Made by a program: the position numbers and the translations under genes
Shown: positions 1 through 64,000 of the stretch, one piece after another
Layout: each line of letters begins with the position of its first letter
How positions within the stretch are numbered: position 1 is the first letter of the stretch
Notes under the pieces: generated by a model
Databases searched by the model: none
Told to the model about the DNA's origin: nothing
Seen by the model: the letters and a program-made list of their open reading frames with translations, nothing else
Assembly (NCBI GenBank): GCA_032622095.1
Contig: CP136062.1
Location: forward strand, 224,702,578-224,766,577
DNA: 64,000 bases
Source: Siphonodentalium dalli
Taxonomy: Eukaryota; Mollusca; Scaphopoda; Gadilida; Siphonodentaliidae
Direction of reading: 5' to 3'

Positions 1-900
1 GTGGCACGACAAACACGTGCAATAACGTTAACATGTTCACAAAACTGTGTTGTTCTATGTTTATTGCACACTCTGAAGATTGTAGCTTGTAATATATACT
101 AAAATTTAAGTTGATATTGTTTATTTAATTGAACAAACGTGTGCTTAATGTAGGCTATACCTAATAATTTAGTGAAGTATTTGCCTGTTAAAGTTGACGT
201 CGCCAATGACGTTTTTGACGTAATCGGTTTGTATTGTTCAAGAACAATACACAATTTTTTATTGAACATTTGGAAATCTTCTGTATTTTGCTGTATTTCG
301 CAAAATAAGCCATTGTTTGTGCAATAAATACACAGAACGACACGATGTGTAAATGGGTTTGTCAATATGGCACGAGTGCTGTCGCGGAAGGATAGAATGA
401 GAGGCGCTTGCGCCCGTATCGACATACCCATTTACACATCATGTCGTTTGTGTTTATTACACGCTTCGCGTCCTAGAATACGTGCATCAAAAATACAGGC
501 TTAGAATGTTTATTTAGGCAGATAGAGGGCGTGTTTTGTCATGTGTGATGATGCTTTTATTTTATAGTTCCGGTTTCAAGGTTGAGACGAACATCATGTA
601 CGTCATTTTACGTCAATGAGATGCGTATGGAACGTACATTCCATACGTATTTGTAAATATATATGGAACAGCATTAACACTGTACTTCTGGGAACAAACA
701 TGTAATAAACACTTTTATCACTGAATGGGACAATCCATTTAATATAGAAAGGTATATTTTAAAGTAATTTTTATTGAGATTAAAATACATACTCATTCAG
801 ACTTGTCATACAAAATTGGAAATATTTTGCAAATTGTTTTTACAGAAATTAAAGAGATTTACAATTAAATGGTCAGTTTCAAATATAATGTTTTGTGGAT
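1..900. other. Intergenic, small inverted repeat
   Basis: No gene is recognised. The one clear structure is an imperfect inverted repeat: 321-363 (gcaataaatacacagaacga onwards) pairs with 421-460, leaving a loop of about 57 bases that holds a GC-rich segment (gaggcgcttgcgcc). It could be a small fold-back element or the end of a larger one. No target duplication was found. Confidence 0.5.
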
Positions 901-904
901 TTGG

Positions 905-1175
905 GGTTCATTTAGACAACTGCATACCTGTCTTCCATTGGGACAAGAATCAGTCCTGCATGGTCATGTCTATTTTGTTATAAATGAGACTGGATGTGCA
1001 TGCTCCTGTAACACTTACCAACATTCGAGCAGTTTCTTTCTACACATTTCAATAAAAAAAATGAGAACTTCATATAAATTTGATTTAGTAAGGAAAGCAT
1101 CTGAGGTATAGAGTCACCACCTCGACTAACCCACCATAACAGTATGACTTGTTGTGAATAGAGAATTTAAAAGTG
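905..1175 (+). repeat. Dispersed repeat with EGF-like remnant, copy A
   Basis: This stretch is homologous to the reverse complement of 21590-21875. Both contain acaactgcatacctgtctt, later an aagcatctgag block, and end near gtgaatagagaatt. In the 21.8-kb copy, minus strand, the first part reads like the start of a calcium-binding EGF module (a DVDEC-type motif, then HTCLNG). The reading is broken in both copies. It is probably a mobile or duplicated segment that once carried an EGF-like exon; the family is not identified. Confidence 0.5.
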
Positions 1176-1194
1176 TCCAACTTTCAAAGAAAGT

Positions 1195-1690
1195 TTTTTC
1201 CTTTCTGGTAGAAAAGCGTTTCAATGGTAGCCCATCAATGTTTTTATAATGTTGTATTGTTTCTATTAAGACCTTCACTGTAGGTTCACAATTCATGAAT
1301 TTACAGGAATATATATACCTTTTATACAGTAAAATACAGAGATTCTATGATTATATTATCTCTCTTAGTCTCAACTATATTGCAACCTAATGTTACTCAT
1401 TCTGGTGAAATGTCAAACTATATGTTACATTTTTCTGCTATTTTTTCCCACAAAGATGATAATTCTGATTTAGAAACTGGGCATTCATAGAAAAAATGAA
1501 GCACTGTGTTTCCTTTTGTTCTTGACAGAAGCGGCCCAACTTAGTTTCCAATAATTTGCATTTATAAATTATCAAATTTGTGTATAAGATGTCCTGATTC
1601 ATTTTGAATTGGAAAGATAAAAGCCCAGTGTCATCAGATATTAGTATAGAGAGCGTGTAAACTATCAATTTGAAGGGAAAACAAATCATT
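1195..1690 (-). pseudogene. LINE reverse transcriptase C-terminal fragment (Tx1/L1-like)
   Basis: On the minus strand a short open stretch (1438-1689) has the layout of the region after the catalytic RT core in Tx1/L1-type LINEs: a hydrophobic FQFKMNQDILYTN segment, then KLGRFCQEQKETQCFIF, resembling the C-x2-C...ET..HLF zinc-binding (zf-RVT) motif. The first cysteine and the HLF histidine are degraded. Downstream codons (about 1200-1300) can be read as a Lys-rich tail but pass stops. There is no RT palm domain here. It is a 5'-truncated, decayed retrotransposon remnant. The subfamily call is tentative. Confidence 0.45.
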
Positions 1691-1699
1691 ATCCTTTAT

Positions 1700-2195
1700 A
1701 ACCAATGTATGCTATAGTACTCTAACAACACCTGTTTACCCTGGCAATATGAGAGATATGTAAACAAAGTCATTTGAGAGTTTGACAGGAAATGTTTGCA
1801 AAAAATGCACTGCATTATCTAGCTTAGGAATCTGACTAGGGTCAAACACTCTGTCTCCTATCTGAAATAATAACTGTCAGCAAGAAAATAAATAAAACAT
1901 TTTCATTGCATATTTTATTTTGTCGATAGCAATTTGCATAACTTTTTTGGGGGAAAAATCACCATAAAACAAGATAATGTCTGAAAGATGAATAAGTATT
2001 GAGCGCTTGATTATTTCTGCCAGATTTTTGCAAACTTGATTGAAAAATATTTAAGTTAATTTATTTATGTTGTTTTGATCCTTCATACGATAAAAATATA
2101 ATTTGGAAAATGGTCCCAAATCACAGCGCATGCAACCTTTTTATTTGTGTTCAATCTGTCATCTCACTTTTTATGAACATTTGTTGGGGAAATAA
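1700..2195. other. AT-rich intergenic sequence
   Basis: I see no coding, RNA or repeat structure here. Confidence 0.6.
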
Positions 2196-2203
2196 TGGCC
2201 ATA

Positions 2204-2672
2204 CAAGCCTGAGTTTAGTGTACACAAGCCTGAGTTTAGTGTGCCTGTCATTTACAGCATGAGGTCCCATTGGTGAATTTAGTGATGCTATCCCGCATCA
2301 TCACTACATTTATCCTCTGGGGACCTCAATCTGCTCAGGCCTCATCTTCTCTCGAAAGTTTCTTTATTATCAAATTTCTATAGAAATTCTTCACACAGAT
2401 TCTATTTCTTTTTTTAGTTTAGTTTCTCTATGTCCCCAAATTGGCAGACAACACATTGCATAATTGAGGTTCCGAATGGATGTACCTCACAATATTCACC
2501 ATTTGGGAACTTCAATCTGAGTCTATGTCTCCCATATCAGATGAGGCCACGCAGAATGAGGTTCGCATATGGTGAATTTAGTGATGCTAGCCCGCTATGC
2601 GGGATAGCGTCACTAAATTCACCCTCTGGGGACCTCATTCTGCAAATGACATGCACACTAAACTCAGGCTTG
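2204..2672. mobile_element. hAT-like hairpin MITE, family 1, copy 1
   Basis: The element begins CAAGCCTGAG and ends CTCAGGCTTG. It is flanked by a perfect 8-bp direct repeat TGGCCATA (2196-2203 and 2673-2680), the size made by hAT transposases. Inside are inverted palindromes built from 'aatgaggtcccc...gggtgaatttagtgatgctagcc' and its complement, at both ends, around a central block (gaacttcaatctgagtctat). The terminal 22 bases are repeated twice at the left end. No transposase is encoded. Related copies lie at 9555, 19020, 37388 and 45454. Confidence 0.8.
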
Positions 2673-2689
2673 TGGCCATAGGCAACTGA

Positions 2690-3160
2690 AATTAGATTTA
2701 ATCAATGCGGAGGTGGAGTGATTCGTTGACCAATATGCAAAATATGACAGTGGCAATTTCAACAAAGTGCTATAACTCCGGTGAAAATTGGTGGGCAAAA
2801 CCCAAATTTGAACTTGTATTTTGGGAACTCACATACCAAATTTCATTCTGTTCAGACTTACTAAAATTATCATCCAGAAACAAAATTGAGTGCAAATTCC
2901 AACAAAAAGGGCAATAACTCTGGTGAAAATTGGTGGTTTCCGCCAGGGGGGAATTAATGAGTCTGTATTGGGGAAACACATAACGCGACCATGGGTCGCC
3001 CCGTCGGGCGAAAATTTTGTTATTTGACACTGAAAAGAAGCCATTTCCTTGCGCCTGAGTGTCCCACAAAGCAATCCAAAGCTACGTATAATATGCAAGT
3101 CGATCATTTCCGTGGGTGCATTAATTCTGTTGATGGTATCCAAATAATTAGTCATGTAAT
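2690..3160. repeat. Degenerate interspersed repeat (caataactctgg type)
   Basis: Two imperfect repeats, about 150-160 bases apart, share 'caa(c)aaagtgctataactccggtgaaaattggtgg'-like sequence, at about 2760-2795 and 2900-2940, with 'ataccaaatttcattctgttcag' between them. The pieces at 9050-9150, 10140-10350 and 25540-26100 appear related. Such repeats are frequent in mollusc genomes. There is no coding capacity. Confidence 0.45.
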
Positions 3161-3590
3161 TATGTATATGTAAGACTGCCGTCTGATTGATGACTATATA
3201 AATGAACGAGCTAGGAGTTACAGTGTTTACAAATTTATAACCTACAATAAGATTCCAACAGGTATAATGAATCTAAACACTAAAAAGCATCTACGCATCG
3301 ACCAATAATACCTAGCAAGGAGAATTGAATAAAGTATTTCTTAGAATTTGAAGAAGCGTCAGCGAAAATGAAACTGACAGGATTATATATTCTGTCAATC
3401 TTAAAACTATTTGTGCCCTGTGACGTCATACTGCAGGGTTTGTCTGTAGGAGATATTTATAGTGGCGAAATACGAATGGTAGCGAAATCTTTCATTCGGA
3501 ACGCGTAGCTTGTTCAATAGTCTGTATTAGTCCAACAACAGTTGACGACTGCAGCTATAGAACAGAGTTTTAGCCAACGTGTTATAAAAT
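3160..3590. other. Unique intergenic sequence
   Basis: Nothing is recognised. The stretch ends where the DIRS-like element's outer repeat begins. Confidence 0.5.
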
Positions 3591-4050
3591 ATAATTAACA
3601 AAATAAACTAGACTTACCTTGGGAAGTAGCTGTTCATTTTGAATTATAATAGTCTACAATCAGGGAGGGCTTGACTAGGGGAGTGCCTTGCGCATGCGCA
3701 ACTGTCCGCCCAACAGTTTTGAAAGCCAATTTTTTCAAGTATTGAAATTAAGTGCATAGCTAGCTCTACGAGCAACTATGCCTTATGTGGGACTCCTGAA
3801 ATGCAAGTCCATACCTTGCTCTATGAGCAACTATGCCGTGACCATGAACATACATTTATGGTCCATCCCTGATTGGTTGGCGTATGAATTAACTTGATTG
3901 ACTCATGGGATGGGAGGGCGTGAGTCAAGCCCTCCCTGATTGTAGACTATTATAATTCAAAATGAACAGCTACTTCCCAAGGTAAGTCTAGTTTATTTTG
4001 TTAATTATATATACGCCAACCAATCAGGTCGTTCTTGATTAGGGGATTCG
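3591..4050. repeat. DIRS 3' ITR and internal complementary region
   Basis: 3591-3676 and 3924-4009 form a near-perfect inverted repeat of about 86 bases around a loop of about 247 bases. The loop holds the gcgcatgcgc part of the inverted terminal repeat, and a further cctgattggttggcgtatg copy at 3866. The adjoining 4003-4033 repeats the complement of the element's right terminus. The two arms meet as the end-to-end junction would in a circular DNA intermediate. Confidence 0.8.
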
Positions 4051-5113
4051 CAGTCAATAGGAAGAAATTTTTTTCCAACTCACCTACGTCTGGAGGACGG
4101 AGGCTGCAAAGTCGGTACCCGGTCCTTTGGTGATTTTTCTTGTGGTAGTACTTTTGGAAAGTACTCTCACGGCTCCAGCCAGCCTTTGCCATGATTTCCT
4201 TCATAGGCACGATGGTGAAGGCTTTAGAAGTAGAAGCAGCTCTGACACTGAGCTGTAAATACGGATGTGTCGATTCCTGATTTGGTCAGGACAGTTCTGA
4301 TCCAACGTGAAATGGTGGTTGTGGTAACCTTCCTGTGAGGGTTTACATAACTTATAAACAAAGAATCCTCATTTTTTCGCAAACATTGTGTCCTTTTGAG
4401 GTATTCTGTCACCACAGTGTAAATACATAATCTCCTATCTGGAGGATATGAACTAAATTCTAAAAACCGTTCCTCGGAAAAGCCAGCCCGGCTATGTTTT
4501 AATAATCCCTGGATATAAAACAAGTATTTGGAGTGCGTTCTTCGCTTTCCAGTAATTGTCAATACGTGTAATGTTTGCACTCTTGCTGCATATAAAAGAG
4601 AGGCGAGCATCGCCAATTTCAGCGTTAAGTCCTTTAAACTTAAGCCACAAACAGGAGACATAGTTTGTAGTAGTCGCAGGACCACATCGACATCCCACGT
4701 GATGGCTGTTGGTTTAGTAGGTGGCCTCAAATTAAAAGCTCCTTTCATGAACCGGAGTACAATGGGATTTGATCCTGCCGGAAACTGATCTAACCGAAGC
4801 CCTAACGCAGAGAGAGCTGACCTAGCTGTATTGAGTGAGCTGTAACTCTGAAACAACATACTCAAATATTCTATTACTTCTGGGACAGTTGGTGAAACTG
4901 GATTAACTTTCCGGTCGTTGCAGTACTTGAACCATCGCGTAATATAAACTGAGTACTGTTTTTTGGTAGATGGACGCCAGGAGCATAAGATAATGTCGGT
5001 AGAGTACTGAGAAAATCCTGTACTTCGGAATTGTTCCCTGAGACACGACATGCCATTAATTTTAGTTTGGGGAATAACGGATGGACATCCGCTGACCGTG
5101 GACGGCGCAACAA
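4001..5113 (-). pseudogene. DIRS tyrosine recombinase, frameshifted
   Basis: The main frame (5051-4224) has the N-terminal SAM-like part (SWRPSTKKQYSVYITRW) and the first catalytic arginine in AARVQTLHVL, where tyrosine recombinases have box I. It continues to TISRWIRTVLTKSGID, just before the HxxR box. There the frame breaks near 4247, so the His/Arg box is split between frames. The frame ending at 4001 then resumes with AGWSRESTFQKYYHK, which carries the catalytic tyrosine. One small indel is enough to explain the break. The family cuts and rejoins DNA through a tyrosine-DNA intermediate, to insert the circular DNA form of the element. The upstream 5113-5052 segment (LLRRPRSADVHPLFPKL) is in another frame and may be its N terminus. 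Confidence 0.85.
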
Positions 5114-5159
5114 GTCCGGTTGATGTGACAGGAGTCGTAGATAGTCGTGAGAGCTGTCA

Positions 5160-6940
5160 TTAGCACTGAAAACTTGGCCATACCGGTAGAATTAGAATGC
5201 ACATGGCTAGGTCCCGCGCAATCTTTTGTATGCAGCGAGCAATGAGACTGAAAGGAGGAAACAAATAACATAAGTGATAGTTTCCCCATGGAATGGTGAA
5301 TGCATCAATGTGTTTGGCTCCTGGATCCAAGTGCCAGGAACAATATGTTGTAACCTTGGCGGTTAATCGTGAAGCAAATAAATCAATTTCTGGGGGACCC
5401 CAAAGGTTGCATTATTGACTGAAGACGGTAGCATTCAGCGCCCAATCAAGGCGGTCATTAAACTGCCGAGATGGAGCATCCGCAACATTCACAGACCCAG
5501 GTATGTGAGAAATTGATAACCACATGTTATTGAGTTGACAGTACTGCCATATGTCAAGACTTACGCCATTACACAGGATGGACTTAACCCCGCCCATGTT
5601 TTTAACATAAGCCATGGCTGTAGTACTATCAGTTAAAATAAGAACATGCTGATTTTTCAAGTTTGGTTAAAAAGCCTGTAAACTGAACTTGATTGCGAGT
5701 AATTCCAAGCAATTTATATGCATACCACTCTCACATACAGACCAGCGGCCACCTATGGAATCACCAGAGCTGACCGCGCCCCAACCATTCATACTACTGT
5801 CAGTATAAACTGTAACAGTTGGAGTTCCATGATCGATGCGACGGACCTGGTTGTCAACATTCAACACCCACCAACTAAGTTCCCTTTTCATGGGTTCAGT
5901 TATAGCCATATTGGCATCAAACGAACCACAGTTCTGTTTGAGAGTTTTAATTTTATTGATTTCTAACTGGCGATAATGAAGTTTTGCATACTCCACCGCA
6001 GAAAATGTTGAAATTAATAATCCGATAACACTGGCCACTGTTCGAATAGAAGCATGATCGAGATTAAAGAGATCAGTGCAACCTTTTTTGACCTTTAGTT
6101 GTTTCTCGAGTGGCAGTGAAACGGTCATAGTCTCTGTATGTATAACATTTCCGAGATAAGTTATTTTCTGACTATAAATGAGAACTGACTTAGTTGGGTG
6201 AATAGTGAATCCAAGTCCGGACAGTAACGAGGCAGTGATATGAATATTCATAGAACATAGAGAAGCGGAGGCTCCCATACAAAGAATATCATCAATGAAG
6301 CTTGTAGTTGTGAATCCGTCGGATCTCAACTTGGATAAAACAGGTTTCAACAATTTGGTAAACAACCTGGGAGCCGCCGCATAGCCATTGGCGATGCAGG
6401 TATATTGATAAAGGATATCTTTCCATCTGAAGCGAAAGTATTTTTGATGTTGTTCAGCCAGAGACACTGCATAGTATGCGTGACGAATATCAATGAGTCC
6501 CAGGTACATACCCGGACGAATGAGAGACAGAGCAGATTCAAATGTCTCCATTTTGAAATGATGGTATGGAACATACTCATTAAATTTTTTAAGATTTAAA
6601 ATGAGCCGAACTTCATTAGTGTTTGGCTTAGGTCGTATGAAGATAGGAGATATAAATTGTCCCGTGTGTCGCACACCTCTTTTATTACGCCGTGCGATAA
6701 AAGTTTTTGAATGGCCAAATTGACCGACGGAATTTCTGAAGTTTTCACCTGATTTGGAATGCAACATCCAATGTATTGAAAACGTGGACCTCTATCTCCA
6801 AATTCGATGTGACAATGCTGAACAACATCCAAAATAATTGGGTCACTTGTAAGTGACCTCCAATTTGTAATAAATTTACACAATTGGCCTGCAACAAACT
6901 TTTCATTATTGCATATAGAAGGGTTAAATTCCAGTGGTTT
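5160..6940 (-). pseudogene. DIRS reverse transcriptase-RNase H, disrupted
   Basis: It is readable in pieces. 6883-6596 holds the N-terminal part (VNLAIQKLLSHGVIKEV). A one-base shift near 6665 moves to the frame 6767-5667, with RT motif A LGLIDIRHAYY, motif C FIDDILCMG (the catalytic Asp pair) and the start of RNase H (YTDSSMNGWG; then CLELLAI with its Glu). An in-frame TAA at 5667-5669 interrupts RNase H, which continues in the same frame with ILTDSTTAMAY and HIPGSVNVADAPSR, giving all four acidic residues. A second in-frame stop at 5412-5414 precedes the conserved DIRS C-terminal extension (PPEIDLFASRL..., FPPFSLIARCIQKI), ending at 5160. The product would copy element RNA into DNA. With three lesions this copy is inactive unless these are assembly errors. 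Confidence 0.88.
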
Positions 6941-6966
6941 ACATACCTGGGTTTGATTGTAAGAAG

Positions 6967-8133
6967 CTAACGTCGAGTCATCCCTCTGGAGGACCCCCGC
7001 TTGGATTTTTTTCCCCCTCGTGTATAAGTGTATGCTGCTGTGGAACTGGCGTCCCGATATTGGTAACTTCCACGGGTGGGAATTTTTCCACCACCGTGAC
7101 CACGTCCACGACCACGAGTAGATACTTGATGCTGTCCGGAACCATGGGACATGCGGCTTCCTAGTTTGGAGGTATCCTCGATCTCTCTAGCTGTTTCGGA
7201 AATATTATCGCCGAACAACTGACTCGTGTATGGACGCGAGTGAGTGCACAACTGCACATAGTTGGAATTTAAGTCTGGCTTTAGAAGCTCTCGACGGATC
7301 ATGTTGATTTGGAAATTCCCGTGGCCTAACAAAGCCATCGCATCGTTGGTATCATCTATGAGTCGGCCAATTTCCGGACACTCTGTCTCGAGACGGGCCG
7401 CTGTATCCAGGACCTTTGAGAGTATTACAGCTGACTTTATCAGAGAGAGTTCGATGTTTTGTAATTTGACATCGTGGGATCGAACAGGTGCTGACAACAC
7501 ATCCCAAATGATCTGGTTTACACGCACTGTCTGCAAACCGACACAATTCTCTGGACGGGCATTTTGTTCGTCCTTGGTTAGGGATCGATGCTGTTCTTCA
7601 GCAATGCCCTTCAAAAACATCGCAGAAATTGACTCTGCAAGAACAGGTTCGATTTTTGGTGCCAGAATTTCTTGGCTTTTCATACGTTTTGCCATATTAC
7701 TAAATCGGCTGCTGGAAGGAATATCCTCAGCACCATTCCCAAAGTCTGCATGACTTGTTGTTTCAAATTGTTCTGATTCGGCATCGCCAGTGTCAGAATA
7801 TGAATAATGGTATTCACCTTGACCATGCTCGAGGTCAGTGAGCCGAGAAGCCATCTCTACAATTCTACCACCCTGTACCTGCTGCGTTTCAGCAATTTGA
7901 CGCAGGTGTTTTAAAATTTCGGCGCTCATCGAGTCGCTCGCAGTTTGTGGCCTCGGTCTAATTTCCGATTTCGAGGCAGAATTCGTAAGAGCCGGCGATG
8001 CCGGTACTTTTTGCTTCCCTTTTGTACTGCCCGTAAGCGCTGGCTTCTGCGAATCCGCTTCAGTACTTATAGGTATGATTCCAACTACGTTGGGATCTTT
8101 TTGTGACATATTTTCTTCTTTGTCGGCAAACAC
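6967..8133 (-). CDS. DIRS Gag-like protein, intact frame
   Basis: A 388-codon frame lies just upstream of the RT region, in the position of ORF1 in DIRS elements. The N terminus is Lys/Ser/Pro-rich and low in complexity. Residues about 70-110 (AEILKHLRQIAETQQ) look like a short coiled coil. A conserved-looking helical core follows (about residues 150-320). The C terminus is rich in Arg, Gly and Ser (RGRGRGHGGG), as expected for nucleic-acid binding. I see no CCHC zinc knuckle, which is usual for DIRS Gag. The first Met is followed by another eight codons later, and either could be used. The stop is about 30 bases from where RT homology begins, so RT may be made by overlap or frameshift. It is the only unbroken frame in this element. 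Confidence 0.75.
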   Translation of the reverse strand: MFADKEENMSQKDPNVVGIIPISTEADSQKPALTGSTKGKQKVPASPALTNSASKSEIRPRPQTASDSMSAEILKHLRQIAETQQVQGGRIVEMASRLTDLEHGQGEYHYSYSDTGDAESEQFETTSHADFGNGAEDIPSSSRFSNMAKRMKSQEILAPKIEPVLAESISAMFLKGIAEEQHRSLTKDEQNARPENCVGLQTVRVNQIIWDVLSAPVRSHDVKLQNIELSLIKSAVILSKVLDTAARLETECPEIGRLIDDTNDAMALLGHGNFQINMIRRELLKPDLNSNYVQLCTHSRPYTSQLFGDNISETAREIEDTSKLGSRMSHGSGQHQVSTRGRGRGHGGGKIPTRGSYQYRDASSTAAYTYTRGGKKSKRGSSRGMTRR

Positions 8134-8189
8134 GTGCCAGTAATTTGTTAAGAAAATTGTCGTGACTTTCTTCGTTGACGCTTAAAGCA

Positions 8190-8275
8190 CAACTGTTGGG
8201 CGGACAGTTGCGCATGCGCAAGGCACTCCTCTAGTCAAGGACGACCTGATTGGTTGGCGTATATATAATTGAGTT
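8190..8275. repeat. DIRS 5' inverted terminal repeat
   Basis: This is the right-hand terminal repeat. It contains the palindrome ttgcgcatgcgcaa and matches the complement of 3669-3718, while its last 30 bases match the complement of 4003-4033. It is the 5' end of the minus-strand element. Confidence 0.75.
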
Positions 8276-9270
8276 TTAGCGGGAAATGTGAACATGTGCG
8301 TCGTTGATTGTGCTTGGGGACCCAGGCGGGACAACGAAACTATTATTGACCGTACTTTGACTTTTATATCTCCATATTTGGGGGGGATGTGTTCGTGTTT
8401 ATCCTCCATGCATGTAATACGGCTCAAATGAATGGTGTTGTCACTATGAATTCCCGCTATAAAGACTGATTTGGGACAGGTTCCGTATTATTGTGAAATA
8501 AATCACTTTGGGATTTTGTTAAGTATGCATGGCAATATACGCATAATAATCAACACACGTAGAGAATTACATGTATTTTTCAGGAACTTCACTTACATCA
8601 AACTCAAAACAAATGATAATACAGCAATAAGATAAATGATCAACATTGAGTAGTTTCATCCACGAAAATCACGTGCATAAAAATGTCCCGACTCAGCAAT
8701 TGGGTGTTCTTTGATCGAATTATGTAATCGTACGATAGCACGGGGTCTTCGAGTCTGAGTAGTTTCATCCATGGAATCCCGTGCACAAAAATATCCGCAT
8801 TCAACAGTCCGGCATTCTTTGAAGTTACCACGACATGTATTACGCTGTATCTATTAATGTCGGTATTTGACCCGCTTTTTCAACAGTTTTCTGTTTAACT
8901 TCCGAACTCCCGTTGCAGCTGGATTTTTTTTACGACATATTGCTACTGACTTTTGGTACATATGTATGAATCAATCAGATCGTCTGCGAGGGGAATGGGT
9001 CCGTGGGACGGACCCGCAGCCGGCCTGGCGGAAACCCTGTATACCAACTATAAATCTAGTTAGTGAAGACAATCTTAAGTTATCATCTGGAAACCAAAAA
9101 CAAATGGACGGATGATCGGACCAACAGACCAATAACATAATATGCCCCGTTTAAAAAAATAAAATAAAATAAAACTGTGCATGGTTTTCAAAACCTTTTT
9201 TGGCCTCAGAAATGGGAAATTGATTTTTCATGGCCTTAATTTGTGCTATTAATAGAGAATGAACTGTAGA
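8276..9270. other. Non-coding with decayed repeats
   Basis: A diverged direct duplication of about 110 bp is present: 'gagtagtttcatcca' starts at about 8647 and again at 8757, and both copies run to 'cattctttga' or similar. At about 9050-9150 there is a tail-like piece (gttatcatctggaaac ... gacagaccaataacataatatgcccc) of the interspersed repeat also seen at 2.7 kb. No gene is seen. Confidence 0.5.
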
Positions 9271-9274
9271 ATAC

Positions 9275-9519
9275 CTCGTGATTCACACAGTATAGATGTG
9301 AACTCAGATCCGCAGTATGTTTTAGTGAAAAATGGAGGTGACCAATCCATTTCAGAACATTCCATTGTTTGAAGGTTACCACCAGGAATAGGTTGATTGC
9401 CAGTATCATATCCTTGGTAATATGACCAGATGGTGCTGGTTCCTGAGTTGTCTGACCATATGTCTCGATCCAGATCACTGATTCCAATCCACTGAGTATT
9501 TGTAGAGCCGAAGTCAGGC
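9275..9519 (-). CDS. C-type lectin domain exon, 3' half
   Basis: An internal exon with good splice signals: acceptor TTATTCCAG before 9519 and donor GAG|GTATTC after 9275. It enters in phase 2 and leaves in phase 1 (245 bases). The reading TQWIGISDLDRDIW carries the WIG hallmark of C-type lectin domains. MECSEMDW, TYC and SILCE supply the second-half cysteines of the fold. At the usual EPN/QPD loop it reads NQPIP, and no clear WND motif is seen, so calcium-dependent sugar binding is doubtful. Its entry phase matches the exit phase of the two first-half lectin exons upstream on this strand (16702 and 20525). I infer one secreted or membrane lectin gene, but the transcript is not proven. Confidence 0.8.
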
Positions 9520-9554
9520 CTGGAATAAATTAACATGTTCATATCAGTTCTTTG

Positions 9555-9940
9555 CAAGCCTGAGAATAAGTTGCCTGTCAGTTGCAGAATGAGGTCCCCA
9601 GAGGGTTAATTTAGTGATGCTAGCCCACACAATGGGCTAGCATCACCAAATTCACCCTCTTGGGACCTCATTCTGCATGACCTCATCTTTTAAGGGAGAC
9701 ATAGACTCAGATTGAAGTTCCCAAATGGTGAATATTGTGATGTACACCCATTGTGTTCTCTGCCAATTTCAGGATATAGAGAATCTAAACTAGAAATTTG
9801 TTAATAAAGAAACTTTCTGGGGATGATAAGGCCAAAGCAGAATGAGGTCCCCATAATATGGTGAGTTTAATGCTTGGAATAATCTGGGAATCTCATTCTG
9901 CAAATGACAGGCACCTTAATTAATTATTCTCAGTGTTGTT
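9555..9940. mobile_element. hAT-like hairpin MITE, family 1, copy 2
   Basis: It starts CAAGCCTGAG, has the same paired 'gaggtcccc/ggggacctc'-type palindromes and central block as copy 1, and ends in a degraded ttattctcag. No clean target duplication was found. It sits about 35 bases upstream of the acceptor of the lectin exon 9275-9519, where a branch point and pyrimidine tract would lie. Confidence 0.7.
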
Positions 9941-9999
9941 TCGAGAATCTAAAAATTAAATTTTGTCTTTAAGAAAATGCACTGGCTTACCAGGCTAAG

Positions 10000-10350
10000 G
10001 TAAATATTGTTAGGCCAATGTTTTCTATTATCAATTCTATATGGGCGACTCGCATATACAACAGAATGCAATATGGCACAGGGTTTTCGCAAAATTTCAG
10101 GAATCTCCAGTCATGGAAGGATTAACTTCAATTGACCAATGAATAATAAAGAATCAAAATGATTGAACACTCCATTGAATGTCCTCATAGTAGTGAACAT
10201 CCATACAAAATTTCCTTGAGATCCAAGAGAACTACTTCTAGTTATGACCTGAACAGTCATCGGATGGATGGACGTGTGTGGACATTGAAACATGAGTTTT
10301 TTCCTCAAATATTCCCATTCTTCAATTTGAGCCATGAGACAAGAATTTAG
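10000..10350. repeat. Decayed palindromic element and interspersed repeat piece
   Basis: 10000-10090 (ggtaaatattgttaggccaatg, gcgactcgcatatac, atggcacagggtt) resembles 17265-17440 and the hairpin inside the TTAA MITE at 18450. 10140-10350 (attgaacactccattgaatg, catagtagtgaacatccata) matches the repeat at 25.6-26.0 kb. There is no coding signal. Confidence 0.45.
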
Positions 10351-10531
10351 TGTGATTCACTTTCATTTTTTAGAATGATGCGGCTTTCCCAAGATGACAT
10401 AATAAATCGTTTCCAAATATGGAGTGCATGTCGGGTGCAGTAAACGTTTGTGAGAATCAGAGTTAATGCAAAAGAATAATCAGTAATAAATATCTTTGAC
10501 TGATGAAAACTTGAAGATGAAATCTACTTGG

Positions 10532-13500
10532 GTAGTGTGGTCGTGGTACGCAAAAAAAGGGGTCAACCCAGAAGAAATTGGTATAGAAGCGATCTCGGTG
10601 TCATTCAACCCGGGAGAATCTCTGCTACAACATATCCAAAATCCGCTAAAATCCGCTTTGGGCAAAATCCAGGATCCAAGATGGCGTCCAACATGGCTGC
10701 CATTAGTCAAAAGAGATTCTGACTGAGATTAATTCGACATAATGAGAACAAATGTTGCCATATTAATACAAATGTATACATTTTTGCGAAGGTAAAGTAT
10801 TATGCCACATATCTATAGAAAAAATGGAACCCCTTGCCCCAGATGGCTGCCAAAATGGTGGCCTAAACTCGAAAATTTGAAAAAAAATTGCCTAATATCT
10901 TAAAGATCAATTCCTGTTGTTTGATAATGGTTCAGACTGACATTGATTAGTCATATTCATGTTAATTCATCATTGGAGTAATGAAAGATACCATAAATGG
11001 GGTCCCAGACTCATATACACCCTCAAAAATTTGATTTTACAGAACACGGTATAAAATTCCACAAATATCGCCATTGGGATTCCAGTCGTATATCAACAAG
11101 AAATGGACAGAACTGTACAATGTAAGTTGGGCATACCATTATCTATAATTGCTCCAATTCAATGAAACCCAAATTGGCGCTTTGTCTTAAAATGGCTGCC
11201 AAAATGGCGGTCAAAATATGGAAAATGGCAGATATTTAGAATGGTCGTCAGAGGGTTAGACCCAGAAGGAATTGGTAAAGAAACGGTTTTGTTGTCATTC
11301 AACGCGGGAGAATCTCGTGTATAACATATCCAAAATCCGCTTTTGGGAAAATACAGAATTCAAGATGGCGTCCAACATGGTCGCCAATAATAATGAAAAT
11401 GGCAAATATGTAGTTATTCACGAAAACCCATTCGACAAAACGCCAATTCGGCACCAATACACATCATTGATTGAAATCAATGTTTTTTGTGGGTATGAGT
11501 AGCCAATCACGAATCAAAATGCTAAGATGGCTACCAAAATGGCCACCGAAAATTGTCGAAATTTAGGTTCTGCTCAGAGGAAAGCCGAAACAACACTTCG
11601 GTTGTGAGCTAACGATGACAGACCTATTAAACATGTTGCCAATAATCTACTACCACAATCAGTTCAGCCCGAAATGTTCCAACTAAGCAGTATCTACTGC
11701 AGGAACCAACACGATGTCCACTTATTACGAGGGACTATCTGGAAATTAATTAAAAAGAAATTAAATTGCTACGAATCTGGATTATTTGAAAACACAGTGT
11801 CAACATTTCTACTTATAACGACTATTCGGAACATCAATTATATGGGCATCGGTGGTCTAGTACGGAAGCATCAGGCTATAATAGGTTTTCCAGTGCTGGC
11901 GAAAGTGAAAAGGACAGGAGGGAAAAGCGAATAATCTGAGGTTTACTTAATTGGTGGGCAAGTTGGTTATCGGAGCTGGAGAGTTTCAAAGTAACATTAT
12001 TTTCTTCAATATCAAGAGGAAAAATTAAAATTCGCACGTACATTGTATACCCTTCACACTTTATGTGACAATTCCGTGTCATGCGATTGTGGGTATATAC
12101 ATGTGGATAGAGACATTCTAGTACATATATAGACGCACCTATATCTTCTACACATTTAGTGAATTTCATCAATGATATGTAGACACAATGGATCTGACCC
12201 GTAGGCGTAAAGGTATCAACCATTTAGCTTGATTAACTGGCATTTCAAGGTTGTCATTGGATAGAAATGCCACATGAAGATGGTGATTAACAACATGTTT
12301 GTCTAAGAAATGTGAACAATGAACATGTTATTTTCCGGATGTTAGACAATCAAACTGCCACATAAGGCGTTCATCCATGCTCATCAGAGCACGAACTATG
12401 TGCAAATTAATGACACGAAACTATTTCATGCGGACGATGTACTCTAGACCTACATCCAACGTCATTTCCTATTAACTTTAATTGTTTGTACGGACGGTTT
12501 CGAGGTTTGAAAATCCCGCTTGTCCAAGAAAACCTCCACATACTTACGGAGTCGATGTGTAAACAATGTATGGGAATAGTTTCTTCATACATATATGTAT
12601 TTGGCACACGTATTTTCTAGAACATAAGAGATCACCATTTACCGGAGAGTTGATATCTGGGAAGAGATCAGAGTAAAACTACTTTTCTTACATGTCGAAA
12701 TGGGGAATCCATGGGCTACATTTAGTTCCAGCTTGAAACTTGAAAATGATGGCCGAGCCCGAATAGTTAATATTTCGTCGCATCAGTGCTATAATGTAAC
12801 CCACATTTTCAACTTTCCGAGAAAATGAAGGTTGAAGTTTTTAGACAACATTTCTCCTAATGTTGACAAAGCATGACGTATTGTTGTATTTATCCCAATG
12901 AAAACTGACATTAGCTGTTCATTGAACCACATATTGTTTTCTGTTTATTCCCTCGTTTTCTTTTAAAAAGCAATAGCTTGTTTGGAGATATGACATTTTG
13001 CGTATGCCAGTGACGATTCGTTTCCGTGCTATAATGAAGTTGTGCTAATAAATGCAGATTAAGCTAAATATGGTGGCAATCGCATGTGTCTATGAACTAA
13101 AAAGTACCTATTCTACACTATGAATTCACAAACACAAAACAGAAGTCACGTGGACAACCTGAAGCGTCCGATTGGCTGCTGTTGGACATACGACCTCATA
13201 GTACGAATAATTGTAAAGATCGCTGGATATACGACATTTGCTTCACTGGTTTGTGCGAATATTTGTCATCCAATGCAAGGACAGTTTGGCCCATCGGATT
13301 GGATTTTTTCTCACGATTCGAATGGTATCAAATACTCATTTCCCGCCATAATGGATATACGACATTATAGCACTGATGAGTCGAGATTTTGTCAACCCGC
13401 GGGAAGCCACCAAAAGATTGAAAATAAATAGTTTTGATGTATATGAGCCACATACATGTATATGAGCCAACTATCAACTGCATCCACTACTCACAACTTC

Positions 13501-14727
13501 CATTATGTGATAAGCTGGGCAGAGTCTACCATTTTCGTTTTGGAAGCCATATTAGATAAAATTTATTGTTTCTTTTGGTCTATTTGAGATGGAATGTTCA
13601 CAAATAAAAGAAACGATCAATTATTTTGTAGACAAGATCTGCTCATCCCTAAATATCAAATGTGACCAGAACCCCAAAGTCGATTTTGGTTAAATTTCAT
13701 ACCGCATTCGTTATAACTTATTAGTGAAGGACCGGAGTAAACTATGATCTAATCTATTAGAAATGTCATTGCTGTAATGATCAGTTGACACGATCATTGA
13801 AAGAATATACCCATTGTTTCCCAGTTCAGAGAGCAACAAGTGATAAACAGAAGTGATAGAAAATAGTATTTTTCACATCGGGTGACCATTTTGGCAGCCA
13901 TTTTTGGTACTGATTTTTAAGTTTTTACATAGAGCTAGCATAATGGCATCATAAAGAGGTATTCATTCGTATTTATTTAGTCAATTTTATTCATCAACCA
14001 CTACTTATAATGAATTGAATGACACTGTGATCAATATCCGCCATTTTCCATATTTTGACCGCCATTTTGGCAGCCATTTTGAGACAAAGCGCCAATTTGG
14101 GTTTCATTGAATTGGAATATTTAAAGATATTGGTATGCCCAACTTACATTGTACAGTTCTGTCCATTTCTTGTTGATATATGACTGTAATCACAATGGAG
14201 AGTTTTGTGGAATGTTATACCGCGTTCTGTAAAATCGAATTTTTGAGGGTGTAGATGAGTCTGGGACCCCATTTATGGTATCTTTCATTGCTCCAATGAT
14301 GAATTAACATGAATATGACTAATCAATGTCGCCAGTCTGAACCATTATCAAACAACAGGAATTGATCTTTAAGATATTAGGCAAAAACTTCAAATGTTCG
14401 AGTTTAGGCCGCCATTTTGGCGGCCATCTGGGACGATGGGTTCCATTTTTGCCATAAACAGGTGGCTCAACATTTTACCTTTGCAAAAATGTATACATTT
14501 GTATACATATGACAACATTTGTTCTCACTGTTATCGAATTAATCTCAGTCAGAGTATCTTTTGACTAACGGCAGCCATGTTGGACGCCATCTTGGATCCT
14601 GAATTTTGCCCAAAGCGGATTTTAGCGGATTTTGGATATGTTATTCACGAGATTCTCCCGCGTCGAATGACACCAAAACCGCTTCTATACCAATTTCTTC
14701 CGGGTCGAACCCTCTGACGACCACACT
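10532..14727. mobile_element. Long terminal-inverted-repeat element, about 4.2 kb
   Basis: 10532-11235 and 14030-14727 are inverted copies of about 700 bases, clearly diverged. Shared landmarks are gaaattggtatagaagcg, caagatggcgtccaacatgg and ggacagaactgtacaatgta. The outer ends read tagtgtggtcgt / acgaccacacta, compatible with a TA target duplication. A second, partial copy of the repeat lies just inside the left arm (11240-11400). The core (about 11530-13860) has no recognisable transposase. It could be a Tc1/mariner-related or fold-back non-autonomous element. Confidence 0.65.
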
Positions 14728-14769
14728 AGGGGGCAATACCTTTCATTTATAACGCTCACGTACTACAAG

Positions 14770-15872
14770 CAGTCCTTCGATTTTGGAAAACGTAGGTGCG
14801 CCGTATATCACTCGGAGCTTTTGGGATTTGCGCGCGCCTTTTTTGAGGGAGCACAATTAAAATTAAAATTGATGAAATGACTACTGAATAAAGACAAACA
14901 TGTGTATAATGCACAAGTATCATTCTCCAGAAACACAAATAAAACATATTTATATCAGTTTTATTATCAGTTTTATCAAACAATAGTCTCTGACTGCCGT
15001 AGCTGTCAAATTTTGAAAGTTATCGATGAGCGAAGAACTGCCATTAGTTATCCAGTTAAGATGAAGTTTTTTAGTTTGACCAATGAGAGCTTGGCTAGTA
15101 TGGCTACTATCGAAGTCTGCGGCGTTTTCGCGGTCTTAGATTAGTAACTATCTAGAGCATGACTGAACATAAACGAGCCAAGGAAATAGTACATATCTGA
15201 AGCATGGCTGAGTTAAAGATTCCGGATGGTAATTAAGTATTTTCACTGACCAACGTTTGTCAGCAAGTCAGAATATCACAATTAGTCGACTTCCGGGTCT
15301 GAGAGCACATGCTCAGACTCGATTAAAACTTCGAACTCAGAAGTGGAATCATATAACCGCGATCAGATTCACTGTATTCCGACGAATCAACTCTTTCGTT
15401 TTGATAATATTTTGAGCATTGTCGCTGTCACTATCAGACATGATATACCGTAATCTGCATAAATTTATATAATAGTATTCGCATTGGTACAATTTGTCCA
15501 AATGAAGCCTCGAAATACTGCAAGGTGAAACATAAACGCTGCCGCCAAAGTCAGTCTGCTTTTTGCGGGAACTCGCACGTGCAGTAGTTGTGACGAGGTG
15601 TCACCCCAATCATTGAGTGCGAAAGACGCCGCTTTGATCTTTGCTACCAGGTTCGTAATCAACGTCATCACTGCTGAGAAAGATACATGGTGAATAGTCT
15701 TGTTGGCGTTTAACCATTGGTGTGTTGTTTGTTAAAATCTCGTTCACTGGTTGCAAATTCCGATGCGCGCATTTGATATTTTCGGCGTGCGCATTTAATA
15801 ACTCGCTGGTTTTTAGATCCGCGTGCGCCAAGGCGCGCAAGCGCAATTGCGCGCCTTAAAATCGAAGGACTG
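14770..15872. mobile_element. Possible mariner-like MITE, about 1.1 kb
   Basis: It begins CAGTCCTTCGATTTT (14770) and ends AAAATCGAAGGACTG (15872), with TA after the right end. The left TA is not intact. GC-rich subterminal blocks (gcgcgcgcc; aaggcgcgcaagcgcaattg) lie near both ends. No transposase reading frame was found inside. Confidence 0.5.
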
Positions 15873-16700
15873 TACAAGTAATGAAATTACAATGGGCAAT
15901 GTATGGAATGATGGAGCGTAAATTCAGCGTAAATACTCCGAGTACCCTGGCTACACCTACGGCCGAGGAGGTGTAATTTCTAGACTATTGTAATGTGACG
16001 TCACTTTCCACGAAAAGATCGTTGTCAACTGAGAAAGCACATGGAAAATATTTATGTAATGGACTAAATGATTTTTAATTTTTAATAATTTGTCATAATT
16101 AAATATGTAATATATAATTCAGAAATATATAATTCAATTGAATGACAGTTAAAATTATTTATCCAAAGTTTTATATACTTAGTGTCAAGGTTGTTCTAAA
16201 AATAGGTATTTTGCTTGTTTGATAAAAGTCAAAATTCTCGTTAGTTTCTTTGTGAATATCAGATAGTTTTGCTCATCTACTTAAGTCTTCGTCTGTTCGA
16301 TATGCCCAGTGTGAGTTTTGTCAAATTTCCTGAATAGAAAATTATGTTTGCAGTTTTTAGATTACTCCCATTTGCTATTTTTAGATTACTCTGGTCACTA
16401 AAAATCATACCATTCATTTTACCCAGGGTAATTTACTCGTTGTAGCCGAGCGTAATGAAAAGAATCGCCCCTTGATGTGCATATATAAACATTGGTATAT
16501 GTGTTTGGAGTTTTTTGTTTTGTTCGTTAATTTTGGGTGCTGGAAAACTGTCATGAATATCAATATGCATATTTACGTCTCTATACCGAGGATACCATGT
16601 AAGATGTGTATATAAAAATTTGAAGATGACTCTTAAGTGGCCCTCAAGGCAGGTACCTGAAAAGAAACACATTTTAAAAAATAGAGACTATATATACTCA
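15873..16700. other. AT-rich intron or intergenic sequence
   Basis: Nothing is recognised until the lectin exon donor at 16701. If the lectin gene model is right, this is intron. Confidence 0.4.
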
Positions 16701-16701
16701 C

Positions 16702-16885
16702 AAGTTTCTGATGAAAATTTTAGTATCTTTATCATAGATGTTTGTAAGATGACCTTCAAACCGCTGACAGATATCTTCACCAATTCTGTTTATAACAGAT
16801 TCTCCTGGTAATGATACCCAAAAACATCTCCGTAATCTATCATCAAAACTTGCATAGATGTTCAAACAGTCTGGTGCAATTGGTG
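16702..16885 (-). CDS. C-type lectin domain exon, 5' half
   Basis: An internal exon on the minus strand. Acceptor TTCATTTCAG lies before 16885 and donor AACTT|GTGAGT after 16702. The phases are 1 in and 2 out (184 bases). The reading APDCLNIYASFDD, then RRCFWVS, and later EDICQRFEGHLTNIYD has the first-half layout of a long-form C-type lectin domain: an N-terminal Cys pair, an aromatic-rich first strand, and the first-helix Cys followed by a small-residue-Gly-His-Leu turn. The exit phase fits the 3'-half exon at 9519-9275, with about 7.2 kb of repeat-filled intron between. The likely role is an extracellular recognition protein; the ligand is unknown. Confidence 0.75.
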
Positions 16886-17249
16886 CTGAAATGAATGATA
16901 AACATAAAGTAACCTCAGAACAAGTGCACCGCCGGAGCATGGATTAACCATTTAATGACTGGAGCAATGGTGGTGCAATATTAACCTCTTCGCTGCTATG
17001 ACATCCGTAACTATTATGGACATAAAAGTGCACGTCATGTGCTATACGTCCGTAGGTACCACAGACCTACTTCAGCACACTAGCAGTAGGCCATTATTCA
17101 TAAGATCAGAGATTGGTGCATCGGAATAACTGTATCTAGAAGTTTCAAACAGAATATGATGTTCCACAATTGTGAATGATTTTTTCCACTGGAAAATGTC
17201 AGTAACAACAACAGCCGAGCACACGACATCATAACATCATTTAACAGCG

Positions 17250-17450
17250 AAAAGGTTAATGATCCTGTGCCAGTACATTCTCTTATATATGAGGGTCACA
17301 CATATATAAGAGAATATGCACGAACTTACAAGGTCAAGGTAAATATTGATAGGCCAATGTAATTTCTTATATAAAAGAGACTCACATATAAAAGAGTGAT
17401 GGACATTTAATACCGATACCATAACCCTTTCTATACTAAATGGATTCTCT
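17250..17450. repeat. Decayed palindromic repeat
   Basis: Paired tattctcttatatat / atatataagagaat motifs sit next to cctgtgccagtac. It is related to the hairpin in the TTAA MITE at 18450-18836 and ends near ataaccctttc, so it may be a decayed copy of that family. Confidence 0.5.
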
Positions 17451-17703
17451 CATTCAGTTATAAAAGTATACATTGGAACAGTCTATTATACATTTGAAGG
17501 GGTGTTCAGATAAAAAAAAAAAATTTAATCACTTGAGTTTGAGTTTGAGCTAATATAACTTCATGGTATAAACTTGGAACTTCCCCAGGTCAAAGCTGAC
17601 AGAAAATAGCAATTGCTCACTGTACTCAGTCTTTAAAGGCTGAATGAGTTACATGATAGATAAAAATGACTTTGAGATCCTGTGTGACTTTATGCACATA
17701 CCC

Positions 17704-18360
17704 CAGCCTCTATATTTACTCACGTGTTGATTCACAGAAGTAAGGAAGGGCAGATGAGATATCAGTCTGGTATGTTAGACCTATGTACGTGTGGCAATAT
17801 GTCAGAATACATACACCACAGCCTCTATATTTACTCACGTGTTGATTCACAGAAGTAAGGAAGGGCAGATGAGACATCAGTCTGGTATGTTAGACCTATG
17901 TACGTGTGGCAATATGTCAGAATAGATATACCACAGCCTCTATATTTACTCACGTGTTGATTCACAGAAGTAAGGAAGGGCAGATGAGATATCAGTCCGG
18001 TATGTTAGACCTATGTACGTGTGGCAATATGTCAGAATACATACACCACAGCCTCTATATTTACTCACGTGTTGATTCACAGAAGTATGGAAGGGCAGAT
18101 GAGATATCAGTCTGGTATGTTAGACCTATGTACGTGTGGCAATATGTCAGAATACATATACCACAGCCTCTATATTTACTCACGTGTTGATTCACAGAAG
18201 TAAGGAAGGGCAGATGAGATATCAGTCTGGTATGTTAGACCTATGTACGTGTGGCAATATGTCAGAATACATATACCACAGCCTCTATATTTACTCACGT
18301 GTTGATTCACAGAAGTAAGGAAGGGCAGATGAGATATCAGTCTGGTATGTTAGACCTGTG
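17704..18360. repeat. 115-bp tandem array, about 5.7 copies
   Basis: The unit begins near cctctatatttactcacgtg and includes gattcacagaagtaagg and gtatgttagacctatgtacg. Units start at about 17708, 17823, 17938, 18053, 18168 and 18283, a strict 115-base spacing with only a few substitutions. Since 115 is not a multiple of three, the short open frames seen in it shift between units and are not real genes. Confidence 0.9.
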
Positions 18361-18445
18361 TAGTTTCCCATTCTGCAGGAGAAATAGAGAAATAATGTTA
18401 AAAGTCAAACATGCAAACCTGGTAAACAAAAGTCAATACAGCGAC

Positions 18446-18840
18446 TTAACCCTTTACCCAACAAAACGGCCAAAAATGCCCAAATAAAGCTTCAACAGCC
18501 TAAAATATCTTCGGTCTGTCTCAATAACACCATACAAATATGGATATCATTGGAACCGGTTCATTGACCACATTGTGATGGTTACAGTTATGCCCTGTGC
18601 CAATGCATTCTCTTATATATGCGAGTCGACCATAGGTCGCCTCGCATATATAAGAGAATGCATTGGCCTAAAATAATTCTTTTTTTAACACTTTTTACCA
18701 TTTTTTCTTACATTCTTTATCAATTTTATAATTTGTGTTAAGTCATTGCATTCTCTTATAATTGCGAGGCGACCTATGGTCGACTCGCATATATAAGAGA
18801 ATGCATTGGCACAGGGCCGTTCTGTTGGGTAAAGGGTTAA
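18446..18840. mobile_element. TTAA-flanked piggyBac-like MITE
   Basis: TTAA lies at 18446-18449 and 18837-18840. Between them, the termini CCCTTTACCCAACA and their complement match over about 22 bases (differing at two). Inside are two hairpins, each made of tgcattctcttatatatgcg and its complement (about 18600-18665 and 18745-18812). TTAA duplication and CCC-starting ends are the signature of piggyBac transposases. No protein is encoded. The ends match the larger element at 26887. Confidence 0.8.
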
Positions 18841-19019
18841 ATTATAACTCAAAATTGTCTTGTATAATGGTACACATCTGAATTTTTTTATAACAGTAAA
18901 TCTGATGCAATGTCATATATGGCTTATTATATTTCACATTTAAAAATTTAATTTCTTCCACAAACTTCATAAGACAAGTTCATTTGAAGTCAAAGTCTAT
19001 TCAAATTGAAATAAACTAG

Positions 19020-19453
19020 ACTTGTGTGCCTGTCATTTGCAGAATGATGTCCCCAAAGGGTGAACTTAGTAATGCTATCCCACATAGCAGGTTAGCATCA
19101 CTAAATTCATCCCTAAGACCTCATTCTACTTAGGCCTCATCTTCTTTGGAAATATTCTTTATTATAAAATTTCTATAGAAACTTCTTCACATAGATTATA
19201 TTTCTTTGTCAGTTTAGTTTCTCTATATCCACACAATGCATAATCGAGGTTCCCAATGGGTGTACATCACAATATTGACCATTTGGGAACTTCAATCTGA
19301 GTCTATGTCTCCAATAGCAGACGAGGCCACGCAGAATGAGGTCCCCAGAGGGTGAATTTAGTGATGTTAGCCTGCTATGTTGGATAGAGTCACTAAGTTT
19401 TACCCTCTGGGGACCTCATTCTGCAAATGACAGGTACGTTATAATAAGGCTTG
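19020..19453. mobile_element. hAT-like hairpin MITE, family 1, copy 3
   Basis: The body is the same as copy 1 (gtgcctgtcatttgcagaatg, inner palindromes, central gggaacttcaatctgagtct). The left terminus has lost the caagcctgag bases and the right end reads aaggcttg. No target duplication was found. Confidence 0.7.
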
Positions 19454-19660
19454 ACCACATCTTAGAAGATGACACACTGAAATTTATGCCAGTGTATATG
19501 CATTACAAAGTTCCCTCTACATTTTCTGACTATTACTAGACAATGGATGGTATCATAATCCATGCTCAATATATGCACACAAAAATAATAAAAGCCTCCC
19601 TCCGTCACTGATTTTCAAAAATAGATTCCTGAGAATCCAACTAATTTTTTATTTTGGCCT

Positions 19661-20205
19661 TATAATATATTTGGTGTGTTGTAATATGAAATGCATGGTT
19701 ATAATATATATTTCTATAATATATTTGGTGTGTTGTAATATGAAATGCATGGTTATAATATATATTTTTATAATATATTTGATGTGTTGTAATATGAAAT
19801 GCATGGTTATAATATATAATTTTATAATATATTTGGTGTGTTGTAATATGAAATGCATGGTTATTATATAATATATATTTTTATAATATATTTGGTGTGT
19901 TGTAATATGAAATGCATGGTTATAATATATATTTCTATAATATATTTGGTGTGTTGCAATATGAAATGCATGGTTATAATATATATTTTTATAATATATT
20001 TGATGTGTTGTAATATGAAATGCATGGTTATAATATATAATTTTATAATATATTTGGTGTGTTGTAATATGAAATGCATGGTTATTATATAATATATATT
20101 TTTATAATATATTTGGTGTGTTGTAATATGAAATGCATGGTTATAATATATATTTTTATAATATATTTAGTGTGTTGTAATATGAAATGCATGGTTATAA
20201 TTTCT
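19661..20205. repeat. 54-bp tandem array with four-unit higher-order repeat
   Basis: Unit starts (at ttggtgtgtt or a variant) fall at 19671, 19725, 19779, 19833, 19892, 19946, 20000, 20054, 20113 and 20167. That is three steps of 54 and one of 59, repeated, giving a 221-base higher-order unit. Variants such as gatgtg recur in the same slot of each set. 54 is divisible by three, so both strands show spurious open frames. Confidence 0.9.
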
Positions 20206-20295
20206 ACGCATTGTTGATTTTGTGATGGAATAAACTAACGAATAAATTTTCCAATACTTTCACCAATCATTTTTGACAGGCAGTCCCCTAGTATA

Positions 20296-20507
20296 CAATA
20301 ATGCCCTAAATAATCGACTCCTTAACCACAGCAGAATTATGGGTAATTTTTCAGAATTTAGTCTGAAATATGGCTTGTTGCCATTCATTGGAAAGCTCTC
20401 ACTGAGAGCTTTCAGATGAATGACAACAAGCCATATTTCAGACTAAATCCTGAAAAATTACCCATAATTCTGCTGTGGTTAAGAGTAAATTATTTAGGGC
20501 ATTACTG
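20296..20507. mobile_element. Mariner-like hairpin MITE
   Basis: An almost complete palindrome of 212 bases, flanked by TA on both sides (20294-20295 and 20508-20509). The ends read CAATAATGCCCTAAATAAT and its complement with ACTG. The arms contain cagcagaattatgggtaatt and meet at a short agagctttc loop. A half copy lies at 46258-46375. No coding capacity. The TA target and the CA(G/A)T end suggest Tc1/mariner mobilisation. Confidence 0.75.
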
Positions 20508-20524
20508 TAATAATGTATACTCAC

Positions 20525-20702
20525 AAGCTATCCAGAATAATAGGGCTCACACCACTAATAGACGGCTTAAGCACTCCACCATATCTCTTACAGTCATCTG
20601 AAGCTTCACCATATCCTACATCTTTGAACACAAACCATAAACATGTCCCTGTATCATTATTAAAGATGGCATCGTCATGGAAACAAGCTTCTTCTGGAAT
20701 AT
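20525..20702 (-). CDS. C-type lectin domain exon, 5' half
   Basis: An internal exon, minus strand. Acceptor TTACATTCCAG lies before 20702 (a second possible AG lies 8 bases further in) and donor AGCTT|GTGAGT after 20525. Phase 1 in, phase 2 out (178 bases), the same as the exon at 16702-16885. It reads EEACFHDDAIFNNDTGTCLWF, then EASDDCKRYGGVLKP. These match the N-terminal Cys pair, the CxWF strand and the first helix plus GG-x-L turn of C-type lectin domains. A matching 3'-half exon was not found between here and 16885. It is either lost, hidden among the repeats, or skipped. Confidence 0.75.
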
Positions 20703-21029
20703 CTGGAATGTAACACATATTATATCAGCTAATCAGCCTGCAACCAATGTAACTTAACAGGCTAATACTAATGCCTTACTTTTTCCATGATGGTCCTGTG
20801 AGTCTGATGACTTGAAATTCTCCAAGTAATTTTGCCATATACCTCTTACTCATTTATTATAGCCAATGAAGGGATCTTTAATGAAAGTGTCAATGACAAT
20901 GTAGCTTAAGTTGGGGGGAATAATTGCATATGTTACTGTCAATGGAACGATTAGGAATGCAGAATGGTTAAATGTCTAAGTACATTGTAATACATTGTAA
21001 TACTAGATGTCAACATGAAGAGATATATA

Positions 21030-21560
21030 TTGTAAATCCATGATGGCTGCTGGAAGATCTGTTTTCCAATGAAATTCAAAAAGAATTTATTGCTCCCATT
21101 ATGGTCACCATATAGTGGTCACCATGAAGATCAATATGAAATTTGGTGACGATGAGATGAAGCGTGTGGTCTCTTGGGTGTGCTAAAGAAATTACTCATG
21201 CTATAAAGAGTAAAATCCAAGATAGCTGCAGGCGGCATGGTAAGCTCCCATCTAGACGTCACCCTGAAGATCCGTATGATGTTTGGTGATGATCAGATGA
21301 GGGATGCCAAAGAATTTAGTTATACAAAGAGTAAAATCCAGCGGCCATGCTTTCATTTTGAATAATTTTATGGCTTCCATCTAGAGGTCGATCACCTCGA
21401 AGATCCATATGAAGTTTGGTGATGATCGAATGAGAGATATGGTCTGCAGGGTATGCCAAATTATTTAGACACAAAGAGTAAAATCCAAGATGGCTGCCAG
21501 TGGCCATGTTTTTCATCGAAAATTGTTCAATAGATAGCTCTAGAGATAGATATCTAGAGG
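21030..21560. repeat. Degenerate tandem repeat, about 140 bp unit
   Basis: Three to four diverged copies share 'aagatccatatgaagtttggtgatgatc', 'aaagagtaaaatccaagatggctgc' and 'gcttccatctagaggtc'-type blocks (about 21140, 21265 and 21400). A related piece in the opposite orientation lies at 44690-44755. This is dispersed non-coding repeat. Confidence 0.65.
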
Positions 21561-21589
21561 TGATCCTAAACATGGCTGTTAATTTTCAA

Positions 21590-21875
21590 AACAATTCTCT
21601 ATTCACACCATGATCACACTATGGCCGGGTTAGTCGAAACAGGGACTTCATATACCTACTCAGATGCTTCCCTTAATTAGACTAAACCAAATTTGTATGA
21701 ATTTCTCACTTCTATTTTTATATACTGAAAAGGGTAGCATGAAACTTGACTGTTGGTCTGTGGTTACAGGTGTGATCACAGCCATTTATAAGAAAAGAGT
21801 CTGGTTTCTGTCCCCATTAAGACAGGTATGCAGTTGTTTACACTCATCTACATCTACAGTATACCACATACTCTC
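21590..21875 (-). repeat. Dispersed repeat with EGF-like remnant, copy B
   Basis: This is an inverted copy of 905-1175. Minus-strand codons near 21860-21800 read like the opening of a calcium-binding EGF module (DVDECKQLHTCLNG) but hit a stop soon after, and no other EGF cysteines follow. It is not called as an exon. Confidence 0.5.
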
Positions 21876-21879
21876 AATG

Positions 21880-24800
21880 AACTTAGGATTATTCGGGGGA
21901 GCATGAATAAAATATATCCATATGGGTAAAATAATTTTTAATTTTTTTGTTTATTATTAAAACAAGAGCATTAAAAATTTTGTACCATTCTTTTGGCAAT
22001 ATGTTGATCGGGCTGGTTGTGTTTTTGTGGAGGAGCCCTGGTTGCCTTCACTGCGTTCAAAGAAATGCTTGCGGAGGTCATCCTTAAACATTTTGAGGAT
22101 AGAAGGAAGTGCTGAGGTATTTTGGTCGGTAGAAGGGGAAGGGACGGAGAAGATTGTGGTCTTGTGTAGGTGAAAAAGGAGCAGAGTCGACGATGTTTAC
22201 ATGGTTATATAGATTTTATAGAAGAGAATAATTGAGAGAGGAGAAATCTCTTCTTCTGCAAAGACTAAGCCATGAATAATAATGAATAATATACCATTCC
22301 GATGTACACTTTTTAACTGACTGGGTGAAACCATTTAGTAAAGAAATGGTTAATCCTTCTTTTTAGATGCCATCCTGAATACCAAATTCAAAAAGAAAAG
22401 CTGGCAGCAAATCATTTATCCTGTCTGGTTGCTGCAATCATTTCGAACAGGAAACTCATGATAACTACAAACAGATCTGACAGAACAGAACAGCCCACAT
22501 ATCTGACCAGTTCAGTACATGCGGAGCGATATGGAAATCAGTCACTCAATTTGCCAGCTTCTATTCCTCACTTTCACCAATTGTCAACTAATGGAGATAA
22601 TGCATTAGTTTGTCCTAAATATATGTTAAAGCATTGAAAAAAGCACGTCAATATTGAGAGAGGAACTATTTCGTCCGGTGTCAGGTCACAGGGTAATCAC
22701 AGCACATGGCCTCTTTCAGGTAAAAGCTTTTGTCTGAATCGGTCGACAATTATTTTGTGTAATCAACCTCCCTGACCAATATTTCTGCTTCAGTTTTGGG
22801 AGGTGTGTTTCAGGACAAGATATGGGATCGTAGACCAGGATCCCATGGTTGGCGCTTGGGTGGTACCAAAAAAGGTGCTTCAACTGAATAACATGAAATC
22901 TGAAGGTCCATAAACATGTTTTCGACTACCTGTTGCTTCAGTGATTAATAAAAGGTAGTCATTAAGGCAAACCTGTTTTGTTATTAATAACAACCCGGTG
23001 TGATAAATTACTACTGCGATACTAAAATAATCATCTGGGAATACTTAAATAAAGAAGCTCAAAAAATTAAATTATTTATTTATTGAGGTTCAATCTAGAA
23101 TGAGATTTGACATATTAAGGGTTTGTAAACGTCTGTTTGGACATAAATGGTCACGGATCGTGGGCATTAGCTCAGCAATCTAATCATCGCATGCTTCTCA
23201 TGCACAATCATCAATCCGAATGGACTCGGTCAAGCTCGGCTATGTTATAGCCACTCTACGCTCAGGTATACTCCCTACCCCCACGCTACCTTCTTGGGTG
23301 TTAACTTACTGGGATGATTTGTTTCACCATCTGATTGAATGTTGACATTGTTTCATTTGCCATTTGTTATATTGCATTGTGAAGTTTCCATATACATTCA
23401 TGTATGCTATGATACAGGCCAGCACTGGCCAACCGTAACTTGTTTGTATAAATATGTAAGTCGCGTTTCTGCACCTTGTGTTCGGGCATATCCGACTGTC
23501 TTCCATTGAGCAACCGTGCTAACCTTGGCATATCTATGGACATATTACTGATTGTACTTACTAATTGTATTTAGATTATTGATCCTAATATATACTTAGC
23601 TTCATGTATCATCTTTCCTGGGTGCCGAGACGTATTTGGCGTCTAATTCCGTTTCTATATTGGACATTACACCATGATTTAAAACCATAATATAAAATTT
23701 TGATTATGACTGAGGCATTATTGTATACACCATTTATCACACTTCTTTCCTACCTGCTTCATTATCTGTCCTACATATTTCATTATTTTCTCCCTTCTAT
23801 CACACCTCCATCTTTTTTATCCCTGCACTCACTTAACTAACTTCCCAACATTTATTTGAAAACACACAGAACAATATTCAAATTCCCATCCTTTTTATCC
23901 TGTAGCTGTCTGTATTGACACTCGAGGTAACATTTCTAGAGGAAAGGAATTTTATAAAAGCCATAGGCTCATGGCTTGTTATCCAATCCTCATTTTAACT
24001 ATTTGTTTTCTATATGTATAATTGTCAATGTGATGTTCTGTTCTTTCGTTCAAATAAATATTGTTTTGTTTGTTTTAATATTTTTATTAGGATCCTGATA
24101 TGCATATCTCATAAATAAGTGTACACATATTAATGTATATGTAATATGATGGTCAATTATTCTATTGAACATAAAGTATAGATTGTATGTTTGATATATT
24201 ATTGCTTTTGTATCAAACTTTTTACAATTATAATAAACAAATAAATGTTTAGTTTATTGATATATTATTGTCGTGGGGTGGGAGGGGAGCATTCCATCTC
24301 AGTGGAGAATACATGTGGGCTAGATTTTCCTTCATCCCCACAATCTTGCCTATATGCATGCAAAAACATTAGTTGAATTTGGAATTGATGGTATTGTAAA
24401 CAATTTTTCTTTCCAGTTTTCTGTTGACTTATTAATATGTTAACAATGGTTTCAAGTCTTCCCATCTTGTTTTATAATGATGAGCCCTACTGACTTCCAA
24501 GTGACTTGTGCTGAGACATTCAATGTTTTGGTAGTATTTAAGTTGATCAATGAGGCCAGTTAGAATAGGTTTGTTTTTCCTCATTTTACATAAATATATA
24601 TATTTTCTATACAGTAATATACAAATATCCAATATTTCAAATATGGGTGCTTCTGTGTCTCCCATTTCAAGCCTATATTGTTTACTGGCCGACCTGAGTC
24701 GTTTTCCTTTAATAAAACATGTAAAATCTCATTTGTAGTTGTTATTCAGTATATATTTTATGTTCGTTCGAGCAAAGCAAGTTATATATTCGAGCGAAGT

Positions 24801-24900
24801 GAGTTAGAACATAAAGATAATTTCACAAATAACAAAAATTGAATTGTGATAGACGAATTAATAGAAAAGTTGGTTGGACCAATAATATATGACTGTTTTT
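21880..24900. other. Gene-poor, probable intron
   Basis: No coding exon is recognised. 23165-23290 has a box-A-like TAGCTCAGCAATC, then a GCATG/CATGC hairpin and a weak box B (catcaatcc), which could be a decayed tRNA-derived SINE (low confidence). 24765-24810 has two copies of ttcgagc(a/g)aag(c/t)(a/g)agtta. Short open frames at 24265-24665 are not assignable. Confidence 0.4.
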
Positions 24901-24926
24901 AAATGAGTGAATCAATTGCAACTTAC

Positions 24927-25040
24927 ATTTTTCACAATTGTCGCCCTGGTAACGAGCATGACATTTACATGTATAGTTGTGTATCATCTCCACACATGTT
25001 CCTCCATTCAAGCATGGGTTTGGATAACAGTTCTCTATAA
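24927..25040 (-). CDS. EGF-like domain exon
   Basis: A 114-base symmetric phase 1-1 exon on the minus strand. Acceptor TTTGTGTTCCAG lies before 25040 and donor AAAAT|GTAAGT after 24927. It encodes one whole EGF-like module with six cysteines spaced C-x4-C-x5-C-x8-C-x-C-x8-C: CYPNPC, LNGGTC, NYTCKC, then GDNC. The N-terminal DxD/E calcium signature is absent (VIENC). Symmetric EGF exons are typical of shuffled extracellular proteins. It lies upstream on the same strand as the lectin half-domains, so I infer an EGF plus C-type-lectin protein. Confidence 0.85.
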
Positions 25041-25249
25041 CTGGAACACAAATAAAGATATTTAAATACATGTACCAAATTTATCTTCAATATAATTAGC
25101 TTCCTATCCTCAAATTCAATGACTCGACGTTTTAAAATCCATATCCTAAATAGCAACAAGAGGTCATGAATGCATAGCAACAAGAGGTCATGAATGCATA
25201 GCAACAGTCATTCACATTATGTAATTTGGAGAGATTACTATTGTTTCAA

Positions 25250-26300
25250 AAAACTTTGCCATAATTATATCTAATCTCTTATATATCATTTCAAATCAAC
25301 TGATATATTTTCAATGATAATGATAAAAAGCAGTTGAAAATTCAGTTGGATTCTGAGAAAACAGCGTATGCACATTGACACATGTTCCTCCATTCAAGCA
25401 TGGGTTCTCTATAACTGGAACAAATAGAAATAGTTAAGTACGTGTACCAAATCACATAACGTGATTTGAAGTGATTACTATTGTTTCAAAATACTTTGCC
25501 ATTAACAAGAGATTGCATCGGCAGTGCTGGCATATCCCCATGGTAGCAAATTCGAATCAACAAAGTATTTGCTTGAATGGACAGAAAAAAAACCCCAACA
25601 TTTTCACATAAACAAAGATAAATAACTGTAGAATGGATAACATGAACAAAACAATTGAACACTCAATTGATTGCATCATAATAGTAAACAACCATACCAA
25701 ATTTCATTGATATCCGTCAACTGGCGGTGGAGATACAAACAAAAAACCAACATTTCCAAATCTACAAAGATGAATAACTCTAGAACAGAAAATCCAGGAA
25801 AAATGGTTGAATGCCCTCATAGTAATGAACATCCATACCAAATTTCATTGAGATTCGTCAACTGGTGGTGGAATATCTGCTCGGGCGGACAAAAAAAACA
25901 ATATTTCCAGATAAACAAAAATGAATAACTCTAGAACGGAAAATCAAGAAAAAACAATTGAACACTCCAGTCCGTTAAATGCCCTCATAGTAGTGAACAA
26001 CCATACCAAATTTCATTGAGATTTGTCAACTGGTGGTGGATATGGATAGATGTCTGATGGACTGACGGATGGATTGAAGGACGAAGTCAATCCAGTATAC
26101 CCCCCCCCCCCCCCCCCCCCCCGCATTCTCTTTGAGAGTGAGGGTATAATTCTATCTAATCTCTTACATTATTGGACCTACACATATAGAATTTCAAATC
26201 AACTCATATATTTCCAATGATAATGGCAAAAAGCAGTTGAAAATTCAGTTGCATTCTGAGAAAATGTCATATGCACAAACAGAGCTATTTTGTCACACTG
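25250..26300. repeat. Segmental duplication of the EGF-exon flank, with inserted repeats
   Basis: 25378-25440 repeats part of the EGF exon and its acceptor (cacatgttcctccattcaag) but lacks 12 bases of exon (the tttggataacag stretch), and the following intron text (attactattgtttcaaa) repeats too. 25270-25370 and 26150-26275 are also copies of each other (aaaagcagttgaaaattcag). Between them, 25540-26090 is a degenerate tandem of about 130-bp units (ataccaaatttcattgagat). A run of 23 C lies at 26100-26122. Confidence 0.65.
25378..25440 (-). pseudogene. Partial EGF exon duplicate
   Basis: This is a fragment of the EGF exon at 24927-25040. It contains the region around the C2-C3 cysteines and the acceptor TTCCAG, with an internal 12-base loss and no downstream cysteines or donor. 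It cannot encode a module. Confidence 0.6.
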
Positions 26301-26886
26301 AATCGTTGATGGCGTAATGCATTGCAATAACGATAACAACTTCAACTGTGCTGTGTGCTATATTATACGCAAAACAACATAGTACATACTTCCCATGCCA
26401 AAGTGCCTTTTGAGCTATATTCCGTTGAATGAAATTTAAGATATAGAGTAATCAATTGTTCCGAGAATTACGTTAAATAGTTCACGAGGCCAGAGATGTT
26501 GGTAAGAAAAGAGCGTGCATTAGCACATAAGTTTTTTACCTAAACATCTCTCGCCTTAAGGAATTAGTTAAAGATATGGCAGCCTTCCCTGTGGGTACAG
26601 GTTTTAAAATAGTCACATCCACTATATCCGCCATAAACAGAAAGAATCTACTCTATATTTTGAGAACTCCGTATATATATATATGTATATATATGTGTCC
26701 TTTATAGACTCGAAAACGGCTCCACCGATTGAGCCCAAACTAAGGGTAAAAAGCCACGGAAATGGTCATCGGACCATTCGCGAGCCCGTGCGACCACTCT
26801 TTCACCCTTCAACTGCCACCGCAATCGGGATTGATGGGTTAATCGCGGGATAATTAATGAGTTTGTATATGACGCGTCGCTATTAA

Positions 26887-29500
26887 CCCTTTACCCAACA
26901 GTAATATGACTAACGTCATTACTGGTGACGTCATTACTGGTGACGTCAAAGTTTTTGGGGAAAAACATGCATTATTACTAAATGTTATGTGGCTCTTGAT
27001 TTATGAAATTATGTTCATCTGCATGGATGGGGACTGGGAGTAAAAAAAAAAAAGAGTTGTGAATCCCCCTCCCCAAGCATGATAGTATGGTGAATATTTA
27101 GTAGGTTTTATATTTATATTTTATAACAATAAATGTAATAAACAAACAAAAGGTAAGTTTTGTTTTATCAACAGATCAATGTGACTTTCAGTTTCAATTT
27201 CTGTCGGAAAACCATATCACGAAATTGGGTGATTTATTAATGTTTTAAGCAATGGCTACGTGGTGAAATGAAACATAAAATAAATCATCAAGTGGCCTAT
27301 CAACTCTTGGATAGTTACGTGTAAATTCCGTTACAATTGACTGCATTATTAGTCCAAACTAGTCAACATTGTGCCATCGATTACAACGCACGTGTTTTAT
27401 TGTTTACTTCAATTTGGCATTGCAGTCAATACATTCGCACCGCATATATTTTGTGCAATTAATAAATTAAACAATTCTTTCGTGCCTACATTGTATCTTA
27501 CGATCGAGAAAAGTGCTTTCTCTTAGTGAAATTTTGAGCAATATTCAATATAAAATGACAAGACAGTGCTGATAAGTAATTCGCGGTAAATGCAACACTA
27601 TTCGGAATTGATTTGCGCATTTTCAATTTAAAAATAGCCGCGTTTGTCTCGTGAACTCTTGTGTTCAAATAAAAGTAACTAATGTTATACAATGTCATTT
27701 CTTTGATTTTTCACATCATGATATGGCCAATTTACTTGAGTATTTGGCAGTGTTAATGCACAGATAATATTAATTTTATTAATCAAATGAGAGAACAAAA
27801 CGGCCGATCGATGCACATTTGTGCTATACAGTATTTTATCATTGTTGCGCTGACGTCGGCAAGGTTCTGAGATGTTTTCATTGTCATCAGCTGATCAATA
27901 AGTTCAATGGCAACACTCGATAAATGGTCAATTGATACTGACACTAAATCTAAGATATATTATGTTTGAATTTGCAATGAATGTCATTTATTTATTACCG
28001 AATGGCCAATAGTTATAGCCATGATAAATGACAGTCCCCATTGTGCGCCCAACATGCCAACACCACGTGTTCGCAGGTACAAATTTCTGCGCTCGTTATC
28101 AGTGGGCGTTTCTTGGCGGGAGTGTTTTTAAATAAACCATTTGGATTGAATCGTGTGTCCATTCCTTTGTACTTTTAGATTACATTGTGGAGAATATACT
28201 CAAGATTATGTAATTGTCAATGCGCATAGAATAATAATTTTATTAATCAAACAAGAGAACAAAACGGCCGATGCACATAAATTTGTGCTACAGTATTTTA
28301 TCATTGCTGATATGACGTCGACAAGGTTCCTAGATTTTTTCATCGTCATCAGCTGATCAATAAGTTCAATGACAACATTCAATAAATGGTCAATTGATAC
28401 TAATACTAAATCTAAGATATATTCTGTTTGAATTTGCAATGAATGTCATTTATGAATTACCGAATGGGTAATAGTTATAGCCATGATAAATGACAGTCGC
28501 CATTGTGCGCCCCAATTTCAAACAACACGTGTTTACTGTAGGTACATATTTTTTGCGCACGTCATCAGTGGGGGTTTCTTGGCGGGAGTGTTTTTTAAAT
28601 AAACCATTTGGATTGAATCATGTGTCCATTCCTTTGTATTTTTCGATTATAGTGTGGAGAATATACTCAAGATTATGTATTTGTCAATGCGTTTTAACAA
28701 CATAATTTATTTGGGTACTAATCCAGGCAATCCCAGTGCCCACAATATTGGGCTGAATTGGCGTGACGTTGGGACATGTAACTGAAGAGAAAATCGAAAA
28801 TGTTGTCGAACTTTCCGATCAAAACTTTATTGAATTCTCAAAATTGCTCACTCAGTGTATTAAAATAAAATATTATTCATATGAACTTGTGATGAATGAG
28901 GGAAAAAATCAAATCAAATGACAGTTTTATTTGAGAACATTTCTAGGGCCAAAAGAGTTAGAACAACACAGCGTCCTTAGTAACACCAACACTGCAACAG
29001 CGCAGGTGTCTTGGAGTTGACTCGGAACTGTATTTGCTTCGCTGGTCAAATCATGATATAGGTCTTTTTAATTCAGTTGCATATTATTAATAGCTCAAAA
29101 ACATAAAGAAGTCAAATAAATATTCTATTAGAAATAAAAATAAAGTTTGTAAATAAAAATCTGTAGAATAAAACTATATTAGATGGCTGTACACATATCA
29201 CAATTGCGAGTACATTGATTTAGTTGACTTGAAAAATAGCGCCGCGACGACGCAGTTTTCGTTTTATTACGATTTTATTATGAAATGTCGATTAAATTGT
29301 ACAAAATCCACCACAAAACCCAACAAAAACATAAATATTAATAATGTAACATCCATGTTATTGTTTACATTAAAAATAAGATCATTTTGTTGTGTTATAA
29401 TGCAATATTTTTGTTGTAAAAAATCCAAAAACTCCGGCGCTCTGGGGCTTTCTGGACGTTACGCGGCCGGGCGCTCTGGGGCTCTCTGAACGCTAAAGGG
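26887..29500. mobile_element. TTAA-flanked piggyBac-like element, non-autonomous
   Basis: TTAA lies at 26883-26886 and 29501-29504. The ends start CCCTTTACCC on the left, and the complement of the right end starts CCCTTTAGCG. Left subterminal DNA has a tandem acgtcattactggtg motif; right subterminal DNA has two gcgctctggggct motifs. The paralogous empty site at 30260-30263 (gtcgttgTTAAagagcg) matches the flanks (gtcgctaTTAAagagcg) and proves both boundaries. No transposase frame exceeds about 90 codons, so it needs a partner for movement. It carries an internal tandem duplication of about 464 bases. Confidence 0.85.
27750..28695. repeat. 464-bp tandem duplication inside the TTAA element
   Basis: 27750-28214 and 28215-28695 are near-identical copies (gagaacaaaacggccgat, atcagctgatcaataagttc, ttcttggcgggagtgttttt) offset by 464 bases, with scattered substitutions and short indels. 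No coding frame is conserved between the copies. Confidence 0.85.
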
Positions 29501-30659
29501 TTAAAGAGCGATTGTTTACAATATCAACGCAACGTTATCGCTCGAAATTTAGCATCGAAAATTTTTAATTTCTTCCATCTAAAACATAATTATGTGTTGG
29601 ACTCTGTCATTTTAAGAATATATAAGTATTACACGCAGACACACCAAGTCTCAGCTTAAAATTTTGAAAAATAAGATTTTTATCGACATAAATCGATTTG
29701 ATCGGGAAATCCTATGTTAATATATTTTAGGGCCCTGCGAGTGTTTTCTGATCTGCTACATATTGGGCACCAGGGTCCATATTTGACAAATTCTACCTGA
29801 TATCTTTTACTTTTGGAAACTGGGGATATCTAATTTCGTACTTAGGGCTTCCAAGGGACGGGGGAGATTTTCGTCGGGTCAGTTTGTCCGCCTGAGGTGA
29901 CCTTGACCTTGAAACGGGTACCCACAAATGACCTTGGGCGATATCTCGGTCGTCAGTGGTGACATCGACGTGAAATTTGTTATGTATGGTCAACTCGGGA
30001 CGGGGAATATTTTTGTCGTTCTACAATATATTTTGAGACTTCCATATATGTGTATATCCCTTGTCCTTTATCGACTCGAAAACGGCTCGACCGATTGAGC
30101 CCAAACTTGCTATCTAAGGGTAAAAAGCCACGAGAAGTGTCATCGCACCGCTTCTGAGAACGTCCGAGCACTCCTTCACCCTTCGCTCTACCGCCGTCGT
30201 TGGAATTGATGGGTTAATGGGTTAATGACTAAAGAGCGTTCGTATCTGCGGTGTCGTTGTTAAAGAGCGTTTATATACACGAGTATAAATACGGCTCAAT
30301 CGACCGTCTCGGAAACTGGGGATATCGAGACGAAATTTCATACTTAGGGCTTCCAAGGGACGGGGGAGATTTTCGTCGGGTCAGTTTGTCCGCCTGAGGT
30401 GACCCTCACCTTGAAACGGGTACCCACAAATGACCTTGGGCGATATATCGGTCGTCAGCGGTGACATCTACGTGAAATTTGTTATGTATGGTCAACTCGG
30501 GACGGGGAATATTTTTGCCCAATCAACATGACCTTGAAACGGGTACCCACAAATGATAGCATGCTGTCAGCGTGCCTGTACGGGGTTACCTTGAAAAAAA
30601 AAATTAATGGATCGACTAAAGCCATGGGACCAATCCCGCCAGTGGCGGGCTAGTATTAT

Positions 30660-31962
30660 ATAATAGACAGATGTTGTCCTTATACAAATCATAAATATTG
30701 CATTCTCACAGTTGTACCCTTGGTTATGTAAACAAACATAAAAACCGTATCGTTAAGATTATTTATAGATAAACATTTGGGGTCTAATGTATCGTTCAAT
30801 GATAATGTTCCATTGCACTGTAGAATGCATAGATGAAATTATTGGTGCAATCAACAATCACATTAAAATCACACCACATTTTATTTTAATCGACCCATTC
30901 TACCCGCGTGTACATAATATAATTATTCTTGCAAAGAGATGAATATTTTTCAATCCAGTTAGTATTTTATTCTAACCTATATATGGTCATACATACCAAA
31001 TAAGGAATATTACTATGAGTCGTATTGTGAGTTGTAAGTTGTAGGTGCACCAGATTAGGGGTATACATCCTACAATATAAACGCGCAAATCTAAATAAGG
31101 AAATGACACAATATCGTGATTCTGCTTATAAACAATCTACTGCGCTTTTTGCGAGAAACTAAATAACAGTGACATGTATTTTCTCGGACACAAAGTGTGT
31201 TTTTTGAATAATATCGCACTCCTATCATTATGCTATACTATTAGTATATTCTTGAGGAAATTATCATCATTTGATGTTTTTTCTAAATTATAACCTACAA
31301 CGAAGGCTGCCCGTCCCTTTAATGCAATTCTCTGATCTAATTGAATACTTAGTACACTTCAGCATCAATTTGATTTGCCAAATATGATTAAAACACCCAG
31401 AATTAATGCATGAAATTCCCAATGTGGAGAAAGATCAACCAGTGAAAAGTCAGTCTAGATCAGTAAGCAACTGACATCATGAGATATGACATAATTCACT
31501 TGTGATATTACCATTTTTTTAAATTAATGACGTTTTCAATGGAAATCGCATATAGGTCGAGTGTAATAATTATTGGTTATCAACCCCCCCATTCCATGAC
31601 TCTTCCATAACCTCAAGGCAATGAAATTCCATGCCTTTTCAAGACTTATGGCAAGGTGGGATTTCAAAATGAATGTGAGATGAATCATGAATAGCTAATG
31701 TCCCCTCAAAACTTTGCCTCTGCATTAGTTAAATCAGTATGCTTTGTGTTTTGAACCGAAAACAGGTGATCGCCCATTGCAGGTGATATATAGAATAAAC
31801 CAGTGGGTGAACAGAAAATACAGTCGCAAATTGGAGGCAGTCTCTCCCACAAAAATCTCCCGGATTACTCTTTTCAAAACTTAACATGTGGTGACAATAG
31901 ACAAGTGAGAATAGAATGGGAATACTCACACACTGATGTTAAACACATTATTACAAGGATTG
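30660..31962. other. AT-rich, no gene seen
   Basis: No coding, RNA or repeat structure is recognised up to the gap. Confidence 0.5.
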
Positions 31963-32062
31963 NNNNNNNNNNNNNNNNNNNNNNNNNNNNNNNNNNNNNN
32001 NNNNNNNNNNNNNNNNNNNNNNNNNNNNNNNNNNNNNNNNNNNNNNNNNNNNNNNNNNNNNN
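31963..32062. other. Assembly gap (100 N)
   Basis: Exactly 100 undefined bases, the usual placeholder for a gap of unknown length. Confidence 0.98.
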
Positions 32063-33346
32063 GATGAGGGAGGGTTGGTTTTATTTTTATTTTTTATTTT
32101 CCACAAGCCATGTACCTCATACTGGAAAACTTACAAAACTAACAAACAGGCTAGCTATTGACTGTTAGGTGTAATTAAGAAATGTTTTATGAATTGCTGG
32201 CTTTGTCAAATTGTGCAGCACAGATGCAGTTTGTTCCACAGCAAATTATTTCTTCCTATTTAATACATTTTCTGTACAAAAGTGCATCTTTGTTGCACAA
32301 TACAGTTTAATATTTCCGCTAAAGGAAGCCGTTCACACTGAACTATATGGATAGATGTCCTGCGTTTGTAAAACCATAGTAGAAAAGGGGTTAACTTTTT
32401 TGTGGTCGCCTACGGTACCTCGCGGTCTTTAGTGGCTTGCTCGTATTAGTCACGCATGCGCAGTCCCAATATAACCGACTGAAGTCGCCAGTTTATTTTC
32501 TGCTACGAACCGAACGAGAAGTCTAAGGGAGTATTTTTCCGATTTTGTCGTTTAACAACTAGACAACAAATTCAATTTATCGATACAATAATTACTGGTC
32601 GCCTACGCATTAGTTTTTAGAATTATTGTTTCGAATTCACGGACCGTTTCGCTTCAAACATACAAATTGTCCGGGTTTTCGAAAAGGCGGCGGACTTAAA
32701 TTTTTTTCGAATATGAAAATCGACATTTCGCCATAATCAGCCGCCATTTCAAGGCCTTACGAGGCGATCGGGTGTGGACAATAAAAACTTGATGGCTGAC
32801 CCATGTACACACCTAGGTGTGTGCATGTTACAGAACACTACTGGAGTCACTAGATCTCATCAAAACAACATGCTTTCACAAAATACTTTGTGTTTTCTGT
32901 TTTAATACTGTCACACATGTCTCCTATGATTTAGATGTGTTGGTCGACACTTGAAGTTATCAGACTACAGTTTATCAATATCAGAAAAATAATGACTGTT
33001 GTCGTACTAAGATTCGTTAAGTGTCATTAATTTCAGACAGGGATTGACATCTGACAGGAGTCAGAATTCTGTTGAGTACATGATTCGATTCTCGTACAGT
33101 GCTTCAACTTCACTGTCAAAAATTTTTGAACTGCTAGCATTTAATGATTGCAAGCATGACACTAAAATTAATCGTGATGACAGTTTCACTATTGTCTCAA
33201 TTCCAGATTTTAGTTATTATTCTGAATTGTATCCAAAATTAACCCATCCTTTCAAAATTGCTGGGTTGTTTCTCGACTAAATGGTGTCTCCTTCCGGAAT
33301 ACAAACATAATTGCTTTCCTTCCTGTGTAGGTTTACCGAAAAGAAG

Positions 33347-33347
<1 letters not shown>

Positions 33348-33378
<31 letters not shown>
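33348..33378. repeat. Poly-G tract
   Basis: A run of 31 G lies inside the second DIRS-like element. Its length is likely unstable and may be mis-called. Confidence 0.9.
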
Positions 33379-34912
33379 CTGGGTTACTACGATTCTGGAT
33401 ATGGCTCTAATTGGGACACAAAATTACAAATCATGGGTGCTCCGGTTTGCATTCTCTAGAGTAAGGCAAGAAGCTTATCGTCACTCTGACGCTGTTTAAT
33501 CATGGTTTCACTATCTACAAATATATTTGAAGATACTTTGGTTTGAACAACCTTTCCCCTTCTTGATTCAATTATGAGAATGATTCCAGCCTGACAGGTA
33601 TTTAGAATCGTGGTGACTTGACCCCTCCAGGTACATGTAACTGGCCCACTGGCAATAACTGGCGACCGTGGCCTGGATGACGTTCCCCAATGAATAACGA
33701 TATAATAGCAGTGGTATTCCAAGACGAGGAAGGTGGGGGAGACATTATTTATGGCAAGTAACCATATCAAATGTGAGCTTGGTACAAGAACAGGCTGTAC
33801 ATCCAATACAGCATGCATTGTTCATAAAGGGCATGGTAGGTGTTTTGAAGGTATTCATGGACTAGTTGGAGTCTCAATGAATTTTAAAATATATACGTGT
33901 CCCGACCTTTCATACCGTTGATATGGCGAATATACTTCACACACGAATGAAGCATATTTACATGGAAAGCATTTATATTGCCATGTGTCCCACGACCACT
34001 GCCAATAGCCTTTCCGACAAGAGGCCATCAGCATGGCTCTTCATACTTCTATTGCCCATATCAATTTGATTATCTGGCACATAGACAATAAAACAGGCAA
34101 AGACGTTTGCGCTGTCCAACTAAGCTTTCGAGGAAGCTCATTGACCAGCATTACCGACGCAGGCAGGGGACCACCCCGTTCGAGTGGCATCCCATCCCCA
34201 TGGCACAGATGCCCGATCATAAGGGCCTGAAGCCATGCTGCCAACTGCACATTTCGGTCTATGCTGTCCTCTCTTCCTTAAACATGCCATAAGCGGGACC
34301 ACTTAGGTCGGGGGAGTTCCTCTCTATCTTGGCTCTTCAAATTAAAATAAAACAACATTATAAAGGGTTGTGTATCCTTTACTAGGAGGATGATAATTTC
34401 ATTCGTTTCCTTCCTAGGGGAGCCATTTTTAGAGCGGGTCTTCCCCTAGTTTGCTGCATGCTTCACACTAACTGACGTATCACACACCTAGGTCGTTCTG
34501 CTGCATGTTTGGGGGGGCAGAGGTTCAGACCTGAATATTCCGTATGGTGACCGTGAAAATTTACATGTGTTCATCATCTGACTACATTTTACATCATTTG
34601 AACTGATTTCGGTTGTAGAAGGCGCACCTTCATTTCTTAGAATCGGACCGCGGTGGGTATTCCGCTGGGAACGCGGACTGCTCTCAGGTGCCTAGTGGTC
34701 GTGATGGCCTAATAATAGTAATGTGTGTGGATTTAGGCTGAACATAATACTTGTGATTGCACATTTTGCTGTCTGTCTCCATTCCAAAGGATGGTGCTTG
34801 TTGGGAAATTTCTCCAAAATTAATACTCGTACCGACACTATTGTTTTGGCACCTGAGAGTAGCGTTTGCTTTCTCATCGGATGCTCTGGTCACCTGCGGT
34901 GTTCGGCCATGT

Positions 34913-35410
34913 TCTCTGAGGGGCTATATATATATCTTTAATGATACATTGGATTGTGCCAGGGATCTCTGCTCTGGCTCCGACCATTGGATTGTTGGGC
35001 GCAGCTTTAGTAGGGTCTTCTGACATGATCTCATGATGACTTATATATCACCATGATATATCTATTATATCATTTTATATATCTATATATGCGAAAGATT
35101 TGTGTCACCGGGTTTCTGCAATGATATCTTGTGAAACGGTGATACATAGGTACCTCAGAGACATGAGACATGTTCTCTGTGTGGTTGTATATCTATATTT
35201 AGTGATACGTTGGATCATGACAGGGAGCTGTGATCTGGCTCCGCCCATTAGATAATGATGGGCGCAGCTTTGGAAGGGCCTTCTGACATGGTCTCATGAG
35301 GAAAACTTAATATGTATATCCCCCGGATATATATATTATATCATTTTATATATATATATACGCAATGTGTATATTGTGATACATAGGTACCTCAGGGACA
35401 TGTGAACGTG
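34913..35410. repeat. Diverged tandem duplication, about 255 bp
   Basis: 34913-35170 and 35171-35410 share gttctctg, 'gatac(a/g)ttggat', ctggctccg, gggcgcagctttg, 'tatatcattttatat' and gatacataggtacctcag in the same order. The duplication is non-coding and lies within the second DIRS-like element. Confidence 0.75.
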
Positions 35411-35903
35411 TGATAACTGTTCTAAGGGCAGGACCAGTTCACGCTCCTCCGGTTACGTCTCGACGGTTCAACCAATTCGTGGGGATACGTCTGGTGGAGC
35501 TGCAGGGGTACTTGGGACCTCCAGGCCATTTGGCCCCCACCAGACGCTAGCGGTTCTGGGCGCTAAAGCTGCCAAAAATCGCGTGTGTACGTATCGACAC
35601 CGGCTGGATGGCCTTAGGCAGCTTAAGCGTAGGGCAGGGGCCGTACCCATGAGGTAAAGCGCCGAGTCCCCCTGGTCACGATCGAATTAACGACACGGCC
35701 TTGCCTGCCACTCCTCCGTGAAGGGATCGGAGAAAAATGACCTCTCCCCACCCACCCTCCAGCTTGGCCAGGATATTAGCTTGGACATGACCACCTGCAG
35801 CATGCAATGGTGGGGGCTCCCTCTGATCCGATGGCTTGACTCGCTTATAGTTGTATAACCCATTTGGGCTAATGGGCTCTCCATTTGATACCTGTGCCAT
35901 AGA

Positions 35904-36206
35904 TTGGGCATCAGGTTATCTGCCATTTGCATTGGTGAACAGCAGTTAGTTAAACTCTTAATGTTGGTTGTCTTGCCATCTTTGGAGTGGGCCTCCTCCA
36001 GTGCAGGTCGTTATGTCGCTAAGGTGGAGAGGGAGTTAGTCTCCTCGAATCTCAAATCGGCTGGATTCTTAGAACTGACGGATGAAGAACAGAGAATTGC
36101 TCGGTTCGCTCGCAATTCCGAATTGAATGGCACCACCTGGGATGTTGCTTCCAAAAACAAGGGGGGGAGGTACATGTTTGGGCAATATAGCACTCTAATT
36201 ATATGA
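35904..36206 (+). CDS. Unassigned frame in the second DIRS-like element
   Basis: A 100-codon frame ends about 130 bases before the internal complementary region. The part from VLPSLEWASSSAGRYVAKVE to GGRYMFGQYS has balanced composition with charged helices (LTDEEQRIARFARNSE) and may be a remnant of an element protein. I recognise no domain; in particular there is no recombinase HxxR or tyrosine box. It could equally be chance. Confidence 0.25.
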   Translation: MGIRLSAICIGEQQLVKLLMLVVLPSLEWASSSAGRYVAKVERELVSSNLKSAGFLELTDEEQRIARFARNSELNGTTWDVASKNKGGRYMFGQYSTLII

Positions 36207-36720
36207 GTTATTTCACGTACCTAATCATAACAGATTCATTAAAGAGTTCATATTTAGGTACAATCTGTTTTAGAAGAGTGCATTCCCTCCAAAATTTGGC
36301 TATTAACTTTATTGCTCGTGCCTCCTCCTGGGCTTGCATTCTCATCCATATAGTTCAGTGTGAACGGCTTCCTTTAGCGGAAATATGATATTTAAAAAAA
36401 TATATAATATATTTCCTTAAAGAAAGCCTGAACACTGAACTATTATAGGGCCCTCCCATGGCGGTGCCATTCCCAACCCCGCAACTCGCCAATCTCCTGA
36501 TTGAGTTGAAAATAAACTGGCGACTTCAGTCGGTTATATTGGGACTGCGCATGCGTGACTAATACGAGCAAGCCACTAAAGACCGCGAGGCACCGTAGGC
36601 GACCACAAAAAAGTTAACCCCTTTTCTACTATGGTTTTACAAACGCAGGACATCTATCCATATAGTTCAGTGTTCAGGCTTTCTTTAAGGAAATATATAT
36701 TATATTTTTAAAAATATCAT

Positions 36721-37387
36721 ATTTGTCTCAAAAGCCAACCCAATAACCAATTATCACCTCACCCCCCCAGGAAACAAACGTCACCATTTCTGGTGGTGGT
36801 GATGACCAAAAAAAAAACCAGAACATTTATTGTAAACTTAAAGTCATTTGATGTTTTCAATACCAAATTTGCAAATATAGAATTATTTTAGAGTTCCAAA
36901 CAGGTAGAGCGTGATTTAGGTTAGTATTCTGGTACATGGCCCAGCTCAAATGTATGAAATTGAGTGCTATGTTGCTTTTTGTCATGTACCATTTCATCCA
37001 GAAAATTGATTCCAACTTTTTAAACAACCAATCGATCGATCCAAAATGAATACTTTTTTGCATATAAATAAACTCTCCTTTTCTGGCAATTTCCCCGGAT
37101 TTGTTTGTGGAATACTTACACTCTGAATCCGGTTGTATGACACCTTTACATAGGTAATAAACAATTAAGACAGAATATTAAAGCTTACTTGATGTAAAAT
37201 CGCGAGTTGTATTTGCTGTTACCTATTTTCATGGTATTTCATGGAATTAGGTCTATTTTATATTTTCTGGGGTCAAAATAAAGCACCGTCGTGGGGGTTA
37301 AAAGTCGACGCGCCGGTGCCCTTGAAACAAAACCCTTTTTTTTTGGGCCTTATATAAATGGATTTTTATTGTTAACTTAGGTAAAAT
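36721..37387. other. Non-coding, no gene seen
   Basis: Nothing is recognised apart from short homopolymers (caccccccc, aaaaaaaaa). Confidence 0.5.
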
Positions 37388-37827
37388 CAGGCCTGAGAAT
37401 AGTGTGCCTGTCATTTGTAGAATGAGGTTCCCAGAGGGTGAATTTAGTGACGCTATCCTGCACAGCTGGCTAACATCTCTAAATTCATCCTCTTGGGACC
37501 TCATTCTGCATGGCCTCATGTGCTATGGGAGACAGAGACTCAGATTGAAGTTCCCAAATGGTGAATATTGTGATGTACACCCATTGGGAACCTCGTTTAT
37601 GCAATGTGTCTTCTGCCAATTTGGGGATATAGAGAAACTAAACAAACTAAAAAAGAAATAGAAATTTGATAAATAAAGAAACTTTCCATAGAATATGAGG
37701 CCTAAGCAGAATGAGGTTCCCAATGGTTTAATTTAGTGATGCTAGCCCACTATGCGGGATAGCATCACTATATTCACCCTCTGGGGAACTCATTCTGCAA
37801 ATGACAGGCACCTTATTCTCAGGCCTG
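37388..37827. mobile_element. hAT-like hairpin MITE, family 1, copy 4
   Basis: The termini are CAGGCCTGAG and CTCAGGCCTG, with the same internal palindromes and central segment as copy 1. The flanks (gtaaaat / attggga) do not give a clean 8-bp duplication. Confidence 0.75.
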
Positions 37828-38968
37828 ATTGGGAATATCGTGTCAATAAAAAGGTCACACTGCTCTTAATATATTTAACACGTTGACTGTCGACTGAGTT
37901 ATCTCAACTTGTTAACTGACTTTTTTTTAAAGCAATTGTTTATTTGTTTACCATTATTGTTGAGGGGTTGCTATATCATAATGAAAAGGCATGTGCATTA
38001 AGCAAGCTGTTCTCTGTTCGTGTGTAAAATTTCAGTGCAAATCTCCACAAAAGATCGGAGATATGGCGTCTCAAACTAACTCGCGCAAGCAATTACACCA
38101 GTAACTTAATGCCGCCATATTGGAAGAAATATTATCTCCCTTTATAGTTTGTGATGTGACGACCTCACTTGGCTGTTTAACGCTAAACTGTATCACGTAC
38201 GATAGTCTGTTTTTAGTTATGAAAATAAATAAAACAGCAGATTGAATGTTTGTTGTGCACAACAAATGATTTATCTGTTTTAAATAAATTATAGTTTAAT
38301 TCGCGAAAGATTGTTTGGTTGTCATATTTGCACATATAGAAGTCGTGTGAGTTTGGCCGATATTGTCACATTCAAATGTTAATTGACCATTAACTGGCCG
38401 TAAATTAATTTATAATGTGGATCATTTTTGGCTTATAATGCATGTATGTAGTCTTCAATAGGCTGTGATTGCTTGGATTTTGTGTAGAATAACAAACAAA
38501 CATGCCATAATTATTTTAGTGTGATAGCCTTTTATACTTATCTGTACAAAGGATGAGTAACGCGAAGTGAGGCTGTGACATCATGATCTTATAAATATGG
38601 AAGCACCGTAATTAGCGGGAGTTTTGTATGTGATATCCTTGTGTTTGAACATAACTGAGAAATGAGAAGTGTTTTATCACACAATGTTTGATATACTAAA
38701 TATATTAACAGCCTGATTTGTTGAGGGTTTCCTTCCCCTTTAAGAACGAATGTAGTTTGAGTGTGTTTTATTGAAGTGTATATTTTTGTATATATTGAAG
38801 TGTATATTACTGTCTGTCCATCTGTCCTTGGACACAACATTGTCCGAGCTTTTATTCATACATTTTTCGGTAATTTGTTTTAACCTTGGCACCCCTTGTT
38901 TGACTTTTCTCAAGATGCTGAGCAGAAATAGGTTAATTTGAAATATCATGAAATTCTCTTTATTTCAG
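37828..38968. other. Non-coding; probable HEATR3-like intron
   Basis: No exon is recognised. The stretch ends with a good acceptor (ctctttatttcag) at 38968. Confidence 0.4.
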
Positions 38969-39075
38969 CGAGAGCTGTTCATTGGGGCTGGATATATTCA
39001 ACAAGGAGGACCTTATAAAGAACATCCTTCCTTTCCTCCAGCATACAGAACACGTTGCCCTGGCTGTATCGGCAG
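38969..39075 (+). CDS. HEATR3: HEAT-repeat protein exon (HEATR3/Syo1-like)
   Basis: Acceptor TCTTTATTTCAG precedes the exon and donor GCAG|GTATAA follows. Phase 2 in, phase 1 out (107 bases). It reads ESCSLGLDIFNKEDLIKNIL, then a short loop and HVALAVSA. It is helical, and I recognise it from the middle of HEATR3 (Syo1 in yeast), around the 'IFNKE' helix. The phase joins cleanly to the exon at 40239. HEATR3 binds ribosomal protein uL18 (RPL5) and helps import it with uL5 for 5S RNP assembly. That function is family knowledge; the sequence here shows only the homology. Other exons were not found in the window. Confidence 0.75.
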
Positions 39076-39414
39076 GTATAACGATAACTATTATACCCAT
39101 TCTAGAGTTGTCCTTCTTTGTTTATCTGGATATAATGGCTTTAACCCATGTAACTGAGTATCTCAGCGATCGTATATAGAATCTCAATGAAATTTGATAT
39201 GGATGTTTATTATCACAACGGCTTTCAATGAAGTGTTGGCGTTATTTGCATTTTCGGTTAGTTTTATTCTCCATTGTTTATTTCCGTCACCCGTTCTTAT
39301 TTCCATCCGCTGAGCCGTCCATTTGTGTGTCCGTCACACAATTATGGGTACCTTCATTGTGTAATCAACTCCTCCCACAGTTCAAATGAAGAGAATTGAA
39401 ACTTTAGGATATTG

Positions 39415-39832
39415 CACTGTGGGGGAACTACTCCTAGAGATTTGGTTCTCTACCGAATTTCGTGAGCATTTTTCGCGACGATTCCGATTCTCTATCGAGC
39501 AATCGCGGCATACAACTTAAAAATCAACAGCATTAGAACAGTATTTCGTGGGTTTCATAGAGCTACCGAGAAATTATAGTCACTGGCCAGCAGTGTGTGT
39601 AAAAAAAAGGTTAAAAACTAATCCCGAAATACACAGAAATTGACTTTTTATTTTCCGATTCCGATTCTCTGCTGAGGACTCCGATTCTCTACCGAGCGCT
39701 CGGTTCTCTGCGAATAACTCGATTCTCTGTCTTAGGTAAATTAGTATATGCCGTCCGCAAACTTTGCTCGGTAGAGAATGTAAATAAAGCTCGGTAGAGA
39801 ACCAAATCGCCAGGAGTAGTTCCCCCACAGTG
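39415..39832. mobile_element. hAT-like MITE, family 2, inside the HEATR3-like intron
   Basis: A perfect 8-bp target duplication GGATATTG (39407-39414, 39833-39840) flanks CACTGTGGGGGAACTACTCC and its complement. The interior holds about eight copies, in both orientations, of a motif like gattctctaccgag, clustered at both ends. Such subterminal repeats are typical binding sites of hAT transposases. It has no coding frame. It lies in the intron between the two HEATR3-like exons. Confidence 0.85.
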
Positions 39833-40238
39833 GGATATTGTTACCCGTATATTGCTACTCTGCAGCATTACCAAAGGTCGATTTTGTTTTTGTTCCAAAA
39901 AAGCTAACCTCGTAAGAAAACATTTTTGTTCATGGTATTAGGATTCATGATTGTTTAGATGGAATCCAGTTGTGACAAAGAACAATTGTATATCAGTAAA
40001 CTATAGCTTTGAAATAGCCATTCTCACTCATGGAAATAAATTTTCCATAAACTGCTTAATTTCGGTCTGTTATAATTAGGTAAAATGTAAGAGAATTTGG
40101 CTAAAAATATTTTTATTTGGTAAAAGTAAACTTTGGGCTGGCATAAAATATTTCTGCTTGCTCAATTATTGTATTTGTGTCATTGGTGCACCTTGATGTC
40201 TAATAATTTATTCACCTGATTGCTGACTGTTATTCCAG

Positions 40239-40382
40239 CCCAATGCATCCATGCAGTGAGCGAGGACAACAAACAATTACAGACATATCTACGTACTGAT
40301 GAACCCTTATCAATACTTAGAACATTGTGCAGTTCATCCGCTAATTCAACTGAACATGCACTCTTGAGAACTCTAGCCACGG
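40239..40382 (+). CDS. HEATR3: HEAT-repeat protein exon (HEATR3/Syo1-like)
   Basis: Acceptor CTGTTATTCCAG precedes the exon and donor CACGG|GTAAGC follows. Symmetric phase 1-1, 144 bases. It reads AQCIHAVSEDNKQLQTYL, later ALLRTLATG. It matches the segment of HEATR3 that follows the previous exon (a 'CL.TV.EDN..L' helix, then 'LL.TL.AG'). The joined phase and order with 38969-39075 make two chance exons unlikely. The next exon should continue the helix after LATG, but I did not find it before 64000, so it may be short, diverged or beyond the window. Confidence 0.8.
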
Positions 40383-40853
40383 GTAAGCTGCATTGAAATT
40401 AAAGCCACATGGCGACTTATGCTCCAAATTACACCTAATCAAATTTACTTGTGAATTTCCCCCACAGCAAAATAAGTCGATAAATATCTGAAATACATTT
40501 CTACAAACATATGTTCCATAAAGAATCATTGAAGTTGACTTTAAAAGATATGACTTAAAACACAGTGTTCGGCCTACACTACGCCATTTATATTTATTGA
40601 AGTTTTGGAATCGGAAGTGGAATAATGTGCAACAGTCCGGAAAACGTAATTTGTGTTTTCTTGACTGGAAACTTATAACACAGCTTAAAACATTTTTCTT
40701 CTTTTAGGCCAAATAAAAAGTCTGAGTCTGAGACACCGCCGCATTTAAATAAACGGCCTGCGTTGGGTATTTTAATTCAATTATTGATATTATGACCAAA
40801 AAAAAAGATTCAATTAAAAATTATTTTTGTATGATTTTACTAACATGTCCATA

Positions 40854-42290
40854 TGTTACAGTCAGATTGTGAAACCAGTCATTTCGTGAAATGACTAAAC
40901 CTTTCATTCATTTCACGAAATGACTGTGGGGGGCCAGTCATTTCATGAAATGACTGAAATTTCCAGTCATTTCATGAAATGACTGTAATTTAGTTATATT
41001 CTTTACACAATCTGACTAATTTCAGTCAACTTGTGTAATTTCACATGTATGCTGCTACAATTCACAGTAGAGTAAATGTCGGAAATATCTTATTCCCAAG
41101 GATGACTACTTTAAGACAATAGAAGAATTCAAAGTTGCCAATGAGTTATCAAACACAAAGTCTCGTCATGAATACTATTCAACAGGTTTGAAATTCTTCA
41201 ATGTGGTGATATTCAGAAACTTAACAAGAAGTGCCAGACATCCGATGAACTGCCAGTCCACTATACTTCGACATAATCAAGAGGGCCCATATCGCAACTG
41301 GCATTGGCGGTAGAGATAGAATGATGAAGGAACTATCAGTGAAGTACGCCAACATTCTGAGAGATGATGTCGAGCTGTTCAAGTCGGTGTGCCAGGAGTG
41401 CCAGAAAATGAGGAAACGTCCAATAACCAAGGCAGTAGTTGTGAACCAATCCTGATGACGGAGTTCGCACCCAGAGGACAGATTGACCTTATCGACATGC
41501 AGTCCATGAGCCACAACAGTTTCAAGTGGATCATGGTGTACCAGGACCACTTGACCAAGTTTTGTATTCTACGGCCACTGACTTCTAAACAAGCCACTGA
41601 GGTAGCGTTCCAGCAATATAGGAGACAATGTTGCTACTCCCATTTCCCAAGTTGATCGCGGCTGTGGCGATCCGCCAAACATTATCGGTGTGATTGTGTG
41701 TCGAGACGACAAAATGTACAAGATTGCTACAAGAAGTGGTATCCTGAAAGGCAGCTATTTGCATAACCAATTCGAAGTTTGTCCTGAACGACTTCTGACT
41801 GACAAAGACATTGATCAAAGCACCGAGCTTTCCCTCCGACAGGCCGCTACTCAATCTTAGATAAGTGGAGGACAAGGTTTCGTGAAATGTTCCTGTAGTG
41901 GTCCGAACAAGTGTAAGACGAGAAGGTGTAAATGCTTCAAGGCGAAACTACTTTGCAATAGCCGGTCCCACAACAGTTTGAGCTGCTCCATTAAGTAAGA
42001 CTCTTGTGTGTTGATATTACATGTGACTCTAATCATTTGAAACTATTTCATTGTATATTTTTATGTTTCTATTACATTTATGATTTATTATTATGAATAA
42101 CAATTTTAAAATTAAATCAAGTGGTAATATTAAGTTCACTATTGAACCAAAAACAGTGTTCAGTCATTTCGTGAAATGACTGGCCACGAATTTCAGTCAT
42201 TTCATGAAATGACTGACCCCCACAGTCATTTCATGAAATGACTGAACATTTTAGTCACGAAATGACTGGTTTCACAATCTGACTGTAACA
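40854..42290 (+). mobile_element. Ginger-like DNA transposon, degraded
   Basis: The ends are TGTTACAGTCAGATTGTGAA and its complement ...CTGACTGTAACA, with a 4-bp target duplication CATA (40850-40853, 42291-42294). A TGTNR start and a 4-bp duplication are the described Ginger signature. Both termini carry repeated 22-base perfect palindromes centred on tttcatgaaa, several per side. The interior holds a decayed integrase-type transposase on the plus strand. Confidence 0.82.
41080..41998 (+). pseudogene. Ginger/KRBA2-like integrase pseudogene
   Basis: It is readable in three pieces. First comes a zinc-binding-type segment (IIKRAHIATGIGGRDRMMKE; CQECQKMRKRP) at about 41260-41440. Then, in another frame, comes the start of the DDE integrase core (GQIDLIDMQSM, WIMVYQDHLTKF) at about 41470-41610. 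The rest of the core is missing. Last comes a C-terminal part (NIIGVIVCRDDKMYKIATR; HNQFEVCPERLL), an internal TAG, and a Cys-rich tail (GFVKCSCS...KCKTRRCKC...LLCNSR) ending at 41998. The layout is that of integrases related to vertebrate KRBA2. It has two frame changes, an internal deletion and a stop, and it is inactive. Confidence 0.75.
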
Positions 42291-42429
42291 CATACATAAT
42301 GAGCATTAATTGCAAAATACATGAACTCTTAACATATCTCTGTAATGTGTGAAGATTGACTATCATATATACACCTAGTGACTTAGAACATTAAGTAGAT
42401 GACTACATGTACATTGAAGAAAATGATTA

Positions 42430-43780
42430 GGCCTAAACAAATAATACCTTTGTTTCCGCTAACGAGCTAAAAAAAAATTAGGGTAGGTAGGTAGGCTTAA
42501 CTTTTTTTTTTTGTTAACTTTTTTTTTTTCAGTATTTTTAAAAATAACTGTATAATACTTGTCAATAACCCAAACTATGCACTTCTTAGCCCCAATCAGG
42601 TTAACCCAGATGACAGAGGAACTAGAAACTCCAATTCAATCTTACATATGCTTTAATATTTACATATATACTAGTCTATATACTAAGATAGTCTTTGATA
42701 ATCCTAATATTTCCTATATGGTCTGGCGACAACTGGAGTCAGTCCAGCACCACTGCACTGTTCACATATTGGAGTGACCGTCTTGTACCGATCTCTTAAG
42801 GATGGCTTCACAACACCACCTTCTCCGCATTCAGTGAAGGATCTAGGTATTTTTTGGGGACACCTGTTTTTGGGCAATGATATGCCAAAGGCATAACCTG
42901 AAGGCCTGATCGGAGGAATGTTTGGGAATGGTGACCCCCTGATGATGGTGGGGGTTCTTCCCCTGGAAATTTTTTGAAAATCCATTGCATTTAGATCTAA
43001 TCTAAGGCTCTTTGAGTCAGTATTTTGAATTTTACAGAGAGGTCAATTTTATCAAGTTTCTCAAGCATAACTTTGGAACTTTTTATATATGTATGGATTG
43101 GAAATGCTTATAAGTTATTGTCAGATATCTTTTGGTTCTATGGATTATGCTTATCGGAAGCCTTATCCTGCTTGAAATTAGACTTGCCATCATCACTCTA
43201 ATTCATAAATAGGCTATTTTATAAAAGTGAGACACATACCGTACATAATATACTACATGTACATGTAATACAGAAATCCTACATGTACATGTAGTACAGA
43301 AACAATGTACATGTATTAAGATAGTAATGACTATATATGGTACTAATCTCTATGTTAATTTTTCATTTAGTATTATGAGATCCCACTTGATAACCAGGTT
43401 GATTTGATCAAATTGTTAATGTTCCTGTGCTGTAATTGATTGAAATACTGAAGTCTGAACGCTGAATGATAACACATTCACAGATGAAAGCTAGATAAAG
43501 CCAAACATACTTTACAGTATGATTCCAACTGTTAAACTTAAATCTTTTTGTAAACTTAAATTTCTTATGTCAATATATATAAATATATAAATGTTTTGCA
43601 TCTTGTTATGATATGAATTGGGACCTAAATTAAAAAAAAAAAATTTTTTAAATCAAAATATTTATTTATTTTTTGGTCCAATTTGTTTTGTTTTTGCAAT
43701 GGCAATAAAAAGTTTAGGGTCGGCGGTTTAAAATAGGGTCGGTCGGGTTAGCGGAAACAAACGTATTTTTTGTTTAGGCC
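42430..43780. mobile_element. Harbinger-like non-autonomous element
   Basis: It begins GGCCTAAACAAATAATACCT and ends with the near-complement ...TGTTTAGGCC. The inverted match (tttgtttccgctaac / gttagcggaaacaaac) runs about 35 bases. TTA lies on both sides (42427-42429, 43781-43783), fitting the 3-bp TWA target duplication of PIF/Harbinger. Poly-A/T tracts and gggt(a/c)gg repeats lie just inside. No transposase was found. Confidence 0.6.
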
Positions 43781-45445
43781 TTAGCTGATCATCATAGTCT
43801 GGTGTACTTATTGTAACTCCAGAACAATCGAAAGGCACTGAAGGAAATTTAGGATCACATGTTATAATGGAGAAGTGTCAAGTTGTAGACAAAAAAACAA
43901 TTATGAATAGTCAGGGGCTATTACTAGACAAGTAAGCTAGCATAATCCATGCTTACGATCAAGGCTCAAAATAATTTTTGTTTTGCTGCCTGTCAAATTG
44001 GTCATTTCAAAATGGTGCCTGTCAAATTTTCAGATGTACTGTATGAGACAGTATTTAAATTACAATTGACTTATTATTCGTCAATGATGTGCACATTTTA
44101 GTGACCGTCCAATCGCCACCTGGCAAAAACCAATGTTATTTTTGTTTTCAAAAGTTCAAAAACTTTAAGTCGATTAATAAATACACATGCAATTCACAAA
44201 CGACATTAATTATATTCACTTTGAATTGATCTGAAATTGAAAAAGAACTATTTTTTACTTTCAATTACCGATTTGGCCAGTAGTGGCTCCTTGGACATAC
44301 CCAAACAGATACAGATTGTTTAAAAATTTGTATTGGACAAAATGTCCAACAGATACAGAAGTGCACCGGACATAAGGTATTTTTCGTCGGACAATGACCG
44401 TGACCAGCCACTTATTTTGAGCTTTGCTTACGATGTGCACAAAAAAAATAAAAAAATAAAAATAAAGTCCTCCCTCCCTAATTGATTCAGAAAAAATATT
44501 GTCTGAGACTGAAATATTTTTTTTCATTTGGGCTTAAGCATCAAAATTATGTGGTACCATACAGCTCTTGAAATTGCCATTTTTAGCTCAATTTTACAAA
44601 GTTTGAGCTATTTCAATAGGTTGGCGTCTGTTGTGCATGAGTCTGTCCATCAACAATTTCCTTTGGCTCACCCAACAGGCCACACATCCCTTATCCGATC
44701 ATCACCAAACTTCATATGGATTTTCAGGGTGACCTCCAGATGGGAGCCATCAATTTTTTCCGACATAGACTCAGATTGAAGTTCCCATATGGTGAATGAT
44801 TGTAATAATATGCAGCATTTTCCGACATCGAAATATATAATTCAGATTAATTGACGATGGAAATGGTAATTGATTATCGGCTTTATCAACGGTTCATCGA
44901 TTATACGATTAATCGTGGCACCCCTATCAATGACCCATGCAGACAATATGCGTGACATATATTAAAATGATATGCTATTCTTCATGGTGATCGAATGGGA
45001 ATAGAGAATGAAGTTGCCATAAATTTCATTTATTTTGTTTTCAAATTGGTAGCACGCAAAGTCATTCATATGTATTAATTATATGTAGCGAAGTTTGGAG
45101 TTGTTTAATGGGTCAGTCATAAAATGTTCCCAGGCGTGACTTTTCTTAGCTATATCTGTCGAAATCTTAACAAACAAACTGGTTGAAAAAGATTCTGCAG
45201 CATATAATTAATAACATCTTCTGTTCACGAACACTGATTCACTGGCTATTAATATTGTGACTGTGGCATCGGATTAAAATGAAAAAATACAAGGATGTAA
45301 ACCTGAAGCTGTCTGCATTGACCAATCAGTTAACTAATTTCAACATAAAATAAAAAACATGCAAAACAATCATTTCAAACGAAGAATAGTTCACGCACAA
45401 TTTCAGTCGGCAATTGATTGATGTTTTTGAAGAATGGAGATATAC
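43781..45445. other. Non-coding with repeat fragments
   Basis: 44690-44755 (gatcatcaccaaacttcata) is the complement of the repeat at 21.0-21.6 kb. 44763-44792 is a small fragment of the family-1 hAT-like MITE centre (agactcagattgaagttccc). 44440-44530 resembles 19580-19660 and the sequence after the gap at 32063. No gene is seen. Confidence 0.5.
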
Positions 45446-45453
45446 ATTGTATA

Positions 45454-45892
45454 CAAGCCTGATTATAGCATGCCTGTCATTTGAAGAATGAGGTCCCCAG
45501 AGGGTGAATTTAAGGACCCTATCCCGGTTAGCAGGCTAGCATCACTAAATTAACCCTCAGGGGACCTCATCTTCTCTGGAAAGTTCCTTTATTATCAAAT
45601 TTCTATAGAAACTTCTTCACATTGATTCTATTTCTTTTTTAGTTTAGTTTCTCTATATCCCCAAATTGGCAGACGACTCATACATAATTGAGGTTCCCAA
45701 TGGGTGTAAATCATAATATTCACCATTGGGAACTTCAGTCTGAGTATATGTCTCCCATAACAGATGAGGCCAATCAGAATGAGGTCCCCTGATGATGAAT
45801 TTGGTGATGCTAGCCCGCAATGCTAAGCATCACTAAATTCACCCTCTGGGGACCTCATTCTGTAAATGACAGGCACATTAAACACAGGCTTG
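45454..45892. mobile_element. hAT-like hairpin MITE, family 1, copy 5
   Basis: It begins CAAGCCTGAT and ends CACAGGCTTG, with a perfect 8-bp target duplication ATTGTATA (45446-45453, 45893-45900). The palindromic blocks and central segment are as in copy 1. This copy and copy 1 fix the family's ends and its target size. Confidence 0.82.
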
Positions 45893-46257
45893 ATTGTATA
45901 CCCCCTTTACTTCAACTCCATGTGACAGCATTCTGGGACTCGGTACCATGTTTATGATTTGTTGCTCAGTCAGCGATTGGTCGTTGGAGCTTGCCTTTTA
46001 TGTTTATGTCACGTTATGTACAATGTTTCAAATCTTTGTTGCTAATTTGACATTGATACTGATTGTGGCACCTGATGACATATGCAGATGATGTGATAGA
46101 TAGCATTGCCTTTCATTTTGGTTGGGGCAAGTTGCAATTCGGGTCACCTGCTATGTGACTATATAAGAACCATTTATTTAGCAATAAGAAACACTGGTTT
46201 GAATGTGGTTTTGTTAATGGAAGCTGAACACTGTAATAAGTTTATCCACTACTTGTA

Positions 46258-46375
46258 CAGTAATGCCCTAAATAATCGACTCCTTAATCACAGCAGAATT
46301 ATGGGTAATTTTTCAGGATTTAGTTGGAAATATGGCTTGTTGCCATTTGTCGGAAAGCAAGCTTTAGCTAGCCGA
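46258..46375. mobile_element. Half copy of the mariner-like hairpin MITE
   Basis: It starts tacagtaatgccctaaataa and continues to ttgttgccattt, matching the left arm of 20296-20507. The second arm is absent. The intact CAGT end here, after TA, supports the boundary set for the full copy. Confidence 0.7.
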
Positions 46376-46943
46376 CTTTAAAAAATTCTATCAGACGTTA
46401 TTAAGTCTTTCTGGTATTCAATTTCAGCAGGTTTTAATTTAATTTGTTTATACTATGCATTTGTAAAATTTCCCAGTTTGTGGGAAGTGAGAACAATATA
46501 TATTTATTATAATGATATAATCATCTGTTAATATAGAGGTCAGTGGGGCGTATTTTCGTAAATAATTTATGCTTAAAAGCTTTTGAAAACGTTCTTTAAG
46601 GTTTAACGTTTGTGCCAATTCTGGCGCATAACACCAATTAATTTCTGGTAAAACTGGCCACCAGGCTGAGACGGATGTCAGCATAAACTTATGAAGATTG
46701 GTTACATCTCACAACTTAGGATTTAGTTATAAAAAGTATGGATGGTGTAAATCTAATAGGGCCGTTATCTTTAACAGACGGACATTATCATAATAAGATA
46801 TTTTGACCGACCCAGCTATAGTGAATTCCAGCGCAACCGCAAACGAGACATAGCGATCGACTATCATAATATTATTAACATAACTTGAGAGTTTACTGTC
46901 CGATTTCTCCGGCTGATTGGTCAAACCATCAAGAAATTATATA

Positions 46944-47680
46944 ATACTAGAAGGTGACCCGACTTCGTCCGGGCTATTCAAAAACCAAATTTCAAGTCGA
47001 TTGCTCCACCCGTTTCCTAGATCTGGTCTGCGCATGCGCGAAGCTGGTGTCGCACGTGCTCGGCGACCCGATAAAATTCGTATCCGGGGCAAGATACATT
47101 CACATACCAAATTTCAAGTCGATAGCTACACCCGTTTCCGAGATATATAGCCCAATGTCATTTGCGGATACCTCGGCCGGTGATGAGTTAACGCGACACA
47201 GTCAAATGCATCGGCAGGGTGAGAGTTAACGTAATCTAACTTTATGACCTCTGACGACGTCATAGAAGTTACGCAGTGATTTTATCCTGATAAAAGATCC
47301 CCGTACCACTTGTACCTAATAATTGAGGCAGATAACTAAAACGGATACATACATATTATATATCGTTGGAAAGATGAAGCCACACAGATTCTAACCGTGC
47401 AAATTATATGACTGGCAATTTATTATTCGCGCTATATCGAATCGATTTGTGAGCACCGAACTGAAATATATTAGCGCAAAAACGGCGTAAAAATAGATTT
47501 GACCTCCGCACGTGAAAAGTTGACCTCGCACGGACAAATAAATATGCCTATGTTCGTCTCCGGCCGAAAACACATCCAAATACCAAATTTCATCGAAATT
47601 GGCTTAGTCGTTTTGGAGTCCATCGATTTCAAACACACAAACAAACACATACACAGATCTTTCAAAATATATAATAGATA
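46944..47680. mobile_element. Interspersed element, unclassified
   Basis: It begins ctagaaggtgacccgacttc and ends with ataccaaatttcatcgaaat, gtcgttttggagtc, and an acacacaaacaaacac tail. Internal caaatttcaagtcgat(t/a)gct is repeated twice (about 46985 and 47105). atataata precedes the start and follows the tail and may be a target duplication. The tail is of a type often seen at 3' ends of invertebrate LINE/SINE elements. No protein is encoded. Confidence 0.45.
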
Positions 47681-48164
47681 GCTCACAATAAAAAATTTGC
47701 TATTAATATGAGCATTTTGGAAATTCTAAAACTGAGGTGCACTGTGGACACTGAACCCACCACAGTCAAGACTGCATCACTGAGTACATGTATGCATAAA
47801 TGGACACATGTGTATTAGGGTTATCAGGTTATTAGGGGACATGTATTGTCACTATATATTGTTTGGGATGCCACTGATGCGACAAGGACAACATGTGTAT
47901 TGTTACATAATTAATACACTGGTCAGTTAATTAGCAAAAGTCTAAAGTGTACTGGTAGGGTATTCAAGTTGGCATGCTTGTGTATACATAAGGCAGCGCT
48001 CGGCATTGTCTCAATTTTTCAATTCAATTCAATAGTTTTATTGCCTTCGTCAAGAAATGACATACAAGACAAAATACAAAATCAAAATATAATATACATG
48101 TACATCACGCACGCGCCACCATAACGATCACACCACGCATCCTGACTTTCCAAAAATGATCTGG

Positions 48165-49455
48165 GCCCCCACATACGATATGATGGGGAAAATATAATAT
48201 TTATGGGTGAAATCATTCCTCAAAGTTACTGCGGTTCACTACCGCTCTTCGAGTCGGCGGGCGGACATAATTATATATAAATTTAATTTTCTGCCGTAAA
48301 ACTATGATATTTGGCTTATTTATCGGAGCTGGTTTCTACAAATCAGCTGATGTTTCTACATAATCGTGAAGGTCTATCTTTTGCCAACAAGTCTATACAT
48401 GACATGATGAGGAAAAAATAATATTTATGGGTGAAATCATTGCTCAAATTTAGTGCGGTTCACTAGCGCTCTTCGAGTCGGCGGGCGGACATAATTATAT
48501 ATAAATTAAATTTTCTGCCGTAAAACTATGATATTTGGCGTTATTTATCGGAGCTGGTTTGTACAAATCAGCTGATGGTTTTACATAATCATGAAGGTCT
48601 ATCTTTTGCCAACAAGTCTATACATGACATAATGGGGAAGAAATGATATTTATGGGTGAAATCATTGCTCAAAGTTACTGCGGTTCACTACTGCTCTTCG
48701 AGTCGGCGGCGGACATAACTATATATAAATTAAATTTTTTGCTGTAAACTATGACATTTGGCGTTATTTATCAGAGCTGGTTTGTACAAATCAGCTGATG
48801 TTTTTACATAATCGTGAAGGTCTATCTTTTGCCAACAAGTCTATACATGACAATGGGCAAACAGTAATATTTATGGGTGAAATCATTGCTCAAAGTTACT
48901 GCGGTTCACTACCGCTCTTCGAGTCGGCAGGCGGACATACATGTAATTATATATAAATTAAATTTTCTGCCGTAAAACTATGATATTTGGCTTTATTTAT
49001 CGGAGCTGGTTTGTACAAATCAGCTGAATTTTTTACATAATCGTGAAGGTCTATCTTTTGCCAACAAGAACATATACGATATGATGGGGAAAATATAATA
49101 TTTATGGGTGAAATAATTCCTCAAAGTTACTGCGGTTCACTACCGCTCTTTGAGTCGGCGGACGGACATAATTATATATAAATTAAATTTTCTGCCGTAA
49201 AACAATGACATTTGGCGTTATTTGTCGGAGCTGGTTTGTACAAATCAGCTGATGTTTTTACATAATCGTGAAGGTCTATCTTTTGCCAACAAGTCTATAC
49301 ATGACATGATGGGGAAAAAATAATATTTATTGGTGAAATCATTCCTCAAAGTTACTGCGGTTCACTACCGCTCTTCGAGTCGGCGGCCGGACATAATTAT
49401 ATATAAATTAAATTTTCTGCCGTAAAACTATGACATTCGGCTTTATTTGTCGGCG
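48165..49455. repeat. 225-bp tandem array, about 5.7 copies
   Basis: The unit includes actgcggttcactaccgctc, ttcgagtcggcgg, ataattatatataaatt, ctatcttttgccaacaag and atcagctgatg. Equivalent points lie at 48244, 48468, 48693, 48914, 49145 and 49370 (steps of 224, 225, 221, 231 and 225). Units differ by small indels, so the array is older than the 48-bp array. Non-coding. Confidence 0.9.
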
Positions 49456-50043
49456 CATTAGGTCAATTGATAAAATTATTTCCTTTGATTAACTACATGA
49501 TCGTAAGCTTAAATAAGCGACAACACCACTTTATAAAATCATAATTAATTGTAGTGATAGCGCAAAGTAATCTTCTTGTATACACACCGAGATGCAGGAG
49601 CCCACAAAACTAATTACCACCTTTACTAACGGCTGTTGGCTAGAGCGGTAGTCGACCGCAGTAATGTGTACAATGGTGCGGTTATGAGTTTCCAAGGGAC
49701 GGTTGTGTAATGTACGCACATATACATTCTACTAATTTGAGTACCGCCTAGTAACATGTTACGGCAGTACTCAACATTCAGTACCGGCACCGTAAAAATT
49801 GCCCAAGTACCATTTGGTACCAGAACCTGTACTGGTACCATTGAGAAGCCTGGTGTTGACATATGTATCATTTCATCATTAAATTAATAATAATTTAAAT
49901 ATGCTAATTTATATACAAGTAAGGTAACCGGATAGCTAAACTTATGTGAAGAAGGCCTAAGTCACCAAAGGCTCCACTCTGACTGGTAGAATTAATAATA
50001 AAAGAATGTCCTGAACTTGTACTCCAGAGACAGAAAATGAGGT
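49456..50043. other. Non-coding, 3' of the receptor gene
   Basis: No gene is recognised. 49740-49860 is rich in ggtacc/gtacc motifs. 49980-50040 lies just downstream of the receptor stop codon and contains no clear AATAAA. Confidence 0.4.
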
Positions 50044-51312
50044 CTACTTATTTGGTTTACAGTCAAATATTGTAAAGCTGTTTTTGTCCGTTTCTGCGAA
50101 ATAAAATAATGCAGTAAATATTCCAGAGGTGGTTATGAAAAACAACAAAGTCACTTTAAAGAAGACGGAATCAAGTCTTTCATGTAGCGAGTCAAACCAT
50201 TTCCGTTTTGTGACCTCATCCCGAAATTCTAAAAGCTGTTGACCTTCCACGTTCTTCACCCTGGCGATAAACGCACATGCTCTCAGCACAGGTTTGCTTG
50301 CTCTTTCAATGTTGCAGTTTATTATCGTCAGTATAACTGACACTGAGCTTTGTCCGAGCATCACTGTTATATAAACTTCAAGCAGACAGATGTTATCACC
50401 ATTCGCTGGTAGAATCGACGAAATGAAGTTTAAGATAATGATGTATGATAAAAGAACTGTTACCGAATACGAAATGCGTTCTCCACAATGTACTGGGATC
50501 TGGAATGAGAGGATCTTTAGCAGGCTCAAAATCAGCAACGGAATGATCGTGTTCATTACAATGAACGCTGGTCTCCTCTCCAATACTAGTTTTACGACAT
50601 AAAAGCCTGAATGGTTTCCTTGTTGAACATTTCCGATGATTTTCCAGTTACTGTTCTCCGATATAATACATGGTGCTTCTTTCCCTGCGTCTTTTTTTGG
50701 CTTTAAATTTGTTTGTATCTCAGTCCGTCCATATGACCAGTCCTCAAATATCAAATAGCATACTTGTTGGTCAAACGGGAAGTATGAAATTTTAACGTTA
50801 CAGTCACTCTTGAAAATTGATCCTGGGAGCCAAGAAATATTTCCGTCATTCTTTATAGTTACCTTCGTCAATTTATCATAAAGATTAATCCGCGATTCCT
50901 GAAAGTTTGTCAGTTCTATATGCGGCAGCCAAATTTTTTCAGCCGGAAGCACGATTTCCGAAATGTTGCCATATTCTGACATATTCCACTGTATTGTTTC
51001 ATCTGTCCAACGAACATCCAGAAATCCTGTCGTCCACAGAACTTGGTCGATTTCGTCAAGTTTGAAGACTTTCATTAAATCGAAAGACATTTCTATATCA
51101 AGAGTTTTCTGCCCATGTTTCACTGGTATGATATCCGAGATATGTTCTTTAGTAATATGATCGTATAACAGTTTAAGGTGCGTGTCTAATGCATTGCCAC
51201 ATGGAAAGAACAGGATGAGAAAAACAACTGCAAACATCATTATTGTAGCACAATTACAATGATTTTCGATTAAACTCTGTTGCAGCCATAATCCTTTGGT
51301 AACACTTAGCAA
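50044..51312 (-). CDS. Nicotinic-receptor-like Cys-loop ion channel subunit, single exon
   Basis: A full-length subunit of a pentameric ligand-gated channel. A second Met pair (residues 25-26, codon at 51240) directly precedes the hydrophobic signal peptide (FAVVFLILFF) and is the likelier start. The extracellular domain runs to about residue 246 and has WLP in loop A, the Cys loop C171-C185 with FPFDQQ between, and DWSYG in loop B. The vicinal Cys pair of alpha subunits is absent in loop C (a lone C215), so ACh binding on its principal face is unlikely. M1 is about 247-270, M2 about 277-300 (GERISYSVTVLLS, nicotinic-like), M3 about 308-332 and M4 about 382-406. The M3-M4 loop is only about 48 residues. 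No intron interrupts it, suggesting retroposition, as for many molluscan nicotinic-like genes. Family clear, ligand unknown. Confidence 0.9.
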   Translation of the reverse strand: MLSVTKGLWLQQSLIENHCNCATIMMFAVVFLILFFPCGNALDTHLKLLYDHITKEHISDIIPVKHGQKTLDIEMSFDLMKVFKLDEIDQVLWTTGFLDVRWTDETIQWNMSEYGNISEIVLPAEKIWLPHIELTNFQESRINLYDKLTKVTIKNDGNISWLPGSIFKSDCNVKISYFPFDQQVCYLIFEDWSYGRTEIQTNLKPKKDAGKEAPCIISENSNWKIIGNVQQGNHSGFYVVKLVLERRPAFIVMNTIIPLLILSLLKILSFQIPVHCGERISYSVTVLLSYIIILNFISSILPANGDNICLLEVYITVMLGQSSVSVILTIINCNIERASKPVLRACAFIARVKNVEGQQLLEFRDEVTKRKWFDSLHERLDSVFFKVTLLFFITTSGIFTALFYFAETDKNSFTIFDCKPNK

Positions 51313-52945
51313 CTGAGTTGTCTATGAATATTCCATATGACACATCATATCATACGCTTGACAACATTAAAATAAATAAACAAATTCCAAATTTACAGTT
51401 CAGACATGCGATAATTATATAGCCTGCATTGAAAGCTGGTTCATTAGTTCCATGCCTAAATATTCAGAATAATAATCCGTGAATAAATGAGTTTTCAAAA
51501 GACCTTTGAATTCGATCATCATATCCAGGACATCTGCGGATGAACACCTGTAGAGAATTCCAGAGCCAGTCCAGCTATGGAAAACGATATGTCACCGAAA
51601 CTACCTTCGTGTGCACTAATAGCATTAGTCCTGATATGTTTTCAGTGAATATCCAGTTCTCATTTGGCTTTTATCACCAGAACCTGAAGCGGAATGTTTT
51701 ATACAGAATTTTGTAGCATAAACAAGATAGTTCACGACCATTTGTTTACCATCCCATTTAGAAGGGAAACAAAGTCTGTAATGATTATTGTATCCACTTT
51801 AGCACCCATTATGGTTCCAAGTATGGTATCATGTTCACTACAAAGTCAAACACATGAATAATGCATTTCTGTTTATTTAGTAGCGCTAACATTATTTTCT
51901 GTATGGCAATTACAGCTTCCCAGCTAAAGGTCAGCGACATTTGATGCACTTTACTTGTTTTTAAGATTGAATCCATTGTCTTGGTTAAATATTTGCTAAC
52001 AGGATTTTGACTCATTTTCTGTAATACCATTTTGCTATTTAATAACTTTTTAATGGAAGCCGAGGTTCGGTATTTATTAAGAACTGGATGTTGTTTTGCT
52101 TACACTCCATAGAGTATGGATGCATTTTGTGTGGAATGTGAGTTCCATGCATAAAAATGTCAGACCTTTCTCGGCACATTGAAGATGTACAACATATTTG
52201 GTGATTATGCACTTTGTATCATACTGGTGTAATCAATTCCTCCTACAGTTTGTATAATAGGGATCTGAAACCCTTAAATCCTTCAAACCTGCCACCTTCA
52301 TTGGGGGGGACATTTTGTTGAGTGATCTTTTATTACACTTTAGGAGGAGGAAAATAAAAATATCTCTACATGGATGATTACTGACTGAGCTTGTCCATAT
52401 AACATTGAAACTGTACCTAGTTTTGTTGCACTTTTCATTGTGTCATAATTGTATATCGTTTGTTTTCCTATTTATTGCATGTATAACACCTATTTTGTAA
52501 ACTTCATCTTTACACCCTATTGTGGGTATACAATTTCCTACTGTGGGTATAAATTTCTACTGTGGTGTAAACGTAATTTCATGTGCTAAAGGTTTATACC
52601 AATAGTAGAACTACATCTTAGTTAGAAAATTAGTTCTTATGTCACATTCATTTAAAATTGGAAGTTGTCATGATATTTATTAGATATGAGGAAAATTGCC
52701 TGCATTTCAATCAAATGTGGCACTGTAGCTTCCTAGTGTTATATGAAGTATAGGAAACATATGGATGGTAATTCCGAGTGAGTTATCGTTCAGAAACAGG
52801 CTGATGTCATGACATAAATGTATGCATCGCTATGCACATTCCTTATAGAATCGTGTTTGTGTCTCTCGGTGTGGATACACATTCAAAGTAAACAACGGAG
52901 TTGTTGAATTCGCAGAACAAATACAAAATAATAATTATGGCATAA
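51313..52945. other. Non-coding, 5' side of the receptor gene
   Basis: Nothing coding is recognised. A phrase near 52230 (ggtgtaatcaattcctccta) resembles one at 39360 (gtgtaatcaactcctcccac), suggesting a shared old repeat. A promoter for the receptor gene would lie just above 51312, but I see no decisive element. Confidence 0.4.
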
Positions 52946-52947
52946 AT

Positions 52948-54465
52948 AAAATACACGAATAGCAGCCGAGAGTAAAATGTTTTCGCCACACGTGGTATTG
53001 TGCACTCGCCAAAATGCTCATGGTTAAAACCACAATTCCACTCGTGGTGAAAATTTGGTGTTCTCGGCTACTATGGTAGTCCAAGTCTTCTTGTACTAAA
53101 ACCAGCTAAGATATTGGGATGGCGATTTGCTGTTTTTAGTCCAAGCCCGTCCTATATGCTCTCTTATGACAGAGCTTAAGCGTTAGTGACCCGCTCAAAT
53201 AAAACCACAATTATATGAAATAAAATATCACAATTGCGACAATAAACGGATATTTTCCACAGAAGACATGCTATTTTATCTGAAACCCACATCAGTTGTG
53301 AATTTAAAACGGTAATTTAATGCGAAAAGAGACATTTACCTCAATGTTTACAATTTTTTAAAAGTATGCGAACTCGGTTGACCTCGCGAACTGTGTTCGG
53401 CATTTTCCGTTGAAAATATTCCGTAGATTTTGGACAACAGCGCAAATTACGATGAATTCTCCATTGTAATCGTAATTATGTATGTCAATAAATAAAATAA
53501 TAAATAGATTAATTAAACATTGGAGATATAAATGTAATACACTAAATAAATTACGGGAATTAGAACCCTCTCAACGTTTAAAACAGTGTAAACACAAGTT
53601 ACGAGCATTAGATATAATATGCCTTATATGGTGCTACATTTCACCCATATTTGGTGGACTTCCGCGAAATTAAGATATATACTAAGCGAACAGGGCAATA
53701 TACTGCTCTTGTTAAGCACACAAAAAATCAAATCAAATTTGTATAAATTTTTAACCTTAAGTTTGAAAAGTCCCACTAAAACGGAAGAACTATATTTCGT
53801 AACTGTGTGATTCGGTTCTCCGATTATTTTATCAACACAGATGTCAAAATGCACATCACACGCATGGCAAGTCAGACACAAGAGTTCTAATTTGCTCCAA
53901 TTTTGACAAGTTGCTTGCGAAAATTGTCAACAAAACTACCGTTCTGATCCTCCATTATGTCATTAAGTTTTTAGTGCGGGAATTGTTCTGAAAGCACATA
54001 GAAAACTGGACTTTCGGGCGATCGGTTTTCGCCATTTTTTCTTCGGAAAACCCGCGCTATATATAGAAACGGAAAGTAGAATTCCCAGAACAAACAGCGG
54101 ATTATGCCGAACTTATTCGGACCACTTCGGCTTTCGGTTAAAACGTAAACAAACAGAGAAACAAATCGATGTTTGTGGCAATCAACCGGAATATTCTATG
54201 TGTAATTTAACATTAAAGTTAGATTATTATACACCATTATGACCATAAGATGTAAGCCTTTCCGATGTATATAGCATCATGTATTGATTTGCTAGGTAAA
54301 TCGAGTAAAATACACCACAAATTCCCGCCACAGATCGTGGGCGTAACTCGTGTGATAGGAATGGTATACAAGCGGGCTTGGACTAAAAACAGCAAATCGC
54401 CATCCCAATATCTTAGCTGGTTTTAGTACAAGAAGACTTGGACTACTACTATGGGTGTATTCAAT
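52948..54465. mobile_element. Small palindromic MITE split by a later insertion
   Basis: atacacgaatagcagccgag (52951-52970) with gttttcgccaca pairs with gtggtgaaaa...tctcggctactat (53045-53074). The outer end of the second arm (gggtgtatt) is found only after the inserted element, at 54452-54460. Without the insertion the two arms form a hairpin of about 45-base stems. Confidence 0.6.
53077..54445. mobile_element. MULE-like element with 9-bp target duplication
   Basis: It begins TAGTCCAAGTCTTCTTGTAC and ends with its exact complement. The terminal inverted repeats match perfectly for about 73 bases and close with another TAGTCCAAG-containing motif. CTACTATGG flanks both sides (53068-53076, 54446-54454). 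A 9-bp duplication with long termini is typical of Mutator-like elements. No transposase is present, only short frames. The host site is the arm of an older palindrome, and excising the element restores that arm. Confidence 0.72.
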
Positions 54466-54734
54466 ATTTTTCCAAAAAACACATATGTTTTGGCACAACT
54501 CTTAAAGTTACGAATGGCCTTCGTTGTATTATGAAAACTTCCTCAAGAATATACTAATAGTATAAAGATAGTATGAATGCGGTATTACCCGCAGAACACA
54601 CTTTGTGTGAGTCGAGCATTTGTTTATATACAGCACATAAATAGTGAGCGATAAGCAAAACACTCAATACCATGGCGTTTTTTATGAGAGTGATTCATGG
54701 TGACATATTCAACAGGTTGACTAAACTCAGACTT

Positions 54735-54911
54735 GTTGAATCTATTTGGTAGCTGTCTGGCTCCAGCTGGACTAATTTTGTCTATGACGACTTCTATTTC
54801 TGAGGAGGTATCCTCTATGTATTTTAGGTATATTGCTGAATGTATTTGGTAGCTGTCTGGCGTCTGCTCCAGGTGGATTAATTTCGTCTATGACGGCTTC
54901 TATTTCTGATG
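54735..54911 (-). repeat. Two-copy direct repeat, possibly exon-derived
   Basis: 54735-54805 and 54836-54911 are similar (tatttggtagctgtctggc, tctatgacg(a/g)cttctatttctga). On the minus strand both read without stops as related peptides (SEIEAVIDEINPPG and SEIEVVIDKISPAG, each then ARQLPN). Upstream on this strand, TTTGTTTGCAG at about 54941-54951 is a plausible splice acceptor. This may be a coding exon duplicated in place, just beyond the 48-bp array. The function is unknown. Confidence 0.4.
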
Positions 54912-55013
54912 TTCTGTCGGTGGATGTGGCTTCCATGCTGCAAACAAAGCTGCAGGATATTGTGCCTGTAAGTGCAAACACATGCACATTATTAGTAAAC
55001 CTAATCCGACATG

Positions 55014-58000
55014 TTAATAGCCCAGCCCCTCAAACAGAGCTGTCATCTTACCTGGAGTGTCCTGGGTTACTATCCCCTCAATCAGAGCTGTCATCTTACC
55101 TGGAGTGTCCTGGGTTACTATCCCCACAATCAGAGCTGTCATCTTACCTGGAGTGTCCTGGGTTACTATCCCCTCAATCAGAGCTGTCATCTTACATGGA
55201 GTGTCCTGGGTTACTATCCCCTCAAACAGAGCTGTCATCTTACCTGGGGTGTCCTGGGTTACTATCCCCTCAATCAGAGCTGTCATCTTACCTGGAGTGT
55301 CATGGGTTACTATCCCCTCAATCAGAGCTGTCATCTTACCTGGAGTGTCCTGGGTTACAATCCCCACAATCAGAGCTGTCATCTTACCTGGAGTGTCCTG
55401 GGTTACTATCCCCTCAATCAGAGCTGTCATCTTACATGGAGTGTCCTGGGTTACTATCCCCTCAATCAGAGCTGTCATCTTACATGGAGTGTCCTGGGTT
55501 ACTATCCCCTCAATCAGAGCTGTCATCTTACCTGGAGTGTCCTGGGTTACTATCCCCTCAATCAGAGCTGTCATCTTACATGGAGTGTCCTGGGTTACTA
55601 TCCCCTCAATCAGAGCTGTCATCTTACCTGGAGTGTCCTGGGTTACTATCCCCTCAAACAGAGCTGTCATCTTACCTGGAGTGTCCTGGGTTACTATCCC
55701 CACAATCAGAGCTGTCATCTTACCTGGAGTGTCCTGGGTTACTATCCCCTCAATCAGAGCTCTCATCTTACCTGGAGTGTCCTGGGTTACTATCCCCTCA
55801 AACAGAGCTGTCATCTTACCTGGAGTGTCCTGGGTTACTATCCCCTCAAACAGATCTGTCATCTTACCTGGAGTGTCCTGGGTTACTATCCCCTCAAACA
55901 GAGCTGTCATCTTACCTGGAGTGTCCTGGGTTACTATCCCCTCAAACAGAGCTGTCATCTTACCTGGAGTGTCCTGGGTTACTATCCCCTCAAACAGAGC
56001 TGTCATCTTACCTGGAGTGTCCTGGGTTACTATCCCCTCAAACAGAGCTGTCATCTTACCTGGAGTGTCCTGGGTTACTATCCCCTCAAACAGAGCTGTC
56101 ATCTTACCCGGAGTGTCCTGTGTTACTATCCCCTCAAACAGAGCTGTCATCTTACCTGGAGTGTCCTGGGTTACTATCCCCTCAAACAGAGCTGTCATCT
56201 TACCTGGAGTGTCCTGGGTTACTATCCCCTCAATCAGAGCTGTCATCTTACCTGGAGTGTCCTGGGTTACTATCCCCTCAATCAGAGCTGTCATCTTACC
56301 TGGAGTGTCCTGGGTTACTATCCCCTCAATCAGAGCTGTCATCTTACCTGGAGTGTCCTGGGTTACTATCCCCTCAATCAGAGCTGTCATCTTACCTGGA
56401 GTGTCCTGTGTTACTATCCCCACAATCAGAGCTGTCATCTTACCTGGAGTGTCATGGGTTACTATCCCCTCAATCAGAGCTGTCATCTTACCTGGAGTGT
56501 CCTGGGTTACTATCCCCTCAATCAGAGCTGTCATCTTACCTGGAGTGTCCTGGGTTACTATCCCCTCAATCAGAGCTGTCATCTTACCTGGAGTGTCCTG
56601 GGTTACAATCCCCACAATCAGAGCTCTCATCTTACCTGGAGTGTCATGGGTTACTATCCCCTCAATCAGAGCTGTCATCTTACCTGGAGTGTCCTGGGTT
56701 ACAATCCCCACAATCAGAGCTGTTATCTTACCCGGAGTGTCCTGGGTTACTATCCCCTCAAACAGAGCTGTCAACTTACCTGGAGTGTCCTGGGTTACTA
56801 TCCCCTCAATCAGAGCTGTCATCTTACCTGGAGTGTCCTGGGTTACTATCCCCTCAAACAGAGCTGTCAACTTACCTGGAGTGTCCTGGGTTACAATCCC
56901 CACAATCAGAGCTGTCATCTTACCTGGAGTGTCCTGGGTTACTATCCCCTCAATCAGAGCTGTCAACTTACCTGGAGTGTCATGGGTTACAATCCCCTCA
57001 ATCAGAGCTGTCATCTTACATGGAGTGTCATGGGTTACTATCCCCTCAAACAGAGCTGTCATCTTACCTGGAGTGTCCTGGGTTACTATCCCCTCAATCA
57101 GAGCTGTCATCTTACCTGGAGTGTCCTGGGTTACTATCCCCTCAATCAGAGCTGTCATCTTACCTGGAGTGTCCTGGGTTACAATCCCCTCAATCAGAGC
57201 TGTCATCTTACATGGAGTGTCCTGGGTTACTATCCCCTCAAACAGAGCTGTCATCTTACCTGGAGTGTCCTGGGTTACTATCCCCACAATCAGAGCTCTC
57301 ATCTTACCTGGAGTGTCATGGGTTACTATCCCCTCAATCAGAGCTGTCATCTTACCTGGAGTGTCCTGGGTTACAATCCCCACAATCAGAGCTGTTATCT
57401 TACCCGGAGTGTCCTGGGTTACTATCCCCTCAAACAGAGCTGTCAACTTACCTGGAGTGTCCTGGGTTACTATCCCCTCAATCAGAGCTGTCATCTTACC
57501 TGGAGTGTCCTGGGTTACTATCCCCTCAAACAGAGCTGTCAACTTACCTGGAGTGTCCTGGGTTACAATCCCCACAATCAGAGCTGTCATCTTACCTGGA
57601 GTGTCCTGGGTTACTATCCCCTCAATCAGAGCTGTCAACTTACCTGGAGTGTCATGGGTTACAATCCCCTCAATCAGAGCTGTCATCTTACATGGAGTGT
57701 CCTGGGTTACTATCCCCTCAATCAGAGCTGTCATCTTACCTGGAGTGTCCTGGGTTACAATCCCCTCAATCAGAGCTGTCATCTTACCTGGAGTGTCCTG
57801 GGTTACAATCCCCTCAATCAGAGCTGTCATCTTACCTGGAGTGTCCTGGGTTACTATCCCCTCAATCAGAGCTGTCATCTTACCTGGAGTGTCCTGGGTT
57901 ACTATCCCCTCAATCAGAGCTGTCATCTTACCTGGAGTGTCCTGGGTTACTATCCCCTCAATCAGAGCTGTCATCTTACCTGGAGTGTCCTGGGTTACTA

Positions 58001-61000
58001 TCCCCTCAATCAGAGCTGTCATCTTACCTGGAGTGTCCTGGGTTACTATCCCCTCAAACAGAGCGGTCATCTTACCTGGAGTGTCCTGGGTTACTATCCC
58101 CTCAATCAGAGCTCTCATCTTACCTGGAGTGTCCTGGGTTACTATCCCCACAATCAGAGCTGTCATCTTACCTGGAGTGTCCTGGGTTACTACCCCCTCA
58201 ATCAGAGCTGTCATCTTACCTGGAGTGTCCTGGGTTACTATCCCCTCAATCAGAGCTGTCATCTTACCTGGGGTGTCCTGGGTTACTATCCCCTCAATCA
58301 GAGCTGTCATCTTACCTGGAGTGTCCTGGGTTACTATCCACTCAAACAGAGCTGTCATCTTACCTGGAGTGTCATGGGTTACTATCCCCTCAATCAGAGC
58401 TGTCATCTTACCTGGAGTGTCCTGGGTTACTATCCCCTCAATCAGAGCTGTCATCTTACCTGGAGTGTCCTGGGTTACTATCCCCTCAATCAGAGCTGTC
58501 ATCTTACCTGGAGTGTCCTGGGTTACAATCCCCACAATCAGAGCTGTCATCTTACCTGGAGTGTCCTGGGTTACTATCCCCTCAATCAGAGCTGTCATCT
58601 TACCTGGAGTGTCCTGGGTTACAATCCCCTCAAACAGAGCTGTCATCTTACATGGAGTGTCCTGGGTTACTATCCCCTCAATCAGAGCTGTCATCTTACC
58701 TGGAGTGTCCTGGGTTACAATCCCCTCAAACAGAGCTGTCATCTTACCTGGAGTGTCCTGGGTTACTATCCCCTCAATCAGAGCTGTCATCTTACCTGGA
58801 GTGTCCTGGGTTACTATCCCCTCAATCAGAGCTGTCATCTTACCTGGAGTGTCCTGGGTTACTATCCCCTCAATCAGAGCTGTCATCTTACCTGGAGTGT
58901 CCTGGGTTACTATCCCCTCAATCAGAGCTGTCATCTTACCTGGAGTGTCCTGGGTTACTATCCCCTCAAACAGAGCGGTCATCTTACCTGGAGTGTCCTG
59001 GGTTACTATCCCCTCAATCAGAGCTCTCATCTTACCTGGAGTGTCCTGGGTTACTATCCCCACAATCAGAGCTGTCATCTTACCTGGAGTGTCCTGGGTT
59101 ACTACCCCCTCAATCAGAGCTGTCATCTTACCTGGAGTGTCCTGGGTTACTATCCCCTCAATCAGAGCTGTCATCTTACCTGGGGTGTCCTGGGTTACTA
59201 TCCCCTCAATCAGAGCTGTCATCTTACCTGGAGTGTCCTGGGTTACTATCCACTCAAACAGAGCTGTCATCTTACCTGGAGTGTCATGGGTTACTATCCC
59301 CTCAATCAGAGCTGTCATCTTACCTGGAGTGTCCTGGGTTACTATCCCCTCAATCAGAGCTGTCATCTTACCTGGAGTGTCCTGGGTTACTATCCCCTCA
59401 ATCAGAGCTGTCATCTTACCTGGAGTGTCCTGGGTTACAATCCCCACAATCAGAGCTGTCATCTTACCTGGAGTGTCCTGGGTTACTATCCCCTCAATCA
59501 GAGCTGTCATCTTACCTGGAGTGTCCTGGGTTACAATCCCCTCAAACAGAGCTGTCATCTTACATGGAGTGTCCTGGGTTACTATCCCCTCAATCAGAGC
59601 TGTCATCTTACCTGGAGTGTCCTGGGTTACAATCCCCTCAAACAGAGCTGTCATCTTACCTGGAGTGTCCTGGGTTACTATCCCCTCAATCAGAGCTCTC
59701 ATCTTACCTGGAGTGTCCTGGGTTACAATCCCCTCAATCAGAGCTGTCATCTTACCTGGAGTGTCCTGGGTTACAATCCCCTCAAACAGAGCTGTCATCT
59801 TACCTGGAGTGTCCTGGGTTACTATCCCCTCAATCAGAGCTCTCATCTTACATGGAGTGTCCTGGGTTACTATCCCCTCAATCAGAGCTGTCATCTTACC
59901 TGGAGTGTCCTGGGTTACAATCCCCTCAAACAGAGCTGTCATCTTACCTGGAGTGTCCTGGGTTACTATCCCCTCAATCAGAGCTGTCATCTTACCCGGA
60001 GTGTCCTGGGTTACTATCCCCTCAATCAGAGCGGTCATCTTACCCGGAGTGTCCTGGGTTACTATCCCCTCAATCAGAGCGGTCATCTTACCCGGAGTGT
60101 CCTGGGTTACTATCCCCTCAATCAGAGCTGTCATCTTACCTGGAGTGTCCTGGGTTACAATCCCCACAATCAGAGCTGTCATCTTACCTGGAGTGTCCTG
60201 GGTTACTATCCCCTCAATCAGAGCTGTCATCTTACCTGGAGTGTCATGGGTTACTATCCCCTCAATCAGAGCTGTCATCTTACCTGGAGTGTCCTGGGTT
60301 ACTATCTCCTCAAACAGAGCTGTCATCTTACCTGGAGTGTCCTGGGTTACTATCCCCACAATCAGAGCTGTCATCTTACCTGGAGTGTCCTGGGTTACTA
60401 TCCCCTCAATCAGAGCTGTCATCTTACCCGGAGTGTCATGGGTTACAATCCCCTCAATCAGAGCTGTCATCTTACCTGGAGTGTCAAGGGTTACAATCCC
60501 CTCAATCAGAGCTGTCATCTTACCTGGGGTGTCCTGGGTTACTATCCCCTCAATCTGAGCTGTCATCTTACCTGGAGTGTCATGGGTTACAATCCCCTCA
60601 ATCAGAGCTGTCATCTTACCCGGAGTGTCCTGGGTTACAATCCCCACAATCAGAGCTGTCATCTTACCTGGAGTGTCATGGGTTACTATCCCCTCAATCA
60701 GAGCTCTCATCTTACCTGGAGTGTCATGGGTTACTATCCCCTCAATCAGAGCTGTCATCTTACCTGGAGTGTCCTGGGTTACTATCCCCTCAAACAGAGC
60801 TGTCATCTTACCTGGAGTGTCCTGGGTTACAATCCCCACAATCAGAGCTGTCATCTTACCTGGAGTGTCATGGGTTACTATCCCCACAATCAGAGCTGTC
60901 ATCTTACCTGGAGTGTCCTGGGTTACTATCCCCTCAATCAGAGCTGTCATCTTACCTGGAGTGTCCTGGGTTACTATCCCCTCAATCAGAGCTGTCATCT

Positions 61001-63335
61001 TACCTGGAGTGTCCTGGGTTACTATCCCCTCAATCAGAGCTGTCATCTTACCTGGAGTGTCCTGGGTTACTATCCTCTCAATCAGAGCTGTCATCTTACC
61101 TGGAGTGTCCTGGGTTACTATCCCCTCAATCAGAGCTGTCATCTTACCTGGAGTGTCCTGGGTTACTATCCCCTCAATCAGAGCTGTCATCTTACATGGA
61201 GTGTCCTGGGTTACTATCCCCTCAATCAGAGCTGTCATCTTACCTGGAGTGTCCTGGGTTACTATCCCCTCAATCAGAGCTGTCATCTTACATGGAGTGT
61301 CCTGGGTTACAATCCCCACAATCAGAGCTGTCATCTTACCTGGAGTGTCCTGGGTTACTATCCCCTCAATCAGAGCTGTCATCTTACCTGGAGTGTCCTG
61401 GGTTACAATCCCCTCAAACAGAGCTGTCATCTTACCTGGAGTGTCCTGGGTTACTATCCCCTCAATCAGAGCTGTCATCTTACCTGGAGTGTCATGGGTT
61501 ACTATCCCCTCAATCAGAGCTGTCATCTTACCTGGAGTGTCCTGGGTTACAATCCCCTCAAACAGAGCTGTCATCTTACATGGAGTGTCCTGGGTTACTA
61601 TCCCCTCAATCAGAGCTGTCATCTTACCTGGAGTGTCCTGGGTTACTATCCCCTCAATCAGAGCTGTTATCTTACCTGGAGTGTCCTGGGTTACAATCCC
61701 CACAATCAGAGCTGTCATCTTACCTGGAGTGTCCTGGGTTACTATCCCCTCAATCAGAGCTGTCATCTTACCTGGAGTGTCCTGGGTTACTATCCCCTCA
61801 AACAGAGCTGTCATCTTACCTGGAGTGTCCTGTGTTACTATCCCCTCAATCAGAGCTGTCATCTTACCTGGAGTGTCCTGGGTTACTATCCCCTCAATCA
61901 GAGCTGTTATCTTACCCGGAGTGTGCTGGGTTACTATCCCCTCAATCAGAGCTGTCATCTTACCTGGAGTGTCCTGGGTTACTATCCCCTCAATCAGAGC
62001 TGTCATCTTACCTGGAGTGTCCTGGGTTACAATCCCCACAATCAGAGCTGTCATCTTACCTGGGGTGTCATGGGTTACTATCCCCTCAATCAGAGCTGTC
62101 ATCTTACCTGGAGTGTCCTGGGTTACTATCCCCTCAATCAGAGCTGTCAACTTACCTGGAGTGTCCTGGGTTACTATCCCCTCAAACAGAGCTGTCATCT
62201 TACCTGGAGTGTCCTGGGTTACTATCCCCTCAATCAGAGCTGTCATCTTACCTGGAGTGTCCTGGGTTACTATCCCCTCAATCAGAGCTGTCATCTTACC
62301 TGGAGTGTCCTGGGTTACTATCCCCTCAATCAGAGCTGTCATCTTACCTGGAGTGTCCTGGGTTACAATCCCCACAATCAGAGCTGTCATCTTACCTGGA
62401 GTGTCTTGGGTTACTATCTCCTCAATCAGAGCTGTCATCTTACCTGGAGTGTCCTGGGTTACTATCCCCTCAAACAGAGCTGTCATCTTACATGGAGTGT
62501 GCTGGGTTACTATCCCCTCAATCAGAGCGGTCATCTTACCCGGAGTGTCATGGGTTACTATCCCCTCAATCAGAGCTGTCATCTTACCTGGAGTGTCCTG
62601 GGTTACTATCCCCTCAAACAGAGCTGTCATCTTACCTGGAGTGTCCTGGGTTACTATCCCCTCAATCAGAGCTGTTATCTTACCTGGAGTGTCCTGGGTT
62701 ACTATCCCCACAATCAGAGCTGTCATCTTACCTGGAGTGTCCTGGGTTACTATCCCCTCAATCAGAGCTGTTATCTTACCTGGAGTGTCCTGGGTTACAA
62801 TCCCCACAATCAGAGCTGTCATCTTACCTGGAGTGTCCTGGGTTACTATCCCCTCAATCAGAGCTGTCATCTTACCTGGGGTGTCATGGGTTACTATCCC
62901 CTCAATCAGAGCTGTCATCTTACCTGGAGTGTCCTGGGTTACAATCCCCACAATCAGAGCTGTCATCTTACCTGGAGTGTCCTGGGTTACTATCTCCTCA
63001 ATCAGAGCTGTCATCTTACCTGGAGTGTCCTGGGTTACAATCCCCACAATCAGAGCTGTCATCTTACCTGGAGTGTCCTGTGTTACTATCCCCTCAAACA
63101 GAGCTGTCATCTTACCTGGAGTGTCCTGGGTTACTATCCCCTCAATCAGAGCTGTCATCTTACCTGGAGTGTCCTGGGTTACTATCTCCTCAATCAGAGC
63201 TGTCATCTTACCTGGAGTGTCCTGGGTTACTATCCCCTCAATCAGAGCTGTCATCTTACCTGGAGTGTCCTGGGTTACAATCCCCACAATCAGAGCTGTC
63301 ATCTTACCTGGAGTGTCCTGGGTTACAATCCCCAC
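55014..63335 (-). CDS. 2773-codon open frame through the 48-bp array (uncertain coding)
   Basis: The minus strand reads as a 16-residue repeat, GIVTQDTPGKMTALIE, about 173 times, then GLGY and a stop 3-4 codons after the array ends. A further 222 in-frame codons (63972-63304) are separated by a 2-base deletion. Residue variants are E/V at 16, I/F at 15, G/C at 9, Q/H at 5, M/I/L at 11 and T/R at 12. They include many replacement changes, with no obvious bias to silent ones. No signal peptide or non-repeat domain is visible. Openness is expected for any stop-free unit of 48 bases, and the opposite strand is also open for 1833 codons (55057-60558). I list it because a repetitive protein cannot be excluded. 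Confidence 0.2.
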   Translation of the reverse strand: MGIVTQDTPGKMTALIVGIVTQDTPGKMTALIEGIVTQDTPGKMTALIEEIVTQDTPGKMTALIEGIVTQDTPGKMTALFEGIVTQDTPGKMTALIVGIVTQDTPGKMTALIEEIVTQDTPGKMTALIVGIVTQDTPGKMTALIEGIVTHDTPGKMTALIEGIVTQDTPGKMTALIVGIVTQDTPGKITALIEGIVTQDTPGKMTALIVGIVTQDTPGKITALIEGIVTQDTPGKMTALFEGIVTQDTPGKMTALIEGIVTHDTPGKMTALIEGIVTQHTPCKMTALFEGIVTQDTPGKMTALIEEIVTQDTPGKMTALIVGIVTQDTPGKMTALIEGIVTQDTPGKMTALIEGIVTQDTPGKMTALIEGIVTQDTPGKMTALFEGIVTQDTPGKLTALIEGIVTQDTPGKMTALIEGIVTHDTPGKMTALIVGIVTQDTPGKMTALIEGIVTQDTPGKMTALIEGIVTQHTPGKITALIEGIVTQDTPGKMTALIEGIVTQDTPGKMTALFEGIVTQDTPGKMTALIEGIVTQDTPGKMTALIVGIVTQDTPGKITALIEGIVTQDTPGKMTALIEGIVTQDTPCKMTALFEGIVTQDTPGKMTALIEGIVTHDTPGKMTALIEGIVTQDTPGKMTALFEGIVTQDTPGKMTALIEGIVTQDTPGKMTALIVGIVTQDTPCKMTALIEGIVTQDTPGKMTALIEGIVTQDTPCKMTALIEGIVTQDTPGKMTALIEGIVTQDTPGKMTALIERIVTQDTPGKMTALIEGIVTQDTPGKMTALIEGIVTQDTPGKMTALIEGIVTQDTPGKMTALIVGIVTHDTPGKMTALIVGIVTQDTPGKMTALFEGIVTQDTPGKMTALIEGIVTHDTPGKMRALIEGIVTHDTPGKMTALIVGIVTQDTPGKMTALIEGIVTHDTPGKMTAQIEGIVTQDTPGKMTALIEGIVTLDTPGKMTALIEGIVTHDTPGKMTALIEGIVTQDTPGKMTALIVGIVTQDTPGKMTALFEEIVTQDTPGKMTALIEGIVTHDTPGKMTALIEGIVTQDTPGKMTALIVGIVTQDTPGKMTALIEGIVTQDTPGKMTALIEGIVTQDTPGKMTALIEGIVTQDTPGKMTALIEGIVTQDTPGKMTALFEGIVTQDTPGKMTALIEGIVTQDTPCKMRALIEGIVTQDTPGKMTALFEGIVTQDTPGKMTALIEGIVTQDTPGKMRALIEGIVTQDTPGKMTALFEGIVTQDTPGKMTALIEGIVTQDTPCKMTALFEGIVTQDTPGKMTALIEGIVTQDTPGKMTALIVGIVTQDTPGKMTALIEGIVTQDTPGKMTALIEGIVTQDTPGKMTALIEGIVTHDTPGKMTALFEWIVTQDTPGKMTALIEGIVTQDTPGKMTALIEGIVTQDTPGKMTALIEGVVTQDTPGKMTALIVGIVTQDTPGKMRALIEGIVTQDTPGKMTALFEGIVTQDTPGKMTALIEGIVTQDTPGKMTALIEGIVTQDTPGKMTALIEGIVTQDTPGKMTALIEGIVTQDTPGKMTALFEGIVTQDTPGKMTALIEGIVTQDTPCKMTALFEGIVTQDTPGKMTALIEGIVTQDTPGKMTALIVGIVTQDTPGKMTALIEGIVTQDTPGKMTALIEGIVTQDTPGKMTALIEGIVTHDTPGKMTALFEWIVTQDTPGKMTALIEGIVTQDTPGKMTALIEGIVTQDTPGKMTALIEGVVTQDTPGKMTALIVGIVTQDTPGKMRALIEGIVTQDTPGKMTALFEGIVTQDTPGKMTALIEGIVTQDTPGKMTALIEGIVTQDTPGKMTALIEGIVTQDTPGKMTALIEGIVTQDTPGKMTALIEGIVTQDTPGKMTALIEGIVTQDTPGKMTALIEGIVTQDTPCKMTALIEGIVTHDTPGKLTALIEGIVTQDTPGKMTALIVGIVTQDTPGKLTALFEGIVTQDTPGKMTALIEGIVTQDTPGKLTALFEGIVTQDTPGKITALIVGIVTQDTPGKMTALIEGIVTHDTPGKMRALIVGIVTQDTPGKMTALFEGIVTQDTPCKMTALIEGIVTQDTPGKMTALIEGIVTQDTPGKMTALIEGIVTQDTPGKMTALFEGIVTHDTPCKMTALIEGIVTHDTPGKLTALIEGIVTQDTPGKMTALIVGIVTQDTPGKLTALFEGIVTQDTPGKMTALIEGIVTQDTPGKLTALFEGIVTQDTPGKITALIVGIVTQDTPGKMTALIEGIVTHDTPGKMRALIVGIVTQDTPGKMTALIEGIVTQDTPGKMTALIEGIVTQDTPGKMTALIEGIVTHDTPGKMTALIVGIVTQDTPGKMTALIEGIVTQDTPGKMTALIEGIVTQDTPGKMTALIEGIVTQDTPGKMTALIEGIVTQDTPGKMTALFEGIVTQDTPGKMTALFEGIVTQDTPGKMTALFEGIVTQDTPGKMTALFEGIVTQDTPGKMTALFEGIVTQDTPGKMTALFEGIVTQDTPGKMTALFEGIVTQDTPGKMTDLFEGIVTQDTPGKMTALFEGIVTQDTPGKMRALIEGIVTQDTPGKMTALIVGIVTQDTPGKMTALFEGIVTQDTPGKMTALIEGIVTQDTPCKMTALIEGIVTQDTPGKMTALIEGIVTQDTPCKMTALIEGIVTQDTPCKMTALIEGIVTQDTPGKMTALIVGIVTQDTPGKMTALIEGIVTHDTPGKMTALIEGIVTQDTPGKMTALFEGIVTQDTPCKMTALIEGIVTQDTPGKMTALIVGIVTQDTPGKMTALIEGIVTQDTPGKMTALFEGLGY

Positions 63336-64000
63336 AATCAGCTGTCATCTTACCTGGGGTGTCCTGGGTTACAATCCCCTCAAACAGAGCTGTCATCTTA
63401 CCTGGAGTGTCCTGGGTTACTATCCCCTCAATCAGAGCTGTCATCTTACCTGGAGTGTCCTGTGTTACTATCCCCTCAATCAGAGCTGTCATCTTACCTG
63501 GAGTGTCATGGGTTACTATCCCCACAATCAGAGCTGTTATCTTACCTGGAGTGTCCTGGGTTACAATCCCCACAATCAGAGCTGTCATCTTACCTGGAGT
63601 GTCCTGGGTTACTATCCCCTCAATCAGAGCTGTCATCTTACCTGGAGTGTCCTGGGTTACAATCCCCACAATCAGAGCTGTCATCTTACCTGGAGTGTCC
63701 TGGGTTACTATCCCCTCAATCAGAGCTGTCATCTTACCTGGAGTGTCCTGGGTTACTATCCCCTCAATCAGAGCTGTCATCTTACCTGGAGTGTCATGGG
63801 TTACTATCCCCTCAATCAGAGCTGTCATCTTACCTGGAGTGTCATGGGTTACAATCCCCACAATCAGAGCTGTCATCTTACCTGGAGTGTCCTGGGTTAC
63901 TATCCCCTCAATCAGAGCTGTCATCTTACCTGGAGTGTCATGGGTTACTATCCCCTCAATCAGAGCTGTCATCTTACCTGGAGTGTCATGGGTTACAATC
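55019..64000. repeat. 48-bp tandem array, at least 187 units, running past the window edge
   Basis: Unit on the plus strand: atcagagctgtcatcttacc followed by tggagtgtcctgggttacta and tcccctca. The period is exactly 48 for almost 9 kb, with one 2-base deletion near 63340. Units vary at a small set of positions, and the same variants recur (ctcaatcag/ctcaaacag/cacaatcag, ttacta/ttacaa, cctgg/catgg, tgtc/tctc, tcctgg/tcatgg). Multi-unit blocks are themselves duplicated, for example with offsets of 912 and 672 bases. This is a young minisatellite or satellite expanded by unequal exchange or slippage. Confidence 0.97.

Follow-up and report, generated by a model that had tools for sequence, protein, structure and literature searches.

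An expanded 48-bp array, very probably a non-coding minisatellite, in a predicted intron of a duplicated HEATR3/SYO1-family gene of Siphonodentalium dalli

The window analysed here (G000:C2:224702578-224766577), a stretch of 64,000 nucleotides, ends inside a tandem array of 48-bp units. According to TRF, 187.0 copies with 95% matches fall within the window, in agreement with an earlier note made from the letters of the window, which had counted at least 187 near-identical 48-base units. That note had also proposed finding the other array end in the assembly; we located it in the flanking DNA at G000:C2:224784387, and the array, as read from one assembly, spans 26,784 bp (558.0 unit lengths). 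The 187 units cut from the window comprise 53 distinct DNA forms and 28 distinct minus-strand peptides. Local alignments of the unit to ~3 kb of DNA on either side scored no better than alignments to shuffled flanks (P 0.15-0.84, four tests), and Rfam gave no match in the window at gathering scores. Other tandem arrays lie at 48175-49453, 17696-18362 and 19660-20201 (periods of 225, 115 and 54 bp, respectively), and short arrays at 40875-40991 and 42159-42257 surround the palindrome AGTCATTTCATGAAATGACT. On the minus strand, 4224-8181 holds a reverse transcriptase match (PF00078, 3e-15) and, in an adjoining frame, one to an integrase SAM-like domain (PF13495, 9.3e-7); the order of the two would suggest a DIRS-type retroelement.

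The array is placed, as a well-supported prediction, between candidate exons E1 and E2 of a HEATR3/SYO1-family gene on the plus strand (Table 1), probably a gene of ribosome assembly. This gene context was not seen in the earlier note. The predicted E1 donor is GTAAGT, and the array begins 58 bp past it on the plus strand. When joined, the downstream pieces match the Pfam family TPR_SYO1 (PF25567) with 94.1 bits (cut-off 27; 1.3e-26). A genome-wide search with this profile returned 10 plus-strand matches, five in each of two copies of the locus, that follow the order of the profile; six of the 10 exceed the curated cut-off, and the scored stretch of one weak match, in the window's copy, is interrupted by a TAG. 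None of 14 control genomes was matched. Joined alone, E1-E4 reach no Pfam cut-off; their assignment to the SYO1-family gene relies on conservation, position and agreement in strand and phase. PDB searches with the joined exon peptides returned no SYO1 chain. Among 267 open frames on the plus strand at 8300-54880, a crude motif scan brought out no candidate for the amino-terminal exons, the part expected to encode the family's amino-terminal repeats and nuclear import signal. According to PMC10442235, Syo1 (human HEATR3) carries an acidic loop and is an adaptor in the import of uL18 and uL5; the acidic E4 peptide may form part of this loop. The likeness to HEATR3, or symportin-1 (SYO1), as presented there lies in the downstream exons, which match TPR_SYO1 in order and on the same strand; it concerns the likely host gene rather than the array, and here the gene is duplicated. 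Just upstream of the array, the duplicated stop-free segment that the earlier note had seen was recovered as an alignment with one 6-base gap and five mismatches. Its downstream member contains the start of E1, and the upstream member is probably non-coding because the paralogous locus is one base short there.

Table 1. Coordinates of the array, the open frames and the candidate gene features (positions without prefix are those of the window)
Feature	Position	Strand	Basis or remark
48-bp minisatellite array, first 187 of ~558 unit lengths	55026..64000	.	TRF; ends located in flanking DNA
Open frame, 2776 codons stop to stop, judged spurious; unit IVTQDTPGKMTALIEG	55014..63344	-	Interrupted at several later points in the array
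Long frame considered spurious, 9003 codons when followed past the window edge	54788..64000	+	16-residue unit switches at frame-changing intervals
Candidate exon E1, 95 bp	54873..54967	+	AG/GT flanks, open frame, phase fits next exons, identical in paralogue
Candidate intron holding the array (donor at 54968)	54968..64000	+	Acceptor beyond the window, just 5' of E2 at G000:C2:224785106; E2-E4 phases compatible
Candidate exon E2	C2:224785106-224785156	+	Compatible phase
Candidate exon E3	C2:224785981-224786074	+	Compatible phase
Candidate exon E4	C2:224787602-224787696	+	Compatible phase
Incomplete duplicate of the 5' portion of the E1 region	54737..54803	+	Alignment; partner 54837-54909

The locus that reaches into the window (copy B) has a paralogue 141 kb away (copy A), in which the apparent intron and the ends of the array are the same and whose flanks align piecewise to those of copy B at 93.9-97.7%. 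In copy A, the array starts at C2:224616662 and measures 1,363 bp (28.4 unit lengths), so that the two arrays differ 20-fold in length. The first three candidate exons are more conserved than their surroundings: E1-E3 show no difference between the copies in 240 sites, against 175 of 5768 (3%) at the other aligned sites (P=0.0013; sites to the right of A position 224616372, array omitted, with E4 counted among the other sites). A stretch of 126 bases that holds E4 has two differences; by our reading, one of them falls within E4 and is silent in the E4 frame. On the minus strand at 50044-51321, within sequence that also aligns to the duplicated locus, a single open frame of 425 codons matches neurotransmitter-gated ion channel domains (PF02931, 7.8e-43; PF02932, 2.2e-9).

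The right-end and left-junction sequences are common to both copies, one unit variant excepted, and thus an array predates the duplication. None of the 24 exact-length units of copy A carries either of the two commonest variants of copy B (unit position 37, in 103 of 530 units; unit position 44, in 100 of 530), and six other variants are common to both copies; this fits an expansion of copy B after the split, although a contraction of copy A instead is possible. Identical blocks of units occur in four pairs (20, 15, 8 and 6 units long, at spacings of 19, 14, 14 and 7 units, and holding 11, 7, 7 and 5 non-consensus units, respectively), as unequal exchange or gene conversion would be expected to leave behind; by the same criterion, no such blocks appeared in 50 shuffles of unit order. 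The long identical blocks and the length difference from the paralogue agree with the youth that the earlier note had ascribed to the array.

Taken together, we consider it highly probable that the array is a locus-specific, non-coding intronic minisatellite of a plus-strand HEATR3/SYO1-family gene, expanded in one of its copies. The 48-bp array would have been present before the locus was duplicated to its two positions ~141 kb apart; afterward, one copy would have grown to 558 unit lengths, the other now holding ~28, with block duplications of the sort expected of unequal exchange or gene conversion. The unit, by chance on this reading, lacks stops in every plus frame and in one frame of the minus strand, a state that homogenisation would spread along the array. 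The E1-E2 interval would be removed as a spliced intron, and the array itself would have no role of its own.

By analogy with the ABCA7 VNTR, the length of an intronic array might alter splicing or expression of the gene copy that holds it. We regard such a regulatory effect as unlikely here; it would be compatible with the minisatellite reading rather than opposed to it. In its favor, the E1-E2 interval differs by ~25 kb between otherwise similar copies, and inspection of the consensus unit reveals an acceptor-like stretch, CCCCTCAATCAG/AG, on the plus strand and a donor-like CAG/GTAAGA on the minus strand. PMC5954066 reports an association of ABCA7 array length with expression and exon skipping. 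That VNTR resembles the present array in being an intronic tandem array whose length differs greatly between copies, but it is a single human locus that varies between people, whereas we compare paralogues within one assembly and a predicted intron. It is also decidedly improbable, in our estimation, that the 25-kb expansion leads to intron retention in one HEATR3/SYO1 copy and sometimes to very long, low-complexity polypeptides, which would arise because the E1 frame, upon retention, runs without a stop for ~26.8 kb.

The minisatellite reading implies that the unit is confined to this duplicated locus. A whole-genome count of a 32-base core of the unit, with up to three mismatches allowed, gave 583 matches, every one of them on the forward strand; its reversed sequence, used as a control, gave none. 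Copy A accounts for 27 of these matches and copy B for 556, so all of them lie in the two arrays, where neighboring matches are separated by gaps of at most 94 bases. Tandem repeats abound in the window, which would suit a dispersed satellite or a transposon-borne repeat; however, the equality of the genome-wide and two-locus counts makes such an origin very improbable, and all 142 matches listed by a protein search (150 of 808 candidates scored) are likewise in the two loci. A DNA search (one of two candidates scored) listed five matches, all in copy A, and was not used for the locus count. The 48-bp unit is therefore a locus-specific minisatellite at the sensitivity tested, with more divergent relatives elsewhere possible, and the term satellite used by the earlier note is too wide.

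The long open frames of the array are real features of the sequence. On the minus strand, the 2773 codons given by the earlier note become 2776 when counted from stop to stop, and the frame does close just outside the array (...EGLGY, then a stop), as that note had stated. Its plus-strand frame of 1833 codons also exists (55021-60558, 1845 codons), but two longer plus frames of 3071 and 2998 codons, both running past the window edge, had been overlooked. The frame of E1 itself continues unbroken through the splice donor and nearly the whole array, for 9003 codons in copy B and 546 in copy A, and the 9003-codon translation alternates among PQSELSSYLECPGLLS, PSIRAVILPGVSWVTI and PLNQSCHLTWSVLGYY. 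What keeps it open is the absence of stops from all plus frames of the unit; followed over the array, each of the remaining two plus frames meets a few stops. The unit is further stop-free in one minus frame. Among 20,000 shuffled units, 26% are open in at least four of the six frames, 79% on both strands and 14% in all three frames of one strand (for random 48-mers at 38% GC, 9% are open in at least four frames and 56% on both strands). Such long frames thus need no coding.

Variation among units points the same way. After 27 of the 581 unit intervals (26 in copy A, 555 in copy B) were dropped for not being 48 bp long, the remaining 554 units held 559 changes of 41 distinct types. Silent types number 7, 14 and 11 of 41 in the three plus frames (expected from the spectrum of the same data: 23%, 29% and 30%; P 0.46, 0.49 and 0.86) and 13 in the minus frame (expected 25%; P=0.37), so that none of the four open frames has a significant silent excess by distinct types, at the low power that 41 types afford. 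Counted by copies, 38, 252 and 137 of the 559 changes are silent in the plus frames and 183 in the minus frame, which puts the second of the plus frames (45%) and likewise the minus frame (33%) above expectation. In each of these two frames, 103 of the silent copies are the position 37 variant (codon position by our reading); as the excess is mostly one variant spread by homogenisation, we do not take it as selection. Stop-making types occur in all plus frames (2, 1 and 3, expected 2.2, 2.2 and 3.5), with none in the minus frame (expected 1.0). The frame is changed by 24 of the 581 intervals (in copy B, 17 of 47 bp, five of 46 bp and one of 94 bp; in copy A, one of 50 bp), and only three of the 27 odd-length intervals keep it (two of 66 bp, one of 72 bp). 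Eight consecutive 47-bp units form one run, so a frameshifting unit has itself been multiplied. The near-neutral proportions by distinct types answer the comparison of silent and replacement changes that the earlier note had called for and, with the frame-changing units, uphold its argument that a unit divisible by three stays open by homogenisation alone.

These data bear directly on a giant plus-strand exon, in which E1 would read through its donor into the array. The E1 frame is open over about the whole array in both copies, as noted above, and it is the only one of the three plus frames to escape stops. A protein-coding tandem repeat would keep one frame along the array, yet this reading crosses three unrelated 16-residue units by way of the frame-changing intervals. 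The unit is open in each of its plus frames, the silent types show no significant excess, stop-making variants are found in every plus frame, and E1 is closed by a consensus-like donor with phase-compatible candidate exons downstream. Such an exon is accordingly hardly credible.

A minus-strand repeat-protein exon, as the earlier note had allowed, draws on the 2776 open codons that close just outside the array and on the silent excess by copies, but with silent types near expectation and the frame broken across the full array of copy B (2776, 1368, 1221, 82, 82, 120, 228, 1121, 513, 65 and 1115 codons, pieces of at least 60 codons) and in copy A (203 and 276 codons), it is vanishingly improbable. 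A Pfam search with a 328-residue minus-strand translation returned ten family names with no stretch passing on its own, and these were rejected as sums over repeats.

Intronic VNTRs are a known kind of locus, and the array is most likely an ordinary, further instance of the intronic minisatellite or VNTR. Its head-to-tail units of 48 bp fall within the range of roughly 10-100 bp, they occupy one (duplicated) locus, and copy number has changed by gain or loss of blocks (~28 against 558 unit lengths; blocks of 6-20 units). Our literature search returned nothing on intronic minisatellites with open frames or on spurious frames in repeats. The array illustrates clearly how thousands of codons can stay open on both strands, without coding, when the length of a short unit is divisible by three; gene finders may report arrays of this kind as giant repeat proteins. 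The two copies of this HEATR3/SYO1-family locus, one with a short array and one with a long array, provide a natural setting in which to compare the effects of array length in an intron.
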